Origin: Candidatus Avoscillospira avistercoris
Lineage (GTDB): Bacteria > Bacillota > Clostridia > Oscillospirales > Oscillospiraceae
Assembly (NCBI GenBank): GCA_018716875.1
Contig: DVJJ01000118.1
Coordinates: 1 to 64,000 of the forward strand
Length of the DNA: 64,000 nt
Direction of reading: 5' to 3'
Under the pieces are notes generated by a model. It was given only the letters and a program-made list of their open reading frames with translations, did no database searches and had not been told where the DNA came from. Shown one piece after another: positions 1-64,000 of this stretch. Position 1 is the first letter of the stretch. Every line of letters starts with the position of its first letter. The position numbers were made by a program, and so were the translations under genes.

Positions 1-264
<264 letters not shown>

Positions 265-284
265 TTATGTGAACCTCCTAAAAC

Positions 285-569
285 TTACTCAACAATGGCC
301 AGAATGTCGGACTGCTTGACCAGGGTGTAGTCAGCGTCGTCAATCTTGACCTCGGTGCCGCTGTACTTGGCAACCACGACCTTCATGCCGGGCTTAACGG
401 TCATTTTGACCTCCACGCCATCCACCATGCCGCCGGGGCCAACGGCTACAACCTCGGAGAAAGCGGACTTTTCCTTGTTGGCGGTGGAGAGAATAATGCC
501 GGACTTGGTGGTCTCTTCGGCCTCAATGGCCTTGAGCAGGACGCGGTCGGCAAGGGGAGTCAGTTTCAT
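285..569 (-). CDS. groES: Co-chaperonin GroES
   Basis: 94 aa MKLTPLADRVLLKAIEAEETTKSGIILS...; typical GroES. Confidence 0.97.
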   Translation of the reverse strand: MKLTPLADRVLLKAIEAEETTKSGIILSTANKEKSAFSEVVAVGPGGMVDGVEVKMTVKPGMKVVVAKYSGTEVKIDDADYTLVKQSDILAIVE

Positions 570-646
570 GTTGCGTACCTCCTAAGAATCATCATACAAA
601 GGAGCACCCCTACAGGTGTGTCTCCTGTGGATTGGTTTTGTCGGTT

Positions 647-673
647 TTAGCACTCATTTATCTCGAGTGCTAA
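647..673 (-). promoter_or_regulatory. CIRCE operator (HrcA binding site)
   Basis: TTAGCACTC-N9-GAGTGCTAA, perfect CIRCE inverted repeat upstream of groES. Confidence 0.95.
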
Positions 674-834
674 CAGCTATTATAATAAATCAGTCGTGTA
701 AAATGTGCAAGAGGGAATTTTTCACAAAATACCGGTATTCTGGGCCGATATTTCTGATGGTGTCCAAAAAGGACTGGAATATCTGATGATATCTTGATTT
801 TCCTGTGTTCTTCTCCCAAAATCGCCGGTGTGTC

Positions 835-1743
835 TCACCAGACCATGTCGCGGGGATGGACAAACCGGATTTTTTGGTCCGCAACGGAGAACGTGACGTC
901 CTTGGAAAAGAGCAATTCGCCGTCCAGGTTGACGCCCTCCGGCTCCGGGCACTGGATGCGCAGGCTCCGGCACTGGTGGTGTCTGATGAGGTTGGGATAC
1001 TGGGCATACTGGCCGTGCTGATACCGGCCGATGGCGGCGGCCACAGTCATACGGGTTACCGGTTCCACAATGAGCACATCCAACAATCCGTCGTCGGGCA
1101 TGGCCTCGGGCACCGGATTGAAACAGCCGCCGTACCAGCGGCCATTGGCGATACAGACCAAAGTTTTCCGGCCGTCCAAAATCTGCCCGTCGTCCAGGGT
1201 GATGGTATAGGGGCCGGTGATGCCCCGAACGGTGTTGACCAGGGCCGACAGCAGATAGGCGCTCTTGCCCTTGACCATGGGCAAACGCTTATAGTCGGCC
1301 ACCTGGGTGCCAATGCGGGCGTCGAAGCCCATGGAACAGATATTGATGGCGTAACGGTCGCCGTTGACGGCGATGACGTCGAATTCCGACTCTTCCCCAT
1401 CCAGCAGCAGGGGCAGCTGGCGGAAGGCGTCGGGGTCGGAAAAGACCTTGATAAAATCGTTGCCGGTGCCCTGGGGATAGCAGGAGATGGCGGCGTTGGG
1501 GAAACCCATAACGCCGTTGACAATCTCATTGAGGGTGCCGTCACCGCCGCAGGCGTAAATGCGCAGTTCCTCCCCGGTCTCACAGGCGGCCCGGGCCAGC
1601 TTGGTACAGTGGCCGGGAGCACGGGATACGACCACCTCATATTCATCGCTGCGGCCCACAAAGGCGGAGGCCACGGCGGCATTGACGGTGCCGGTGCGGT
1701 CCGTTTTGCCGGCGGCGGGGTTGACTATAAACAGATGCTTCAT
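835..1743 (-). CDS. Diacylglycerol/lipid kinase family protein (YegS/BmrU-like)
   Basis: MKHLFIVNPAAGKTDRTGT... with GGDGTLNEIVNG motif. Confidence 0.9.
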   Translation of the reverse strand: MKHLFIVNPAAGKTDRTGTVNAAVASAFVGRSDEYEVVVSRAPGHCTKLARAACETGEELRIYACGGDGTLNEIVNGVMGFPNAAISCYPQGTGNDFIKVFSDPDAFRQLPLLLDGEESEFDVIAVNGDRYAINICSMGFDARIGTQVADYKRLPMVKGKSAYLLSALVNTVRGITGPYTITLDDGQILDGRKTLVCIANGRWYGGCFNPVPEAMPDDGLLDVLIVEPVTRMTVAAAIGRYQHGQYAQYPNLIRHHQCRSLRIQCPEPEGVNLDGELLFSKDVTFSVADQKIRFVHPRDMVW

Positions 1744-1762
1744 GGCAGACGCTCCGTTCCAC

Positions 1763-2875
1763 TCAGAAATACATGAAGAGGTTACACTGAATCATGCCGT
1801 TGTACAGCTTGCGCTTTTTGTCGGCCTTGCGGCCGAAGTACCGCTCAAACTCCGGCTCGGAGCTGATAAGGTACAGCTTCCAGCCGTCGAGATTCTTGAA
1901 ATAGCGGCCATACTGCTGGTACAGCTTTTGGGCGCTGCGCTGCTCCAGCATCCGTTCGCCGTAGGGCGGATTACACACCAGAATGCCGCCGCCCTCGGGC
2001 AGGGTCAGACGGGTGGCGTCGGCCTCGGAGAACTGGATATACGATTCCATACCGGCCTTTTTGGCGTTGGACTGGGCAATGGCCAGGCTTTGGGGGTCGA
2101 TGTCGCTGGCGAAAATCCGGTAGTCGCCCCGGTATTCCCGGTCCATGGCGGCGGTGCGCTCCTGCCGCCACACCTCCACCGGCACCTCCCGCCACTTTTC
2201 GGCGGAGAAGCCCCGGCCCAGGCCGGGGGCCCGGTTTAAGGCCGCCATGGCAGCCTCGATGACAATGGTGCCGGAGCCACAGAAGGGGTCCACAAAGGTG
2301 TCCCGGCCCCGGTAGCGGGCCAGATGGACCATGGCGGCGGCCAGGGTCTCCCGCAAGGGGGCGTCGTTGCCAACGGCCCGGTAGCCCCGTTTATGGAGAC
2401 CCGCGCCGGAGGTGTCGAGATACAGCTCCGCCATGTCCTTCATAATGGAAAACTGAATCTGATACGTCTGGCCCGTGGCGGGCAAATGCTGCAAATGGTA
2501 CTTGCCGCCCAGCCGCTTGGCCACAGCTTTTTGAATCATGGCCTGACAGGTGGGGACCGAATGGAGCTTGGAATTGAGACTATAGCCCTTGACGGGGAAT
2601 TTGCCGTCCTTGGGGATGAACTGTTCCCAGGGCAGGGCGGCTACGCCGTCAAAGAGGGCGTCCCAGGTGTCGGCCCGGAAGGCGCCCAGCTTCAAGAGGA
2701 CCCGTTCGCCCATACGCAGCCGCAGATTGGCACGGGCCATGGTGTCCCAGCCGCCCTCAAAGTAGACGCGGCCGTTTTCCACCTGGACATTCTGGGCATC
2801 CATGCGGCGCAGTTCATCGCCCACCAGTCCCTCCAGACCGAAGAGACAGGGGACGCAGAAGGTAAAGTGATTCAT
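1763..2875 (-). CDS. THUMP domain class I SAM-dependent RNA methyltransferase (RlmL/YpsC-like)
   Basis: FVDPFCGSGTIVIEAA and NPPYGERM motifs. Confidence 0.9.
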   Translation of the reverse strand: MNHFTFCVPCLFGLEGLVGDELRRMDAQNVQVENGRVYFEGGWDTMARANLRLRMGERVLLKLGAFRADTWDALFDGVAALPWEQFIPKDGKFPVKGYSLNSKLHSVPTCQAMIQKAVAKRLGGKYHLQHLPATGQTYQIQFSIMKDMAELYLDTSGAGLHKRGYRAVGNDAPLRETLAAAMVHLARYRGRDTFVDPFCGSGTIVIEAAMAALNRAPGLGRGFSAEKWREVPVEVWRQERTAAMDREYRGDYRIFASDIDPQSLAIAQSNAKKAGMESYIQFSEADATRLTLPEGGGILVCNPPYGERMLEQRSAQKLYQQYGRYFKNLDGWKLYLISSEPEFERYFGRKADKKRKLYNGMIQCNLFMYF

Positions 2876-2899
2876 AACAGTAACATCCTTTCCGGCCGG

Positions 2900-4018
2900 T
2901 CAGACGGCCCGCAGCAGACAGGAAAACAGATACAATACGATCAAGAATCCCACATTCCACAGGGTAAATGTGCGGAAATAGGGCTTTTTCAGCGCGGCAT
3001 CCTTGGCGGCGATCTGCTTCCAGGAGATCAGACTGGCCATGGAGGCGATGAGGGTGCCCAGGCCGCCCAGGTTGGTGCCGATGAGGAGAGCAGGGATATT
3101 TTCGGTGTAGTTGGACAGGAGAATGGCGGCGGGGACGTTGCTGATGACCTGACTGATGAGCACCGACAGGGGCAGCTCCCGCCCGGCCAGGGCGCCGCTG
3201 AGGAACACCTGCAATTCCTCCAGCCGCTTGATGTTGCCCACGAATACAAAGAAGCAGACGAAGGTCACCAATAGGGCATAGTCCACTCGCCGGAAGAGAT
3301 GCCGGTCCAGCACCAGCACGGCAAGGGCCACAATGACCAGCACCACCGGTTTGGACAGCACTCCGGCCACGGTCAGCAGGCACAGAGCGAACAAGGCCAG
3401 ATAGGCTAAGACATACCGCATCCGCAGGGCGGGCAGCGTTTTGGCGGGGACCGTTACGGCCTTGGCCGGGAAGCGCACCACCGTGGAAGCGGCCAGCAGC
3501 ACACCCGCCGCCGCGCCGTAGGGCAGGAGCAGCAGCAGAAAGTCTCCCAGTCCCAGGCCGGAAATGGAGTAGAGATACAGGTTTTGAGGGTTGCCCATGG
3601 GGGTGACCATGCTGCCCAGATTACCGGCGATGGTCATCAAGGTGACGGCCAGACAGAGCCGGGAGGACAGGCCCGCCGTCTCCAGCAGGAAGATGCCGAA
3701 GGGAACAAAGGTGATCAGGGCCACATCATTGGTAATAAACATACTGCTGAAAAAGCAAAGGCCCACCAGCGTCAGCACCACGCCCCGTGCTGTGCGGACC
3801 CGGCCCAGGAGTTTGTGGCCAATGGACTCAAAGACGCCCTCGGCCCGGAGGCCGCCCACAATGAGCATCAGGCAGAACAGCAGGATCAGGGTGTTCCAGT
3901 CGATGTAGGACAGGTACTTGCCGTCCGGCGGCACCACGAAACAGGAGACCAGGGCCAATACCGCCGCGACCGTCAGGACCACATCTTTTTTGACGATGGA
4001 GATAAGTTTGTTGCACAT
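2900..4018 (-). CDS. SLC13/ArsB-NhaD type anion permease
   Basis: Multi-TM protein with FITNDVALITFVPFGIFLL and GNLGSMVTPMGNPQNL motifs. Confidence 0.85.
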   Translation of the reverse strand: MCNKLISIVKKDVVLTVAAVLALVSCFVVPPDGKYLSYIDWNTLILLFCLMLIVGGLRAEGVFESIGHKLLGRVRTARGVVLTLVGLCFFSSMFITNDVALITFVPFGIFLLETAGLSSRLCLAVTLMTIAGNLGSMVTPMGNPQNLYLYSISGLGLGDFLLLLLPYGAAAGVLLAASTVVRFPAKAVTVPAKTLPALRMRYVLAYLALFALCLLTVAGVLSKPVVLVIVALAVLVLDRHLFRRVDYALLVTFVCFFVFVGNIKRLEELQVFLSGALAGRELPLSVLISQVISNVPAAILLSNYTENIPALLIGTNLGGLGTLIASMASLISWKQIAAKDAALKKPYFRTFTLWNVGFLIVLYLFSCLLRAV

Positions 4019-4191
4019 GGTTTCAATTCTTCTCTTTTCTCTTGGGATTCAACGGCCATTCTATCATAGAAGCATGGAAAAAACCATACAGTGTGTCAAA
4101 TTTGTAAAATTTCTTTCTGTCAGACTTTACGCATTGGCAAACGACGCAAAACATAGTAAAATAACTACAAGGCGAACTGCCGACGGAAGGA

Positions 4192-4650
4192 GTGAAACCA
4201 ATGACAGCGATGGTATATGCCTGGCTGGCCGTGGCCATTATCATGGGCATTGTGGAGGGCGTCACCTATGCCATGGTGTCCGTCTGGTTTGCAGGCGGCG
4301 CCGCAGCCGCTATGATTGCGGCCTTGCTGGGCCTGAATTTCAAGGCGCAGCTGGTTTGCTTTGTGGTGGTGTCGGCCATTCTGCTGGCCTGTCTGCGGCC
4401 TCTGGCCAAAAAGAAGGGCATCCAGAAGCCTCTGCCCACCAACGTCCACCGGATGATCGGCATGGTGGGCGTCGTCACCGAGGACATTGACAACATCGCC
4501 GCCACCGGCGCCGTAAAACTCAGCGGCGTGGAGTGGAGCGCCCGCACCCGCGACGGCCACAAGGTCCCAGTTGGAGAGCGGGTAAAGGTGGTGGCCATCG
4601 ACGGCGTCAAGGTCATTGTGGAGCCGGTTGCCGTTTTGGCAAAGGTATAA
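4192..4650 (+). CDS. NfeD family protein
   Basis: N-terminal TM helices plus OB-like C-terminus (MIGMVGVVTEDI...GERVKVVAIDGVKVIVEPV); next to an SPFH gene. Confidence 0.88.
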   Translation: MKPMTAMVYAWLAVAIIMGIVEGVTYAMVSVWFAGGAAAAMIAALLGLNFKAQLVCFVVVSAILLACLRPLAKKKGIQKPLPTNVHRMIGMVGVVTEDIDNIAATGAVKLSGVEWSARTRDGHKVPVGERVKVVAIDGVKVIVEPVAVLAKV

Positions 4651-4683
4651 ATCCGATTTTGAAGAAACAAGGAGGAGCAAACT

Positions 4684-5574
4684 ATGGCAGGTTATATTGC
4701 ATTGGCGATTCTGGCCGTGGCGGTGTTGATTCTGATCATCTCCAACGTCCACATTGTCCAGCAGTCCAAGGCCTACGTCATCGAACGCCTGGGCGCGTTC
4801 TCGACCGTTTGGGAGGTGGGTCTCCATCTGAAAGTCCCGTTCATCGAGCGGGTCGTCAGGAAGATCAGCCTCAAGGAGCAGGTCCTGGACTATCCGCCTC
4901 AGCCGGTGATCACCAAGGATAACGTCACCATGCAGATTGACACGGTGCTGTATTTCCAGATCACCGATCCCAAGCTGTACACCTACGGTGTGGAGCACCC
5001 CATGAGCGCCATTGAAAATCTGACGGCTACCACATTGAGAAACATCATCGGTGACCTGGAGCTGGACCAGACCCTTACCAGCCGTGATGTCATCAATACC
5101 AAGATGCGGGCCATCCTGGACGAAGCCACGGACCCCTGGGGCATCAAGGTCAACCGCGTGGAGGTCAAGAACATTGTGCCGCCGCAGGACATCCAGAGCT
5201 CCATGGAAAAGCAGATGAAGGCCGAGCGGGACCGCCGGCAGGCCATTTTGCAGGCCGAGGGCGCCAAGCGCTCCGCCATTCTGGTGGCTGAGGGCGAAAA
5301 GGAAGCCGCCATTCTGCGGGCTGACGCCGAGAAACAGGCGGCAGTGCTGAAGGCCGAAGGCGAGGCCGCCGCCATTCTGGAAGTCCAGAAGGCCCTGGCC
5401 GATTCCATGCGGATGCTCAACGAGGCCGCCCCCAATGATCAGGTCATCAAGCTCAAGGCCCTGGAGGCCATGCAGAAGGTGGCCGACGGCAAGGCTACCA
5501 AGATCATCATTCCCTCGGAGATTCAGGGATTGGCGGGACTGGCTGCCACTGCCAAGGAAGTTTTCAACGGATAA
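4684..5574 (+). CDS. SPFH/Band 7 (stomatin/prohibitin-like) membrane protein
   Basis: VERLGAFSTVWEVGLHLKVPFIERV...; coiled-coil AEGEKEAAILRADAEKQAAVLKAEGEA. Confidence 0.95.
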   Translation: MAGYIALAILAVAVLILIISNVHIVQQSKAYVIERLGAFSTVWEVGLHLKVPFIERVVRKISLKEQVLDYPPQPVITKDNVTMQIDTVLYFQITDPKLYTYGVEHPMSAIENLTATTLRNIIGDLELDQTLTSRDVINTKMRAILDEATDPWGIKVNRVEVKNIVPPQDIQSSMEKQMKAERDRRQAILQAEGAKRSAILVAEGEKEAAILRADAEKQAAVLKAEGEAAAILEVQKALADSMRMLNEAAPNDQVIKLKALEAMQKVADGKATKIIIPSEIQGLAGLAATAKEVFNG

Positions 5575-5585
5575 TAATTTTGTCA

Positions 5586-5625
5586 AGCAGGCGCGTTGCA
5601 AGGAACCTTGCAGCGCGCCTGTTTT
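5586..5625 (+). terminator. GC-rich hairpin terminator after the SPFH gene
   Basis: caggcgcgttgcaagg/aacc/ttgcagcgcgcctg followed by T-run. Confidence 0.75.
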
Positions 5626-5654
5626 TCCGCCATGACGGCACTGAAAATGAGAGA

Positions 5655-5805
5655 ATATAAAAGTTTTACTCGATTTTTTTCAAAAAATCGAGGGGTCCAG
5701 GGGCGGCGCCCCGGTCGCCCGCCGCAGCGGGCGAAATTCCCAATCGACCAAAGCGCCATCCGCAGATGGCGCAACTCCTGGCCGAAGGCCATGGTCTCTG
5801 CCGTA
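5655..5805 (+). repeat. Modular intergenic repeat, copy R1
   Basis: AAAAGTTTTACTCGATTTTTTTCAAAAAATCGAG...GCCCGCCGCAGCGGGCG...GCGCCATCCGCAGATGGCGCAA; shared with copies near 7.8, 21.5, 32.7, 47.4 and 54.4 kb. Confidence 0.85.
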
Positions 5806-5879
5806 CTCCCGATAACCGTCATACTATGCAAAACAGCCCGTTGCAGAAATCATCCTTCTGCAACGGGCCGTTTTTATGA

Positions 5880-6203
5880 TTATTGAATGGTCAGGTCCGT
5901 GACCAGCTGGCGGGCCTTGGCCTGGAGCACGGCGGCGGCATAGCGCAGCACCGCGAAGACACACCAGAGACCGAACGCTGCCAGCAGGACCTCGTCCAGC
6001 TCATCAAAGATGTAGTACATCCCGTGGGACAGACCGGCAAAGGAGAGTATCCGGGCGGCGGGGATCAGTATCAGCAGCGTGGTGACCACTGCCGCTGCCA
6101 GTGTCAGCCAGGACAGGAGCCGGACGCCGCCGGCGGCCATGGACAGGTTGGTGGCGGTGGGGTGGTTGGGGTAGACGGAAAACACTTCAGAACGCTTAAA
6201 CAT
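5880..6203 (-). CDS. Small membrane protein of unknown function
   Basis: MFKRSEVFSVYPNHPTATNLSMAAGG...; two or three predicted TM helices; start chosen at the internal ATG. Confidence 0.6.
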   Translation of the reverse strand: MFKRSEVFSVYPNHPTATNLSMAAGGVRLLSWLTLAAAVVTTLLILIPAARILSFAGLSHGMYYIFDELDEVLLAAFGLWCVFAVLRYAAAVLQAKARQLVTDLTIQ

Positions 6204-6216
6204 GGCAGATACCTCC

Positions 6217-7572
6217 TTAATCCCAGATAGACTCCACATCCCGGGACAGAATGGTTCCGGAGGTGCCGTCAATCTCAAATTCGTACTCGTAGTTGTTGTA
6301 GACAATCTTCACATCGTATTCCAGACGGCCGTCATCATAATCCCGCTTGGCCTGCCGGATGTGGGAGCTGGACGCGCCGGAGACCTGGCCCAACGCGATG
6401 GATTTGGCCTTCTCCAGACCGATGTCAGTGCCGGTGGAAGGCTGAGTGGGGCGGGTGTAGTGGTCGGCGTCGTAGTCAAAGCTGAGAACTGCGCCGGTGT
6501 TGGCGTCAATCTCGTAGTCGTATTCCTTGTAATCGGAGGTGTAGAACTCCACGTCGTAGACGGAACGGCCGTCGTCCCAATCCAGGGTGGCCCGGACAAA
6601 GGTGACCTGGGAAGCACTCAGACCAGCGTGAGCCAGTGCCTTGGACTTGGCAGTCTCGGCAGAAATGGTGGTACCGGTGGAGGGCTGAGAAGGACGGGTG
6701 TAGTGGTCGGCGTCATAGTCGAAGCTGAGGACCGCACCGGTGTTGGCGTCGATCTCGTAGTCATACTCCTTGTAATCGGAGGTGTAGAACTCCACGTCAT
6801 AGACATAGCGGCCATCGTCCCAGTCGGGGTAGGCCCGGACAAAGGTGACCTGGGAAGCGCTCAGACCGGCGTGGGCCAATGCCTTGGCTTTGGCGGTTTC
6901 AGCGGAGATATAGGAGGTGGAGCCGGTATTGCCGGTATTGCCGGTATTGCCGGTGCTGCCGGTGCTGCCGGAACCGGGGCCGAAGCTGTCGGCGTCGGTA
7001 ACCAGATTGCCGGAGCTGTCCACGTTGCCGCTGATGGTCACGGTCTGGGTGTTGTTGTCCCAGCTGACCACCTTACCCATGAGCTCACCCACGGCGCGGA
7101 TGGGCAGGTAGGTGACACCGTTGTGCAGCAGGGGATAGACCCGATTGCCGCCGGCGTCGTAGAACTGCTGGGTCACGCCGTCAACGATAATGGTGAAGTC
7201 ATCCCGCAGGGAGACGGACACGGTGGATTCCTGGGGGTTCACATCGGGGGTACCGGTGGCGGCTCCCGCGGTCCGGGGGCTGGTGAGGGTGATGGTCTTG
7301 GTGTCGTTGTTCCAGTCCACATTCTTGTTCATCAGCTCACCGATGGAGCGGACCGGCAGGTAGGTGGTGCCGCCGTAGGAAATGGGGTGGACCTCCTGGC
7401 CGTTGATGGCGTAGAAGGTGCGGGCTACGCCGTCCACCACAATGGTGCGGTTGGGCATCACCTGGGCGTTGCCGTAGGTGACGGCCAGAGCAGGCGTGGC
7501 GGAGGTCATAAGCAGGGTAACAGCCAGGGCGGCCGGAGCCAGACGGCGGAAGATGGTACGATGCTGTTTCAT
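6217..7572 (-). CDS. Secreted protein with copper-amine-oxidase-N (stalk) domains and three PepSY domains
   Basis: Signal peptide; paired stalk-type motifs (GTTYLPVRSIGELM, GVTYLPIRAVGELM); repeated PepSY units (AKALAHAGLSASQVTFVRA...YDVEFYTSDYKEYDYEIDANTGAVLSFD). Confidence 0.88.
   Translation of the reverse strand: MKQHRTIFRRLAPAALAVTLLMTSATPALAVTYGNAQVMPNRTIVVDGVARTFYAINGQEVHPISYGGTTYLPVRSIGELMNKNVDWNNDTKTITLTSPRTAGAATGTPDVNPQESTVSVSLRDDFTIIVDGVTQQFYDAGGNRVYPLLHNGVTYLPIRAVGELMGKVVSWDNNTQTVTISGNVDSSGNLVTDADSFGPGSGSTGSTGNTGNTGNTGSTSYISAETAKAKALAHAGLSASQVTFVRAYPDWDDGRYVYDVEFYTSDYKEYDYEIDANTGAVLSFDYDADHYTRPSQPSTGTTISAETAKSKALAHAGLSASQVTFVRATLDWDDGRSVYDVEFYTSDYKEYDYEIDANTGAVLSFDYDADHYTRPTQPSTGTDIGLEKAKSIALGQVSGASSSHIRQAKRDYDDGRLEYDVKIVYNNYEYEFEIDGTSGTILSRDVESIWD
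6418..6905 (-). repeat. Tandem coding repeat of ~243 bp (81 aa), two near-identical copies
   Basis: Two near-identical 81-aa units beginning ISAETAK[AS]KALAHAGLSASQVTFVRA; a third, divergent PepSY unit follows. Confidence 0.85.
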
Positions 7573-7734
7573 AGGTCATTCTCCTTTTCTTTTTTTGAGT
7601 CCTTTGGAAAGGCGTTTCTGTTTGCTTGCCCTTATCCTACCGCTCCATTATTAAAGTTACATTAAAGCACTGGGAAAATCTTCACAAAAAGAAATGCCGT
7701 GTGTTTGTAGCGAGCGATGTGTCCTCCGGTGCCA

Positions 7735-7880
7735 GATGGCCCCCGCCGTCCGCCCCCGCAGGGGTGGGGGGAACCATGGCCGTTGGCTGGGGATTTCGCC
7801 CGCTGCGGCGGGCGACCGGGGCGCTGCCCCTGGACCCCGCGATTTTTTGAAAAAAATCGAGTAAAACTTTTATTTTTGAG
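7735..7880 (-). repeat. Modular intergenic repeat, copy R2
   Basis: ttcgcccgctgcggcgggcgaccggggcgctgcccctggaccccgcgattttttgaaaaaaatcgagtaaaacttttat. Confidence 0.85.
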
Positions 7881-7952
7881 GTTTCTGTACTGTCAGAATG
7901 ACAAACCGGGTGCGCTGCAACGTCCTTTGCAGCGCACCCGTCATGGTGCGGT

Positions 7953-10085
7953 TTATCGGACCAGCTTCCGGAAGCTGGGGGCGTCCAGAATCAGGCGCAG
8001 CGTCCGCAGTGCCGCCTGCTCCAGCAGGGGACGGCCGGGGAACCGGGAGAACAGCTCACCGGCGGCAAAGGTCATGCCGTCAAAGTGCCACTCGTCGTAG
8101 AGCACGTCGGACAAAATCCGATTGTCCAGACTCAGCGCCTCGCCGCATACGGCGATGGACGGGGCCAGCAGCGCCTTGGGCTGTCCCAATGTCACGGCAA
8201 TTTCAAAGCCCAGCAGTTCAAATTCCCGCAGGGTCCGCTCGGTGACGGTAATCTCCACAGCGCTCTCCACATGGCGCAGCGCGGCCATGGCGTGCTGCTG
8301 GCAGCCCTGAATCAGCCAGGCGGCGCAGAGGCCCGACACCACCGGGTCCTCGGAGAACGCGCCGTGGTAACAATCGCTGCGGGGGTCCCGATGGACTGTG
8401 GCCGAGGGGGCCAGCCAGAGGTCCACGCCGAATTCCCGCATTTCGCGGCCCACGGCGCTGCCCACGCTGTGGAGCAGCTCCCGGTCAAAGGAGCAGGCCA
8501 GCAGGCTGGGGGCCGGGAAGGCGGTGACATACTGATGGGCCACCACTTCGCCGTCATCGTTCTTGATATCGCGGGTCAGCCGCAGGCCGTCGCAGCCCTT
8601 GGCGATGGTGATGGAGGGGATGCCGTAGCGGCTGTAGAGGTCGGCGGAAGCGCCCCAGGCGCCGGGCACCGGCGACTGGCTGGAGCCGAAGTTGCAGACC
8701 AGTGCCCGCAAATCGTGCTCGTCCATGGTCGCTACCAGCTGCCGCAGGTCGTAGCGGCCCTCGTAGACGTCCAGCAGAGAGATTCCCTCCTTGCCGCCGC
8801 GGCAGCCGGGGAACTTCTTGGAATAGCGCACCACCTCAGCTTGCAGCTGCCGGGCCGACAGACGGATGGCCCGCTTGCGGGACACATTGCGCTCCTCGTC
8901 CTCGCCGGGATAGGTAAAGGCTTTGGCGCCCTTGCGGGAGCGGACCGTCTCCGGCGGCTGCTCCACACAGTTTTTCACCTGCTTGGTGACGATTGGCTTG
9001 GGCACGTAGATGCTGCCGGCAATGGTGGTATTGCGGCTGTGGGTGCCGATGCGGATGTCATAGTAACCGGCGTCCAGCTTCCAGGTGGCTGTGTAGGTGT
9101 CAAACCGGGCCAGCTGGGACACGGGGAAGGACAGCTGAATGGTCTCCGATTCGCCGGGCTGCAACAGACCGGTTTTGGCGAAGGAGTTGAGGATGTACAC
9201 CGGCTGGGACACCTCCGTGTCGGGCGCCGAATAATAAACCTGCAAAACCTCCCGGGCCGGATACGTCTCCGAGGCATTTTCAATGGTGGCCTCCGCCGTT
9301 ACCACGCCGTTGTCCAGGCCCACAGAATAGGAGGTGAGGATGGGCTTGCCGTAGCTGAGGCCGTAGCCAAAGGGATAGAGCACATCCTTGCCGAAGGAGT
9401 CATAATAGCGGTAGCCGGTGTAGAGGTCGGTCCGCATGGCCGCCGTATCGAACTGGTCGGGACGGACGGGCCAGGTGTCGGCCAGCTTGCCGGAGAAAGC
9501 GGCACGGCCAGTCAACAGGTCGGTCAGAGCAGCGCCGCCTTCCTGACCGGCCAGGCCCATAAAGACAATGGCCGTGACCATGGGAGAGACACCGGCAATG
9601 TCCATATAACCGGGGGTATTGAGGACCAGCACCGTCCGGCTGTGGGATTTGGTGACGGCTTCGATGAGCTGCATCTCCTCGGGGCGCAGATGGTAGTCGT
9701 AACCGTCATGGGGACGGGTGATAACAATCACGGCGGCCTGGGTCCGGCCCGCCACGGCGGGAATGTCCAGCATGGCCGGGAGAATTTCACCGGCGCCGGG
9801 GTTTTGCAGCAGGGCGTTGCGGTATTTGTGGCACAACAGGCCGTCGGGAATCACCTGGTCGGAGTCCATCAGGCCGTCAAGTACATTGATGGTGCGCCAG
9901 GCCTGGATACCGCCGGTGAGGGCTGTGCGCAGCTGGCCCATGCCGTAGACGGCAATGGGCAGGGCGTGGCCGTCCACCGCCAGCAGCGGCAGTGTATGTC
10001 TGACGTTTTTCAGGAGCACCATACTGCCGGCGGCCGCCGAGCGGGCCACCATGGCGCTTTCCGTCATCCGAGGGGTCAAGTCCAT
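7953..10085 (-). CDS. Glycoside hydrolase family 3-like protein, domain-permuted, probably catalytically degenerate
   Basis: N-terminal half resembles the GH3 C-domain (VLVLNTPGYMDIAG...YPFGYGLSYGKP) plus Fn3-like region; C-terminal half resembles the GH3 TIM barrel (SRYGIPSITIAKGCDGLRL...SDVLYDEWHFDG). Confidence 0.85.
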   Translation of the reverse strand: MDLTPRMTESAMVARSAAAGSMVLLKNVRHTLPLLAVDGHALPIAVYGMGQLRTALTGGIQAWRTINVLDGLMDSDQVIPDGLLCHKYRNALLQNPGAGEILPAMLDIPAVAGRTQAAVIVITRPHDGYDYHLRPEEMQLIEAVTKSHSRTVLVLNTPGYMDIAGVSPMVTAIVFMGLAGQEGGAALTDLLTGRAAFSGKLADTWPVRPDQFDTAAMRTDLYTGYRYYDSFGKDVLYPFGYGLSYGKPILTSYSVGLDNGVVTAEATIENASETYPAREVLQVYYSAPDTEVSQPVYILNSFAKTGLLQPGESETIQLSFPVSQLARFDTYTATWKLDAGYYDIRIGTHSRNTTIAGSIYVPKPIVTKQVKNCVEQPPETVRSRKGAKAFTYPGEDEERNVSRKRAIRLSARQLQAEVVRYSKKFPGCRGGKEGISLLDVYEGRYDLRQLVATMDEHDLRALVCNFGSSQSPVPGAWGASADLYSRYGIPSITIAKGCDGLRLTRDIKNDDGEVVAHQYVTAFPAPSLLACSFDRELLHSVGSAVGREMREFGVDLWLAPSATVHRDPRSDCYHGAFSEDPVVSGLCAAWLIQGCQQHAMAALRHVESAVEITVTERTLREFELLGFEIAVTLGQPKALLAPSIAVCGEALSLDNRILSDVLYDEWHFDGMTFAAGELFSRFPGRPLLEQAALRTLRLILDAPSFRKLVR

Positions 10086-10276
10086 GGAAAAACCTCCTTC
10101 TTCCTTCTGAAAGGGCTATGTTTTTTCACCTATACTATACTCTATCCGACACCGTTTCACAATCGGAAGTTGACGGCGGCGGGGAAAATTTTTTTACCGA
10201 CTGAATTCATGGGAACGCGCATAACAGCGGGGATATACTGGGGAAACAGTACGAGATACAAAGGAGGAATTTTCAA

Positions 10277-10924
10277 ATGAAGCATCAAGGACGTATTCTG
10301 TGGGCCATCGCCATGACGGCGGCCACCATGACCACCATCAGCGGCTATACGCTGGCTGTCAGCCGCCAGCCCATGCCGGAGCTGCCGCCAGCGGTCACCC
10401 TGGAGACGGTGGCGGAACCCCTGCCCAGCGAACCGCTGCTGGTGGTCCTGCGGGACGAAACGAAGGAGCAGGGCGTTGTTACGGTGACGGATGAGACCGG
10501 GGACCCGGCGGCCACGGCGGAGAAAAACGCCCTTGGCGAGTACATTCTGGAGCTGGAGCCGGGCCAGCGATACACGGTAACCACCGACAGCGGTTTGGAA
10601 ACAGCCTTTTATCTGGAGGAGAATGCCGCCGTCTCCAACGTCACCGGCAGCGGATGGACCGACGGCGAACAGCTTCATCTGGACCGGGAAGTCCGGTGTA
10701 CCCTGCGGATTCTGCGGGCCGGCGGCGCGGAATGCCTGTACACGTTGACAGGAGACGGCGTGGCCGAGCAGCGGGCCCTCTACACCAGCGAGGGCGGCAG
10801 CCAGGCCCAGGCGGTATTTGCCGGATTGGAGCCGGGGACCTATACCCTCAGCGATACGGACGGCCTGCTGCGCACCGTCCATCTGACGGAGAAACAGCCG
10901 GAGGTGGTGCTGGGTCTGGATTAA
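10277..10924 (+). CDS. Exported or membrane-anchored protein of unknown function
   Basis: N-terminal hydrophobic signal/anchor; beta-rich repeats (GEYILELEPGQRYTVTTDSGL; LEPGTYTLSDTDGLLRTVHL) resembling prealbumin/Cna-B-like domains. Confidence 0.65.
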   Translation: MKHQGRILWAIAMTAATMTTISGYTLAVSRQPMPELPPAVTLETVAEPLPSEPLLVVLRDETKEQGVVTVTDETGDPAATAEKNALGEYILELEPGQRYTVTTDSGLETAFYLEENAAVSNVTGSGWTDGEQLHLDREVRCTLRILRAGGAECLYTLTGDGVAEQRALYTSEGGSQAQAVFAGLEPGTYTLSDTDGLLRTVHLTEKQPEVVLGLD

Positions 10925-11001
10925 AGGCAGTATGGCCCTGGCAGGAAGGAAAAACAAGAAAAGTGTTTATTTTAACTTCCAGTACCGCCATACAACAAAA
11001 C

Positions 11002-11042
11002 TGGGCGCGTTGCAATGGTGTTTGCAACGCGCCCAGTTTGGC
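11002..11042. terminator. Inverted repeat / bidirectional terminator candidate
   Basis: actgggcgcgttgcaa tggtg tttgcaacgcgcccagt between convergent genes. Confidence 0.7.
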
Positions 11043-11044
11043 AC

Positions 11045-11587
11045 TTATTTCGGCTTGCTGATTGCGTAATAGATGCAATGATATATTTTTCCGCGATATT
11101 CAATCTCGGCGGTAAAGTCTATCTGCTCCATTCCGCTTTTTTCTAAAACACGTCTGCTGGCTTGATTTTCCGAAAAGAATCCGGCTTTGATGCTGGTATA
11201 GCCAATTCGGAAAAGCTCTTGAATGGCTGCGGTCAACACCTCCGTTGCATAGCCCTGGTTCTTCCAGTTTGGGTGAATCACATATCCCAGTTCAATCGAA
11301 CATCCATCCCGTTCCACATCGTTGATAAACCCGATGAGCCGTTCGCTGCAATATACGCCGTAGACAAACTGTTCTGTGGAGCGGGACATGCGCTGTAAAG
11401 CATGAAACATCGCCACGGCATCCTCATGGGATGCAAAATCCGGCAGCATAAACGTTTTTTTAATTTCACTATTACATAATAGCTCCAGTGCGTCCTCCAA
11501 ATCAGTGTCCGCAAACGCATGAAGTGTCAAACGCGGCGTTTTTATGATTGACGCTTGGTTCGGGAGTGAAGTATGTAGGTCTGCCAT
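11045..11587 (-). CDS. GNAT family N-acetyltransferase (RimJ/RimL-like)
   Basis: IKTPRLTLHAFADTDLEDALEL...IELGYVIHPNWKNQGYATEVL...NQASRRVLEKSGM. Confidence 0.93.
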   Translation of the reverse strand: MADLHTSLPNQASIIKTPRLTLHAFADTDLEDALELLCNSEIKKTFMLPDFASHEDAVAMFHALQRMSRSTEQFVYGVYCSERLIGFINDVERDGCSIELGYVIHPNWKNQGYATEVLTAAIQELFRIGYTSIKAGFFSENQASRRVLEKSGMEQIDFTAEIEYRGKIYHCIYYAISKPK

Positions 11588-11657
11588 CTACCAGTCGCTC
11601 CTCCTGCCAACAGCCGTAAAGGGGCTGCTGCCAAATTCAGTTTTGAAAAACAGAGTA

Positions 11658-11705
11658 AAAAAAGCTGCGTAAACCGACATATGGGAGGGTTTACGCAGCT
11701 TTTCT
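11658..11705 (-). terminator. Strong hairpin terminator downstream of ricT
   Basis: aaaagctgcgtaaacc-loop-ggtttacgcagctttt. Confidence 0.8.
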
Positions 11706-11738
11706 AATGCGTGATTGAAAAAACAGCAATTTCCACAC

Positions 11739-13268
11739 TTATTCGGTGGGATTGCCGCCGGTTCCACCGCTGCGGCGGGGCCGACGGCGGCGGCGGGGCC
11801 GATGCTCGCCGCTCTCGGCAGCGTTGGCCGGTGCTGGAGCAGCTGCGCCCTCCTGGGGTTTGTCTGAACGGGAACGGCGCTCCTGGCGGGGCTTCTGCTG
11901 ACCGCCGTTCTGGCGGGGTTTCTCCTGGCGGGGCTTCGGCTCGCCAGTCTCCGAATGGGGCGGCTGCTCCGGACGGGATTCCTGGGGCTTTTGCCCATCC
12001 TCAGGCCGCGGACCGGCGGAGCGGCGGCGGGAACGGCGGCGGCGGCTCTTCTGCTCCGTCGCTTCCTCAGCGTCGGGCTCCAGCTCCGGCGCCCGGTCGG
12101 ATGCGGCGTAGTCGTCCAGCTTGCGGAACAGATCCGGCATGGAGTCCATGATCTCCGGGTCCGTGGGTTCTGCCGGTGAAGTGGAGCGGCGGCTGCGCTG
12201 AGACTGGCCGGAGATGGGGGCCAAATCCCTGGGAATGGGAGGATCGGTCTTTTTGGCCTTGCCGCTGCGCAGCACGGCAATGTCGCTGTTGCGGTAAATA
12301 TTGATGGTGTCGGGGGCGTCCTCCATGCGGACCTTGACGGTTTGACGCAGAAGATTCACATCGCAGACGGTGCCCCGCCCATCGGGGGTGTCCACAAAGG
12401 ACTCGGCTTTGGGAGCCGTCTTGTGGAGGTCCTCATAGGCCTCCTGCTCATATTTGAGACAGCACATGAGACGGCCGCAGGTGCCGGAAATTTTGGTGGG
12501 ATTCAGGCTCAGATTCTGGGTTTTGGCCATCTTGATGGAAACCGGCTGGAAGTCATCCAGGAACTCGGCGCAGCAGAAAGGCCGTCCGCAGACGCCCAGA
12601 CCGCCCACCATGCGGGCCTTGTCCCGGACGCCGATTTGCCGCAGTTCGATACGGGTGCGGAAAATGGAGGCCAGATTTTTTACCAGTTCCCGGAAGTCCA
12701 CCCGGCCGTCGGCGGTGAAGAAAAAGAGAATTTTGCTGCCGTCAAAAGCGCACTCCGCCGAAACCAGCTGCATGTCCAGCTTATGTTCCTCAATTTTCTG
12801 GAGGCAGATGGAAAAGGCTTTCTTTTCCTTTTCGTAGTTGTCGGCGGCAATTTTTTCGTCGTGGGGCGTAGCCATGCGCAAAACGGGACGCAGGGGCGTC
12901 ACCACATCGGAGGCGGGCACCGTGTGGCAGCCGCCGGCGCAGAAGCCGAACTCGGGACCACGGGCCGTGTCGATAATCACATGGTCGCCCATTTTGGGCG
13001 TCAGGTCGCCGGGGTCAAAATAATAGATCTTGCTGCCGGTGCGGAAGCGGACGTCCACCACCGTCACCTGTTCCGGCAGCGGCTCGGCGTCCTCCGCCGC
13101 GTCCGCCGGGGGAATGGGCAGCAGCTCAGCGGCCAGGGCGTCATCCACGGTCTCATGGACCGGTTCCGCCTCACAGCCGCCGCAGCCCGCGCAGCCGTCA
13201 CAGCCGCCGCAGGCGGGCTGGGGACTCAGTTCTTGCAGTTCTTTTTGTTCATCCATGGGAAACTCCAT
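11739..13268 (-). CDS. ricT: RicT/YaaT-like PSP1 domain protein with long Arg/Pro-rich C-terminal tail
   Basis: PSP1-type core (VRFRTGSKIYYFDPGDL...GPEFGFCAGG...GGLGVCGRPFCCAEFL...KISGTCGRLMCCLKYEQ); Cys-rich N-terminus CGGCDGCAGCGGCE. Confidence 0.88.
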   Translation of the reverse strand: MEFPMDEQKELQELSPQPACGGCDGCAGCGGCEAEPVHETVDDALAAELLPIPPADAAEDAEPLPEQVTVVDVRFRTGSKIYYFDPGDLTPKMGDHVIIDTARGPEFGFCAGGCHTVPASDVVTPLRPVLRMATPHDEKIAADNYEKEKKAFSICLQKIEEHKLDMQLVSAECAFDGSKILFFFTADGRVDFRELVKNLASIFRTRIELRQIGVRDKARMVGGLGVCGRPFCCAEFLDDFQPVSIKMAKTQNLSLNPTKISGTCGRLMCCLKYEQEAYEDLHKTAPKAESFVDTPDGRGTVCDVNLLRQTVKVRMEDAPDTINIYRNSDIAVLRSGKAKKTDPPIPRDLAPISGQSQRSRRSTSPAEPTDPEIMDSMPDLFRKLDDYAASDRAPELEPDAEEATEQKSRRRRSRRRSAGPRPEDGQKPQESRPEQPPHSETGEPKPRQEKPRQNGGQQKPRQERRSRSDKPQEGAAAPAPANAAESGEHRPRRRRRPRRSGGTGGNPTE

Positions 13269-13309
13269 TTCTATCCAACCGCCGTGGGCGGTGAAATTGT
13301 TGCATTCGG

Positions 13310-14260
13310 TTACAGCCGGGCCAGCAGTCCGGCGCAGATATTGCCCACGCCCACATTGGCCCAGCAGTCGTCCAATGCTTCCTGGACCAGCCGGCAGGCG
13401 GCCAGCAATTCCGGCGCGGTCCGCTGTTCCGCAATGGCACGGGCCTGAGGCAGCAGGGTGGGGCAGCCCCGGCGGGCCAGCAGCGATTGGGCCAGCAGCC
13501 GTTGCAGTTCCTCCAGCACCGGGGCCAGCTGGTTGCGCTTGTACTTGTCCATGGAGCCGAAGACCATGGCAAGCCCCAGGGTGTCGTGGGCGGCATAGGC
13601 GGCGGCAAACTGCTCCACCTGGGGCAGCTGCAAGCCGGACCCCTCCAAGAGCGTCACGGCCTGACCGAGAAATCCGCCGCTGCGGCCCATAGCTGCTTCC
13701 AAATCAGCGGCGCTTCGGTCCGGAAACCGTTGGCGCAGGGCCGGTTCCAGCACGGCACGGGGCAGGGGCGAAAGCCGCAGATGGGCACAGCGGGAGCGGA
13801 TGGTGGGCAGCAGCGCTTCCGGCGACGGGGCCAGCAGCAAAAAGACGCCGTAGGACGGCGGTTCCTCCAACACCTTCAACAGGGCGTTTTGGGCCGCCGG
13901 GTTCATATCTCCGGCCCGGGGAATCAGCAAAACCTTTTTCTCGCCCTCATTGGGGCGGATAAACAGTTCCGAGCGGGCGGCGCGGATGCAGTCCACGGGG
14001 ACCTGCTTGTGGTCCGGGTCATCCACTGTGATTACGTCCGGGTGATTGCCCGACAGGACCTTACGGCAGGCGGGACAGACGCCGCAGGGCCGCGGCGTGC
14101 CGCGGCATTCCATGGCGGCAGCCAGAAGCCGGGCCAGGGTGCGTTTCCCGGAGCCTTCAGGACCGGTGAGGAGATAGCTGTGGGACATCCGTCCCGAGCG
14201 CAGGCCCTCCGTCAATCGCTCCTTGAGGGCCTCGTTGCCCAACAGCTGTTCCAGTCCCAT
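13310..14260 (-). CDS. holB: DNA polymerase III delta' subunit
   Basis: MGLEQLLGNEALKERLTEGLRSGRMSHSYLLTGPEGSGKRTLA...; start re-set to the internal ATG. Confidence 0.88.
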   Translation of the reverse strand: MGLEQLLGNEALKERLTEGLRSGRMSHSYLLTGPEGSGKRTLARLLAAAMECRGTPRPCGVCPACRKVLSGNHPDVITVDDPDHKQVPVDCIRAARSELFIRPNEGEKKVLLIPRAGDMNPAAQNALLKVLEEPPSYGVFLLLAPSPEALLPTIRSRCAHLRLSPLPRAVLEPALRQRFPDRSAADLEAAMGRSGGFLGQAVTLLEGSGLQLPQVEQFAAAYAAHDTLGLAMVFGSMDKYKRNQLAPVLEELQRLLAQSLLARRGCPTLLPQARAIAEQRTAPELLAACRLVQEALDDCWANVGVGNICAGLLARL

Positions 14261-14441
14261 TTTCGGCTCCCTTCTCCGCCGCAGCGCCATAGTTAGTAAT
14301 AGTATAACGCTTTTTTGGAAACAAATCAATGAAAACGTGGCGGCAGCCCATGGCCCGGCGGGACTTCTTTCTTGACAGAGACGATATCGGAGCGATACAA
14401 TGAAACAAATACGCGCAGGCGCGCGGAGGGAGGAACGGCAC

Positions 14442-14912
14442 ATGGTATACGATGCGGCGGTGATTACCGTCAGTGACGAGAGCTTTTGGGGCCGCAGAGC
14501 CGACGAGGCGGGCCCGGCTGTGGTGGAGATTCTGGAACAGGCAGGCTATCGGGTGGCTCACACGACGCTGCTGCAAAAGGAACAGGCCCAGATGGAGCGG
14601 GAACTGATGCATGCGGCGGACCAGTTGAAGGTGGCCCTGGTGGTCACCGTGGGCGGTACGGGTATCGGTCCCAGGGATGTAACGCCGGAGGCGACGGCCG
14701 CCGTGTGCCCCCGTGTGGTGCCGGGCCTGGGCGAAGCCATGCGGGCGGCTGCCGTCAATGTCAGCCCCCGGCTGCTGCTGTCCCGCGGCGTGGCTGCCAT
14801 CCGGGGTAAGACCATGGTTCTCAATGTCTCGGGCAATCGGGAAGCGGCGGAGGCCATGTTAAAGCCGGTATTGGAACCGGTGGCAATCGCTCTGAGTATG
14901 CTCAATAAGTAA
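14442..14912 (+). CDS. MogA/MoaB family molybdenum cofactor biosynthesis protein
   Basis: MVYDAAVITVSDESFWGRRADEAGP...VVTVGGTGIGPRDVTPEAT. Confidence 0.9.
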   Translation: MVYDAAVITVSDESFWGRRADEAGPAVVEILEQAGYRVAHTTLLQKEQAQMERELMHAADQLKVALVVTVGGTGIGPRDVTPEATAAVCPRVVPGLGEAMRAAAVNVSPRLLLSRGVAAIRGKTMVLNVSGNREAAEAMLKPVLEPVAIALSMLNK

Positions 14913-14922
14913 ATCCGAAATC

Positions 14923-14948
14923 AAGGGGGTGCAAAATGCACCCCCTTT
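14923..14948 (+). terminator. Rho-independent terminator
   Basis: aagggggtgca aaa tgcacccccttttg. Confidence 0.85.
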
Positions 14949-14982
14949 TGACGTACTACAATGGTTTAGAGAACAAAAAATA

Positions 14983-15024
14983 AAAAGTTTTAGTCGATTT
15001 TATGAAAAAATCGACTAAAACTTT
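14983..15024. terminator. Bidirectional 19-bp-stem terminator between convergent genes
   Basis: aaaagttttagtcgatttt atga aaaatcgactaaaactttt; similar in sequence to the A/T-rich end of the intergenic repeat family. Confidence 0.85.
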
Positions 15025-15033
15025 TATCGTTTT

Positions 15034-16620
15034 TTAGTTTTCCGGCGTCTCGGCCAGCTCCAGGCCGGGGTTACGCTTAATGGTGAAGTCAATGGACCAG
15101 AAGGAGGAGAAGACCAATAGGCTGTGGCCCTTGTAATCCTCCAGCAATTCGGCATCGGAGGACAGCTTCAAATCCTTCAGGTCGCTGACGGGGCTCTTGG
15201 TAATAAACCGCAGCTGCTCATAGGGCAGATTCTCCATGCGCAGCTCCACGCCGTACTCGTTTTTCATCCGGTACTGGAACACTTCAAACTGCAGCACGCC
15301 CACGACGCCGACGATGACTTCTTCCATGCCGGTGTTGGGAACCTTGAAAATCTGAATGGCGCCCTCCTGGGCAATCTGTTCCGTGCCTTTGATGAACTGC
15401 TTGCGCTTCATGGTGTCCCTGGGGCTGACCCGTGCGAAGTGTTCAGGGGCAAAGGTGGGGATACCGGCAAACCGGAACTTCTTGCCTGGCACCGTCACGG
15501 TGTCACCGATGGAGAAGATACCGGGGTCAAACACACCGATGATATCGCCGGCATAGGCTTCGTCGATGATTTCGCGCTCCGAAGCCATCAGCTGTTGGGG
15601 CTGGCTCAGACGCATTTTCTTATTGCCCTGGACGTGGTAGACTTCCGCTTCCCGCTCGTACTTGCCGGAACAGATGCGCAGAAACGCCAGCCGGTCCCGG
15701 TGGGCCTTGTTCATATTGGCCTGAATCTTAAAGACAAAGGCGGAGAAATCGGGGGAGAAGGTGTCGATTTCGCCGCAGTCGGCCACACGGGCCAGGGGGG
15801 GCGGCGTCATCTTGAGGAAGTCCTCCAGGAACGGCTCCACACCGAAGTTGGTCAGAGCCGAGCCAAAGAACACGGGGCTCAGAGTGCCGTTCCGGACGGC
15901 GTCCATGTCAAATTCCCGACCAGCGGCCAGCAGCTCCACGTCATCGATGAGCTGTTGGTGGCGCTCCGCGCCGATGTGGTCGGCAACTGCCGGGTCATAG
16001 AGGTCAATTTCCAGCTTTTCGGCCCGGTTCTTGCCGGACACGCCGGAGAAAAAGGCAATATGCCCCTTGTTGCGGTCGTAGACGCCCTGGAACTCCTTGC
16101 CGGAGCCGATGGGCCAGTTGACGGCGTACGTCTCAATGCCCAACTCCTGCTCCAGCTCTTCCAGCAGGTCGAAGGGGTCCTTGCTGTCCCGGTCCATCTT
16201 GTTGATAAAGGTAAAAATGGGGATATGGCGCATGGCGCAGACCTTGAACAGCTTCCGCGTCTGGGCCTCGACGCCCTTGGAGCCGTCGATGACCATGACC
16301 GCCGAGTCGGCAGCCATCAGGGTACGGTAGGTGTCCTCAGAAAAGTCCTGGTGGCCGGGGGTGTCCAGAATGTTGATGCAGAAGCCGTCGTACTGGAACT
16401 GCAATACCGACGAGGTGACGGAGATACCGCGCTGCTTTTCAATCTCCATCCAGTCGGAGACGGCGGCACGGGAGTTTTTCTTGCCCTTGACGGCGCCGGC
16501 CTGGGCAATGGCGCCTCCGTACAGGAGGAATTTTTCCGTCAGGGTGGTTTTACCGGCGTCGGGGTGCGAGATGATGGCAAAGGTCCGGCGGCGGCTGATT
16601 TCTTCGCGCAGAGTAGGCAC
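15034..16620 (-). CDS. prfC: Peptide chain release factor 3
   Basis: GTPase: ISHPDAGKTTLTEKFLLYGGAIAQAGAVKGKK, DTPGHQDFSEDTYRTL, NKMDRDS. Confidence 0.97.
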   Translation of the reverse strand: MPTLREEISRRRTFAIISHPDAGKTTLTEKFLLYGGAIAQAGAVKGKKNSRAAVSDWMEIEKQRGISVTSSVLQFQYDGFCINILDTPGHQDFSEDTYRTLMAADSAVMVIDGSKGVEAQTRKLFKVCAMRHIPIFTFINKMDRDSKDPFDLLEELEQELGIETYAVNWPIGSGKEFQGVYDRNKGHIAFFSGVSGKNRAEKLEIDLYDPAVADHIGAERHQQLIDDVELLAAGREFDMDAVRNGTLSPVFFGSALTNFGVEPFLEDFLKMTPPPLARVADCGEIDTFSPDFSAFVFKIQANMNKAHRDRLAFLRICSGKYEREAEVYHVQGNKKMRLSQPQQLMASEREIIDEAYAGDIIGVFDPGIFSIGDTVTVPGKKFRFAGIPTFAPEHFARVSPRDTMKRKQFIKGTEQIAQEGAIQIFKVPNTGMEEVIVGVVGVLQFEVFQYRMKNEYGVELRMENLPYEQLRFITKSPVSDLKDLKLSSDAELLEDYKGHSLLVFSSFWSIDFTIKRNPGLELAETPEN

Positions 16621-16803
16621 GCTATTCCCTCCACAAATAGAAAAATAGAATTATCACAACAAATCGATTTATTCTACCACAATTATACCACTGTTACAAG
16701 GTCATTTTTCACTTCTGACACCGTCCGACGGATTTCCGTTGCCATTTGGTGCCGTATCTGATAAAATACGACGTAGGAACGCTGTTGGAAGGGAAGGGAG
16801 AAC

Positions 16804-17967
16804 ATGGAACAACTGCTGGCCCAGCTGGGCAGACAATGGTATCTGCTGCTGGCATTGGTGGGCGTGGCGGCCCTGCTGCTGCTCAACGGTGCGGCCTATG
16901 TCCACGTCATGCGGCCCCGCAGCGGCACTCTGGAATGGATCTCCCGCTATGACCGTCCGGCCTGTACCTTGCTGGACGGCTGGACCGCCCTGACCATAGG
17001 TGACATTGTACCCATGCTCTCCGTCACCTTGGGCGCGGCGGCTGTGTGGGGCGCTGCCGCTCTGGTCACGGCTCGCTCGCTGTACGGCAGCCCCGTCCCC
17101 GGCGATGTGCTGGCAGAGATGGCGGTCACCCATATGGTATTCCCGGCTCTGACGGCACTGGCCTTCTACCGGCTGCTGCGGGGGCTGTTCGGCAGCCGCC
17201 TGGGAGCCTTGCTGGGCACCTGGATTCTGACGATGTCCATGGCGGTGCAGCCGTCCCCCATGCTGGTGGCGGCGCTGGCGGCCCTGCTGCTGACCCGGTA
17301 TCTGACGGCCCCGGCCCAGTCCGCCTTTGGAGAGTACAGCCTGTATCTGATTCTGGCCTTTGCCATGGCTGCGGTGGGCTGCTATCTGCGTCCGGGTCTG
17401 GCCGGTGTGGCCCTGACCATGTTTGTGCTGCTGTGCTGCGGCGCAGCCGACCGCTTTGTCCATGCCGGACGGGGGCGGCTGGTGCGGAGTTTGCTGGCCG
17501 GTTTGCTCAGTCTGGCTGTGGTATGGATTCTGACCTATGTCCCCGGCGGCGTGGCCCAGGGCTTGCCCTTTCCCCAACTGCTGGTCCTGCGGGATTTTTA
17601 CGAGTATGCCCTGCACCGCATGGGCTGGGAGCTGCTGAACGGTCTCGGCAGCGGCGTATCTCCCATTGTGCAGTTTTACTTTGACTGGCCCTTGGTGATC
17701 TGCGGAACGGCGGCCTTTGTGGTCTGCCTGGTGGGCGGCTTCCGGCGGCCCAAGGCCCCGGCCTTGCTGGCGGCAGGCTGGATGGCGGCGCTGACGGTTT
17801 TGTGGCTGCTGGGGGGACTCTATTTGGTTCCCCTGGGCTGTGCCCTCTGCCTGTCCAGCCTGTGGGCCGATTTGTCCCAGCGGGGACAGCCTTGGCTGGC
17901 GGTGGTGGCTGGGGGCAGCATCCTGCTGGTACAGTTGACGCTGTACGGCTTCTACTGGCTTACTTAA
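16804..17967 (+). CDS. Polytopic membrane protein of unknown function
   Basis: 387 aa, many hydrophobic segments; no family recognised. Confidence 0.75.
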   Translation: MEQLLAQLGRQWYLLLALVGVAALLLLNGAAYVHVMRPRSGTLEWISRYDRPACTLLDGWTALTIGDIVPMLSVTLGAAAVWGAAALVTARSLYGSPVPGDVLAEMAVTHMVFPALTALAFYRLLRGLFGSRLGALLGTWILTMSMAVQPSPMLVAALAALLLTRYLTAPAQSAFGEYSLYLILAFAMAAVGCYLRPGLAGVALTMFVLLCCGAADRFVHAGRGRLVRSLLAGLLSLAVVWILTYVPGGVAQGLPFPQLLVLRDFYEYALHRMGWELLNGLGSGVSPIVQFYFDWPLVICGTAAFVVCLVGGFRRPKAPALLAAGWMAALTVLWLLGGLYLVPLGCALCLSSLWADLSQRGQPWLAVVAGGSILLVQLTLYGFYWLT

Positions 17968-18017
17968 AAAGGGCCAACACCGCAGAATTGTGTCTGCGGC
18001 CCTGGCTGGCCCTTTTC
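17965..18017 (+). terminator. Hairpin terminator
   Basis: aaaagggcca-(ccgcag...ctgcgg)-tggccctttt. Confidence 0.7.
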
Positions 18018-18195
18018 CCTCAACTGTGCAGTTTGCAACTCTTGAAATACATCCAGTATTCCGGCGAGTTTCAAACTTTCATTTGAGGCAAAATGGCTCA
18101 GCCAGTGCTCTTGCCAAATTATGCGGTGCCGGCCTGATAAGTTTACATTAGTTTTATGATAAAACTATAAAAAATCAACGATGGAGGAATGACGT

Positions 18196-18633
18196 ATGAT
18201 CGCGATTGCCTGTGACCATGGAGCGGTGGCCCTGAAAGAGGCCATCAAGGCCCATCTGACTCAGCGGGGCCTGGAGTATAAGGATTTCGGTACCAACAGC
18301 ACCGACAGCTGCGACTATCCCGATTTCGCGGGACCGGCGGCTCTGGCTGTGGCCTCCGGCGAGTGTGACCGGGGCATTGTCTGCTGCACCACCGGTCTCG
18401 GCGTGTCCATTACGGCCAACAAGGTCCGCGGCATCCGCTGCGCCCTGCTGTCCGATATTATGAGCGCCCGGCTGACCCGTCAGCACAACGACACCAACAT
18501 GATGGCACTGGGCGCCGGTGTGGTGGGCGAAAAGCTGGCCCTGGAAATCGTGGACATCTGGCTGGATACGGCCTTTGAGGGCGGCCGCCACCAGCGCCGG
18601 GTGGAAAAAATGATGGCCTACGAGGGCAAATAA
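18196..18633 (+). CDS. rpiB: Ribose-5-phosphate isomerase B
   Basis: MIAIACDHGAVALKEAIKAHL...GIVCCTTGLGVSITANKVRGIRCAL. Confidence 0.95.
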   Translation: MIAIACDHGAVALKEAIKAHLTQRGLEYKDFGTNSTDSCDYPDFAGPAALAVASGECDRGIVCCTTGLGVSITANKVRGIRCALLSDIMSARLTRQHNDTNMMALGAGVVGEKLALEIVDIWLDTAFEGGRHQRRVEKMMAYEGK

Positions 18634-19409
18634 TGGAGCAGCTGCACCAGTCCATAATAGACGCCGTCCGGGAGGCGGGGGCCATTGTCCGTTCCGCCGA
18701 CGAGGATAAGGGTATCAAGGAGAAAAGCGGCCACCAGGACTTGGTGACCCGGTACGACGGTGCGGTTCAGCGGTTTCTGGAGGAACGGCTGTTGTCGCTG
18801 CTGCCGGAGGCGGGCTTTTTGGGCGAGGAGGATGCCCCCAACCACACGGAGCGGGAATGGGTGTTCATTGTGGACCCCATCGACGGCACCACCAATTTTA
18901 TCAAGGGCATTCCCATTGTAGGCATCTCTGTGGGGCTGGCCCAAAACGGCCAGATGGAGCAGGGCGTGGTCTATAACCCCTATACGGACGAGATGTTCAC
19001 GGCCCGCCGGGGCCACGGGGCCTTCTGCAACGGCAAGCCCATCTCTGTGATCAATAATCCCCTGGCCGACGGCATTTCCTTTTTTGGTACATCGCTCTAT
19101 TATCCGGAGCTGGGAGACCGCTCCTTTGCCATTGCCAAAAAGCTGTTTGAAAGCAGCCTGGACGTGCGCCGTCTGGGGGCGGCTTCCCTGGATTTGTGCT
19201 ATGTGGCGGCGGGCCGGGGTGAATGCTACTTTGAGTGTTCCCTGTTCCCCTGGGACTACGCGGCGGGCAGTCTTATTCTGGAAGAGGCCGGCGGCATTGT
19301 CACCGATATGACGGGTGCGCCCCTGCGGTTTGACCACAGATGCTTCATGGCGGCGGCCAACACCGCTTCCCACCAGCAGCTTCTGGATCTGATCGCCGGG
19401 TGCGGCTGA
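18633..19409 (+). CDS. Inositol monophosphatase family protein
   Basis: FLGEEDAPNHTEREWVFIVDPIDGTTNFIKGIP and WDYAAGSLILEEAGG motifs. Confidence 0.95.
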   Translation: MEQLHQSIIDAVREAGAIVRSADEDKGIKEKSGHQDLVTRYDGAVQRFLEERLLSLLPEAGFLGEEDAPNHTEREWVFIVDPIDGTTNFIKGIPIVGISVGLAQNGQMEQGVVYNPYTDEMFTARRGHGAFCNGKPISVINNPLADGISFFGTSLYYPELGDRSFAIAKKLFESSLDVRRLGAASLDLCYVAAGRGECYFECSLFPWDYAAGSLILEEAGGIVTDMTGAPLRFDHRCFMAAANTASHQQLLDLIAGCG

Positions 19410-19663
19410 CGGTGGAATACGATGGATGCTGGGCCGTCGCCTATGACCGGATTGCTGCCTTCTGGCAGCAGCAGCCCGATGTGACCATGGACGGAACAGC
19501 ATACCGGTACGGCGGCTGCCGCATTGAGGTGACCCGTCTGCCGGACCGGTCCCTGGGCCGTTGGTCCATGCCCCAGACACAGGTACGGTTCACCGGCGAC
19601 GACCGGGACACGGCGGCCATTTACCGCCGCTTCTTCCTGGCCTTTCTCTCTGCCGGAGGATGA
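19400..19663 (+). CDS. Small hypothetical protein, possibly translationally coupled to the IMPase gene
   Basis: In-frame GTG at 19400 overlaps the end of the preceding gene; MRLTVEYDGCWAVAYDRIAAFWQQQPDVTM... Confidence 0.45.
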   Translation: MRLTVEYDGCWAVAYDRIAAFWQQQPDVTMDGTAYRYGGCRIEVTRLPDRSLGRWSMPQTQVRFTGDDRDTAAIYRRFFLAFLSAGG

Positions 19664-19704
19664 CCACCAAACTGGTGGCGACACCTCAAAAAACCTATGA
19701 AACA

Positions 19705-19747
19705 CTGGAGCTTCCTGTGCATATGATACAGGAAGCTCCAGTTTTTT
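19705..19747. terminator. Hairpin terminator
   Basis: ctggagcttcctgt gcatatgat acaggaagctccag tttttt. Confidence 0.85.
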
Positions 19748-19773
19748 CAGTTGAAGGAAAACGCTGGGCCATG

Positions 19774-20361
19774 CTAATCCAATGGTGCAACAATGGAATT
19801 CCGTCCATTGTTATAGAAAAACGTGACGCTGTTCGCGTCCCATTGCAGCGAGTACTCCTCCATATCAATGGGCTTGATGGTGTTGTTTTTTACCTCTCTG
19901 GCCCGAACGCAGACCAGCAGGGGGTTCATCCGTTCGTGTACGGTAATCCGGACGTCATGGATAATCTGTGTCTCCTGTACAATGATGGTATGTGCGCCGT
20001 CCGGGGAGGTAAAGCTGTGATGGCAGCCCTCCAGACTGTTGGAAATCAGACAGACCGTATTGGAAATCAGCAATAGAGCCAAAAGGCCAAAGAGTTTTAG
20101 ACCCAGCAGAATGTAGGTGCTGCTTCGACGTTCGGTTTTCCTGAAAACGTGCAGGACACACAGCAAACTGCCGCTGATGAACGCGATACCGTTCAATCCA
20201 ATCTGAATCAGTTCAGCGGACCCCCAGGTTCCCACCAGAATTTTGTACTCGCCGCTGACCGGCAGCATCCACACCGCAAGATTGACAAACGGCCAAAGAA
20301 AGCACAGGGAAAATGCCGCATATAACAGTCCTTTAATGAGGGTACGGTTCACCCAATCCAT
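19774..20361 (-). CDS. Membrane protein of unknown function
   Basis: Several N-terminal TM segments and a beta-rich C-terminal part. Confidence 0.65.
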   Translation of the reverse strand: MDWVNRTLIKGLLYAAFSLCFLWPFVNLAVWMLPVSGEYKILVGTWGSAELIQIGLNGIAFISGSLLCVLHVFRKTERRSSTYILLGLKLFGLLALLLISNTVCLISNSLEGCHHSFTSPDGAHTIIVQETQIIHDVRITVHERMNPLLVCVRAREVKNNTIKPIDMEEYSLQWDANSVTFFYNNGRNSIVAPLD

Positions 20362-20546
20362 CTCCCTTCCGGTTTTTTGCTTTGGCGCTCCGGGTCAAAA
20401 CATCTGCGTTTTATTGTAACAGACTGACCGGAAAATGGGAAGCGTTCTCCGGTGCGCCGCGGCGTCCCGTTTTTTTGACGGGCAGGGCTATTCAAATCCG
20501 GGCGGCTATGGTATGATGGGCAAAAGAAGAAAAGGAGGCTGAGACC

Positions 20547-21380
20547 ATGGAACAAGAGACCTATTGCGGCAAATCCTGTACCGCGTGTCCCCATCGGGAG
20601 GAGCTGGACTGTCCCGGCTGTAAAAGCGGGCCGGGCATGGCGTTTGGAGACTGCGAAATTGCCCGCTGCTGCCGGGAAAAGAACCACGCCGACTGTAAGA
20701 CGTGTACCAGCTGGAATGGCTGCGGTCTGCGGGCCGGCCGGGAACAGGAACCGGTCATCCGCCTAAAGCGCAGCGAGCGGGAAGCACAGAAGAAACAGGA
20801 GTTGCAAGGCAACGCGCCGGTGCTGGTTCGGTGGATCAGCGTTCTGTTCTGGCTGTTTATCCCGCAGATTGTGGCGGGCCTGATGATCGATGACAACGTC
20901 ACAAAGATGCTGCCCGCCCTGCGGACGCCGGGCGTCCTGCTGACGATGGCCTGTACCCTGGCCTATGGCGTCGCCCTGTGGAAGATGCAGTCCATTGACC
21001 GGGGATACCGGACGGCGGCCATCTGCAATTTTGTGGGGGGTCTGGGAGGCCTTATGAACTTTATACCGTCGGCAGCCCTACAGATTTTGATTGGCCTGGG
21101 ACTGGCGGCTTTGAGTCTGGCGTCCTGCTATGTGGAATACAACACCCATGCCGAGGTGCTGGTCCCCACCAACATGCCCCTGGCCCAACAGTGGCGGCAG
21201 CTGTGGAGATGGAATCTCTGGTGCATCTGCGCACTGGTACTGGCGTTTGTGCTGATTCTTTTGGCTCCGGTGCTGGCGCTGCTGCTGATGCTGGCGGTAG
21301 CGATTGCCATGTTTGTGCTGCAAGTGCTCAAACTGGTGTATCTGCACCGTATGGCCAACCATTTCCGGCAATTCTGCTGA
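20547..21380 (+). CDS. Membrane protein with N-terminal Cys-rich (zinc-ribbon-like) module
   Basis: CGKSCTACPHREELDCPGCKSGPGMAFGDCEIARCCREKNHADCKTCTSWNGCG followed by TM segments. Confidence 0.75.
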   Translation: MEQETYCGKSCTACPHREELDCPGCKSGPGMAFGDCEIARCCREKNHADCKTCTSWNGCGLRAGREQEPVIRLKRSEREAQKKQELQGNAPVLVRWISVLFWLFIPQIVAGLMIDDNVTKMLPALRTPGVLLTMACTLAYGVALWKMQSIDRGYRTAAICNFVGGLGGLMNFIPSAALQILIGLGLAALSLASCYVEYNTHAEVLVPTNMPLAQQWRQLWRWNLWCICALVLAFVLILLAPVLALLLMLAVAIAMFVLQVLKLVYLHRMANHFRQFC

Positions 21381-21416
21381 ATGGGATGCGCTCATAGAAA
21401 GCTGAACAGAGAAAAG

Positions 21417-21812
21417 GCCGCCGTCCGCCACCCCGTGATGGGGTGGGGACGGCGGCCTTCGGCTGCGCCGGGGATTGCGCCATCTGCGGATGGCACTTTG
21501 GGACGCTGGGGGAGTTTCGCCCGCTGCGGCGGGCGGGTATTTCGCGCCGTGCGCGGCGCGGGTGTTTCGCCCGCTACGACGGGCGACCGGGGGCTCTGCC
21601 TCTGGACTCCGCGATTAGGGCAACGCGCCGCCGGTTGGCAAGAGGTGTCGGCGAGGAATTTTGTGTCAGAGCAAGGCGCAGCTTTGCAGCCATACTGGAT
21701 GTATGGCAAGAAGCTGGGCCGCAGCTATGGCGCAAAAGGCCCGGCGACACCCGCAGACACACCGGTGGTAAGTTGCCCCACAGAAAAAAATCGAGTAAAA
21801 CTTTTATATTTT
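21417..21812 (-). repeat. Modular intergenic repeat, copy R3 (interrupted)
   Basis: ggattgcgccatctgcggatggc...cgcccgctgcggcgggcg...ggactccgcgatt / insertion / aaaaaaatcgagtaaaacttttat. Confidence 0.85.
21618..21778. mobile_element. ~161 bp inverted-repeat element (MITE-like candidate) inside repeat R3
   Basis: gggcaacgcgccgccggt ... accggtggtaagttgccc imperfect TIRs (14/18), internal palindrome gccatac-tgga-tgtatggc; splits the conserved gcgatt[tttttg]aaaaaaatcgag end. Confidence 0.5.
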
Positions 21813-21817
21813 TTCCG

Positions 21818-22513
21818 TCAGAGCACGAAGCCGCCGTTGACGCCCAACACCTGACCGGTGACAAAAGGGGCCTCCAACAGATAGGCGATGGCCTTGGCAA
21901 TATCCCCAGGGATACCGTTGCGGCCCAGGGGCGTCTGCTGGGCCAGATCGGCCAGCACCTCTGGACCGTAGCCCATCACCATATCGGTTTCCACTACGCC
22001 GGGGGCCACGCAGTTGACCCGGATGCCCGACGGTCCCAACTCCTGGGCCAGCGCCTTTGTCATGGCGATGACGGCCCCCTTGGTGGCCGAATAGCAGACC
22101 TCACAGGACGCGCCCACCTGGCCCCACATGGAGGACACGGTGACGATGGAGCCGCCCTGGACGGCCAGCATGGACGGGAGAACGCCATTGACACAGTGGT
22201 AGATGCCCTTGACATTGACCGCAAAGAGCCGGTCCCATTCCTCCGGCGTGATTTGAGAAATCAGCCCTTGGTGGGCGATACCGGCGCAGCAGACCAACCC
22301 CTGGATTGGTCCCAGGCGGGAAAAGGCCCCGCTGACGGCGTCGCCGTCGGCCACATCGGCACAGACGGCCTCGGCTCCGGTTTCTTGGGCCAAGGTCCGG
22401 GCGGCGTCGTGGCTGCTGCTGTAGAAGAAGGTCACCCGGTGGCCCAGGGCGGACAGATGGCGGACCGTGGCCGCGCCGATGCCGCGGCTGCCGCCGGTGA
22501 CGACAATGTGCAT
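21818..22513 (-). CDS. SDR family oxidoreductase (FabG-like)
   Basis: MHIVVTGGSRGIGAATVRHLSALGHRV...YSATKGAVIAMTKALAQELGPSGIRVNCVAPG. Confidence 0.95.
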   Translation of the reverse strand: MHIVVTGGSRGIGAATVRHLSALGHRVTFFYSSSHDAARTLAQETGAEAVCADVADGDAVSGAFSRLGPIQGLVCCAGIAHQGLISQITPEEWDRLFAVNVKGIYHCVNGVLPSMLAVQGGSIVTVSSMWGQVGASCEVCYSATKGAVIAMTKALAQELGPSGIRVNCVAPGVVETDMVMGYGPEVLADLAQQTPLGRNGIPGDIAKAIAYLLEAPFVTGQVLGVNGGFVL

Positions 22514-22537
22514 ATGGAAAAAAACCTCCTGAAAAAA

Positions 22538-22564
22538 CGCCCTTTTCCAGTGGAAAAGGGCGCT
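22538..22564 (-). terminator. Rho-independent terminator after the S1 domain gene
   Basis: cgcccttttcc act ggaaaagggcg tttttt on minus strand. Confidence 0.85.
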
Positions 22565-22574
22565 GAATGGTCAT

Positions 22575-23045
22575 TTAACGGCGTCTGCTTCTGCTGCGGT
22601 GGTCGGAATACTGCCGCAGAGAGGAAATCTTGCTGTCGGAGTCCTGCATGAACTGCTTGAGCATGTCATCAAAGGACTGGGGATCCTTGGGCGAAGAGGA
22701 GCGGAAGCCATCACGGGGACGGTCGGACTGCGGCCCTTTGGAGCGATCGAAGGGCGGGCGGCCGCGGTTGGCCTGAGCCGGACGGGGACCGCGCTCGTTC
22801 TGCTGACGGGGCGGCTCCTGGGTACGCTTGATGGAGAGATTGATTTTACCGTTCTCCATGGAGATGACCATGACCTTCACGTCCTGACCCTCAGTCAGAT
22901 GCTCGTGAATGTCGCTGACATAGGCGTGGGCAATCTCGGAGATGTGCACCATGCCGGTCTGGTTGCCGGGAAGCGAAATGAATGCGCCGAATTTGGTGAT
23001 GCTTTTGACTTTGCCTTCCACGATCGTTCCTACTGTGAAATCCAT
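22575..23045 (-). CDS. S1 RNA-binding domain protein (YabR-like)
   Basis: MDFTVGTIVEGKVKSITKFGAFISLPGNQTGMVHISEIAHAYVSDIHEHLTEGQDVKVMVI. Confidence 0.92.
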   Translation of the reverse strand: MDFTVGTIVEGKVKSITKFGAFISLPGNQTGMVHISEIAHAYVSDIHEHLTEGQDVKVMVISMENGKINLSIKRTQEPPRQQNERGPRPAQANRGRPPFDRSKGPQSDRPRDGFRSSSPKDPQSFDDMLKQFMQDSDSKISSLRQYSDHRSRSRRR

Positions 23046-23103
23046 ATTCTATGTATTGTCCCCCTTGTTGATATGGCCCGTGCCCCGCGAAAGCCGTGGC
23101 GGA

Positions 23104-23382
23104 TTATTTGCCGGAATCCCGATAGGTGATCTCTCCAGGGAAGGCCAGGCCCAATTTGGACCGGGCGATTTCCTCCACACCCTCGTCGGTGTCCATGTTG
23201 GCAATGCTGTCCTGCAACCGCTGATTCTCCTGCCGGGCCATGGAGAGCTCCTGGTTGAGGGCGGCCACCTCGCTCGTCTTGGCTGCCACATCGGTGCGGA
23301 GGTCGGCATACTTCCAGGTCAGTGCTGCCAAGATCACCATGATCAGCAGTTTGGCCATCAGTGGTGTCTTTTTAAGTTTCAT
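23104..23382 (-). CDS. Septum formation initiator family (DivIC/FtsB-like)
   Basis: Single TM plus coiled coil; synteny with yabP-yabQ-divIC-yabR. Confidence 0.85.
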   Translation of the reverse strand: MKLKKTPLMAKLLIMVILAALTWKYADLRTDVAAKTSEVAALNQELSMARQENQRLQDSIANMDTDEGVEEIARSKLGLAFPGEITYRDSGK

Positions 23383-23848
23383 CCTGTGTTCCTCCGTCGG
23401 TGGTGCAGCCCATAGGAGCTGAGTGTTTTCGCTTACTTTTTATTCTAACCCATTTTTGCCCGGATGAAAAGAGATATTTTTTAAGTTTTTTACTTTTTTT
23501 CGACAGCAGGCCAAAGGGAACCATTGCCAGGCGGAAAAATCGCCGCAAAAGACGGCCCAACGCTGTCAGAATCCGCCGCAGCGGCGGCCCTACCGTGTGA
23601 AAATAGACCCAGGCGCCCAGAATCAGCAGGGGATAGAAAAAGAGAGGGAATTGGCCCCGGCCGCCGTAGAGGGCCAGCAGCAGCAGCGACGGCGTCAAAA
23701 CCGCCACAAAAACCACATCCAGAGGCAGCGTCAGCCGGGGCCAGGACCGGCGCAGCAGCCGCAGCACATCGTAAAACAGGGCCATCGCCGCGCCCACAAC
23801 GGCGGCGGCCCCCATCTGCCACAGCTGGAAAACAACGGGCTGCTCCAT
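23372..23848 (-). CDS. yabQ: Spore cortex biosynthesis protein YabQ
   Basis: MEQPVVFQLWQMGAAAVVGAAMALFYDVLRLLRRSW...; synteny. Confidence 0.85.
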   Translation of the reverse strand: MEQPVVFQLWQMGAAAVVGAAMALFYDVLRLLRRSWPRLTLPLDVVFVAVLTPSLLLLALYGGRGQFPLFFYPLLILGAWVYFHTVGPPLRRILTALGRLLRRFFRLAMVPFGLLSKKSKKLKKYLFSSGQKWVRIKSKRKHSAPMGCTTDGGTQDET

Positions 23849-24138
23849 CAGCCGAACAGGCGGCTGAGGAAGCTGCCGCCGCCGCGGACCTCGTCCTCAT
23901 AGACCAGGGAATCCACGGTGCCGTCCACGGTGATCTGGCCGCCGTCCAGGGACAGCATGCCCAGGTGGAGCTGTTTGCCGTGGATGACCAGCGTCCCACG
24001 ATTGGTACAGAGGACGGCGGTGTTTTCATCGAAACTCTCCACCTCCGTCACACCGGTGAGGGAGAGACGGCTGCGGTTTTCCACCACCAGCCGGTGGGGC
24101 AATTCCAGGGCGTTCGGTTGCTGCGGATTGGTTGCCAT
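23848..24138 (-). CDS. yabP: Sporulation protein YabP
   Basis: LPHRLVVENRSRLSLTGVTEVESFDENTAVLCTNRGTLVIHGKQLHLGMLSLDGGQITVDGTVDSLVYED. Confidence 0.92.
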   Translation of the reverse strand: MATNPQQPNALELPHRLVVENRSRLSLTGVTEVESFDENTAVLCTNRGTLVIHGKQLHLGMLSLDGGQITVDGTVDSLVYEDEVRGGGSFLSRLFG

Positions 24139-24165
24139 AGGCTCGTACTCCTTCCAAAGTAAAAA

Positions 24166-24191
24166 CGGGCGTGGGGAACTCCCCACGCCCA
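24166..24191 (-). terminator. Hairpin terminator
   Basis: gggcgtgggga ac tccccacgccc with T-run on minus strand. Confidence 0.8.
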
Positions 24192-24234
24192 ATATATATG
24201 CGGCAGATATACGGTCTATGACAGAAAAATATTA

Positions 24235-25644
24235 TTAGGTCACCATGCCCATATCCTCTGCGGTAACCTCCGGATAGGTGTTCAGGTCAGAGGGCAGGGT
24301 CACCTTGACGGTATCGCCGGTCTGGATGTTGTCCATGACCATGACCATCGAAATCCCCATGGACTGGCCTTCCACCTCGGTGGTCATATCCATCAGCACT
24401 TCCATGGAGGAGAGGCTGTCGCCGCGGAAGAAAATCTCCGCATCCAGAGCATTGAACGCCATGTTCGCAGTCGTGTCGGTGCCGGTGGGCAGGGAAGACA
24501 AAATGGTGTCGATCATGCCGTTGAAGGAGCTGGTGGCGTAGTTGATGGTATAGCTGACGGTGCCGTCGCTGTTGTCGGCCTTGGTCAGGGACTCAATGGC
24601 GCACAGGGGCTCCACCTGGGCGGCGGTGGCCGTCAGATCGCTGGTGGGCATCTGCTCCATCACGTCTTCAAAGGACAGGGCCACTTTCACTTTGTCCTCG
24701 CCGGACTTGACATAGTAATAGCCGTCGGCGTACCAGCACTCCATATTCTGGGTCATGGTGGCCTGATCCTCCGGCAGGCCCATGGCGGCGGCCATGGTAG
24801 GATCGATTTGCAGGGTCATGTTCATATCATAGGCCAGCTTCGTCTGGTCCAGATGCTCCAGGTCGGATTCCATGGCCATGGTCATATCGATGCTGGCGGT
24901 CAGGAAATCCATGTCGGCCAGGGTCATGCCCAGTGCCACACCGGCGTCGGTGGACATCTTGGCAGCGTCGGTGTTGGCCTTGGTGATGGCGGCGGCGTAG
25001 TCCCGGTAATCAGAGAAGAAGCCCAGGTACATTTCCGCGTCGTCCTTGGCAATGGCGCCGTTCTGGACCAGCTTGGTCAGCAAATCGGCCTCACCGCTCT
25101 TGGGCTTGGTAGCCAGGGCCGTAAAGCTCATGGCAGCCAGATTGTCCCGGAGGAAGTTGCTCTCGTCGCAGTTGAGCATATCCACCAGGCCCAGATTCCG
25201 GGCGAACTCCATGGCGGTGGCGTAGGTGAAGTCGCCGCCAGCGGCGTCGGAGTAGCCCAAAGCCCGCAGCAGGAAGGTGGTGTACTGCTGAGCGGTGCAC
25301 AGGCTGTCGCTGCCGAATTTGCCGTTGCCTACGCCGTTGCTCAGACCGTTGTCATAGAGGTACTGGACGTAGGGCTTGGCCCAGTCGGCCACGTCGGTGA
25401 AGGGGGCGGTATAGGTGGAGATGGCCTTGGCCTCCTCCTCGGCGCCCAGCAGACGGACCAGCATGACGCTGGCCTCCAGACGGGTGGGGGCGCGGTCCAG
25501 ATCATAGCCGTCGGCGCCACCCTGGAACAGGCCCATATCCTTCAGATAGTCGGCACAGTGGGTGAAATCTGCGGCCAGGGCCGGCACGGCCAGAACGCAC
25601 ACAGCCGCCGTACCCAGGGCAAGATGTTTGAAGAATCGATTCAT
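24235..25644 (-). CDS. Secreted S-layer-homology (SLH) domain protein
   Basis: Signal peptide AVCVLAVPALA; SLH-like APFTDVADWAKPYVQYLYDNGLSNGVGNGKFGSDSLCTAQQYTTFLLRALGY. Confidence 0.85.
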   Translation of the reverse strand: MNRFFKHLALGTAAVCVLAVPALAADFTHCADYLKDMGLFQGGADGYDLDRAPTRLEASVMLVRLLGAEEEAKAISTYTAPFTDVADWAKPYVQYLYDNGLSNGVGNGKFGSDSLCTAQQYTTFLLRALGYSDAAGGDFTYATAMEFARNLGLVDMLNCDESNFLRDNLAAMSFTALATKPKSGEADLLTKLVQNGAIAKDDAEMYLGFFSDYRDYAAAITKANTDAAKMSTDAGVALGMTLADMDFLTASIDMTMAMESDLEHLDQTKLAYDMNMTLQIDPTMAAAMGLPEDQATMTQNMECWYADGYYYVKSGEDKVKVALSFEDVMEQMPTSDLTATAAQVEPLCAIESLTKADNSDGTVSYTINYATSSFNGMIDTILSSLPTGTDTTANMAFNALDAEIFFRGDSLSSMEVLMDMTTEVEGQSMGISMVMVMDNIQTGDTVKVTLPSDLNTYPEVTAEDMGMVT

Positions 25645-25754
25645 ATTCTCTGCTCCTTTCCAATGTTTACCGTTTAGCGATGGAAATTGCTGCTCTCATT
25701 ATATAGCACATGAGTCAAAAAAGCAAGACGGCGGGAGACGAACGGTTCCCGGTC

Positions 25755-26174
25755 TCAGAAAGCCAGCAGGTTCAGACCAATCTCCGGCGAGAAGGTCCGG
25801 CCCACATGGCCGTCCAGAATCCGCACCACCATTTCACAGGTGGCGCTGACCACGGCCCAGTTCAGATGGCCGCCCCAGACCCGGCCCTCCCGGTCACCGG
25901 CGCTCATATGCAGATGCAGGCAGGGCTTGCCGTCCATCTCCGTGACGGTGCCCGTCAGGGAGACGATTTCAAAGTCACCGGCGAAGTCATTGGCATGATA
26001 TTCCTTTTCACCGGGATAAAAGACACCGGCGGTGAAGCTGCCGACGGCCCCCAAGGCGCTGACTTCCGCCAGGGCGATGTGTTCTTGTGCGGCTACAGCT
26101 GTCAGCTGCTCCACAATCTCCTCGCCCCTGTCCATGCGGATGACCAGAGTATCGTGAAAACGGCGGTATTCCAT
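25755..26174 (-). CDS. PPC/DUF296 domain protein
   Basis: MEYRRFHDTLVIRMDRGEEIVEQLTAVAAQEHIALAEVSALGAVGSFTAGVF...LHLHMSAGDREGRVWGGHL. Confidence 0.85.
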   Translation of the reverse strand: MEYRRFHDTLVIRMDRGEEIVEQLTAVAAQEHIALAEVSALGAVGSFTAGVFYPGEKEYHANDFAGDFEIVSLTGTVTEMDGKPCLHLHMSAGDREGRVWGGHLNWAVVSATCEMVVRILDGHVGRTFSPEIGLNLLAF

Positions 26175-26187
26175 GGAAACCCCTCCT

Positions 26188-26829
26188 TTACAGGGTGCGC
26201 TCTGTGGCGCGGTACAACAGGGCGTTGCAGATGGCGGCGGCCACGTTGCTGCCGCCCTTGCGGCCGCGGGCCACAATGCAGGGGGCGTTCCGATCAATGA
26301 CCCACTCCTTGCTCTGCACCACGTTGACAAAGCCCACGGGTACGCCGATGATCAGGGCCGGATTCAGCTTGCCCTCGTCCATCAGCTCGCAGATGCGGAC
26401 CAGGGCTGTGGGGGCGTTGCCGATGGCAAAGATCACAGGACCGTCCAGCGTGGCGGCCTTGTCCATGGAAGCCGTGGCACGGGTGGTGCCGTTGGCTTTG
26501 GCGGCGGCGGCTACATCCTCGTCGGCCATAAAGCAGCGGACTTCCACGCCCAGCTGTTTGCAGGCGGCCTTGTTGACGCCGGAAAAGGCCATATTGGTGT
26601 CGGTGACAATGGTCACGCCGCCCTGTTTCAGCAGGTCCACGGTTTTCTCACAGACATCTGTGGAGAAATACAGGTTGTCGGCGTAGTCGAAGTCGGCGGT
26701 GGTGTGGATGACGCGGCGGACCACGTCGGCCACCTTTTCGTCAATGGGGTGGGGCAGCTCGGAGGTGATGATCTCCATGCTGCGCTTTTCGATTTCATTG
26801 GGCAGTACCCGTTCCAGTTCCATGTGCAT
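26188..26829 (-). CDS. cbiC: Precorrin-8X methylmutase
   Basis: IEKRSMEIITSELPHPI...VVRRVIHTTADFDYADNLYFS...IIGVPVGFVNVVQSKE. Confidence 0.95.
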   Translation of the reverse strand: MHMELERVLPNEIEKRSMEIITSELPHPIDEKVADVVRRVIHTTADFDYADNLYFSTDVCEKTVDLLKQGGVTIVTDTNMAFSGVNKAACKQLGVEVRCFMADEDVAAAAKANGTTRATASMDKAATLDGPVIFAIGNAPTALVRICELMDEGKLNPALIIGVPVGFVNVVQSKEWVIDRNAPCIVARGRKGGSNVAAAICNALLYRATERTL

Positions 26830-26831
26830 GC

Positions 26832-28325
26832 TTAACCCTCCATGCCTTGTTCCAAAATCTTGTAGACGGCGTCCATATCCAGGCTGCGGCGGATGCCGTC
26901 GGCCAGAATGTCATATTGCTGCTCCTTGTACTGCTGGAAGGTGACGGTCCGGGCCGAATCCAGATCCAGCCCTTTGCGCTCCAGCAGAATGGAGATGACC
27001 CGTTGGGCCAAGTCGCCCTCGTCAAAAATGCCGTGGACGTAGCTGCCCAGAACCGTGCCCTTCACCGCGCCATCGTCGCGGCCATTGCTCAAAAGAGAAA
27101 ATCCCTCGTTGTCGTGGTCCGTGGCGCCCATGTGGATTTCGTAGCCGGTGAAGTCGCTGCCGCTGAGGGCCGACCAGAAGCCGGTAATACCATGGACCTG
27201 TCCGCTGACCCGGGTCCGGGTCTTTTCGGGCCGGAATTCCGTCACGCTGTCCAGCAGGCCCATGCCCCGGAGGGTGCCGCCGTGCTCCACACCCAAGGGG
27301 TCCCGCAGCTCCTTACCCAGCATTTGATAGCCGCCGCAGATGGCGAAGATGGGGGTGCCGGACCGGTGGAGCTTGCAGATGGCCCCTTCCAGACCGTTCT
27401 GACGCATCCACAAAAGATCGTCCATGGTGTTTTTCGTGCCGGGCAGGAGGATAAGGTCCGGATTGCCCAGCTCGGCGGCGTTGTGGACGTAGCGGACACC
27501 GGCGCAGTCGAACCGCTCCAGGGCGTCAAAGTCCGTGAAGTTGGACAGGCGGGGCAGCCGGATAACGGCCAAATCGAGGGCCTTGACGGCGGCGGTGCGG
27601 TCCAGCTTGGAGGAGAGAGAGTCCTCCTCGTCAATGTCCACTTGCAGCATGGGCACCACGCCCAACACCGGCTTGTGGACCAAATCCTCCAGCATCTTGA
27701 GACCGGGCCGCAGAATCTCCACATCGCCCCGGAATTTGTTGATAATCAGACCCTTGATATGGGCCTGCTCCTCCGGCTCCAGCAGGGCGACGGTGCCGTA
27801 GAGACTGGCAAAGACGCCGCCCCGGTCGATGTCACCGGCCAGCAGCACCGGCGCGCCCACCATCCGGGCCATGCCCATGTTGACAAAATCATCCTCCTTG
27901 AGGTTGATTTCCGCGGGACTGCCCGCGCCCTCAATGACGATAATATCGTATTCCGACGCCAGGGCATCATATGCCTGCCGGACGGCGGGGCGGAGGTTGT
28001 GTTTGTAGGCATAATACTCGGCGGCTTTCATGTTGCCCAGGACCTCACCGTTGACAATGACCTGACTGCCCATGTCGCCGGTGGGCTTCAAGAGGATGGG
28101 ATTCATCCGCACATCGGGGGCAATCCCGGCGGCTTCGGCCTGCATGACCTGGGCCCGGCCCATTTCAAAGCCCGCGTCGGTGATAAAGCTGTTGAGGGCC
28201 ATGTTCTGGCTTTTGAACGGGGCCACCTTGTGGCCGTCCTGGTGGAACAAGCGGCACAGGCCGCCGGCCAGCAGGCTTTTTCCGGCGTTGGACATGGTGC
28301 CCTGAATCATAATGGACTTTGCCAT
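26832..28325 (-). CDS. cbiP: Cobyric acid synthase
   Basis: MAKSIMIQGTMSNAGKSLLAGGLCRLFHQDGHKVAPFKSQNMALNSFIT... Confidence 0.97.
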   Translation of the reverse strand: MAKSIMIQGTMSNAGKSLLAGGLCRLFHQDGHKVAPFKSQNMALNSFITDAGFEMGRAQVMQAEAAGIAPDVRMNPILLKPTGDMGSQVIVNGEVLGNMKAAEYYAYKHNLRPAVRQAYDALASEYDIIVIEGAGSPAEINLKEDDFVNMGMARMVGAPVLLAGDIDRGGVFASLYGTVALLEPEEQAHIKGLIINKFRGDVEILRPGLKMLEDLVHKPVLGVVPMLQVDIDEEDSLSSKLDRTAAVKALDLAVIRLPRLSNFTDFDALERFDCAGVRYVHNAAELGNPDLILLPGTKNTMDDLLWMRQNGLEGAICKLHRSGTPIFAICGGYQMLGKELRDPLGVEHGGTLRGMGLLDSVTEFRPEKTRTRVSGQVHGITGFWSALSGSDFTGYEIHMGATDHDNEGFSLLSNGRDDGAVKGTVLGSYVHGIFDEGDLAQRVISILLERKGLDLDSARTVTFQQYKEQQYDILADGIRRSLDMDAVYKILEQGMEG

Positions 28326-28327
28326 GG

Positions 28328-29377
28328 TCATTCCTCCATACACTGGCTGACTGCGGCCAGCAATTTTTCATTGTCCGGAGCCGTCCGGACGGCGACGCGG
28401 TAATAGGTCTCGTCCAGCCCGTGATAGTTGGCGCAGGAACGAATTAAAATCCCTTTTTGCCGCAGGGCCGCGTCCAGGCCGGGCCGGGCGGAAAAGAAGA
28501 CAAAGTTGGCTCGGCTGCCCAATACGGTACAGCCGCAATCCCGCAAGCCCGCCGCCAGCTGGGGCCGTTCGGCGGCAATGAGCCGGTGGAGCCGCTCCAC
28601 ATAGGCCGTCTCCTGCAACGCGGCAATGCCCGCCGCCTGGGCTACGGTGGAGACGCTCCAGGGCTGGCCGCAGCGGGCCATCTCTGCCAGCAGCGTTTCA
28701 TTGGAGCAGAGACAGTAGCCCAGCCGCAGCCCCGCCATGGCATAGGTCTTGGTAAAGGCTTTCAACAGGAACAGATTGGGACTGTCCAGGCGGCCTTTCA
28801 TGGTGTAGGATGGGCCGTCGTCCAGCAGGGAGACAAAGCACTCGTCCAGCACCAAAATGCTGCCGGCAGATTCGCACCGCTGCAATACCGCTTCCAGCAA
28901 CGCCCGGTCCACCGGCTGGCCTGTGGGGTTGTTGGGCTGGCAGAGGAACACCAAATCCGGAGCCGGGTCCAGATGGGATAAAAATTCCTCCGTTACCCGG
29001 AAGTCGTCCTCCCGTTTCAAAACCGCGTGGGTGACGGCACAGCCGCAGCTTTCCAGTGCGGTTTCATATTCGGCAAAGGTGGGCGCGGGCACCAGGGCCG
29101 TTTTGGGCTTCACCGCCAGCACCAGACGGAAAATCAAATCCGCCGCGCCGTTGCCGCAGAGAATCCGGGCCGGGTCTACGCCCTCAAAGGCCCCAATGGC
29201 CGCCCGCAGACGGCGGCACAGGGGGTCGGGGTACTGGTCCGCCGTGGAAAGGCTGTCAATGACGGCCCGCCGTACCCCCTCCGGCAGCCCCAGGGGGCTG
29301 ACGTTGGCCGAGAAGTCCAGAGGCTCACAGCCGTATTGGTCAAAATATCCGGCGATGTCGCCGCCGTGGGTCAGCAA
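28328..29377 (-). CDS. cobD: Threonine-phosphate decarboxylase / PLP-dependent aminotransferase of the cobalamin pathway
   Basis: THGGDIAGYFDQYGCEPLDFSANVSPLGLPEGV...LLKAFTKTYAMAGLRLGY. Confidence 0.92.
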   Translation of the reverse strand: MLTHGGDIAGYFDQYGCEPLDFSANVSPLGLPEGVRRAVIDSLSTADQYPDPLCRRLRAAIGAFEGVDPARILCGNGAADLIFRLVLAVKPKTALVPAPTFAEYETALESCGCAVTHAVLKREDDFRVTEEFLSHLDPAPDLVFLCQPNNPTGQPVDRALLEAVLQRCESAGSILVLDECFVSLLDDGPSYTMKGRLDSPNLFLLKAFTKTYAMAGLRLGYCLCSNETLLAEMARCGQPWSVSTVAQAAGIAALQETAYVERLHRLIAAERPQLAAGLRDCGCTVLGSRANFVFFSARPGLDAALRQKGILIRSCANYHGLDETYYRVAVRTAPDNEKLLAAVSQCMEE

Positions 29378-29393
29378 AGGGAAACACCCGCTT

Positions 29394-30359
29394 TCAGATT
29401 AAGGTCAGAATTGCCACGCGGACGGCGGCAAACAGCACCGCCGCCAACAGATAGGTTACCACCATCAGGCGGCAGGTCCGGTCGATATCCTTCGGCTCAA
29501 TGGGACGGGTTTTGTCGCCAATGGTGGGCTTGTGGTGGAGTTCCCCAAAGTAGACGGCGTCACCTGCCAGCTCCACACCCAACGCACCGGCACAGGCCGA
29601 TTCCGTCTGGGCTGAGTTGGGACTTTTGTGCTTGCGCCGGTCCCGCTTCCAGATGCGGAAGGCGTTTTTACCGCTGAGACCGCAGAGGGCGGCGGCGGGA
29701 ACCATCAGCAGGGCCGTCAGCCGGGCGGGGAGGAAGTTCAAAACATCGTCCAGCCGGGCACCGGCGGTGCCGAAGTAGCGGTACCGGTCATTGCGGTAAC
29801 CAATCATGGAGTCCATGGTGTTGGTGGCCTTATAGAGCAGCCCCAGCACCGGCCCGCCGATCATCAGATAGAAAAGAGGAGCCACCAGACCGTCGGTGGT
29901 GTTTTCCGCCACGGTCTCCACAGCGGCCTTGGTGACGCCCTCGGCGCTCAGATTCTCCGTGTCCCGGCCTACCAGCCAGCCTACTGCCGTCCGGGCCTCC
30001 TCGATGGAGCCGGTCTCCAATGCCTTGCGGACTTTGACGGCTTCAATCCACAGGCACCGGGCCGCGGGAATCTGATAGCACCAGAACAGGCTCAGAATCA
30101 GAGACAACACCGGGTGAATGCAGTACAGCAGATACAAAAGGCCCCAGGACACGCCGCCGGTGACCACCAACACCAGAACGGCCAGGACAATACCGGCTGC
30201 CCGCTCCCCCTTGGGTGTGGCGGGGAACCGCTTGCGCAGCCCCTTTTCCAGGGCAGAAATAAGTTTACCGATATAGATCACTGGATGGGGCATCCAGTGG
30301 GGGTCCCCCAGCAGCAGGTCCAGAACGAGACCGCCGAGAATCACATACAACAGTGTCAC
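29394..30359 (-). CDS. cbiB: Adenosylcobinamide-phosphate synthase CbiB
   Basis: LLYVILGGLVLDLLLGDPHWMPHPVIYIGKLI...; probable GTG start at 30359 overlapping the upstream gene. Confidence 0.93.
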   Translation of the reverse strand: MTLLYVILGGLVLDLLLGDPHWMPHPVIYIGKLISALEKGLRKRFPATPKGERAAGIVLAVLVLVVTGGVSWGLLYLLYCIHPVLSLILSLFWCYQIPAARCLWIEAVKVRKALETGSIEEARTAVGWLVGRDTENLSAEGVTKAAVETVAENTTDGLVAPLFYLMIGGPVLGLLYKATNTMDSMIGYRNDRYRYFGTAGARLDDVLNFLPARLTALLMVPAAALCGLSGKNAFRIWKRDRRKHKSPNSAQTESACAGALGVELAGDAVYFGELHHKPTIGDKTRPIEPKDIDRTCRLMVVTYLLAAVLFAAVRVAILTLI

Positions 30360-30940
30360 AATGACGCCTCCGTGATGGTGAGAATTTCCCGGCGGGCCCA
30401 GTGGGCCGCGTCGGTGGTAAAGCGGCATACACCGCCGTTGGGAACCTTCCAGTCAAAATAGCCTTTTTTCGGTACGGCGAAGGCTTCGCCTACGGCCATA
30501 ATGGTGCCGCCATGGGCCACGATGACCAGACGGGGCTGTTGGGCTTCCAGCGCCCGGTCTACCAGCTCCGAAAAGGCACGACAGACCCGGTCGCAGAACT
30601 GCTTCCGGCTCTCGCCGCCGGGACAGGGGCCTTCACACCAGCCGTCTACCCATTGCCGATAGGACGGATCGTGGGCAAGCTCCTGATAGTTTTTGTTTTC
30701 AAAGGCGCCGAAATCCAGTTCCCGCAGTCCTTCCACAATCTGCTGCACAGCCTGTGGAAAAAGAATTGCAGCTGTCTGTTGGGTTCGCTGGAGGGGCGTC
30801 ACATATACCGTATCCACGGTGTCATCCAGCACCGACAGGGCCGCCCGGCCCTCGGGACATAAGGGCTCGTCGGTGACGCCGATGTGGCGGTGGAGCCGGT
30901 TTCCGGCGGTGGCTCCGTGACGGATCAGAAGAATTTCCAT
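30356..30940 (-). CDS. cobC: Histidine phosphatase family protein (alpha-ribazole phosphatase-like)
   Basis: MEILLIRHGATAGNRLHRHIGVTDEPL...IVAHGGTIMA; in cob operon. Confidence 0.85.
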   Translation of the reverse strand: MEILLIRHGATAGNRLHRHIGVTDEPLCPEGRAALSVLDDTVDTVYVTPLQRTQQTAAILFPQAVQQIVEGLRELDFGAFENKNYQELAHDPSYRQWVDGWCEGPCPGGESRKQFCDRVCRAFSELVDRALEAQQPRLVIVAHGGTIMAVGEAFAVPKKGYFDWKVPNGGVCRFTTDAAHWARREILTITEASL

Positions 30941-30944
30941 ATCC

Positions 30945-31271
30945 TCACCCCTTGATGACTTGGCCGATGCCGCAGACCACCCGAATAACCTGGGTCGCTT
31001 CTCTGGCCAGGGCCACACAGAGACGGCCCACCCGTTCCCGGCGCTGCCGCTCGTCCTTGTCCATGGGCACCAGTCCGCCGCCGATTTCGTCGCAAATCAC
31101 CACTTCTTTTTGCAAAAGCTGCTCCAGGGGCGTGTCCGGCTGAGATTCCAACCCATAGAACACCGGCAGGGCGTCAGCAATTTGATTGCTCATCTGTGCG
31201 TCGGAATAGCCCAGGGCGTCCCGGACATATTGCCGTTTTCCGGCGGCGTAGCCGCCAATGACCAGAATCAT
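30945..31271 (-). CDS. Short CobU-like P-loop protein (108 aa)
   Basis: MILVIGGYAAGKRQYV... and CobU-like C-terminus VVICDEIGGGLVPMDKDERQRRERVGRLCVALAREATQVIRVVCGIGQVIK; central part missing. Confidence 0.8.
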   Translation of the reverse strand: MILVIGGYAAGKRQYVRDALGYSDAQMSNQIADALPVFYGLESQPDTPLEQLLQKEVVICDEIGGGLVPMDKDERQRRERVGRLCVALAREATQVIRVVCGIGQVIKG

Positions 31272-32035
31272 AAAAGGACCTCACTTTCCCGCGTGACCAC
31301 CAAAGCGAAAATCATCAGCAGTTCCGCCCACTGGAGGAACCATCCGGCCAAATCGCCGGTGATGCCGCCGAAAATCTTCATGGACAGCACGTAATAGATG
31401 CCGAACATGACCAAAGCGGCCACAACGGCCCAAACGCTGCCCAAAACAATCAAACCGGCGGAGGCGGCCACAGCCACCAGAATCAGCAGGGTCCGGGAGA
31501 GCTTTTTGGCTGCCATATCGGAGAACGTCCGGGCCAGACCGGAGTTTTTGGCACAGGGGAACGTGGTGATGGCCGTACCGCTGAGGGCGCGGCTGAGGAC
31601 AAAGCACAGACCCAGGGACAGCAAAATACGGTTGTCCGTGGGCAGCTCCGAGCAGAGGGCCGCGAGAAACACCAGATAGGAGGCCGTGGCGATGACGGCG
31701 AAGGCTCCACAGTGGGAATCCTTGAGAATTTCCAGCTTCCGCTCCCGGTCCTGGTGGCTGGCCAGGGCGTCCACGGTGTCACAGAAGCCGTCCAGATGGA
31801 TGCCGCCGGTGATGACCACAGGGGCCAGCGCAATGCCCGCGCCGGTGAGGACCGGGCCGAACTCCAGAACGCCGCAGAGCCACGCCCAAAGCCAGACGGC
31901 GGCGCCGCAGAAGACGCCCACCAGGGGAAACGCCGCCATGGCGCAGCGCATATTGCGCTGGTCCCAGGCAAACTGAGGCATGGGCAGGGCCGAGTACATG
32001 GACAGGGCCACGGCAATGGTTTGTAAGACAATCAC
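31268..32035 (-). CDS. cobS: Adenosylcobinamide-GDP ribazoletransferase
   Basis: MYSALPMPQFAW...TGGIHLDGFCDTVDALASHQDRERKLEILKDSHCGAFAVI. Confidence 0.96.
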   Translation of the reverse strand: MIVLQTIAVALSMYSALPMPQFAWDQRNMRCAMAAFPLVGVFCGAAVWLWAWLCGVLEFGPVLTGAGIALAPVVITGGIHLDGFCDTVDALASHQDRERKLEILKDSHCGAFAVIATASYLVFLAALCSELPTDNRILLSLGLCFVLSRALSGTAITTFPCAKNSGLARTFSDMAAKKLSRTLLILVAVAASAGLIVLGSVWAVVAALVMFGIYYVLSMKIFGGITGDLAGWFLQWAELLMIFALVVTRESEVLL

Positions 32036-32550
32036 GGGAGTTCTCCTTTCCGGCAGAGGGGGATACCGCAGACCACCTCAAAGACGTGGTCGAAGCGGGC
32101 CGCCATATGGCGGTTCAGGGCGGCCAGCAGGTTGAGATAGGCCGTGGTGGAATCGTCGTAGGTGCGGCCATCGGAAAAAACGTCGTTGGTGACCACCACC
32201 AGATGGTCACACTGACCGATGAGGGATTCCAGCCCCCGCCGGACGGCAGGAAGGGGGTCGTCCACCTTCTGGGAGCCAAACAGCACGTTGGCCGTCAGAT
32301 TGCCCATGCACTCCAGCAGCACCGTACCCCGCTCAGGCAGGGTGAGGGATTGGAGGTCGCCGTAGTGCTCTACAGTCTCAAAGCCCAGATGTGCCCGCTG
32401 GCGGCGGTGCTTTTCAATGCGGGCGCGGCATTCGGCGTCCCACGGCTCCATGGTGGCGATGTAGTATCGCGGCCCGGGCAGCCGGGAGACGATGGATTCG
32501 GCAAAGGTGCTTTTGCCGCTGGCGCTGCCGCCGATGACAAGATACGTCAT
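32032..32550 (-). CDS. cobU: Adenosylcobinamide kinase/guanylyltransferase
   Basis: MTYLVIGGSASGKSTFAESIVSRL...YYIATMEPWDAECRARIEKHRRQR...VVTNDVFSDG. Confidence 0.92.
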   Translation of the reverse strand: MTYLVIGGSASGKSTFAESIVSRLPGPRYYIATMEPWDAECRARIEKHRRQRAHLGFETVEHYGDLQSLTLPERGTVLLECMGNLTANVLFGSQKVDDPLPAVRRGLESLIGQCDHLVVVTNDVFSDGRTYDDSTTAYLNLLAALNRHMAARFDHVFEVVCGIPLCRKGELP

Positions 32551-32617
32551 GAGGAACCTCCCATCCGGAGAAATGGAATAACCATGTGATACGGCCCAAA
32601 TCGTTGCTTAGAACCCA

Positions 32618-32855
32618 AAATTTAAAAGTTTTACTCAATTTTTTTCAAAAAATTGCAGGGGTCCAGGGGGCAGCGCCCCCGGTCGCGCCTCGCAAGGCGC
32701 GAAATACCCGCCCGCCGCAGCGGACGAAACACCCGCGCCGCGCACGGCGCGAAATCCCCTGTCGTCCCAAAGCGCCATCCGCAGATGGCGCAATCCCCCG
32801 GCCGCAGGCCATGGTATCTGCCGCCGCCCTAGGGGGCGGACGGCAGGGGCCATAC
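32618..32855 (+). repeat. Modular intergenic repeat, copy R4, inside the cobalamin operon
   Basis: aaaagttttactcaatttttttcaaaaaattgcaggggtccagg...cgcctcgcaaggcgcg...cccgccgcagcgg...gcgccatccgcagatggcgcaa. Confidence 0.88.
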
Positions 32856-32861
32856 CGCTAT

Positions 32862-33920
32862 TTACGACAGGGGTTGATACGCCTCGATGTTGGTGGCCTC
32901 GAAGGTGGTCATCTCATTGAACACAGCCAGACCCATGTCCAGCAGGGGCATGGCGGCCACGGCGCCGGTGCCCTCGCCCAGCCGCATACCGGCGGTGATC
33001 ATGGGCTGTTTCTCCAGGGCTTCCAGCATCAGATGGCCCGCCGGTTCGGCGCTGACGTGGCTGGCAATGAGATAGCCGCCCACGGCGGGGCAGAGCCGTA
33101 CGGCAATCAGGGCTGAAACGGCGGAGATAAAGCCGTCCAGGACACAGGGGATATGGTGGACCGCTGCGCCGATGCACAGGCCCGCCATACCGGCAATATC
33201 AAAGCCGCCCACTTTTGCCAAAACATCAATGGGGTCGTTCTTGTCGGGCTGGTGGAGGGCAATGGCGTTTTGGATGACCTCAATTTTGTGGAGCACACCG
33301 GCTTTCGACAAGCCCGCGCCGGGGCCGGTCATCTCCACCGGGGGCCGCTCCAGCAGGACACTGGCTACGGCGCTGGAGGTGGTGGTGTTGCCGATGCCCA
33401 TTTCACCGGTAGCCAGCAAACCATAGCCCTGGGCTTTCAATTCCCCGGCCAGGGCAATGCCCGTTTCCAGACCGGCAATGGCCTGCTCCCGCGTCATGGC
33501 CCATTCCTGAGAAAAGTCCCTGGTACCGGCGGCAATGCGGCAGTTCCGCATCCGGGGATGGTCCACGGCGGTAATCATGCCCATATCCACGGGGAACACG
33601 TCGGCATGGGCGATTTTGGACATGTTGCAAACGCTGGTGTCACCCTTGCAGACATTGCCCGCCACAATGGCCGTGACTTCGCTGCCGCACTGGGTGATGC
33701 CCTGGGCCACCACGCCGTTGTCGGCGCAGAACATGACCACGGCCCGTTTCGCAATGTCCGGCGTCAGGGTGCCCTGGATGGCACACAGGTCCATGACGGC
33801 ATCCTCCAAAAGCCCCAGACTCCCCAGGGGTTTCGCCACGGCATTCCATTTTTCCAGCGCTTTTTGCCGCATGGCGGCGTCAATGGGCTGGATGGCTGCA
33901 AGGGCTTCGTTCAAAGTCAT
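32862..33920 (-). CDS. cobT: Nicotinate-nucleotide--dimethylbenzimidazole phosphoribosyltransferase
   Basis: LGSLGLLEDAVMDLCAIQGT...VMFCADNGVVAQGITQCG...GEMGIGNTTTSSAV. Confidence 0.97.
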   Translation of the reverse strand: MTLNEALAAIQPIDAAMRQKALEKWNAVAKPLGSLGLLEDAVMDLCAIQGTLTPDIAKRAVVMFCADNGVVAQGITQCGSEVTAIVAGNVCKGDTSVCNMSKIAHADVFPVDMGMITAVDHPRMRNCRIAAGTRDFSQEWAMTREQAIAGLETGIALAGELKAQGYGLLATGEMGIGNTTTSSAVASVLLERPPVEMTGPGAGLSKAGVLHKIEVIQNAIALHQPDKNDPIDVLAKVGGFDIAGMAGLCIGAAVHHIPCVLDGFISAVSALIAVRLCPAVGGYLIASHVSAEPAGHLMLEALEKQPMITAGMRLGEGTGAVAAMPLLDMGLAVFNEMTTFEATNIEAYQPLS

Positions 33921-35280
33921 GTTTCTGCACTCCTCTCATGCGGCGCACAAACCGCCGCGCAAATTCCGGGTTGGCCGGGAAGTAAAGGTGGGGGAATCCG
34001 GCAAACAGCGTATTGGTGGCGTGGATGCACTCCCAGCCCCGGCCCGTGACGGGCTTTTCGGCGTGGAACTCCGCCCCGTTGCTGTCGGATTCAAAATAGT
34101 GGAACTCATGGGCGCGGATGGATTCTCCCGCACCGCAGAGCAGATTGTCTTGTTTGGCCGTCAGTGTCACATAGCCGAAGCGGCGCAGTTTTCCAGTGTT
34201 GCGGCATCCGCCGGGAAGAACGCCCACCATGGGAAACGTGCCGTCCTCACTGGTCATTTCCTCATGAAGATAGAGGAAGCCGCCGCACTCGGCAAAGGTG
34301 GGCAGACCCGCCCGAATGGCTTCGGCAATGCTCTCCCGCATGGAGCGGTTTTCGGAAAGCTGTTTCGTGTACAGCTCCGGATAACCGCCGCCCAGGTACA
34401 GGCCGTCGCAGGGGGGCAGCTCCGTATCAGTCAAAGGGGAAAATTCCACAATCTTCGCGCCAAGGGCCTGTAAAAGTCGGAAATTCTCCCGATAGTAGAA
34501 ACAAAACGCCTTGTCCTTGGCAACGGCCAGCACCGGGCCGTCGGTCCGTTCCGGTGTCGTTTCCGCTTCCTCCCAATGGAGAGGCGGGGCGGAGCGGGCC
34601 AAATTTAAAAGGGCTTCCAAATCCACGGTTTCCGTCAGAGTTTCTGCCAGAATCCGCAGCTTTTCCTGCAAATCCGCTACCTCCTGGGCTGTTACCAATC
34701 CCAGATGGCGGCTTTCCAATGCGCACTGGGGCAGGGCGGGCAGGTAGCCCAGAACGGGAATCCCGCACTCAGCGGCAATGGCTTTTTGGAGCATGGGAAA
34801 CTGCATGGCTGAGCAGCGGTTCAGCAGCACCGCCTGGATGCTGCTGGGCTTGCGGAACTCCAGAAAGCCCTTAATCTGAGCACAGAGGGACAGGGAGGTT
34901 CCTCGGGCGTCCAGCACCAGAATGACCGGCGTTTCCGTGGCGGTAGCCACATGATAGGCCGAGGCCCGGTCGGTGACGCCGCCGAGACCGTCATAATAGC
35001 CCATGACGCCCTCCAGAACGGCAATCTCGCAGCCGTCGGCGGACTGGGCCAGCAGATGGCGGGCCGTGTCTTCCGCCGTAAAGAACAAATCCAGATTGCA
35101 GCCTTTGGCCCCAATGACCTCGCTGTGGAACAGGGGGTCGATGTAGTCGGGACCGCATTTACAGGCGGCGGGGTGCACCCCACGGTTGACCAATGCTTGC
35201 AGCAGGCCGCAAACCACGGTGGTTTTGCCCGCGCCGCTTTTGGGGGCCGCCAGCAGGATACGGGGCAGCGTACGCTCCAT
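33880..35280 (-). CDS. cbiA: Cobyrinate a,c-diamide synthase
   Basis: RILLAAPKSGAGKTTVVCGLLQALVNRGVHPAACKCGPDYIDPLFHSEVIG... Confidence 0.96.
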   Translation of the reverse strand: MERTLPRILLAAPKSGAGKTTVVCGLLQALVNRGVHPAACKCGPDYIDPLFHSEVIGAKGCNLDLFFTAEDTARHLLAQSADGCEIAVLEGVMGYYDGLGGVTDRASAYHVATATETPVILVLDARGTSLSLCAQIKGFLEFRKPSSIQAVLLNRCSAMQFPMLQKAIAAECGIPVLGYLPALPQCALESRHLGLVTAQEVADLQEKLRILAETLTETVDLEALLNLARSAPPLHWEEAETTPERTDGPVLAVAKDKAFCFYYRENFRLLQALGAKIVEFSPLTDTELPPCDGLYLGGGYPELYTKQLSENRSMRESIAEAIRAGLPTFAECGGFLYLHEEMTSEDGTFPMVGVLPGGCRNTGKLRRFGYVTLTAKQDNLLCGAGESIRAHEFHYFESDSNGAEFHAEKPVTGRGWECIHATNTLFAGFPHLYFPANPEFARRFVRRMRGVQKHDFERSPCSHPAH

Positions 35281-36476
35281 CAGCCCCGCCCCCTTGCCGA
35301 AATCAGCCAGATGGGATTCTGACCGGTCATCAGATGGTACGGTCCGGCCTTACGGCTCCGGGCCACGGAAATTTGGGAAATCTCAAAGTTTTCCCAACGG
35401 TTATCCCCCAAAAGGGAAATGGCCTTGGCAAGGGTTTCGGCGGCAATGGCGCTGACGCAGACCCGGACGTTGGGGTTGTTATCCAGCAGCAGTTGGAGCG
35501 TAGCCGCCAGGGAGCCGCCGGACCCGCCGAGAAAGGCCGCGTCGGCGGTGGGCAGGTCAATCAGAGCCTCGGGAGCCGTACCGGGAATCAGCCGCAGATT
35601 ATAGACGCCGAATTTTTCCCGGTTTTGTGCAATCAGGCCGCAGGCCTCGTCGTTGCGCTCGATGGCGTAGACCTGAACCGACGGATGGAGCAATGCCAGC
35701 TCCATGCTGACGGAGCCGGTACCGGCTCCCACGTCCCAGACCACCTCGCCGGGCTGCACATCCAGCAGACCGGCAATGGCGGCGCGGACCTCCCGCTTGG
35801 TCATGGGCACTTCGCCCCGCAAAAACCGGTCGTCGGGGATGCCGCCGCCTAAAATCGGATACGATTTGGGCACGGCGTCCACCCACACGGCGCTGAGGGT
35901 GTGGAAGTCCCGCTGGGACAGCTCCTCCGCCGTGCCGGTGACAGTGGTTTCATCGGGATAGGACAGCCGTTGGCCCACATGGAGCGTCACGCCGCCCAAT
36001 CCCGCCACCGTCAGCTGCAAGGCGATATCCCGTGCCGTGACGGTGCCGCCGGTGAGGAAAAAGGTTTCTCTGCCCTCCAGCACATGGGCCACGGCGTCAC
36101 AGTCGAGACCGTGGGCGCTGACCAGCTTCACGTCCTGCCAGGGGCGGCCCAGCTTGGCCGCCAAATACTGCACCGTCGTGATGCCGGGCAGCACCGTCAC
36201 GTCACAGCCGTCCAGCAGGGGCAGCAGCTTTTTGGTGCCGCTGTAAAAGCCCGTGTCGCCGCTCATGATGACGCAGGCGGGAAACGCCGTCAGGGCGGCG
36301 GCGATGTCCTTGGGATAGATGGCGGCGATTCTTTCACCGCCGCAGCCGTCGGGCAGGGAGTCCAGCAGCCGCTTGGCGCCAATGATGCGTTTGGCGCTTT
36401 GCAGGGCGTTCCAGGCCCCCACGGTCAACGTATCCACGTTGCCCATGCCCATGCCCACGATGGTAACGGTCTTCAT
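35280..36476 (-). CDS. cbiET: Bifunctional precorrin-6Y C5,15-methyltransferase (CbiE-CbiT fusion)
   Basis: N-terminal tetrapyrrole methylase plus C-terminal LDVQPGEVVWDVGAGTGSVSMELAL. Confidence 0.94.
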   Translation of the reverse strand: MKTVTIVGMGMGNVDTLTVGAWNALQSAKRIIGAKRLLDSLPDGCGGERIAAIYPKDIAAALTAFPACVIMSGDTGFYSGTKKLLPLLDGCDVTVLPGITTVQYLAAKLGRPWQDVKLVSAHGLDCDAVAHVLEGRETFFLTGGTVTARDIALQLTVAGLGGVTLHVGQRLSYPDETTVTGTAEELSQRDFHTLSAVWVDAVPKSYPILGGGIPDDRFLRGEVPMTKREVRAAIAGLLDVQPGEVVWDVGAGTGSVSMELALLHPSVQVYAIERNDEACGLIAQNREKFGVYNLRLIPGTAPEALIDLPTADAAFLGGSGGSLAATLQLLLDNNPNVRVCVSAIAAETLAKAISLLGDNRWENFEISQISVARSRKAGPYHLMTGQNPIWLISARGRG

Positions 36477-37210
36477 GCACGTGCCTCCAATCGCTTGAGA
36501 ATCTCTTCCATGGTGAAGCCGTCCTCTTTGGGACGGCGTACCAGAATGACGGCAACGCCGCAGCGCTGGGCGGCTTCCAGCTTTTCCGGAAAGCCGCCGG
36601 CCGCGCCGCCGTCCTTGGTAATCATGGAACGGATGTGGTACCGCTCCATGGCCGCCATGTTGGTTTCCAGAGAAAACGGCCCCTTGCCCGCCAAAATGTG
36701 GTCGTCGTCGAGACCGGCCTTATGGCAGTCGTTGAGGGACGATTCCAAAGGCAGCACACGGGCGTAAACCCGGCTCTGATAGTCGGGAATCACCGTATAG
36801 GCGGCAATCTCCTTGCTGCCGGTGGCGGCCAGAATGTTGCCTTCAGGAACCATCGTGCAGGCTTCGGCCACGGAGTCGGCGTACCGGCAGTCCGGATGCT
36901 CGCTTTCGGCCCGCAGGAGCCGCCAGAGGGTCAGACCGGTTTTTTCCGCCGCCGCCCGGATATTGGCGCTGACGGCCACGGCATACGGATGGGTGGCATC
37001 TACGGCCACGGTAAAGCCACCGCGCATCAGCGCTTCCATGGCGGTTTCGTCCAGCCGCCCGGCGTGGATGGCGATTCCATCGGCTTCCGGCACACACTCC
37101 GCGCCGTAGTCTGTGGCCACGCAGAGCGTCACCTGCCAGCCCAGGTTTACGGCGGCCAGGGCCAGCTCCCGGCCCTCCGTGGTGCCGCCGAAGAGCAGCA
37201 GCCGCTTCAC
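36473..37210 (-). CDS. cbiJ: Precorrin-6A reductase
   Basis: MKRLLLFGGTTEGRELALAAVNLG...VAVDATHPYAVAVSANI. Confidence 0.95.
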   Translation of the reverse strand: MKRLLLFGGTTEGRELALAAVNLGWQVTLCVATDYGAECVPEADGIAIHAGRLDETAMEALMRGGFTVAVDATHPYAVAVSANIRAAAEKTGLTLWRLLRAESEHPDCRYADSVAEACTMVPEGNILAATGSKEIAAYTVIPDYQSRVYARVLPLESSLNDCHKAGLDDDHILAGKGPFSLETNMAAMERYHIRSMITKDGGAAGGFPEKLEAAQRCGVAVILVRRPKEDGFTMEEILKRLEARA

Positions 37211-37941
37211 AGCTTGGCCTCGTAGCCGCGGGGCGTCACCATCTTGCCGCCGAGGTTCTGGGTCTTCTCATTGCCGATAAAGACGGTGCAGAACATATCC
37301 AGCTGCTCATTGCGCAGCTCGGCCAGGGTCATCAGCTTGGACTCCTGGCCCTCGCGGCCGATGTTGCGGACCCAGCCGCAGACGGTTTCCGGCTTCTTGG
37401 CCGTCAGCAGAATATCACAGGCTTTCTGGAGATAGTCGGCCCGCTTGTGGCTGGCGGGGTTGTAGAGGGCTACACAGAAGTCGGCCTCGGCGGCGGCTTT
37501 CAGCCGCTTTTCAATCAGTTCCCAGGGGGTCAGCAGGTCGCTGAGGGAGATGACACAGAAGTCATGGGACAGGGGCGCGCCCAGGACGGCCGCGCCGGAC
37601 AGGGCGGCGGTGACGCCGGGGACAATGACGATGTCCACGGGGGGATACTCCGCCGCCAGCTGATAAATCAGGCAGGCCATGCCGTATACACCGGCGTCGC
37701 CGGAGCAGACCATGGCCACGGTCTCACCGCCGGCGGCCCGCTCCAACGCCATGCGGCACCGGTCGATTTCCTTGCGCATGGGGGTGGTGAGAACAGGTTT
37801 GTCAGGGTACAGGGGGGCCACCAAATCCGTATAGACGGTGTAGCCGCAGAGGACGTCGGACTCCTCGAGGGCCGCCCGGGCCTGGGCCGTCATGGTGTCG
37901 GCACTGCCGGGACCGAGGCCCACTACAAACAGTTTTTTCAT
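37207..37941 (-). CDS. cbiH: Precorrin-3B C17-methyltransferase
   Basis: MKKLFVVGLGPGSADTMTAQARAALEESDVLCGYTVYTDLV...VCSGDAGVYGMA. Confidence 0.95.
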   Translation of the reverse strand: MKKLFVVGLGPGSADTMTAQARAALEESDVLCGYTVYTDLVAPLYPDKPVLTTPMRKEIDRCRMALERAAGGETVAMVCSGDAGVYGMACLIYQLAAEYPPVDIVIVPGVTAALSGAAVLGAPLSHDFCVISLSDLLTPWELIEKRLKAAAEADFCVALYNPASHKRADYLQKACDILLTAKKPETVCGWVRNIGREGQESKLMTLAELRNEQLDMFCTVFIGNEKTQNLGGKMVTPRGYEAKL

Positions 37942-38951
37942 GGATTTTCCTCCCATTGTATGGTCAGGTCCTTGAGGGCCATGGCCATGGTGACGCCGTT
38001 CCCGGCGTTTTTCTTCAAAATCAGTCGGCCGCCGCCGCTGCCCAAAACGGCGCTGCGTTCACAGACGTTGTCGGTGCCGGTGGTCTTTTGCACAAAGGCC
38101 GAGGCGGAAAAGTTGCCCTTGACGGCGTTGAGCTGGGCGGCGGAATAGGTGATGAGGGGCACTCCCAATTTTTCAGCCAATGCCAGCAGCGCCGGTTCCT
38201 CCGCCTTAAGGTCGATGGAGTAGAGACCGCAGACGGCGGCGGGGTCGATGCCCCCTTTGCGCAGCAGCATATGATACGCTTCCTCTAAGGCCTCCAGGGC
38301 GATATTTTTCCGGCAGCCCACGCCGACGCAGGCCACCGGGGGAATGAGAAACAGGGTGCTCTGGTTGGTCTTGGGCTTAATGGTGATGGCGGCGTCATAG
38401 GGTTTCTCGTGGACCAGCACCAGCCCTTCGGGGATGCGGCCCGCCGTGGGAAAATCGCAGCGGATGCGCACCGGTTTCCCCTCCAACAGCTGAGAGGACA
38501 CGGTTTTGATGCCCTGGGGATTTTCCAGTGTAAAGCCCTGGGCCTTGGCCCAGATGTCAATGGCAAAGACGCCGTGGTTATCGGTGGCGGTGGTAATCAC
38601 GGGGATGGCGTCGATAAGCTCCGCCACCCGCCGGGCCAGGGCGTTGGCCCCGCCCAGATGGCCGGACACCAGAGGAATGCAGAACCGGCCCCGGTCGTCC
38701 AGCACCAGCACCGCCGGGTCACACGTCTTGCTTTTTAAGAAGGGGGCCACGGCCCGGACGGCAATGCCGGTGGCGCCGATGTAGATGAGGGCGTCCCGGA
38801 CAGGGAAGTGCTCCTCGGTCCAGTGGCGGAAGCTGACCTTCTGCTCACCGGTGGCGGCGGCCAGGGAGACGGTGTCCCCCTCCAGAAGCCGCTGCAATCG
38901 CCGTCCCAACGCCAGACCCGCCTGGGTAAAGGCGATGGCCGCAATGTCCAT
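37938..38951 (-). CDS. cbiG: Cobalt-precorrin-5A hydrolase
   Basis: IYIGATGIAVRAVAPFLKSKTCDPAVLVLDDRGRFCIPLVSGHLGGANALAR. Confidence 0.96.
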   Translation of the reverse strand: MDIAAIAFTQAGLALGRRLQRLLEGDTVSLAAATGEQKVSFRHWTEEHFPVRDALIYIGATGIAVRAVAPFLKSKTCDPAVLVLDDRGRFCIPLVSGHLGGANALARRVAELIDAIPVITTATDNHGVFAIDIWAKAQGFTLENPQGIKTVSSQLLEGKPVRIRCDFPTAGRIPEGLVLVHEKPYDAAITIKPKTNQSTLFLIPPVACVGVGCRKNIALEALEEAYHMLLRKGGIDPAAVCGLYSIDLKAEEPALLALAEKLGVPLITYSAAQLNAVKGNFSASAFVQKTTGTDNVCERSAVLGSGGGRLILKKNAGNGVTMAMALKDLTIQWEENP

Positions 38952-39709
38952 TACTTGCTGGCCTCCCGGAACTCGGTGGTAAAGGTGGGGTCGTACAGTT
39001 TGGACCGCTCATATTCATTGCCCAGGAAGCCGCCCACGGTGATGAGGGCCGTCTTGGTGATGCTGTTTTCTTTGGCCGTCTGCTCCAGCGTGCCGATGGT
39101 GCACCGGAACACCTTTTCATCGGGCCAGGTGGCCTTGTAGACAATGGCGGCGGGGGTGTCGGCGGTGTAGACGCCACCGGCCAGCAGCTCCTCCACCAGC
39201 TTGGGAATCAAGCCTGTGGACAAGAACAGCACCATGGTGCTGCCATGGCTGGCCAGCTTGTGCAATGCTTCCCGCTCGGGGACCGGCGTCCGGCCCGCCA
39301 TGCGGGTGATAATAACGGTCTGGCTCACATCGGGCAGGGTGTATTCGGCCTTGAGGGCGGAAGCCGCGCCGCAAAAGCTGGACACGCCGGGAGTCACGGC
39401 ATAGTCAATGCCCGCCTTGTCCAGTTCGTCCATCTGCTCCCGGATAGCCCCGTAGAGGCAGGGGTCGCCGGTGTGGAGCCGCACCACGGCTTTACCGGCC
39501 TGATGGGCGGGAATCATGACCTCCAGCACCTCTTCCAGCGTCATTTTGGCGCTGTCATAGATGGCACAGCCCTCCTTGGCGTAATCCAACAGCTGGGGAT
39601 TGACAAGGGAACCGGCGTACACAATAACGTCGGCCTGCTCCAGGAGCTTGGCGCCCCGGACCGTAATGAGATCGGCAGCGCCGCTGCCGGCTCCTACAAA
39701 GTGGATCAT
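38951..39709 (-). CDS. cbiF: Precorrin-4 C11-methyltransferase
   Basis: MIHFVGAGSGAADLITVRGAKLLEQADVIVYAGSLVN. Confidence 0.96.
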   Translation of the reverse strand: MIHFVGAGSGAADLITVRGAKLLEQADVIVYAGSLVNPQLLDYAKEGCAIYDSAKMTLEEVLEVMIPAHQAGKAVVRLHTGDPCLYGAIREQMDELDKAGIDYAVTPGVSSFCGAASALKAEYTLPDVSQTVIITRMAGRTPVPEREALHKLASHGSTMVLFLSTGLIPKLVEELLAGGVYTADTPAAIVYKATWPDEKVFRCTIGTLEQTAKENSITKTALITVGGFLGNEYERSKLYDPTFTTEFREASK

Positions 39710-39715
39710 GTTCCG

Positions 39716-40411
39716 TTACTCCTTCACAATGATGGTGGTGAAATAGCTGATATCGTCGCTGGCGTCGTCCAGATTGTGGCAGACCTGCTCATTGGGCAGA
39801 CCGCAGTTCTGGACCAGACCGGTTTTCTCCTTGAGACCGGCGGCTTCGATGGCGGCCCGGACCTCCGGCATGGAGCGGCCCGTCTTCATCAGCACCTTGG
39901 TACCCTTGAGCTTTAGCGCTTCATCGGTGGGACCGCTGGAAGCGGGGAAGATGTGGACCGGCTGATGCATGGTGGTCAAGCTCTGGCCCAACGTGGCGGC
40001 CACGGCGCAAAAACTGGTGACGCCGGGAATCATGACCACAGGAAACCCGTCTTCTTCCAGCAGGTTCTTCACATAGGCAAAGGTGGAATATACCGACACG
40101 TCGCCCAGGTTCAAAAGGGCCACGTCCCGGCCCGCTTTCAGGTGGGCGGCCACGGCGTCGGCGGCGGCCCGGTGTCCGGCCCGGAGGGCGGCATGGTCCC
40201 GGGTCATGGGGAAGTCCAGGGGGAGAATTTCCTTACCGTTCAGGTCCACAGCTCCGGCGGCAATGTCCAGGGCCAGGGTCTTTTCGCCGGTGGTCTTGGG
40301 TGTGGCGATGACGGGACAGGCTTTGATGATGCGAACGGCTTTCAATGTCAGCAGCTCCGGGTCACCGGGGCCGACGCTGACGCCGTACAGGGTTCCATAG
40401 GTTGTGCTCAT
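39716..40411 (-). CDS. cbiL: Precorrin-2 C20-methyltransferase
   Basis: GTLYGVSVGPGDPELLTLKAVRIIKACPVIATPK. Confidence 0.96.
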   Translation of the reverse strand: MSTTYGTLYGVSVGPGDPELLTLKAVRIIKACPVIATPKTTGEKTLALDIAAGAVDLNGKEILPLDFPMTRDHAALRAGHRAAADAVAAHLKAGRDVALLNLGDVSVYSTFAYVKNLLEEDGFPVVMIPGVTSFCAVAATLGQSLTTMHQPVHIFPASSGPTDEALKLKGTKVLMKTGRSMPEVRAAIEAAGLKEKTGLVQNCGLPNEQVCHNLDDASDDISYFTTIIVKE

Positions 40412-41544
40412 AGTGATTGCCCCCAATCGGTTAGAATTTCTTTGGCGGTATGGGAAACGGTCAGAAGACCGTAGACATTGCTGTACGTGACTAGACCCAC
40501 CTGGAGCCGTCCGGCGGCCCGGCGGGTCAGATGGGACTGGGCCGCGTCGGTGATGGAATCCAAAACCGGCTTCCGCAGTCCCGCTTCATCGAGAATTTCA
40601 ATGCAGGCGTCAGAGGTGGCAGCGTCCAGAATGCGCCGGACTTGGTCCTGGGTTGCCCCGTGGAGGGCGGCGTGGGCGGCGAATAATTCCGTCCGGCAGT
40701 CGGCCACCCGGGAATGGGTGTCCATAATGCCGCCGGAGATCTTGACCATCTTACCCAGATGGCCCACCAGCAGCACCGTTTCAATGCCGTTGTCGCCGCA
40801 CAAATCCAGCGTGTCACCGATGAAGTTGGCGCATTTGACCTGGGGCATAGACGCAAGGCCGGGGAATTTCTGGAGGAAGTGTTCGCCGTAGTTGCCGGGG
40901 GTCATAATCAAATCCCTGACCCCCGATGCCCCATGGACCCGGACTTCCACGGCCAGGGAATCCAGCAGGGCCTTGAGACTTCTGGGCTCCACGATGCCGC
41001 CGGTCCCCAGAATGGAGATGCCGCCGGTGATGCCCAGCATGGGATTGAAGGTTTTTTTGGCCAGCTCCTCCCCGTCGGGGACGAAGATGGTCACAGCAAA
41101 GCCGCCGGTGTAACCGCAGTCGGCGGCCACCTCGGCGACGGCCTCGGCAATCATGCGCCGGGGCGTGGAGTTGATGGCGGCATTGCCCACCGGCTGGTCC
41201 AGGCCCGGTTTGGTGACCCGGCCCACGCCCCGGCCGCCGTCGATGGCGACGCCCTCCGGGCGTTTTTCCACGGCGGCGCCAATCCACGCCCCGCTGGTGG
41301 CGTCCACATCGTCGCCGCCGTCCTTCTGGACGGCGCAGGCGATTTGGCCGTTTTCCGGCGGCAGCGCCCGGATGGACACCGTAACGGCGGGGCCTTTGGG
41401 CGTGACCACCGTTTCCTCAGCGGGGACGGTCCCCGTCAGCAAGGCACGGGCCGCCGCCTTGGCCGCCAGGGCGGCACAGGTGCCGGTAGTGTAGCCGCAG
41501 CGCAGCCGCTTGCCGTCCTGGGTACGATACAGTTCAAAGGCCAT
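40408..41544 (-). CDS. cbiD: Cobalt-precorrin-5B (C1)-methyltransferase CbiD
   Basis: LRCGYTTGTCAALAAKAAARALL...GVGRVTKPGLDQPVGNAAINSTPRRMI. Confidence 0.97.
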   Translation of the reverse strand: MAFELYRTQDGKRLRCGYTTGTCAALAAKAAARALLTGTVPAEETVVTPKGPAVTVSIRALPPENGQIACAVQKDGGDDVDATSGAWIGAAVEKRPEGVAIDGGRGVGRVTKPGLDQPVGNAAINSTPRRMIAEAVAEVAADCGYTGGFAVTIFVPDGEELAKKTFNPMLGITGGISILGTGGIVEPRSLKALLDSLAVEVRVHGASGVRDLIMTPGNYGEHFLQKFPGLASMPQVKCANFIGDTLDLCGDNGIETVLLVGHLGKMVKISGGIMDTHSRVADCRTELFAAHAALHGATQDQVRRILDAATSDACIEILDEAGLRKPVLDSITDAAQSHLTRRAAGRLQVGLVTYSNVYGLLTVSHTAKEILTDWGQSL

Positions 41545-41562
41545 GGGCCGCGCTCCTTTCGA

Positions 41563-42330
41563 TTACAAAATAGCGTCCAGATGGGATTGATACAGGTTCA
41601 GAACCTTCCCGTATTCGCCCAAACCGCGGATGACGGCCCGGGCGGGCAGACCCGCTTCCGTGAACTGGGTTTTCCAGCTGTCCGGCTCGTCGGAGGCCAT
41701 GTCGTTGTTGGCATGGTCACCGGCCACCAGCATCAGGGGCGTCAGCACCACCCGGCGGTAGCCGGCGGCACGGACGGCGTCCATCAGGGCTTCCAAATCG
41801 GGGAAGGCTTCCACGGTGCCGACGAACACATGCTTCAAGCCCGTGGCCTTGGCGTGGTAGTCCATGGCCGCATAAACGGTGTTGCAGAAATGGGGCGTAC
41901 CGTGGCCCATAAGGACCAACGCCTCATCCTCCGCCGTCTCCACACCCTCGGCCACGGCAGAGAGGACAGTCCGCAGGTCATCGTCTCCGGCCAGCAGCGG
42001 CGCGGCCACGGTGATGGAGGAGAATTTTTCGGCGTCAGCGTCCAGAAACGCCCGCATCTTGTCGTATTCGTCGCCGTAGAGCAGATGGGTGGGCAGCACT
42101 TTGATGTCGGTGATGCCGTCGGCATGCATCTTCGCCAGCGCCTCCGGCACATTGTCCACATGCTGGCCGCGTTTTTCCAGCGCCCGCATAATCATGGAGC
42201 TGGTCCAGGCTTCGTAAACGGGACAGTCCGGATGGGCGGCGGCCACCCGGTTCAAAACGGCGGTGATGTTCTTTTCGCGGGTATCTTCAAAGGTGGTGCC
42301 GAAGCTGACCACCAGAATGGCTTCTTTCAT
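41563..42330 (-). CDS. cbiK: Sirohydrochlorin cobaltochelatase CbiK
   Basis: MKEAILVVSFGTTFEDTREKNITAVLNRVAAAHPD...LMGHGTPHFCNTVYAAMDYHAKATG. Confidence 0.96.
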   Translation of the reverse strand: MKEAILVVSFGTTFEDTREKNITAVLNRVAAAHPDCPVYEAWTSSMIMRALEKRGQHVDNVPEALAKMHADGITDIKVLPTHLLYGDEYDKMRAFLDADAEKFSSITVAAPLLAGDDDLRTVLSAVAEGVETAEDEALVLMGHGTPHFCNTVYAAMDYHAKATGLKHVFVGTVEAFPDLEALMDAVRAAGYRRVVLTPLMLVAGDHANNDMASDEPDSWKTQFTEAGLPARAVIRGLGEYGKVLNLYQSHLDAIL

Positions 42331-43151
42331 GGTTGCAGTCTCCTCGTAAAGTCTTCTAAGGTGCGGGGGTACTGGGCCGGGGGCAGCTGGGGAAAGAGCA
42401 GCTGGGACACGGCGAACAGCTCCGGTTTATGGAGCCCCGCCTGGGAAAGCAATGCATCATCGGAGAAAATCTCCTCGATGGGGCCGTCCCGGAGAATCTG
42501 CCCGCCGGTGACCACCACGGCACGGGTGGCCCAGCGCCAGGCAAAGGACACGTCATGGGTGGACACCACCAGGGCCAACCCCTGCTCATGGAGCTGGGCC
42601 AGGGTGACTTCCAGCAAATCCGTATGGCCGGGGTCCAGGGAGGCTGTTGGCTCGTCAAAGAGAATGACCTGGGATTCCATGGCCAGAATGTCGGCAATGG
42701 TGACCCGTTTTTTCTCGCCGCCGGACAGGTATTGGGGCGGCTGGTCCAGATAGCGGGTGACGTTCATGGCGGCGGCGGCGTCCTCCACGGCCCGTGCCAC
42801 CTGGTCCTGGGGCAGTCCCAGGTTCATGGGGCCGAAGGAGATTTCACTGCGGACCGACGCGCCCAACAGCTGCTCCTCCGGGTTCTGGAACACCAGACCT
42901 ACGGTTTGCCGCAGCTGCCGCAGGGATTGGCCCTTGTGGACCACGGGCTGACCGTTTAAAAGCACCTGACCCGATTCCGGCGCGAGAACGCCGTTGCACA
43001 GCAGCAGCAGCGTGGACTTGCCCGCGCCGTTGGAGCCCAGCAGGGCCACCCGTTCGCCGCCGTACACAGAGAAATCGGCGTGGTACAGCGCGGGGGTGTC
43101 GCCCTGATAGGTGTAGGACACGTTTTGCAGTTGCAGGATTGGAGGATTCAT
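42327..43151 (-). CDS. cbiO: Cobalt ECF transporter ATP-binding protein CbiO
   Basis: LLGSNGAGKSTLLLLCNG; LSGGEKKRVTIADILAMESQVILFDEPTASLDP. Confidence 0.95.
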   Translation of the reverse strand: MNPPILQLQNVSYTYQGDTPALYHADFSVYGGERVALLGSNGAGKSTLLLLCNGVLAPESGQVLLNGQPVVHKGQSLRQLRQTVGLVFQNPEEQLLGASVRSEISFGPMNLGLPQDQVARAVEDAAAAMNVTRYLDQPPQYLSGGEKKRVTIADILAMESQVILFDEPTASLDPGHTDLLEVTLAQLHEQGLALVVSTHDVSFAWRWATRAVVVTGGQILRDGPIEEIFSDDALLSQAGLHKPELFAVSQLLFPQLPPAQYPRTLEDFTRRLQP

Positions 43152-44068
43152 CCGCGCCCCAGCCTTTCCAGCAGGGCCGCCGCCAGGGGCAGGGCCACCA
43201 GAACGGCGGCGCTGCCCAGGTGACCGGCCCGCAGCGGTGATTTTTGTTCCAGGAACCGCAGCTTTCCCTCGTAGCAGCGGGACTGCATGGCGTCAAAGGA
43301 CGCCGACGCCCGCTGAAAGGACGACACCAGCAGGCTCGTCATAATGGAGGCCGTGGTGGTAAAGCTGCGGCGGAAGGTGCCGTAGCCCAGCCGGGCCGCG
43401 GCGGCAATTTTCATCTGGGACAGGGTCCCGGACAACACGAAGATGTAGCGGTAAATGAGATACATCAGCTCAATGAGCAGCTCCGGCACATGGACCCGTC
43501 CCAATGCGGCAATGAGCTGGGGCATGGGAGTGGACAGGCACAGGGCATACAGGCAGGACACGGAGGCCGCCGCGCCGGTGAGAATCACCAGGGTGGAGGT
43601 CTGGGCCTGGGCCGGAATGGTGAGGTAGACCCCAAAGCAGGGGAGACTGACCACGCCGCCAGGGACGGCGTCAAAGTCGAAGAGCAGGGCCAGACCGCTG
43701 AGCAGTACAAAGGTCAGCGGTGTCAGAAACAGGCGGGCCCAGGTCCGGGCCGGGGTTCTGCCAGCCAGCACCGTCACCGCCGCCGTCAGGACCCACACCA
43801 GCAAGCTCACCAGGGGGGAGCGGGCGGCCAGAGTCAAAACGATGAGGGCGAGGGCGGTCAGGGCCTTCAATCCGGCCGGTACGCTGTGGAGCCGGGATTG
43901 AAGGGCATAGTAGTCGATGGCGGTCCAGTCGTCGTGGCTGTGACCGTGCCGCAGGGGCAGCCAGAGCAAACCGGCGGCAACTGCGGCGGCGGTCAGGGCC
44001 AGAACCGGGGACAGACGTCCCATGGCCAGGCCCCAGACGATGACCGCGCCCAGAAGGGCCCGCAGCAT
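43148..44068 (-). CDS. cbiQ: Cobalt ECF transporter T component CbiQ
   Basis: Multi-TM; AAAARLGYGTFRRSFTTTASIMTSLLVSSFQRASASFDAMQSRCYEGKLRFL. Confidence 0.92.
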   Translation of the reverse strand: MLRALLGAVIVWGLAMGRLSPVLALTAAAVAAGLLWLPLRHGHSHDDWTAIDYYALQSRLHSVPAGLKALTALALIVLTLAARSPLVSLLVWVLTAAVTVLAGRTPARTWARLFLTPLTFVLLSGLALLFDFDAVPGGVVSLPCFGVYLTIPAQAQTSTLVILTGAAASVSCLYALCLSTPMPQLIAALGRVHVPELLIELMYLIYRYIFVLSGTLSQMKIAAAARLGYGTFRRSFTTTASIMTSLLVSSFQRASASFDAMQSRCYEGKLRFLEQKSPLRAGHLGSAAVLVALPLAAALLERLGRG

Positions 44069-44071
44069 GGC

Positions 44072-44374
44072 TTACTCGGTCTGCCCGGCGCTGCGGTACT
44101 TCCGCCGGGCTACCAGATAGCCCAGGCCGAAGCAGACGACGCCGGCGCCAATGGCGGCCTGGAGGGCAAAGAGCAAACTTTCGGTCTCACCGCCGGGGGG
44201 CTCCAGAATGCTGGAGGCCCAGGGCTCATAATCGGGGTCAATGGCGGTGATGGCTTCTTCCGCCTGACCGTCCGCGCCGCCGAACTCGGAGTCCTTGATG
44301 GTCAGCAGGGGCACACAGACGATAACGGCGCACAGCAGCAGCAAAACAACAATGGTAAGTCCGTTCTTTTTCAT
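44072..44374 (-). CDS. cbiN: Energy-coupling factor ABC transporter substrate-binding protein CbiN
   Basis: [50 protein letters not shown]. Confidence 0.95.
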
Positions 44375-45123
44375 GCGGCGGCACCTCCCGGGTAGCCCAG
44401 CTCCTTCAATTCGGGACGGGCGAGGTTTTCCAGCGCCAGGACCACAACCACAGTCAGCAGGCCCTCCACGACGGCCAGAGGCACCTGGGTCACGGCGAAG
44501 ATACCCAGGAATTCCGTCAGGGAAGCGGCAAAGCCGCCGGTGGGGGAGGGATGGGCCAGGGCCAGCTGGATGCTGGTGACCACATAGGTCAGCAGGTCGC
44601 CCAGAGCGGCGGCCAGGAATACACCAATTTTACGGTTGACGTTGAGCTTGCGGCACAGGGCATAGACGCCGAAGCTGACAAAGGGACCGGCAATCGCCAT
44701 GGAAAAGGTGTTGGCGCCCAGGGTGGTGAGGCCGCCGTGGGCCAGCAGCACCGCCTGGAACAGCAGGACAATCAGGCCCAGCACCGCCATGGGAGCGGGC
44801 CCGAACAGAATCGCGCCGAGGCCGGTGCCGGTGGGATGGCTGGAGGAGCCGGACACGCTGGGGAGCTTGAGGGCCGACAGCAGGAAGCAGTATGCGCCTG
44901 CCATAGCCAGCAGCAGCAGGGTTTTGCGGTGGGTTTCCACGATTTTGCGGATACGGGCGATGCCCAGAACCACGAAGGGCAGGCAAACCACGCCCCAGAC
45001 CACGCTGTGGCTCAGGGGCAGATAGCCCTCCATGATGTGCATGGCTCCGGCGGGGACGGCCAGACAGAAGGCCGCGGCCAGAACCAGGGTCAGGCCGAAC
45101 AATCGGCGTTCCATGGGTTTCAT
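44371..45123 (-). CDS. cbiM: Cobalt transporter S component CbiM
   Basis: [28 protein letters not shown]...[51 protein letters not shown]. Confidence 0.96.
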
Positions 45124-45164
45124 AGGGATGATACTCCTTTTCTCTTTGCGCGGGAGAACGGAAA

Positions 45165-45195
45165 AAAGCCCATTTCCAGGAAGGAAATGGGCTTG
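45165..45195 (-). terminator. Intrinsic terminator of the cobalamin riboswitch expression platform
   Basis: minus strand agcccatttcc ttcct ggaaatgggct tttttcc. Confidence 0.85.
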
Positions 45196-45199
45196 CAAT

Positions 45200-45405
45200 C
45201 GTCCGTTTACGCGCAGGACCGATGTGGGCGCCAATCCATACCTCGTGGATCGATCGAACCGGCGCGGAGTCGGTGTTCTGGCTGCAAAGGAGCGACCTTT
45301 GTCACAGTGGCGGGACCGCGAGGGATTTTCACCCTACTTCCCCGAATTTCCGCACACAATCTGGTGAAAACGGCGCGGAAACGCGAACGCGCCGCCTCAT
45401 GAAAT
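45200..45405 (-). ncRNA. Cobalamin (B12) riboswitch
   Basis: B12-box core cGCCACTGtg on minus strand (45305-45311), flanking conserved segments (gtagggtgaaaatccctcgcggtcc), upstream of cbiM with downstream terminator. Confidence 0.92.
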
Positions 45406-45470
45406 TGTCACGGTAAAGTATACAACCACACGGGCCGCAAGTCAAGATTGCGGCGGGAAATTATCCGTTT

Positions 45471-46058
45471 TTACAGGGGAAATACGGCCCGGAATCCCAG
45501 GGCGCCCAGGGAATAGGCGAAGATCATCAGGGGGCGGCAGGTGACGGTAATCAGGGCAAATTTTTTCCAGCTCATGCCGGTGGTACCGGCCAGGAAGCAG
45601 AGAAAGTCGTCAGGCAGACCCGGCAGGAAAATGGCCAGGGCAAAGAGCCGGTCAAACCGGCGGCTCTCATGGGTCCAGCGCTCGTATTTTTCGTGGAGCT
45701 TTTTGGAAAAGAGTTTATTCAGCAGCGGTTTGCCCCAGTTGCGGGCCATGGCAAAGGCCACGAAGGAGCCCAGGGAGATGCCCACATAGTTTAGCACAAA
45801 GCCCAGCCAGGGACCGAAAATCAGAACCCCCGCCAGACAGCTGACGCCGCCGGGCAGAATGGGAATGACCACCTGTACGGCCTGGAGCACCAGAAACAGC
45901 GTGGTGGCGCTGCCGCCGTAGTTGGTGAGAAAGTCCTGCAATGCTTCCTTGGACTGGAAAACGCCCTTGCGCCACAGCCAGATTCCCAGGGCCACGCAGA
46001 GGACAAACAGCGCCATGGACGCTGCGTTCATCAGTTTTTTCAATCGGTTTTGGTCCAT
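45471..46058 (-). CDS. TVP38/TMEM64 family (VTT domain) membrane protein
   Basis: PILPGGVSCLAGVLIFGPWLGFVLNYVGISLGSFVAFAMARNWGKPLL...FLPGLPDDFLCFLAG. Confidence 0.9.
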   Translation of the reverse strand: MDQNRLKKLMNAASMALFVLCVALGIWLWRKGVFQSKEALQDFLTNYGGSATTLFLVLQAVQVVIPILPGGVSCLAGVLIFGPWLGFVLNYVGISLGSFVAFAMARNWGKPLLNKLFSKKLHEKYERWTHESRRFDRLFALAIFLPGLPDDFLCFLAGTTGMSWKKFALITVTCRPLMIFAYSLGALGFRAVFPL

Positions 46059-46147
46059 GGGTACGGGCTCCTTTCCAATGGGGTGGGTTTCTACTATTGT
46101 ACCCTTCCCATCCTTAAAAGAAAAGTACCTGGGGGATTAAGTTTCCA

Positions 46148-46840
46148 TTAACCCAGTCCGGAAAACAGCGGGGCCAGGATGACGGTCATGATACCGGCTA
46201 CCACAATGGTTAAACCGCTCATGGCGCCTTCAATTTCGCCCAGCTCCAGGGCGTGGGCCGTACCGATGGCGTGAATGCTGTTGCCGATGGCTAGACCCTT
46301 GGCGACGGGATGGGTGACCTTGAGCAGTTTCAGCACCACATCCACAATGACCACGCCGAACAGGCCCGTAATCATAACGCCCAGGGAGATGATGCCCTCC
46401 AGGCCGCCCAGCTGGGTACCGACGCCCAGGGCAATGGCCGTGGTGACGGATTTGGGCTGCAAAGAGTGGTAAATCTCCGGCGTCAGATGCAGCAGCCGGG
46501 ACATGACGGCAATGGTGACGGCACAGGCCACGCATCCAGCGCCCACGCTGATGATAATGGCCTGCCAGTGGCGGCGCAGAAGTTGCAGCTGCCGGTACAG
46601 GGGTACGGCCAGACAGACCGTGGACGGCGTCAGCAGCCACGTCAGATGGGACGCGCCCTTGGTGTAGGCGTCGTAGTCAATGTCCAGAAGCACAATGGTG
46701 GCAATGGTCAGAATGGTGGCAATCAGCAGGGGATTGACCAGGGGCGAAGGGAAGCGGCGGCGGATCCAGGTGCCGATCCAGAAATAAAAGACGCTGAGCA
46801 CCATGCCGAAGTAGGCCGATTCCCAGAGAATTTCATTCAT
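46148..46840 (-). CDS. lrgB: LrgB family protein
   Basis: LTPSTVCLAVPLYRQ...LQPKSVTTAIALGVGTQLGGLEGI...AIGNSIHAIGTAHALELGEIEGAMSGL. Confidence 0.95.
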   Translation of the reverse strand: MNEILWESAYFGMVLSVFYFWIGTWIRRRFPSPLVNPLLIATILTIATIVLLDIDYDAYTKGASHLTWLLTPSTVCLAVPLYRQLQLLRRHWQAIIISVGAGCVACAVTIAVMSRLLHLTPEIYHSLQPKSVTTAIALGVGTQLGGLEGIISLGVMITGLFGVVIVDVVLKLLKVTHPVAKGLAIGNSIHAIGTAHALELGEIEGAMSGLTIVVAGIMTVILAPLFSGLG

Positions 46841-47195
46841 GCTTCCGGCCCTCCTTCCGCGTTACCAACGCCTGAGCCACCACGCCGGTGATAATCATAA
46901 CCACCAGGGTGCTGACGACGCAGACCAGAGCCACGGCCAACAGGCGGTCGGCTACGCTGTCAAAGATGGGCAGCACGCTGACGGCAGGGGCGATAAACAG
47001 CATGGGCATGATCTGGATGAAGAAATCCGCGGCCTTTTCAATGTGATGGAGTTTGACCACACCGGTGATCAGCAGCAACAGCAACAGCAGCAGGCCGTAG
47101 ACGCTGCCGGGAATGGGCAGGGGGACGATCAGGCTTAACAGCTCGCCCACAAAGGATACGGCGGCGATAATCAGAAGTTGAAACATGTAAGTCAT
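46833..47195 (-). CDS. lrgA: CidA/LrgA family protein
   Basis: LSLIVPLPIPGSVYGLLLLLLLLITGVVKLHHIEKAADFFIQIMPMLFIAPAVS. Confidence 0.93.
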   Translation of the reverse strand: MTYMFQLLIIAAVSFVGELLSLIVPLPIPGSVYGLLLLLLLLITGVVKLHHIEKAADFFIQIMPMLFIAPAVSVLPIFDSVADRLLAVALVCVVSTLVVMIITGVVAQALVTRKEGRKHE

Positions 47196-47283
47196 AGTTT
47201 GTGATACCTCCCGGGATAGTATACGGCACGGAACCGCCCGGTACAAGAGTAGAAGACCGCTGACGCATACGCAACGGCCCAAA

Positions 47284-47512
47284 AATAAAAGTTTTACTCA
47301 ATTTTTTTCAAAAAATCGCGGTTTCCAAAGGCAGAGCCTTTGGTCGCGCCTCGCAAGGCGTGAAATACCCGCCCGCCGCAGCGGGCGAACTCCCCAGTCG
47401 TTCCAAAGCGCCATCCGCAGATGGCGCAATCTCCGGCCTACGGCCATGGTCCGCGCCGCCGCCCCTGTGGGGTGGACGGCGTGGACCATCAACCAGCGCC
47501 GTACCGGGTGGC
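47284..47512 (+). repeat. Modular intergenic repeat, copy R5
   Basis: aaaagttttactcaatttttttcaaaaaatcgcggtttccaaaggcagagcctttggtcgcgcc...gcgccatccgcagatggcgcaa...ggaccatcaaccagcgccgtacc. Confidence 0.88.
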
Positions 47513-47578
47513 ATTACCCGCCACACGGCGAATGCGGGCACGCCGCAAGTGCTTTGCAGCGTGCCCGCACAGGGGGAT

Positions 47579-50291
<2,713 letters not shown>

Positions 50292-51800
50292 TTACGCCTC
50301 CCAACGGGCGGCAAATTCATCGATGGCCTGCCGCAGGCTTTGGGAGACGTCGTCCGGCAGCTTTTTGCTGCGGTCGATGGAGTCCATGGATTCGCTGTGG
50401 ACCTCATGGAGCCAGGGCAGCAGCGCCGTGACAAAGGACTGCATTTTAGCCACGGGAATTTTCTCCAGACCGTCGCAGCGGAGACTCAGCAGCAGCGCCG
50501 TCTGGTCCGACAGCTTGAGGATGCGCTCCTTGGGCTGTTTCAGCAGCTCCGTCATGCGGACGCCGCGGTCCAGAAGCTTCTTGGTGGCGGCGTCCACGTC
50601 GGCGCCGAACTGGGCGAACACGGCCATATCCCGGTATTGAGCCACCTCCAGGCGGAGGCTGCCGGACACGGCTTTCATGGCCGAATGCTGGGCGGCGCGG
50701 CCCACACGGGACACGCTGAGACCCACGTTGACGGCGGGCCGGACGCCGGAGTGGAACAGTTCGCTCTCGAGGAAGATCTGTCCGTCGGTGATGGAAATGA
50801 CGTTGGTGGGGATGTAGGCGGAGATATCGCCGGCCATGGTCTCGATGATGGGCAGGGCGGTCATGGAGCCGCCGCCCAGCTCGGGGCTCAGATGGGCCGC
50901 CCGCTCCAGCAGACGGGAGTGCAGATAGAACACGTCGCCGGGGTAGGCTTCACGGCCCGAGGGGCGGCGCAGCAGCAGGGACATGGTCCGGTAGGCCACG
51001 GCGTGTTTGGAGAGATCGTCGTAGACCACCAGAACGTCCTTGCCCTGATGCATAAAGTATTCCGCCACGGCGCAGGCAGCGTAGGGGGCCAGATATTGCA
51101 TGGCGGCGCTGTCGGCAGCGGTGGACGCCACGACCACACAGTGCTCCAGGGTGCCGCTCTCGGAAAGGGTGGTTACCAGATTGGCAACACTGGCGGCCTT
51201 CTGGCCGATGGCGCAGTAGACGCAGATGACGCCCGTATCCTTCTGGTTGACCATGGCTGACAGGGCGATGGAGGTTTTACCGGTCTGGCGGTCACCGATG
51301 ATCAATTCACGCTGGCCGCGGCCGATGGGGATCATGCTGTCCACGGCCAGAATGCCGGTCTCCATGGGGGTATCCACGGGGGCGCGGTCCATGATGGCCG
51401 GGGCCGGGGACTCCACAGCCCGGGACTCCCGGGTGTGGAGGGGCTGGCCGTCCAGGGGACGGCCGATGGGGTCCACAATGCGGCCCAGCAGCTCCTTGCC
51501 CACGCCGATATCGGCCACGCGGCCGGTGCCCTGGACAGGGGAGCCGGGGCGGACGGATTCGTTGCGGGTCAGCAGGGCGGCGCCCACGCTGTTGAGTCCC
51601 AGGTCCAGGGCGATGCCGTAGACATCGTTTTCAAATTGCAGCAGCTCACCGTATTCGGCACGGCCCAGACCTGCCACCCGGACAATGCCGTCGGCGCAGG
51701 ACTCCACGGTGCCGTAGTCGTAGCTGATCATCTCCGGCTGATAGTCCCGGAGCTTTTCCTTGAGGAAGGTTCCTAATGTGCTGGTATCGAAATTGAGCAT
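50292..51800 (-). CDS. atpA: F1 ATP synthase alpha subunit
   Basis: GRGQRELIIGDRQTGKTSIALSAMVNQ; PSGREAYPGDVFYLHSRLLERAA. Confidence 0.97.
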   Translation of the reverse strand: MLNFDTSTLGTFLKEKLRDYQPEMISYDYGTVESCADGIVRVAGLGRAEYGELLQFENDVYGIALDLGLNSVGAALLTRNESVRPGSPVQGTGRVADIGVGKELLGRIVDPIGRPLDGQPLHTRESRAVESPAPAIMDRAPVDTPMETGILAVDSMIPIGRGQRELIIGDRQTGKTSIALSAMVNQKDTGVICVYCAIGQKAASVANLVTTLSESGTLEHCVVVASTAADSAAMQYLAPYAACAVAEYFMHQGKDVLVVYDDLSKHAVAYRTMSLLLRRPSGREAYPGDVFYLHSRLLERAAHLSPELGGGSMTALPIIETMAGDISAYIPTNVISITDGQIFLESELFHSGVRPAVNVGLSVSRVGRAAQHSAMKAVSGSLRLEVAQYRDMAVFAQFGADVDAATKKLLDRGVRMTELLKQPKERILKLSDQTALLLSLRCDGLEKIPVAKMQSFVTALLPWLHEVHSESMDSIDRSKKLPDDVSQSLRQAIDEFAARWEA

Positions 51801-51812
51801 GGTTCCCTCCCG

Positions 51813-52493
51813 TTACGCCAACTTCTGCTGCATGGCCGAAAGCTGGGTCACATAGCTGAAGTCGTATACCTTGCCGTCCACCAGGGCCGCAAAGCCGCCG
51901 ATGAGGGAGGAGTCGATCTCGGTGGTCAGCTCCAGATGACAGCCCAGGAGCCGCTCCAGACGGTCGATGATGGCGGACAGCTGTTCGGCGTCGCAGGGAG
52001 CGGCCAGCTTCAGGATGCCCTTGCGGGAGCCCTCCTTGGGAGCGGACACCAGGATGTTGCGGCGGGCCTGCTCGTCAAAGCGCAGGACACGGCCGGCCAT
52101 ATCCACGGCCAGATCGGCCAGTTCGCCCTTGACCTCGTCCATGGCGCGCTGCTTCTCAAGGGCGGCTTCGCTGCGGGCCTTGGCCAAAATCTGGTCGGCT
52201 TCGGTCTTGGCCTCGTCAATGACCTGCTGGCCCACGGCCTGAGCCTTTTTGCGGCCGTCGGCAATCATCTGCTCACAGGTGGCCTGGACGTCCACCAGAC
52301 GGGCGTCATAATCGGCCTTGACCTTTTCGGCCTCGGCTTGCAGGCGCTGGGCCTCGGCCATTTCCTTTTGGACCCGCTCAGCGCGGGCGGCCATAAAGGC
52401 CGTTACCGGCTTCCAGATCAAAACGCGGAGCAGGCCGTAAATAATCAGAATATTGACCAGATGGATGGCAATATCAATGGGATGAATGTCCAA
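51813..52493 (-). CDS. atpF: Fo ATP synthase b subunit fused to a delta C-terminal domain
   Basis: N-terminal TM plus long helix (b); last ~70 aa GILKLAAPCDAEQLSAIIDRLERLLGCHLELTTEIDSSLIGGFAALVDGKVYDFSYVTQLSAMQQKLA match the delta C-terminal pattern. Confidence 0.88.
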   Translation of the reverse strand: MDIHPIDIAIHLVNILIIYGLLRVLIWKPVTAFMAARAERVQKEMAEAQRLQAEAEKVKADYDARLVDVQATCEQMIADGRKKAQAVGQQVIDEAKTEADQILAKARSEAALEKQRAMDEVKGELADLAVDMAGRVLRFDEQARRNILVSAPKEGSRKGILKLAAPCDAEQLSAIIDRLERLLGCHLELTTEIDSSLIGGFAALVDGKVYDFSYVTQLSAMQQKLA

Positions 52494-52538
52494 ATGTTAC
52501 CTCTCCTTTGCTGTAGAATGACGGGCGATGCCGCCGGA

Positions 52539-52763
52539 TCACATGGTGAACTTGATGATCAGAGCGGTGACAAAGCCGTAGATGGCGCAGGACTCGGTCA
52601 GGGCCAGGCCCAGCAGCAGGGTGGAGCTGATCTTGCCGGAGGCCTCAGGCTGACGGGCGGTGGCGTCGGCGGCCTTGCCGGTGGCGATGCCCATGCCGAG
52701 GCCAGCCAGGGCGCAGGGCAGCAGAGCCAGTGCAACAGCGATAGCAATCAATCCGGTTTCCAT
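52539..52763 (-). CDS. atpE: Fo ATP synthase c subunit
   Basis: GLGMGIATGKAADATARQPEASGKISSTLLLGLALTESCAIYGFVTALII. Confidence 0.96.
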   Translation of the reverse strand: METGLIAIAVALALLPCALAGLGMGIATGKAADATARQPEASGKISSTLLLGLALTESCAIYGFVTALIIKFTM

Positions 52764-52814
52764 GATAAAATTCCTCCAAAAATTATATAGTTTTCATTGA
52801 ATGGGTAAATGGGG

Positions 52815-53735
52815 TTATTCGACGGCTTCGCCGATGAAGGTCAGCGTCAGCGTCAGGAAGATATACGTCTGAATCAGGGGATGGAAGACGTTAAAATAGA
52901 GGCCCAGAACACTGGGGAAGCCGATGGCGGCGTTGCCCAGGGCCATGTACAGCAGTTCCATAACGATCATGCCGCCCAGCATATTGCCGAAGAGACGGCA
53001 GGCCAGGGACACGGGCACCGCCAGGTCGGAGACGATCTTGATGGGGAACACCACCGGCGTGGGCTTGGCCATGGACTTGATCCGGCCCACCAGACCTTTT
53101 TTCTTGAGGCCGAAGTAATTGATCATCACAAAGGTGATAATGGCCATGGCAAAGGTCAAGGTGATGTCGGCGGTGGGGGCGCGGACGCCCAGCAGTTCCA
53201 CCATGGCGGAGCACACCATATAGATGGCCAGGGCGAAGAGATAGGAGGGCAGATGGTCGCCCAGATCTCCCACACTGGTTTTGGTGAATTTGCAGACGGC
53301 TTCCACGCAGATCTCCAGAACATTCTGGATGCCCTTGGGCTGATCGGTCATGCGGGGGATGACGAGAATCCGCACCAGCAGCGCCAGCACCAGCAAGGCG
53401 GCCATAATGACCCAGGTGGTGATGACGGTCTCACTGAGGGAGTAGCCGCCCACATCGTACCGGGTGGCCCAAATGCTGACCTCGAATTCCTCCGACGGTA
53501 CGGAGCCGAAGACCAACTGCAAAATCCGTTCCAGCAGCAGCCAGCCGCCGGCGATGGTCAGTACCGTGGCCCAAAGCTTTTTCCGCTTCATGCGGCCCAG
53601 GGCGGCAGCGTTCTGTTCCAGCTGCGTTTTCCTTCGGAACCAGTCGGCCAGTACGGCGCGGCGCCAGAACCATCCGACCAGGGCCAGCACGAGACCCAAA
53701 GCCAGAAAGCCGTAGGTAACAATGGTTTCCTGCAA
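52815..53735 (-). CDS. atpB: Fo ATP synthase a subunit
   Basis: LACRLFGNMLGGMIVMELLYMAL...FHPLIQTYIFLTLTLTFIGEAVE; TTG start inferred from GAAGGA 9-10 nt upstream. Confidence 0.93.
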   Translation of the reverse strand: MQETIVTYGFLALGLVLALVGWFWRRAVLADWFRRKTQLEQNAAALGRMKRKKLWATVLTIAGGWLLLERILQLVFGSVPSEEFEVSIWATRYDVGGYSLSETVITTWVIMAALLVLALLVRILVIPRMTDQPKGIQNVLEICVEAVCKFTKTSVGDLGDHLPSYLFALAIYMVCSAMVELLGVRAPTADITLTFAMAIITFVMINYFGLKKKGLVGRIKSMAKPTPVVFPIKIVSDLAVPVSLACRLFGNMLGGMIVMELLYMALGNAAIGFPSVLGLYFNVFHPLIQTYIFLTLTLTFIGEAVE

Positions 53736-53740
53736 CGTTC

Positions 53741-54031
53741 TCAATCCTTCTTTCGATTGGTCTCTCTCAACCGATACCGCACGAAGCAGACCACGGCGCC
53801 GACGATCAAGATGGTGGACATAGTGACTGCGCAGGGCAGCAGTTGGGAGGCTTGCAGCAAGGCGCACAGAGCCAAACCGAAAAATGGACAAAAAAATTGC
53901 ACCGCAAAGGGCCAGATCTTCAGCCGTTGGGTGCACAGGGACCTTACGGCATAGATCAGCAGAAACAGCTGTAAAAAGCCAAAGGCCATACCTAATATAA
54001 CACCAATCACGGGCCTCATGCTCCTCTCCAC
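53741..54031 (-). CDS. Small membrane protein, AtpI-like position
   Basis: 96 aa hydrophobic protein immediately upstream of and overlapping atpB. Confidence 0.6.
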   Translation of the reverse strand: MERSMRPVIGVILGMAFGFLQLFLLIYAVRSLCTQRLKIWPFAVQFFCPFFGLALCALLQASQLLPCAVTMSTILIVGAVVCFVRYRLRETNRKKD

Positions 54032-54332
54032 TGCGGCGCCTGAATATTCGGTGTGCCTGTCGTGTTGTTCACGTCTTTACTACAGTTTCTAGTTATACCA
54101 CTTTCTCCGGAAGCGGTCAATGGGGGACAAAAAAATCGAACGAAATCTTCACGAACTGCACAAAAGTAAACGGAGCGCAAACCGTTTTACGTAGTAAATT
54201 TTAACCCAAACCGATTCCTGCCCGGCCAGTCGGTATGCGGAAAAAAGTACCAGTCCGGCCAATACATTCCACTCCGTAGGGCGGAACCTGTTCTCCGCTG
54301 CCGGGGTGTACCATCGAGCATCCAAACCGTAG

Positions 54333-54575
54333 GGGATGGCATCTGATACGGCGTTGGCTGATGGTCCACGCCGTCCACCCCGCAGGGGCGGCGGCGCGGA
54401 CCATGGCCCTTGGCCGGGGATTGCGCCATCTGCGGATGGCGCTTTGGGACGCTTGGGGTGTTTCGCCCGCTGCGGCCAGCGGGAATTTCGCCCGCTGCGG
54501 CGGGCGACCAGAGGCTCTGCCTCTGGACTCCGCGATTTTTTGAAAAAAATCGAGTAAAACTTTTAACTTTTTAAA
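54333..54575 (-). repeat. Modular intergenic repeat, copy R6
   Basis: tacggcgttggctgatggtcc...ggattgcgccatctgcggatggcgc...cgcccgctgcggcgggcg...ctctgcctctggactccgcgattttttgaaaaaaatcgagtaaaactttt. Confidence 0.88.
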
Positions 54576-54577
54576 TT

Positions 54578-55213
54578 TTACAGAAATCGGGTCCAGGGGT
54601 CCAGGGACGGCGGCGGCGCGGTTACAGTCATGGGTGCTCCCGTGACCGGATGGAAAAAGGACACGCTATGGGACCAGAGACACATGGGAAATTCGTCCGG
54701 CTCCGACCAATATTTCCGGTCCCCGGCCAACGGCATCCCCCGCCCGGAAAATTGTGCCCGAATCTGATGGGTCCGGCCGGTCCGCAGGCGGATTTCCACC
54801 AGACTGAGACCGTCCACAGTTCCTTTGGTTTCATAATCGAGTATGGCCTCCTGAACGCCCTTTTCCAGGTGGTGGACGATATACGTTTTCCGCTCCCGCT
54901 TATCCCGCAGCAGCAGGTCCGTCAGCGTTCCGGCAGGCTCCGGCGGTACGCCGTGAATCACGGCCAGATACGTTTTATCGAACCGCCGGTCCCGGATTTG
55001 AGTCGACAAAGCAGAGGCCGCCTCCGCCGACCGGGCCAGGACCATCACGCCGCTGACCACCCGGTCCAGCCGGTGGACCGTCCGGATACAGTCGGTGTGC
55101 AGCGCCGCCCGCACCAGCTCCGGCATTCCGCCCGGCTCGTCGGTGGACAGGACCCCGGCGGGCTTGACGGCCACGCACAGATGGTCGTCCACATACAAAA
55201 ACTCCACGCTCAT
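54578..55213 (-). CDS. RluA family pseudouridine synthase
   Basis: VHRLDRVVSGVMVLARSAEAASALSTQIRDRRFDKTYLAVIHG...RTGRTHQIRAQF. Confidence 0.95.
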   Translation of the reverse strand: MSVEFLYVDDHLCVAVKPAGVLSTDEPGGMPELVRAALHTDCIRTVHRLDRVVSGVMVLARSAEAASALSTQIRDRRFDKTYLAVIHGVPPEPAGTLTDLLLRDKRERKTYIVHHLEKGVQEAILDYETKGTVDGLSLVEIRLRTGRTHQIRAQFSGRGMPLAGDRKYWSEPDEFPMCLWSHSVSFFHPVTGAPMTVTAPPPSLDPWTRFL

Positions 55214-55899
55214 ACCTCCCTGGGGCGGTCATCCAGAATGCACAGCCGCCCCTGCCAGGGGCCGGGGGTCTGCTGCAATGTCTCCAGAATGGACGGGTCC
55301 CATCTGTAGTGAATGGGGACGAGACAGGGACAGTCGTTGTGGGCGGCAAAATATTCGATGCCCCGGAGACCGTCGGCTTCCTGCCGCGGGTCCACGGGCA
55401 AAAAGGCCACATCCAGATGGACGCCCGCCAGCCGCTCCATTTCCCGTTTGTAGGCCGTTTCCATGGCCTGATTGTCCCGGTCCGGCTCCCCGGACCAGTG
55501 CCACCAGTGGAGATCGCCGCTGTGATAGATGGTATGGCCGTCACAGGTCACCACAAAGGCCACCCCCTGGTCCGTGGAACGGAGGGTGGAGACGGTGAGA
55601 CCCGGCAGCTCCAGCGTCCGGCGGGGGCCAATCCGATGGCAGCCGTCCACCGGCGGGATGTCGTCGGACAGGACATAGGCGATGTCTGGAAAGGCTTCTT
55701 TCCAGGTGAGAATGGCCCGGTTGAAGTGGTCATAGTGGCTGTGGGACGCAAAGACCGTCACCGGTTTCTTCACCCGCTGCAACAGGGCCGGGACGCCGCC
55801 GGGCAGCGTGTCCTGGTAATAGTCGAAAATCAGCAGATGGTTTTCCGTCTCCACGGCTACGCCGCTGTGATAGAGATAGTACAGTTTCATGGGCGTCAC
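55210..55899 (-). CDS. MBL fold metallo-hydrolase
   Basis: VFASHSHYDHFNRAIL; YHSGDLHWWHW. Confidence 0.92.
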   Translation of the reverse strand: MTPMKLYYLYHSGVAVETENHLLIFDYYQDTLPGGVPALLQRVKKPVTVFASHSHYDHFNRAILTWKEAFPDIAYVLSDDIPPVDGCHRIGPRRTLELPGLTVSTLRSTDQGVAFVVTCDGHTIYHSGDLHWWHWSGEPDRDNQAMETAYKREMERLAGVHLDVAFLPVDPRQEADGLRGIEYFAAHNDCPCLVPIHYRWDPSILETLQQTPGPWQGRLCILDDRPREV

Positions 55900-56264
55900 T
55901 TGGCCGGGACAATCTCAATCCAGTAGCCGTCGGGATCCTGGACGAAATAGATGCCCATGGCGGGGTTCTCATAGCAGATAATGCCCATTTTTTCGTGGCG
56001 GGCGTGGACGGCGTCGTAATCATCCACCCGCAGGGCCAGATGGTATTCCAGTTCACCCAGATTGTAGGGCTCAGTCCGCTCCCGCAGCCAGGTCAGCTCC
56101 AGCTGAAAGCCCGTCTCTCCGTCGCCCAGGTACACCAGCTTGAAAGAGCCGTCGTTGGCGTTCTTTTCCCGGACGGGATGAAAGTCAAAGGCGTCGGCAT
56201 AGAACCGGAGACTCCGCTCCAGGTCCAGAACGTTGAAGTTGAAGTGGTCAAAGCGCATGGCCAT
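55896..56264 (-). CDS. VOC family protein (glyoxalase-like)
   Basis: MRFDHFNFNVLDLERSLRFYADAFDF...YFVQDPDGYWIEIVP. Confidence 0.94.
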   Translation of the reverse strand: MAMRFDHFNFNVLDLERSLRFYADAFDFHPVREKNANDGSFKLVYLGDGETGFQLELTWLRERTEPYNLGELEYHLALRVDDYDAVHARHEKMGIICYENPAMGIYFVQDPDGYWIEIVPAK

Positions 56265-56423
56265 AAGATAACTCTCCTTTGTTCCATATATGGGATATCA
56301 CCAGTGTACCACAGGCCGCGGCGGCCATCAATGGGCCGCTGTCAAAAACCTTGCTTTTTGGTGTGATTTTAAAAAACCACATAAAACAACACCAAAAAAC
56401 GGGAAAACTTTTCGCGGCTTTGC

Positions 56424-56451
56424 TTGCATTTTTGTGGGATTGTGTTATAAT
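56424..56451 (+). promoter_or_regulatory. Sigma-A-like promoter upstream of metV
   Basis: TTGCAT-16 bp-TATAAT with TG extended -10 (TGTTATAAT). Confidence 0.65.
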
Positions 56452-56510
56452 CCTGTAAGATAGAACCTGTTCGGTCTGCACAGTGCGGAACAGTAAAGGA
56501 GAAGAACAAC

Positions 56511-57152
56511 ATGATCGTCACGAAAAAAAAGCCCATCGAAGAATTGATGGCCATGCTCGGTGATGCCAAAAAAATCGCCATTATCGGCTGCGGCAGCTGC
56601 GCCACGGCCTGCGCCACCGGCGGCGAAAAGGAAGTGGCCGAGCTGAAGAAGTATCTGGAGAGCCAGGGCCGCACAGTGGTGGCTACGGCCATGTCCGACT
56701 ACTGCTGCATGAACCTGACCACCAAGGGCAAGGTCAAGGGCTTCGACGCTGCCGGCGCCGAGGCGGTGGTATGTATGGCCTGCGGCGACGGTACCCAGGT
56801 GGTGGCCGCCAACGTCAAGGCTCCTACATACCCGGCCAATAACACCATGTTCCTGGGCGAGGCTGTCAAGTTCGGTCTGTTTGAGGAAGCATGTCATCTG
56901 TGCGGTAACTGCGTCCTGGGCGAGACCGGCGGCATCTGCCCCATTACCCGCTGTGCCAAATCCCTGGTCAACGGCCCCTGCGGCGGTTCCAAGAACGGCA
57001 AGTGCGAGGTCAATCCCGAGAACGACTGCGCCTGGATTGCCATCTATAAGCGTCTGGAGCAGCAGGGCCGTCTGGATAATCTGTCCAAGACCCGCGCTGA
57101 CAAGGGCTATGAGGATGTAGCCTATCCGAGAACCATCAACATCAGGGGGTAA
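56511..57152 (+). CDS. metV: Methylenetetrahydrofolate reductase C-terminal domain protein (MetV-like, Cys-rich)
   Basis: IGCGSCATACATGGEKEV...LCGNCVLGETGGICPITRCAKSLVNGPCGGSKNGKCEV; adjacent to metF. Confidence 0.9.
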   Translation: MIVTKKKPIEELMAMLGDAKKIAIIGCGSCATACATGGEKEVAELKKYLESQGRTVVATAMSDYCCMNLTTKGKVKGFDAAGAEAVVCMACGDGTQVVAANVKAPTYPANNTMFLGEAVKFGLFEEACHLCGNCVLGETGGICPITRCAKSLVNGPCGGSKNGKCEVNPENDCAWIAIYKRLEQQGRLDNLSKTRADKGYEDVAYPRTINIRG

Positions 57153-57158
57153 GGGAAC

Positions 57159-58085
57159 ATGAGTCTTCTGGAAAAAGCACTGGAGAGCGGCAAATTCGGC
57201 GTCACCGCCGAGATGGCTCCTCCCAAGGGATATGATTTCACCAAGCAGCTGGAGGACGCCCAGCTTTTGAGCGGCAAGGTCCACGGCGTCAACGTCACCG
57301 ATATGCAGTCCGCCAGCCTCAAGGCGTCCTCTCTGGGTCTGTGCATCAAGCTGAAGCAGGCCGGTGTGGAGCCGATTTTGCAGGTCACCGGCCGTGACCG
57401 CAGCCGTATGGCCATCATGGCCGATATGCTGTCCGCCGCCGCCTTTGGCATTGACACCATGCTGGCCCTCACCGGCGACCACCCGGTTGTCGGTGACTGC
57501 AAGCAGTCCAAGCCCGTCTATGACCTGGATTCTGTGGGCATCCTCAATATGCTGTCCACCATGGAAGTCACCGACCGTGACTGCGGCGGCAACGAGCTGG
57601 ACGGCGGCGCGCCCCGGTTCTACAAGGGCGCTGCGGTGACCCCCGTCTATGAGCCTATCCAGCTGCAAATCAACAAGCTGCGCCAGAAGGTGGACGCCGG
57701 CGCCAAGTACATCCAGACCCAGGGCATCTTTGATATGGAGAGTCTCAAGCGCTTCCTGGATTTGGTCGATAAGGCCAACATCAAGTGCCACATCATGGCC
57801 GGTATCATCCCCCTGAAGGCCGCCGGTATGGCAAAGTATATGAATGCCAACGTCCCCGGCATTGCCGTGCCCCAGGATATGATTGACCGCCTGGAAGCTG
57901 CCGCCGCCGAGGGCAAGGAAAAGGGTGTCAAGGGCCTGCCCATGCAGCTGGGCATTGAGATGGCCGCCGAGTTCATCGCCAAGATTCACGATGAGAAGAT
58001 TTGTGACGGTGTCCATATTATGGCTATCGGTGCCGAAAAGAATGTACCCACCATTCTGGAAAAGGCCGGTATTACCATCGAATAA
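57159..58085 (+). CDS. metF: Methylenetetrahydrofolate reductase
   Basis: EMAPPKGYDFTKQLEDA...MLALTGDHPVVGDCKQSKPVYDLDSVGIL. Confidence 0.93.
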   Translation: MSLLEKALESGKFGVTAEMAPPKGYDFTKQLEDAQLLSGKVHGVNVTDMQSASLKASSLGLCIKLKQAGVEPILQVTGRDRSRMAIMADMLSAAAFGIDTMLALTGDHPVVGDCKQSKPVYDLDSVGILNMLSTMEVTDRDCGGNELDGGAPRFYKGAAVTPVYEPIQLQINKLRQKVDAGAKYIQTQGIFDMESLKRFLDLVDKANIKCHIMAGIIPLKAAGMAKYMNANVPGIAVPQDMIDRLEAAAAEGKEKGVKGLPMQLGIEMAAEFIAKIHDEKICDGVHIMAIGAEKNVPTILEKAGITIE

Positions 58086-58100
58086 ATCACGAAACCGCAG

Positions 58101-58132
58101 AAAAAACAGCCATCGATCGATGGCTGTTTTTT
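58101..58132. terminator. Bidirectional hairpin terminator
   Basis: aaaaaacagccatcgatcgatggctgtttttt palindrome between convergent genes. Confidence 0.88.
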
Positions 58133-58134
58133 GT

Positions 58135-58893
58135 TTAGATCATATCGGTGAGAACCTTAATCGCCAACAGCGCCAGAGCTACGATGACCACGGGCCGCAC
58201 GATTTTTGCGCCGTTACGGATGGTCAATCCCGCGCCCACATAGTGTCCGGCAAAGGAAGCCACTGAAGCAATCAGACCAACCGCCCAATACACTTCACCA
58301 TACAGCACGGCGGTAATCAGGGAGCCGATGCCCGAGGCCAGGTTGACCACCTTCACATTGCCCGACGCCGTCCGCACATCCATCTGACCCAGACCCGTGA
58401 AAATCAGCAGCAGGAACGTGCCGGTACCGGGTCCGTAAAACCCATCATAGGCGCCGATGACCAGAGACGCGCTCAGGACAATGGTCCGTTGACGGCGGCG
58501 GTCGATATCGCCGGGGACCTCCCGGAAGCTCCGCTGCCGCAGTACCACGATGGCTACCACCGGCAGCACCACCAGCAGCAGAGATTGGAGATACTGCTCA
58601 GGAATCAACAGCTGCAAGCGGGTGCCGCCCATGCTGCCCAGCAGCGCCATGACGATGGAGGGAACGGCCAGCTTCCAGTCAATGTATCCGTTGCGGATGT
58701 ACCGGCCCACCGAGGCCAGAGAACCGAGGGACGCAGAGATTTTATTGGTGCCCAGAGCCGCGTGCATGGGCAGCCCCGCCAGCAGATAGGTGGGGACGGA
58801 GATAATGCCGCCGCCTCCGGCGATGGCGTCCAGAAAGGATGCCAGAAAAACGCCGCCGCAGGCGATAAGCACCATGGAAAGCGTCAGCTCCAT
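58135..58893 (-). CDS. TSUP family transporter (TauE/SafE)
   Basis: FLDAIAGGGGIISVPTYLLAGLPMHAALGTNKISASLGS...AYDGFYGPGTGTFLLL. Confidence 0.94.
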   Translation of the reverse strand: MELTLSMVLIACGGVFLASFLDAIAGGGGIISVPTYLLAGLPMHAALGTNKISASLGSLASVGRYIRNGYIDWKLAVPSIVMALLGSMGGTRLQLLIPEQYLQSLLLVVLPVVAIVVLRQRSFREVPGDIDRRRQRTIVLSASLVIGAYDGFYGPGTGTFLLLIFTGLGQMDVRTASGNVKVVNLASGIGSLITAVLYGEVYWAVGLIASVASFAGHYVGAGLTIRNGAKIVRPVVIVALALLAIKVLTDMI

Positions 58894-58894
58894 C

Positions 58895-59725
58895 TTACAG
58901 CCGTTCCACGCCGGGCAGACTGTTGAGGACCTTGGCTACGCCGTCGTTGTCGTTGGTGTCCGTCAGCCGGTGGGCCAGCGCCTTGGCCTCGTCGCTGCCG
59001 TTGGCCATGACCACCGCCGTACCGGCATAGCGCAGCATGCCCAAATCGTTGCCGCTGTCGCCAATGGCCATCACCTGTTCCCGGCTCAGGCCCAGATGTT
59101 CCGCCAGACGGGCCACACCTACGCCCTTGTGGATGCCGCGGGCCGTCATATCCAGGTCCACCGGGTCGGAGGTACACAGGTCCACGCCCTTCAGTTTCCC
59201 CAGCCGGACCTGGGCCGCGTCCCGTGCTTCGCCGGTAGGGAAGTAGAGGTGCAGCTTTGTCACCGGCTCCTGCAACGTTTCCAGCCAGTGGTCATAATCG
59301 TCCACGCCCCGCCGTGTCTCATGGAGGGTGTGATTGCCGCAGGCGTCTTCAAACCGGGGCACTTCCGCCAGCCGGTCCGTGGGAATGTAGATTTCACCGC
59401 CGCAGTTGACCTCAAACAGTATGTCTTCCTGGCGCAGCTGACGCCATGCTTCCTGTATCAACGACAGGGGGACGGGGGAAAAATGAAGATAGGTGTTGGT
59501 CCGCAGGTCCAGCACAAAGGCGCCGGTGTTGCCCACCAGATAGTGGACCTGGGGCAGCTGAGCCAGCAGATGACGGGTTTCGGACAGGGTGCGGCCCGAG
59601 GCAATGACCACTTCCAGTCCGCGCTCCGCGGCGGCGGCCACCGCTTCAATGGTGGCGGGAGACAAGGTGCGGACGGTGCGCAGCAGCGTACCGTCCAGAT
59701 CGACGGCAATCAATCGAGTTTCCAT
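58895..59725 (-). CDS. HAD family hydrolase (Cof-type)
   Basis: METRLIAVDLDGTLLRTVRTLSPATIEAV...VMAIGDSGNDLGMLRYAGTAVVMANG. Confidence 0.95.
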   Translation of the reverse strand: METRLIAVDLDGTLLRTVRTLSPATIEAVAAAAERGLEVVIASGRTLSETRHLLAQLPQVHYLVGNTGAFVLDLRTNTYLHFSPVPLSLIQEAWRQLRQEDILFEVNCGGEIYIPTDRLAEVPRFEDACGNHTLHETRRGVDDYDHWLETLQEPVTKLHLYFPTGEARDAAQVRLGKLKGVDLCTSDPVDLDMTARGIHKGVGVARLAEHLGLSREQVMAIGDSGNDLGMLRYAGTAVVMANGSDEAKALAHRLTDTNDNDGVAKVLNSLPGVERL

Positions 59726-59942
59726 GGCGTGCTCCTTCTTCAATGGGAAATGGCGGCAATCCTCCTGCCGCAATCGGAGCTATTTTACCATTCACTGTGT
59801 CAAAAGACAAGAAAGAAGTACAGAGTATTTACAATTTATTCTTTTATTATAGCATTCGTTGTGTTATAATGCTTTGATGAAAATTTATTTATAATGCGAT
59901 TTCATGCCGTTTCGGCATTTGATAACGAAAGGTGAAACAGCA

Positions 59943-62693
59943 ATGGGTTTTTTGGACAAGATTTTCGGTTCCCACTCCGAGCGAGAGCTCAAGCGGCTCG
60001 AGAAGACCGTCAAGGCGGTCATGGATTTGGAGGAGGAATACCGGCAGCTGACCGACGAACAGCTGAAGCATAAGACCGTGGAGTTCCGGGAGCGGCTGGA
60101 CAAGGGCGAGACCTTGGACGACCTGCTGCCCGAGGCCTTCGCCACGGTCCGGGAGGCTTCGGACCGCGTGCTGGGTATGCGTCCCTACCGGGTCCAGGTC
60201 ATCGGCGGCATCGTGCTGCATCAGGGCCGCATTGCCGAAATGCGCACCGGTGAAGGTAAAACCCTGGTGGCCATTCTGCCCTCCTACCTCAACGCCCTGA
60301 CGGGCAAAGGCGTCCATGTGGTCACCGTCAACGACTATCTGGCCCGCCGTGACTCCGAGTGGATGGGCAAGGTCCACCGGTTCCTGGGCCTGAAAGTGGG
60401 CTTGATTGTCCACGGTCTCAACAGCGATCAGCGCCGTGAGGCCTACAACGCCGATATCACCTACTGCACCAACAACGAGCTGGGCTTCGACTACCTCCGC
60501 GACAACATGGCCATCTACAAGCAGGAGCAGGTCCAGCGGGAGCACAACTTTGTCATCGTGGACGAGGTGGACTCCATCCTTATCGACGAGGCCCGTACCC
60601 CTCTGATTATTTCCGGCAAGGGCGACGACTCCTCCAAGCTCTACGAGATGACCGACTTCCTGGTCAGCCGCATGAAAAAGCAGGTCTTTGCCAAGACCGA
60701 CAGCAAGGAAGCCATGGACGACATGGACTGCGACTACATCGTGGACGAGAAGGAGCGCACCGTGTCCCTGACGGCCAAGGGCATCAAGAAGGTCGAGGAG
60801 TTCTTCCAGATTGAGAACCTGTCCGATATCGAGAACACCACCATTTCCCACCACGTCAACCAGGCCATGAAGGCCCGTGGCCTGATGAAGCGGGACATTG
60901 ACTACGTGGTTAAGGACAACGAGGTCATCATTGTTGACGAGTTCACTGGCCGTCTCATGTATGGCCGCCGCTACAACGAGGGCCTCCATCAGGCCATCGA
61001 GGCCAAGGAAGGCGTCAAGGTCGCTGGCGAAAGCAAGACTCTGGCAACCATCACCTTCCAGAACTTCTTCCGTCTCTATGCCAAGCTGTCCGGTATGACC
61101 GGTACGGCCACCACCGAGGCCGAGGAGTTCGGCACCATCTACAACCTCGATATTGTGGAGATTCCCACCAACCTGCCTGTGGCCCGTATCGACAACCCCG
61201 ACGCCGTCTACAAGACGGAAGCCGGCAAGTTCCGGGCCGTCATCAATCAGGTCAAGACCTGCCACGAGAAGGGCCAGCCGGTCCTGGTGGGCACCGTGTC
61301 CATCGAGAAGTCCGAGCTGCTGTCCCATCTGCTCAAGCGGGAGGGCATCCCCCATACGGTGCTGAACGCCAAGCACCACGAAAAGGAAGCTGAAATCGTG
61401 GCCCAGGCCGGTAAGCTGGGCGCCGTCACCATCGCCACCAACATGGCCGGCCGTGGTACCGATATCATGTTGGGCGGTAACGCCGACTATCTGGCCAAGA
61501 GCGAGCTGCGCAAGAGCGGTATGAGCGAGGAGCTGCTGGCCGAGGCCAACGCTTTCTCCGAGACCGACGATCCCGAGATTCTGGCCGCCCGTGCCGCCTA
61601 CAATGAGGCCGTGGCCCGCCACAAGGAGCAGATTGCCACCGAGTCCGAAAAGGTCCGCGCCGCCGGTGGTCTGTTCATCATCGGCACCGAGCGCCACGAG
61701 TCCCGCCGTATCGATAACCAGCTGCGCGGCCGTGCCGGCCGTCAGGGCGACCCCGGCGAGACCCGGTTCTACCTGTCCCTGGAGGACGATATCATGCGTC
61801 TCTTCGGCGGCGACCGTATGGACCGCCTCAAGGGCATGATGGATAAGCTGGGCATTGACGATGATACGCCCATTGACGCCAAGATTCTCTCCGGCGCCAT
61901 TGAAAACGCCCAGAAGACCGTGGAAAGCCGCAACTTCCAGGTCCGTAAGAACGTGCTGCAATACGACGATGTCATGAACACCCAGAGAAAGGTCATCTAC
62001 GAGCAGCGCGAGCAGGTGTTGGCCGGTACCGATTTGCAGAAGACCATCCAGGGCATGCTGGAATATGTGGTCAACACCCAGGTCAACGACGCCTTCGGCG
62101 GCAATGCCCATCTGGAGAGCGCGGAGCAGTTCGAGTCGCTGCTGCGCCACTTTGAAAACATCTACTTCCTCAAGGGCACCTATGCACCCGAGAATCCCTT
62201 GGCCCTGGATGCCAACACCATGGCGGCGGAGATTCTGGCCGTGTGCACCAAGACCTATGAGGAAAAGGAAGCGGCCTACACCTCCAAGGTCATGCGCGAA
62301 CTGGAGCGGGTCATCATGCTCCGCGTGGTGGACGAATACTGGATGGATCACATCGACGCCATGACCGATCTGCGTCAGGGCATCGTGCTGCGGGCTTACG
62401 GCCAGCAGGACCCCGTGGTGGAGTACAAGCGCGAGGGCTACGAGATGTTCGAGGGCATGATCAACGCCATCAAGGAGGAGACCATTCGCCGTCTGTTCCT
62501 GGTGCGCATCCAGCCCCAGCAGGAGATCCGCCGCGAAAAGGTGGCGACGGTCACCTACGAGGGCGGCGCCGACGAAAACGTGGTCAAGCAGCCCATGTCC
62601 AAGAAGGCCAAGGTGGGCCGCAACGATCCCTGCCCCTGCGGCAGCGGCAAGAAGTATAAGAACTGCTGCCTGGACAAGGACCTGAACGAATGA
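59943..62693 (+). CDS. secA: Preprotein translocase subunit SecA
   Basis: [39 protein letters not shown]-terminal SEC-C zinc motif [17 protein letters not shown]. Confidence 0.99.
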
Positions 62694-63475
62694 GTTATGA
62701 ACCGATCACGGTGGGGGGCTTTGTGTCCCCCCATCGTTTTACCGACCGGTCCGGCGGCGTCAGCACCGGACACCTTTCCAGCCTGAACCTGGGGTTCAGC
62801 CGGGGCGATGACCGGGAGAACGTCCTGGAAAACCATCGCCGGTTGGCCAAGGCCGTGGGCTATGACGTAGAGAAGCTGGTCTGCACCCATCAAATCCACA
62901 CGGACATGGTCCGGGTGGTGACGGAGGCCGACTGGGGCCAGGGGGTCTTTCACAGCCCCGCGCCGGAGTGTGACGGTCTGGTGACCAACGTCCCCGGTAC
63001 GGCGGTCATGGCCTTTGGGGCCGACTGCACGGTGACGCTGCTGGAGGACCCGGTCACCGGCGCTGTGGGCGCCGTTCACGCCGGATGGCGCGGCACGGCC
63101 CTGGGCATTGTGGCCAAGGCCGTGGACACCATGGTGGACGCTTTTGGCAGCCGCCGGGAGGATATCCGTGCCTGTATTGGCCCCTGCATCCAGCGCTGCT
63201 GCTTTGAGACCCGGTCCGACGTGCCGGAGGCCATGCTAAAAGCATTGGGCGACGACGCCCGGATCGCCATTGACGACCACGGCGACGGCACCTACCATGT
63301 GGATTTGGTGGACTTGAATACCATTTGGCTGAAACGGGCCGGAATTGTAGAGCCTTGGGCGCTGCCCTATTGTACGGCCTGCGACACGGAGCGGTTCTGG
63401 TCCCATCGGAAGGTGGGCGACCGCCGGGGCGTCCAGGCGGGCGTTATTGTGTGTGCCGGGAGGAAGATGCCATGA
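62690..63475 (+). CDS. pgeF: Laccase-domain purine nucleoside phosphorylase (YfiH/PgeF family)
   Basis: [58 protein letters not shown]. Confidence 0.93.
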
Positions 63476-64000
63476 GCCGCAAGCTGCGACTGGGGGCGCT
63501 GCTGCTGACGTTCTGCCTGCTGCTGGGCTGCGCCCTGCCGGCGGCGGAGGAAGCGGAGGAACCGGCGGCAGAGACCGTCGTGGTAGAGACGGAGACCAAG
63601 GAGGAAAAACCCTTTGGTCTGGCCTGGGAGCCGGACGAAACGCTGAACCCCTACAGCTGTATGGTGCTGAGCAATCGAACCGTGCTGTCTCTGCTCTATG
63701 AGCCGCTGTTTACGGTCAATTCCGATTTTACGGCCACGCCGTATCTCTGCGAAAGTCTGACCAGCTCCGGCGATGGCCGGACCCATACGCTGACGCTGCG
63801 CCAGGGCGTGACCTTTTTCGACGGGACAGCCCTGACGGCGGCTGACGCGGCGGCGTCCATCCGGGCGGCCCAAAACAGCGATTACTATGGCAGCCGTCTC
63901 CAGGATATTCTGTCGGTGCAGGCCACCGGTGATTTGCAGCTGACCATCACCACCGGCTCGGCCTGCGGCTCGCTGCCGTCGCTGCTCAATGTCTATGTGG
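63472..64000 (+). CDS. ABC transporter substrate-binding lipoprotein (SBP family 5), 5' part (runs off window)
   Basis: Lipobox LLLGC; WEPDETLNPYSCMVLSNRTVLSLLYEPLFTVNSDFTATPYLCESL...LTLRQGVTFFDGTALTAADAAASI. Confidence 0.9.
   Translation, partial: MSRKLRLGALLLTFCLLLGCALPAAEEAEEPAAETVVVETETKEEKPFGLAWEPDETLNPYSCMVLSNRTVLSLLYEPLFTVNSDFTATPYLCESLTSSGDGRTHTLTLRQGVTFFDGTALTAADAAASIRAAQNSDYYGSRLQDILSVQATGDLQLTITTGSACGSLPSLLNVYV

What the first reader, a model, noticed from the sequence alone, without database searches (positions are those of the whole stretch)
51813..52493. Subunit b fused to only the C-terminal half of delta; delta N-terminal domain absent from the operon
Seen directly: the 226-aa b-type protein ends in a ~70-aa segment (KGILKLAAPCDAEQLSAIIDRLERLLGCHLELTTEIDSSLIGGFAALVDGKVYDFSYVTQL) that fits the delta/OSCP C-terminal pattern (E-L-x-I...LG..V.L....D.SLIGG....V...V.D.S). 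It follows directly after the b helix. Only 12 bp separates atpF from atpA, so there is no room for atpH. Established knowledge: mycobacteria have a b-delta fusion, but with a complete delta and a second b' gene; the delta N-domain normally binds the alpha N-termini and holds the peripheral stalk. Here a single b gene would give two delta-C copies per b2 dimer and no N-domain clamp. Inference: the peripheral stalk attachment is unusual and may be related to the gamma-beta fusion next door.
Basis: partly seen in the sequence, partly recalled or inferred. Interest (0 to 1): 0.68.

Follow-up and report, generated by a model that had tools for sequence, protein, structure and literature searches.

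The report
ATP synthase stalk with halved delta
In these gut bacteria one of the two ATP synthases has lost the half of its delta protein that normally allows only one stalk per motor, and the remaining half is welded to the stalk protein itself, so this may be a natural ATP synthase with more than one stalk.

Summary
[quoted passage not shown] AlphaFold plus Foldseek place that part on delta/OSCP structures. The operon has no atpH and one b. It is not an error: 18 named Oscillospiraceae/Clostridia loci share it, as one clade in alpha and beta trees. Neighbouring lineages carry a free 72-76 aa deltaC gene between atpF and atpA, so b-deltaC probably arose by fusing that gene to atpF. Loss of the delta N-domain is far wider than the window: about half of the delta-bearing genomes sampled in the family, and many other Clostridia, have deltaC alone, deltaC-alpha or b'-deltaC-alpha. 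The window genome does hold a full-length delta, but inside a second, ordinary ATP synthase operon; several NTD-less relatives have no N-domain anywhere. Deleting this N-domain by engineering (Ueno et al. 2025) gave FoF1 with up to three stalks and doubled H+/ATP. Most likely the window enzyme attaches through deltaC and the alpha N-terminus; several stalks are possible but unproven. The neighbouring gamma-beta "fusion" keeps a perfect internal start, so free beta is probably made too.

The parts
51813..52493 (-). [quoted passage not shown]
52083..52469 (-). b (ATP-synt_B) domain of the fusion
   Evidence: PF00430 E 1.6e-23 at these coordinates; E 3.1e-23
51819..52049 (-). delta C-terminal domain of the fusion (OSCP model positions 95-172)
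   Evidence: PF00213 E 2.1e-10; E 5.1e-10 in the whole-genome scan; fold match to delta/OSCP
50292..51800 (-). atpA (alpha, 502 aa) with a conserved N-terminal helix (SLGxFLKEKL..xPEM) kept across the b-deltaC clade
47988..50288 (-). gamma-beta open frame (766 aa): gamma 4-287, beta 310-761
   Evidence: conserved in 17 named loci
49397..49403 (-). Shine-Dalgarno AAGGAGG inside the gamma-beta frame, in front of the beta start
   Evidence: present in 18 of 18 b-deltaC loci against 19 of 1015 other in-frame start-like codons
47988..49388 (-). beta as a separately initiated product (internal ATG, codon 301 of the fused frame)
   Evidence: inferred product, not shown experimentally
47579..47998 (-). 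atpC (epsilon), ATG at 47998, overlapping the end of the gamma-beta frame
52539..52763 (-). atpE (subunit c, 74 aa)
   Evidence: PF00137 E 1.6e-14
52815..53744 (-). atpB (subunit a), probable TTG start at 53744 or 53735; the longer GTG frame overlaps the upstream ORF
   Evidence: PF00119 E 3.4e-38; start candidates
53741..54031 (-). 96-aa ORF with hydrophobic stretches in the usual atpI position; no significant family match

Best explanation
The locus encodes a complete, conserved F-type ATPase/ATP synthase whose stator uses an NTD-less delta. In the ancestry of this clade delta had already been reduced to its C-terminal domain (a free gene of about 72-76 aa between atpF and atpA); that gene was then joined in frame to the end of atpF. 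Shown: the architecture, its conservation, its single clade beside free-deltaC lineages, and the absence of a detectable delta N-domain from several relatives' genomes. Inferred: the b homodimer climbs the side of F1 and its deltaC head docks on the N-terminal helix of alpha, the one of the three alpha contacts that in other enzymes is made by the delta C-domain and b; the two contacts normally made by the N-domain on the threefold axis are missing. Because the N-domain is what restricts F-ATPases to one stalk, up to three b2 stalks, each with an a subunit, could sit on one alpha3beta3 head, raising the ion/ATP ratio and letting the enzyme work at low ion-motive force. The covalent b-deltaC link replaces the b/delta contact and fixes deltaC at two per b2. 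The gamma-beta frame is read from two starts, giving gamma-beta and free beta, so that one gamma-beta plus two beta can be assembled.
For: Architecture. Conservation: 18 named loci, one clade (SH-aLRT 99 in the alpha tree, 100 in the beta tree). Origin: in the alpha tree free-deltaC loci L048 and L068 join the b-deltaC clade (SH-aLRT 95). No N-domain elsewhere: a profile of 27 family N-domains finds the C56 gene in G000 and its counterparts in G053/G199 (E about 1e-42), but nothing at E <= 1 in closed genome G098 or in b-deltaC genomes G097/G166. Purifying selection. The alpha N-terminal helix stays conserved although the NTD is gone. Literature: in PS3 FoF1 one alpha binds the delta C-terminal region and two bind its N-terminal region, and removing the N-domain while fusing deltaC to alpha gives 1-3 stalks and H+/ATP 5.8 versus 3.0 (PMC12229609); in M. 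smegmatis alpha1 contacts the last delta helix and b (PMC8617483). Internal beta start: 18/18 versus 19/1015.
Against: No structure, stoichiometry or activity data exist for any b-deltaC enzyme that I could find. Unlike the engineered deltaC-alpha, here nothing covalently ties deltaC to alpha; Ueno et al. were themselves concerned that free truncated delta would not bind stably. Two deltaC per b2 is awkward, because the canonical b2 tip binds one. A single stalk with one docked and one idle deltaC is equally compatible with the sequence. In the window genome the full delta from the C56 operon could in principle be borrowed, though not in G097/G166 as far as those 87-88% complete assemblies show.
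Confidence: 0.62

Rival explanations
1. Same protein architecture, but one stalk only: a single b-deltaC dimer docks on one alpha, as in an ordinary F-ATPase without the N-domain; the second deltaC is idle or touches a neighbouring subunit. (This competes only with the multi-stalk part of the best explanation.)
For: Simplest reading; the engineered deltaC-alpha enzyme contained many single-stalk particles (average 1.26 per molecule on grids; PMC12229609). The b2 tip normally binds one delta C-domain.
Against: Ueno et al. attribute the limit of one stalk to the N-domain, which is absent here; the repeated different attachments of deltaC (b-deltaC, deltaC-alpha, b'-deltaC-alpha, deltaC-deltaC-alpha) in related bacteria fit poorly with a need for exactly one deltaC.
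Confidence: 0.4
2. The enzyme borrows the full-length delta of the second ATP synthase (C56) for its clamp, and the deltaC tail of b is an accessory.
For: A full-length delta is present in the window genome and in genus mates G053 and G199.
Against: b-deltaC genomes G097 and G166 and the closed free-deltaC genome G098 have no detectable N-domain or full delta; the C56 delta sits in its own operon with its own b and alpha.
Confidence: 0.07
3. It is an N-ATPase, the known second Na+ F-type ATPase that lacks delta and has an extended b.
For: Same idea: no atpH, b extended by a C-terminal domain; hhalign of the b-deltaC family against N-ATPase b aligns both halves (99% probability); one N-ATPase b scores OSCP 98-171 at E 4e-4; present as a second ATPase beside an ordinary one.
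Against: The N-ATPase models fail their cut-offs (b 74 of 224.7 bits, alpha 607 of 750.5, beta 563 of 752); gene order B-E-F-A-G-D-C, not D-C-Q-R-B-E-F-A-G; in the alpha tree N-ATPases are a separate clade (SH-aLRT 100) and the window sits among Clostridia F-ATPases.
Confidence: 0.02
4. Artefact of assembly, or a decaying pseudogene operon.
For: The window genome is a fragmented MAG (174 contigs, 83% complete).
Against: The same architecture occurs in 18 named loci from many assemblies, down to 41% identity, with dN/dS below 1; catalytic and coupling motifs are intact (alpha GDRQTGKT, beta GGAGVGKT and [10 protein letters not shown], c glutamate, a arginine in ACRLFGN).
Confidence: 0.01

Closest known systems
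Engineered PS3 FoF1 with N-domain-deleted delta fused to alpha (Ueno et al. 2025, PMC12229609; PDB 9jc1/9jc2) and its noted natural counterpart in Acidaminococcus fermentans
   Same: Delta lacks its N-domain and only the C-domain (about 75 aa) is kept, with no other delta in the operon. Foldseek matches the window deltaC to 9jc1 chain I (2.2 A over 67 columns).
   Different: There deltaC is fused to alpha, giving three per head by construction; here it is fused to b, giving two per b dimer and no covalent tie to alpha. Natural deltaC-alpha fusions are common in the window's own family, but on other branches of the tree.
N-ATPase AtpF (TIGR03321)
   Same: No delta gene; b extended by a C-terminal domain that aligns with the window's deltaC. 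PMC5706428 states that N-ATPases lack delta, have a longer b, and that this b resembles subunit E of A-type ATPases.
   Different: Different clade, gene order and c/alpha/beta families; the N-ATPase tail is more divergent.
Mycobacterial b-delta (M. smegmatis, PMC8617483)
   Same: b and delta are one polypeptide; the delta C-domain has the same topology.
   Different: The mycobacterial protein has a complete delta plus a duplicated linking domain that hold alpha2 and alpha3, and a separate b'. The window protein has neither N-domain nor b'.
Engineered E. coli b/delta fusion (Gajadeera and Weber 2013, seen only as a reference in PMC4154653)
   Same: b joined to delta in one chain; by its title an E. 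coli enzyme carrying a b/delta fusion protein.
   Different: A laboratory construct; that its delta was complete is my recollection, as the paper is not held.
Chloroflexus aurantiacus ATP synthase (PDB 9itj-9itu)
   Same: 72 b chains in 18 entries and 12 delta chains in 6 entries imply four b and two delta per deposited model, which would fit two stalks (my inference from chain counts, paper not held).
   Different: The delta chain is 157 aa with about 90 residues ahead of the C-domain; b and delta are separate.

Membership tests
F-type ATP synthase (F1Fo) | atpB, E, F, A, G, D, C subunits of F type in one operon | tested here: met
   TIGR00962 686 bits (cut-off 484), TIGR01039 754 (463), TIGR01146 223 (194), TIGR01216 85 (67), TIGR01260 53 (44), TIGR01144 69 (65.5); subunit a by PF00119 132 bits (33.9), though TIGR01131 92 is under its cut-off of 102.6
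F-type ATP synthase (F1Fo) | complete delta subunit (N-domain plus C-domain) | tested here: not met
   Only PF00213 95-172 present; no N-domain in the operon
N-ATPase | scores above the N-ATPase-specific models (TIGR03321, 03324, 03305, 03306, 03322) | tested here: not met
   74/224.7, 607/750.5, 563/752, 90/302, 44/131 bits
N-ATPase | operon order D-C-Q-R-B-E-F-A-G | tested here: not met
   Order is [96-aa ORF]-B-E-F-A-G-D-C
N-ATPase | no delta gene, b with C-terminal extension | tested here: met
N-ATPase | alpha falls in the N-ATPase clade | tested here: not met
   N-ATPase clade SH-aLRT 100 without the window
Mycobacterial-type b-delta | b fused to complete delta with a linking domain, plus a separate b' | tested here: not met
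   226 aa against 445 aa; no N-domain, no b' in the operon
N-domain-deleted delta (multi-stalk type of Ueno et al.) | delta lacks its N-domain | tested here: met
N-domain-deleted delta (multi-stalk type of Ueno et al.) | deltaC fused to the N-terminus of alpha | tested here: not met
   deltaC is fused to b; alpha starts on its own
N-domain-deleted delta (multi-stalk type of Ueno et al.) | more than one b2 stalk and a subunit per enzyme | not testable with these tools
   Needs structure or stoichiometry of purified enzyme

The most novel reading that the evidence does not exclude
[quoted passage not shown] together with its deltaC-alpha and b'-deltaC-alpha relatives it would mean that multi-stalk F-ATPases are common in gut Clostridia.
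Probability: 0.4. Interest if true: 0.87.

Novelty: new variant of a known kind. Interest (0 to 1): 0.62.

Why it matters
The delta N-domain was identified in 2025, by engineering, as the part that restricts an F-ATPase to one stalk; natural counterparts were only suggested, from Acidaminococcus and a few other species. Here a whole clade of gut bacteria, and many of its Clostridia relatives, turn out to lack that domain, with deltaC attached to b, to alpha, to both, or left free. That makes the question of natural multi-stalk ATP synthases, and how fermenting bacteria set their ion/ATP ratio at low driving force, directly testable. The perfectly conserved start inside gamma-beta also suggests how a fused gene can keep a 1:3 subunit ratio.

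Tried and rejected
N-ATPase membership (rejected). Mycobacterial-type fusion (rejected: no N-domain, no b'). Borrowed delta from the second operon (unlikely). Internal start at the b/deltaC junction: the window and its closest relatives have AAGGAGG there but no start codon in place, and it is absent in the others, so no separate deltaC is expected. Internal alpha start in deltaC-alpha fusions: few linkers have a start codon with a good Shine-Dalgarno, unlike gamma-beta, so those look like true fusions. AlphaFold of the gamma-beta frame failed (mean pLDDT 44) and is not used. A viral-contig scan for the gamma-beta protein found nothing. Dibrova 2010 and Gajadeera 2013 are not held, and no Chloroflexus structure paper was found. 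One literature query was malformed and not repeated.

Full report
Observation. On the minus strand the window carries a 96-aa hydrophobic ORF, atpB, atpE, a 226-aa atpF, atpA, a 766-aa gamma-beta frame and atpC. The 226-aa protein matches ATP-synt_B at residues 9-137 (E 3.1e-23) and OSCP/delta at residues 149-225, model positions 95-172 of 172 (E 2.1e-10). AlphaFold2 on a 19-sequence alignment gives helix 5-137 and a beta-alpha-beta-beta-beta-alpha domain at 156-225, the same order of elements that PMC8617483 describes for the C-terminal part of mycobacterial delta. Foldseek returns delta/OSCP chains of many ATP synthases as its best hits, many at 2-3 A over about 70 residues, including the engineered 9jc1. 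The delta N-domain is absent and atpA begins 12 bp downstream with its own ribosome-binding site.

Second delta in the genome. The genome (MAG, 174 contigs, 83% complete) has one other delta, complete, on contig C56 in an ordinary atpB-E-F-H-A operon; its genus mates G053 and G199 also have both. A profile made from 27 N-domains of the family finds only this gene in the window genome (E 1e-42), and finds nothing at E <= 1 in the b-deltaC genomes G097 and G166 (88 and 87% complete) or in the closed genome G098, which has free deltaC only.

Conservation and origin. A scan of genome contigs found 18 named loci with the same b-deltaC gene (Oscillospiraceae MAGs, Candidatus Avoscillospira, Candidatus Ventricola and others; 41-98% identity). 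All 17 that reach far enough also have the gamma-beta frame. dN/dS of the deltaC part is below 1 in every pair tried. In an alpha tree of 130 rows b-deltaC is one clade (SH-aLRT 99); two loci with a free 72-76 aa deltaC between atpF and atpA (L048, L068) join it (SH-aLRT 95), and wider neighbours are free deltaC or deltaC-alpha. A beta tree agrees on the single clade (100) and the neighbourhood, with the exact sister unresolved. The simplest history is b | deltaC | alpha becoming b-deltaC | alpha.

How wide the N-domain loss is. A scan of 201 genomes of the family with PF00213 found delta matches in 111; by my count of that table 57 of these have a match confined to the C-terminal half, and about ten of the 57 also have a full delta. 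Some of the 57 may be fragments at contig ends. Fetched loci show free deltaC (72-76 aa), deltaC-alpha (about 573-630 aa), full delta-alpha (about 660-697 aa), b'-deltaC-alpha (736-812 aa, mostly behind a separate b) and a deltaC-deltaC-alpha. In a class-wide sample, 32 weak delta hits followed up gave mostly deltaC-alpha frames (584-655 aa) or short deltaC genes, in a dozen or so other families. How many times the N-domain was lost is not settled.

Mechanism. From PMC12229609: in PS3 FoF1 one alpha N-terminus contacts the delta C-terminal region and two contact the N-terminal region, which sits on the threefold axis. Removing residues 2-104 of delta and fusing the rest to alpha gave enzymes with one to three stalks, about two a subunits on average, and H+/ATP 5.8 instead of 3.0; the authors conclude that the N-domain sets the stalk number to one, and note a natural deltaC-alpha in Acidaminococcus fermentans. 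In M. smegmatis alpha1 binds the last delta helix, its preceding strand, and b (PMC8617483). The window enzyme keeps that part, fused to b, and keeps a strongly conserved alpha N-terminal helix. I therefore infer attachment by deltaC to the alpha N-terminus, with stalk number no longer limited by the N-domain. Single-stalk and multi-stalk versions cannot be told apart from sequence. Each b2 brings two deltaC; N-ATPases, whose single b also ends in a deltaC-like domain, seem to live with the same arrangement, but PMC12229609 says their function and overall structure remain unknown.

Gamma-beta. In 18 of 18 b-deltaC loci an ATG or TTG at the beta start is preceded by a 6-9 base match to AAGGAGGTGA, against 19 of 1015 other in-frame ATG/GTG/TTG codons of these genes. 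Junctions of b-deltaC and deltaC-alpha show no such pattern. Three gammas cannot fit in one head (established F1 structure), so a mixture of one gamma-beta and two free beta is the likely outcome (inference). The fusion is exclusive to the b-deltaC clade among the loci compared (17 of 17 against 0 of 46); since the clade is one lineage, this is one coincidence and not evidence of a functional link.

Comparison. It is an F-type ATPase by its subunit models, not an N-ATPase (models, gene order and tree all fail), and not the mycobacterial b-delta. It works most like the N-domain-deleted enzymes of Ueno et al., with deltaC on b instead of alpha, and resembles N-ATPase b and, more distantly, subunit E of A-type ATPases (one search lists subunit E chains at E 4e-4; one search lists 4dt0 at 0.77 probability).

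Verdict. Observation confirmed; interpretation partly supported; new variant of a known kind. The wider pattern, natural N-domain loss across Clostridia with several ways of tethering deltaC, is more interesting than the single gene.

Noticed in passing
window 47988-50288 (-), with 49388-49403: Gamma-beta fused frame with a perfectly conserved internal Shine-Dalgarno and start codon for beta; fused gamma-beta plus free beta expected.
   Followed up: yes
L032, L034-L037, L039, L044-L047: b'-deltaC-alpha triple fusions of 736-812 aa, in most loci behind a separate b gene. One polypeptide from membrane anchor to catalytic head, no clear internal start seen, so possibly three b' per enzyme. They group together in the alpha tree with L042.
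   Followed up: partly
L041 (G015:C17:33000-45000): Alpha with two deltaC domains in tandem at its N-terminus (deltaC-deltaC-alpha).
   Followed up: partly
L061 and L062 (G098, closed genome): The whole ATP synthase operon with free 72-aa deltaC is present twice; in the second copy the alpha frame is broken in two.
   Followed up: no
G000 contig C56:3-2925 (L001) and C108:24195-25025: A second, ordinary ATP synthase with full delta in the same genome; its c subunit has a glutamate in the first helix (GIGEGYAAGKA) besides the usual one (AETTGIY), unlike the window's c (GLGMGIATGKA, TESCAIY), so the two enzymes may use different ions.
   Followed up: no
PDB 9itj-9itu (Chloroflexus aurantiacus): Chain counts imply four b and two delta per model, which would fit a natural two-stalk F-ATPase; paper not held.
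   Followed up: partly
window 53741-54031 and 52815-53936 (-): The atpB frame extends upstream over a 96-aa hydrophobic ORF; the real start is probably TTG at 53744 or 53735.
   Followed up: partly
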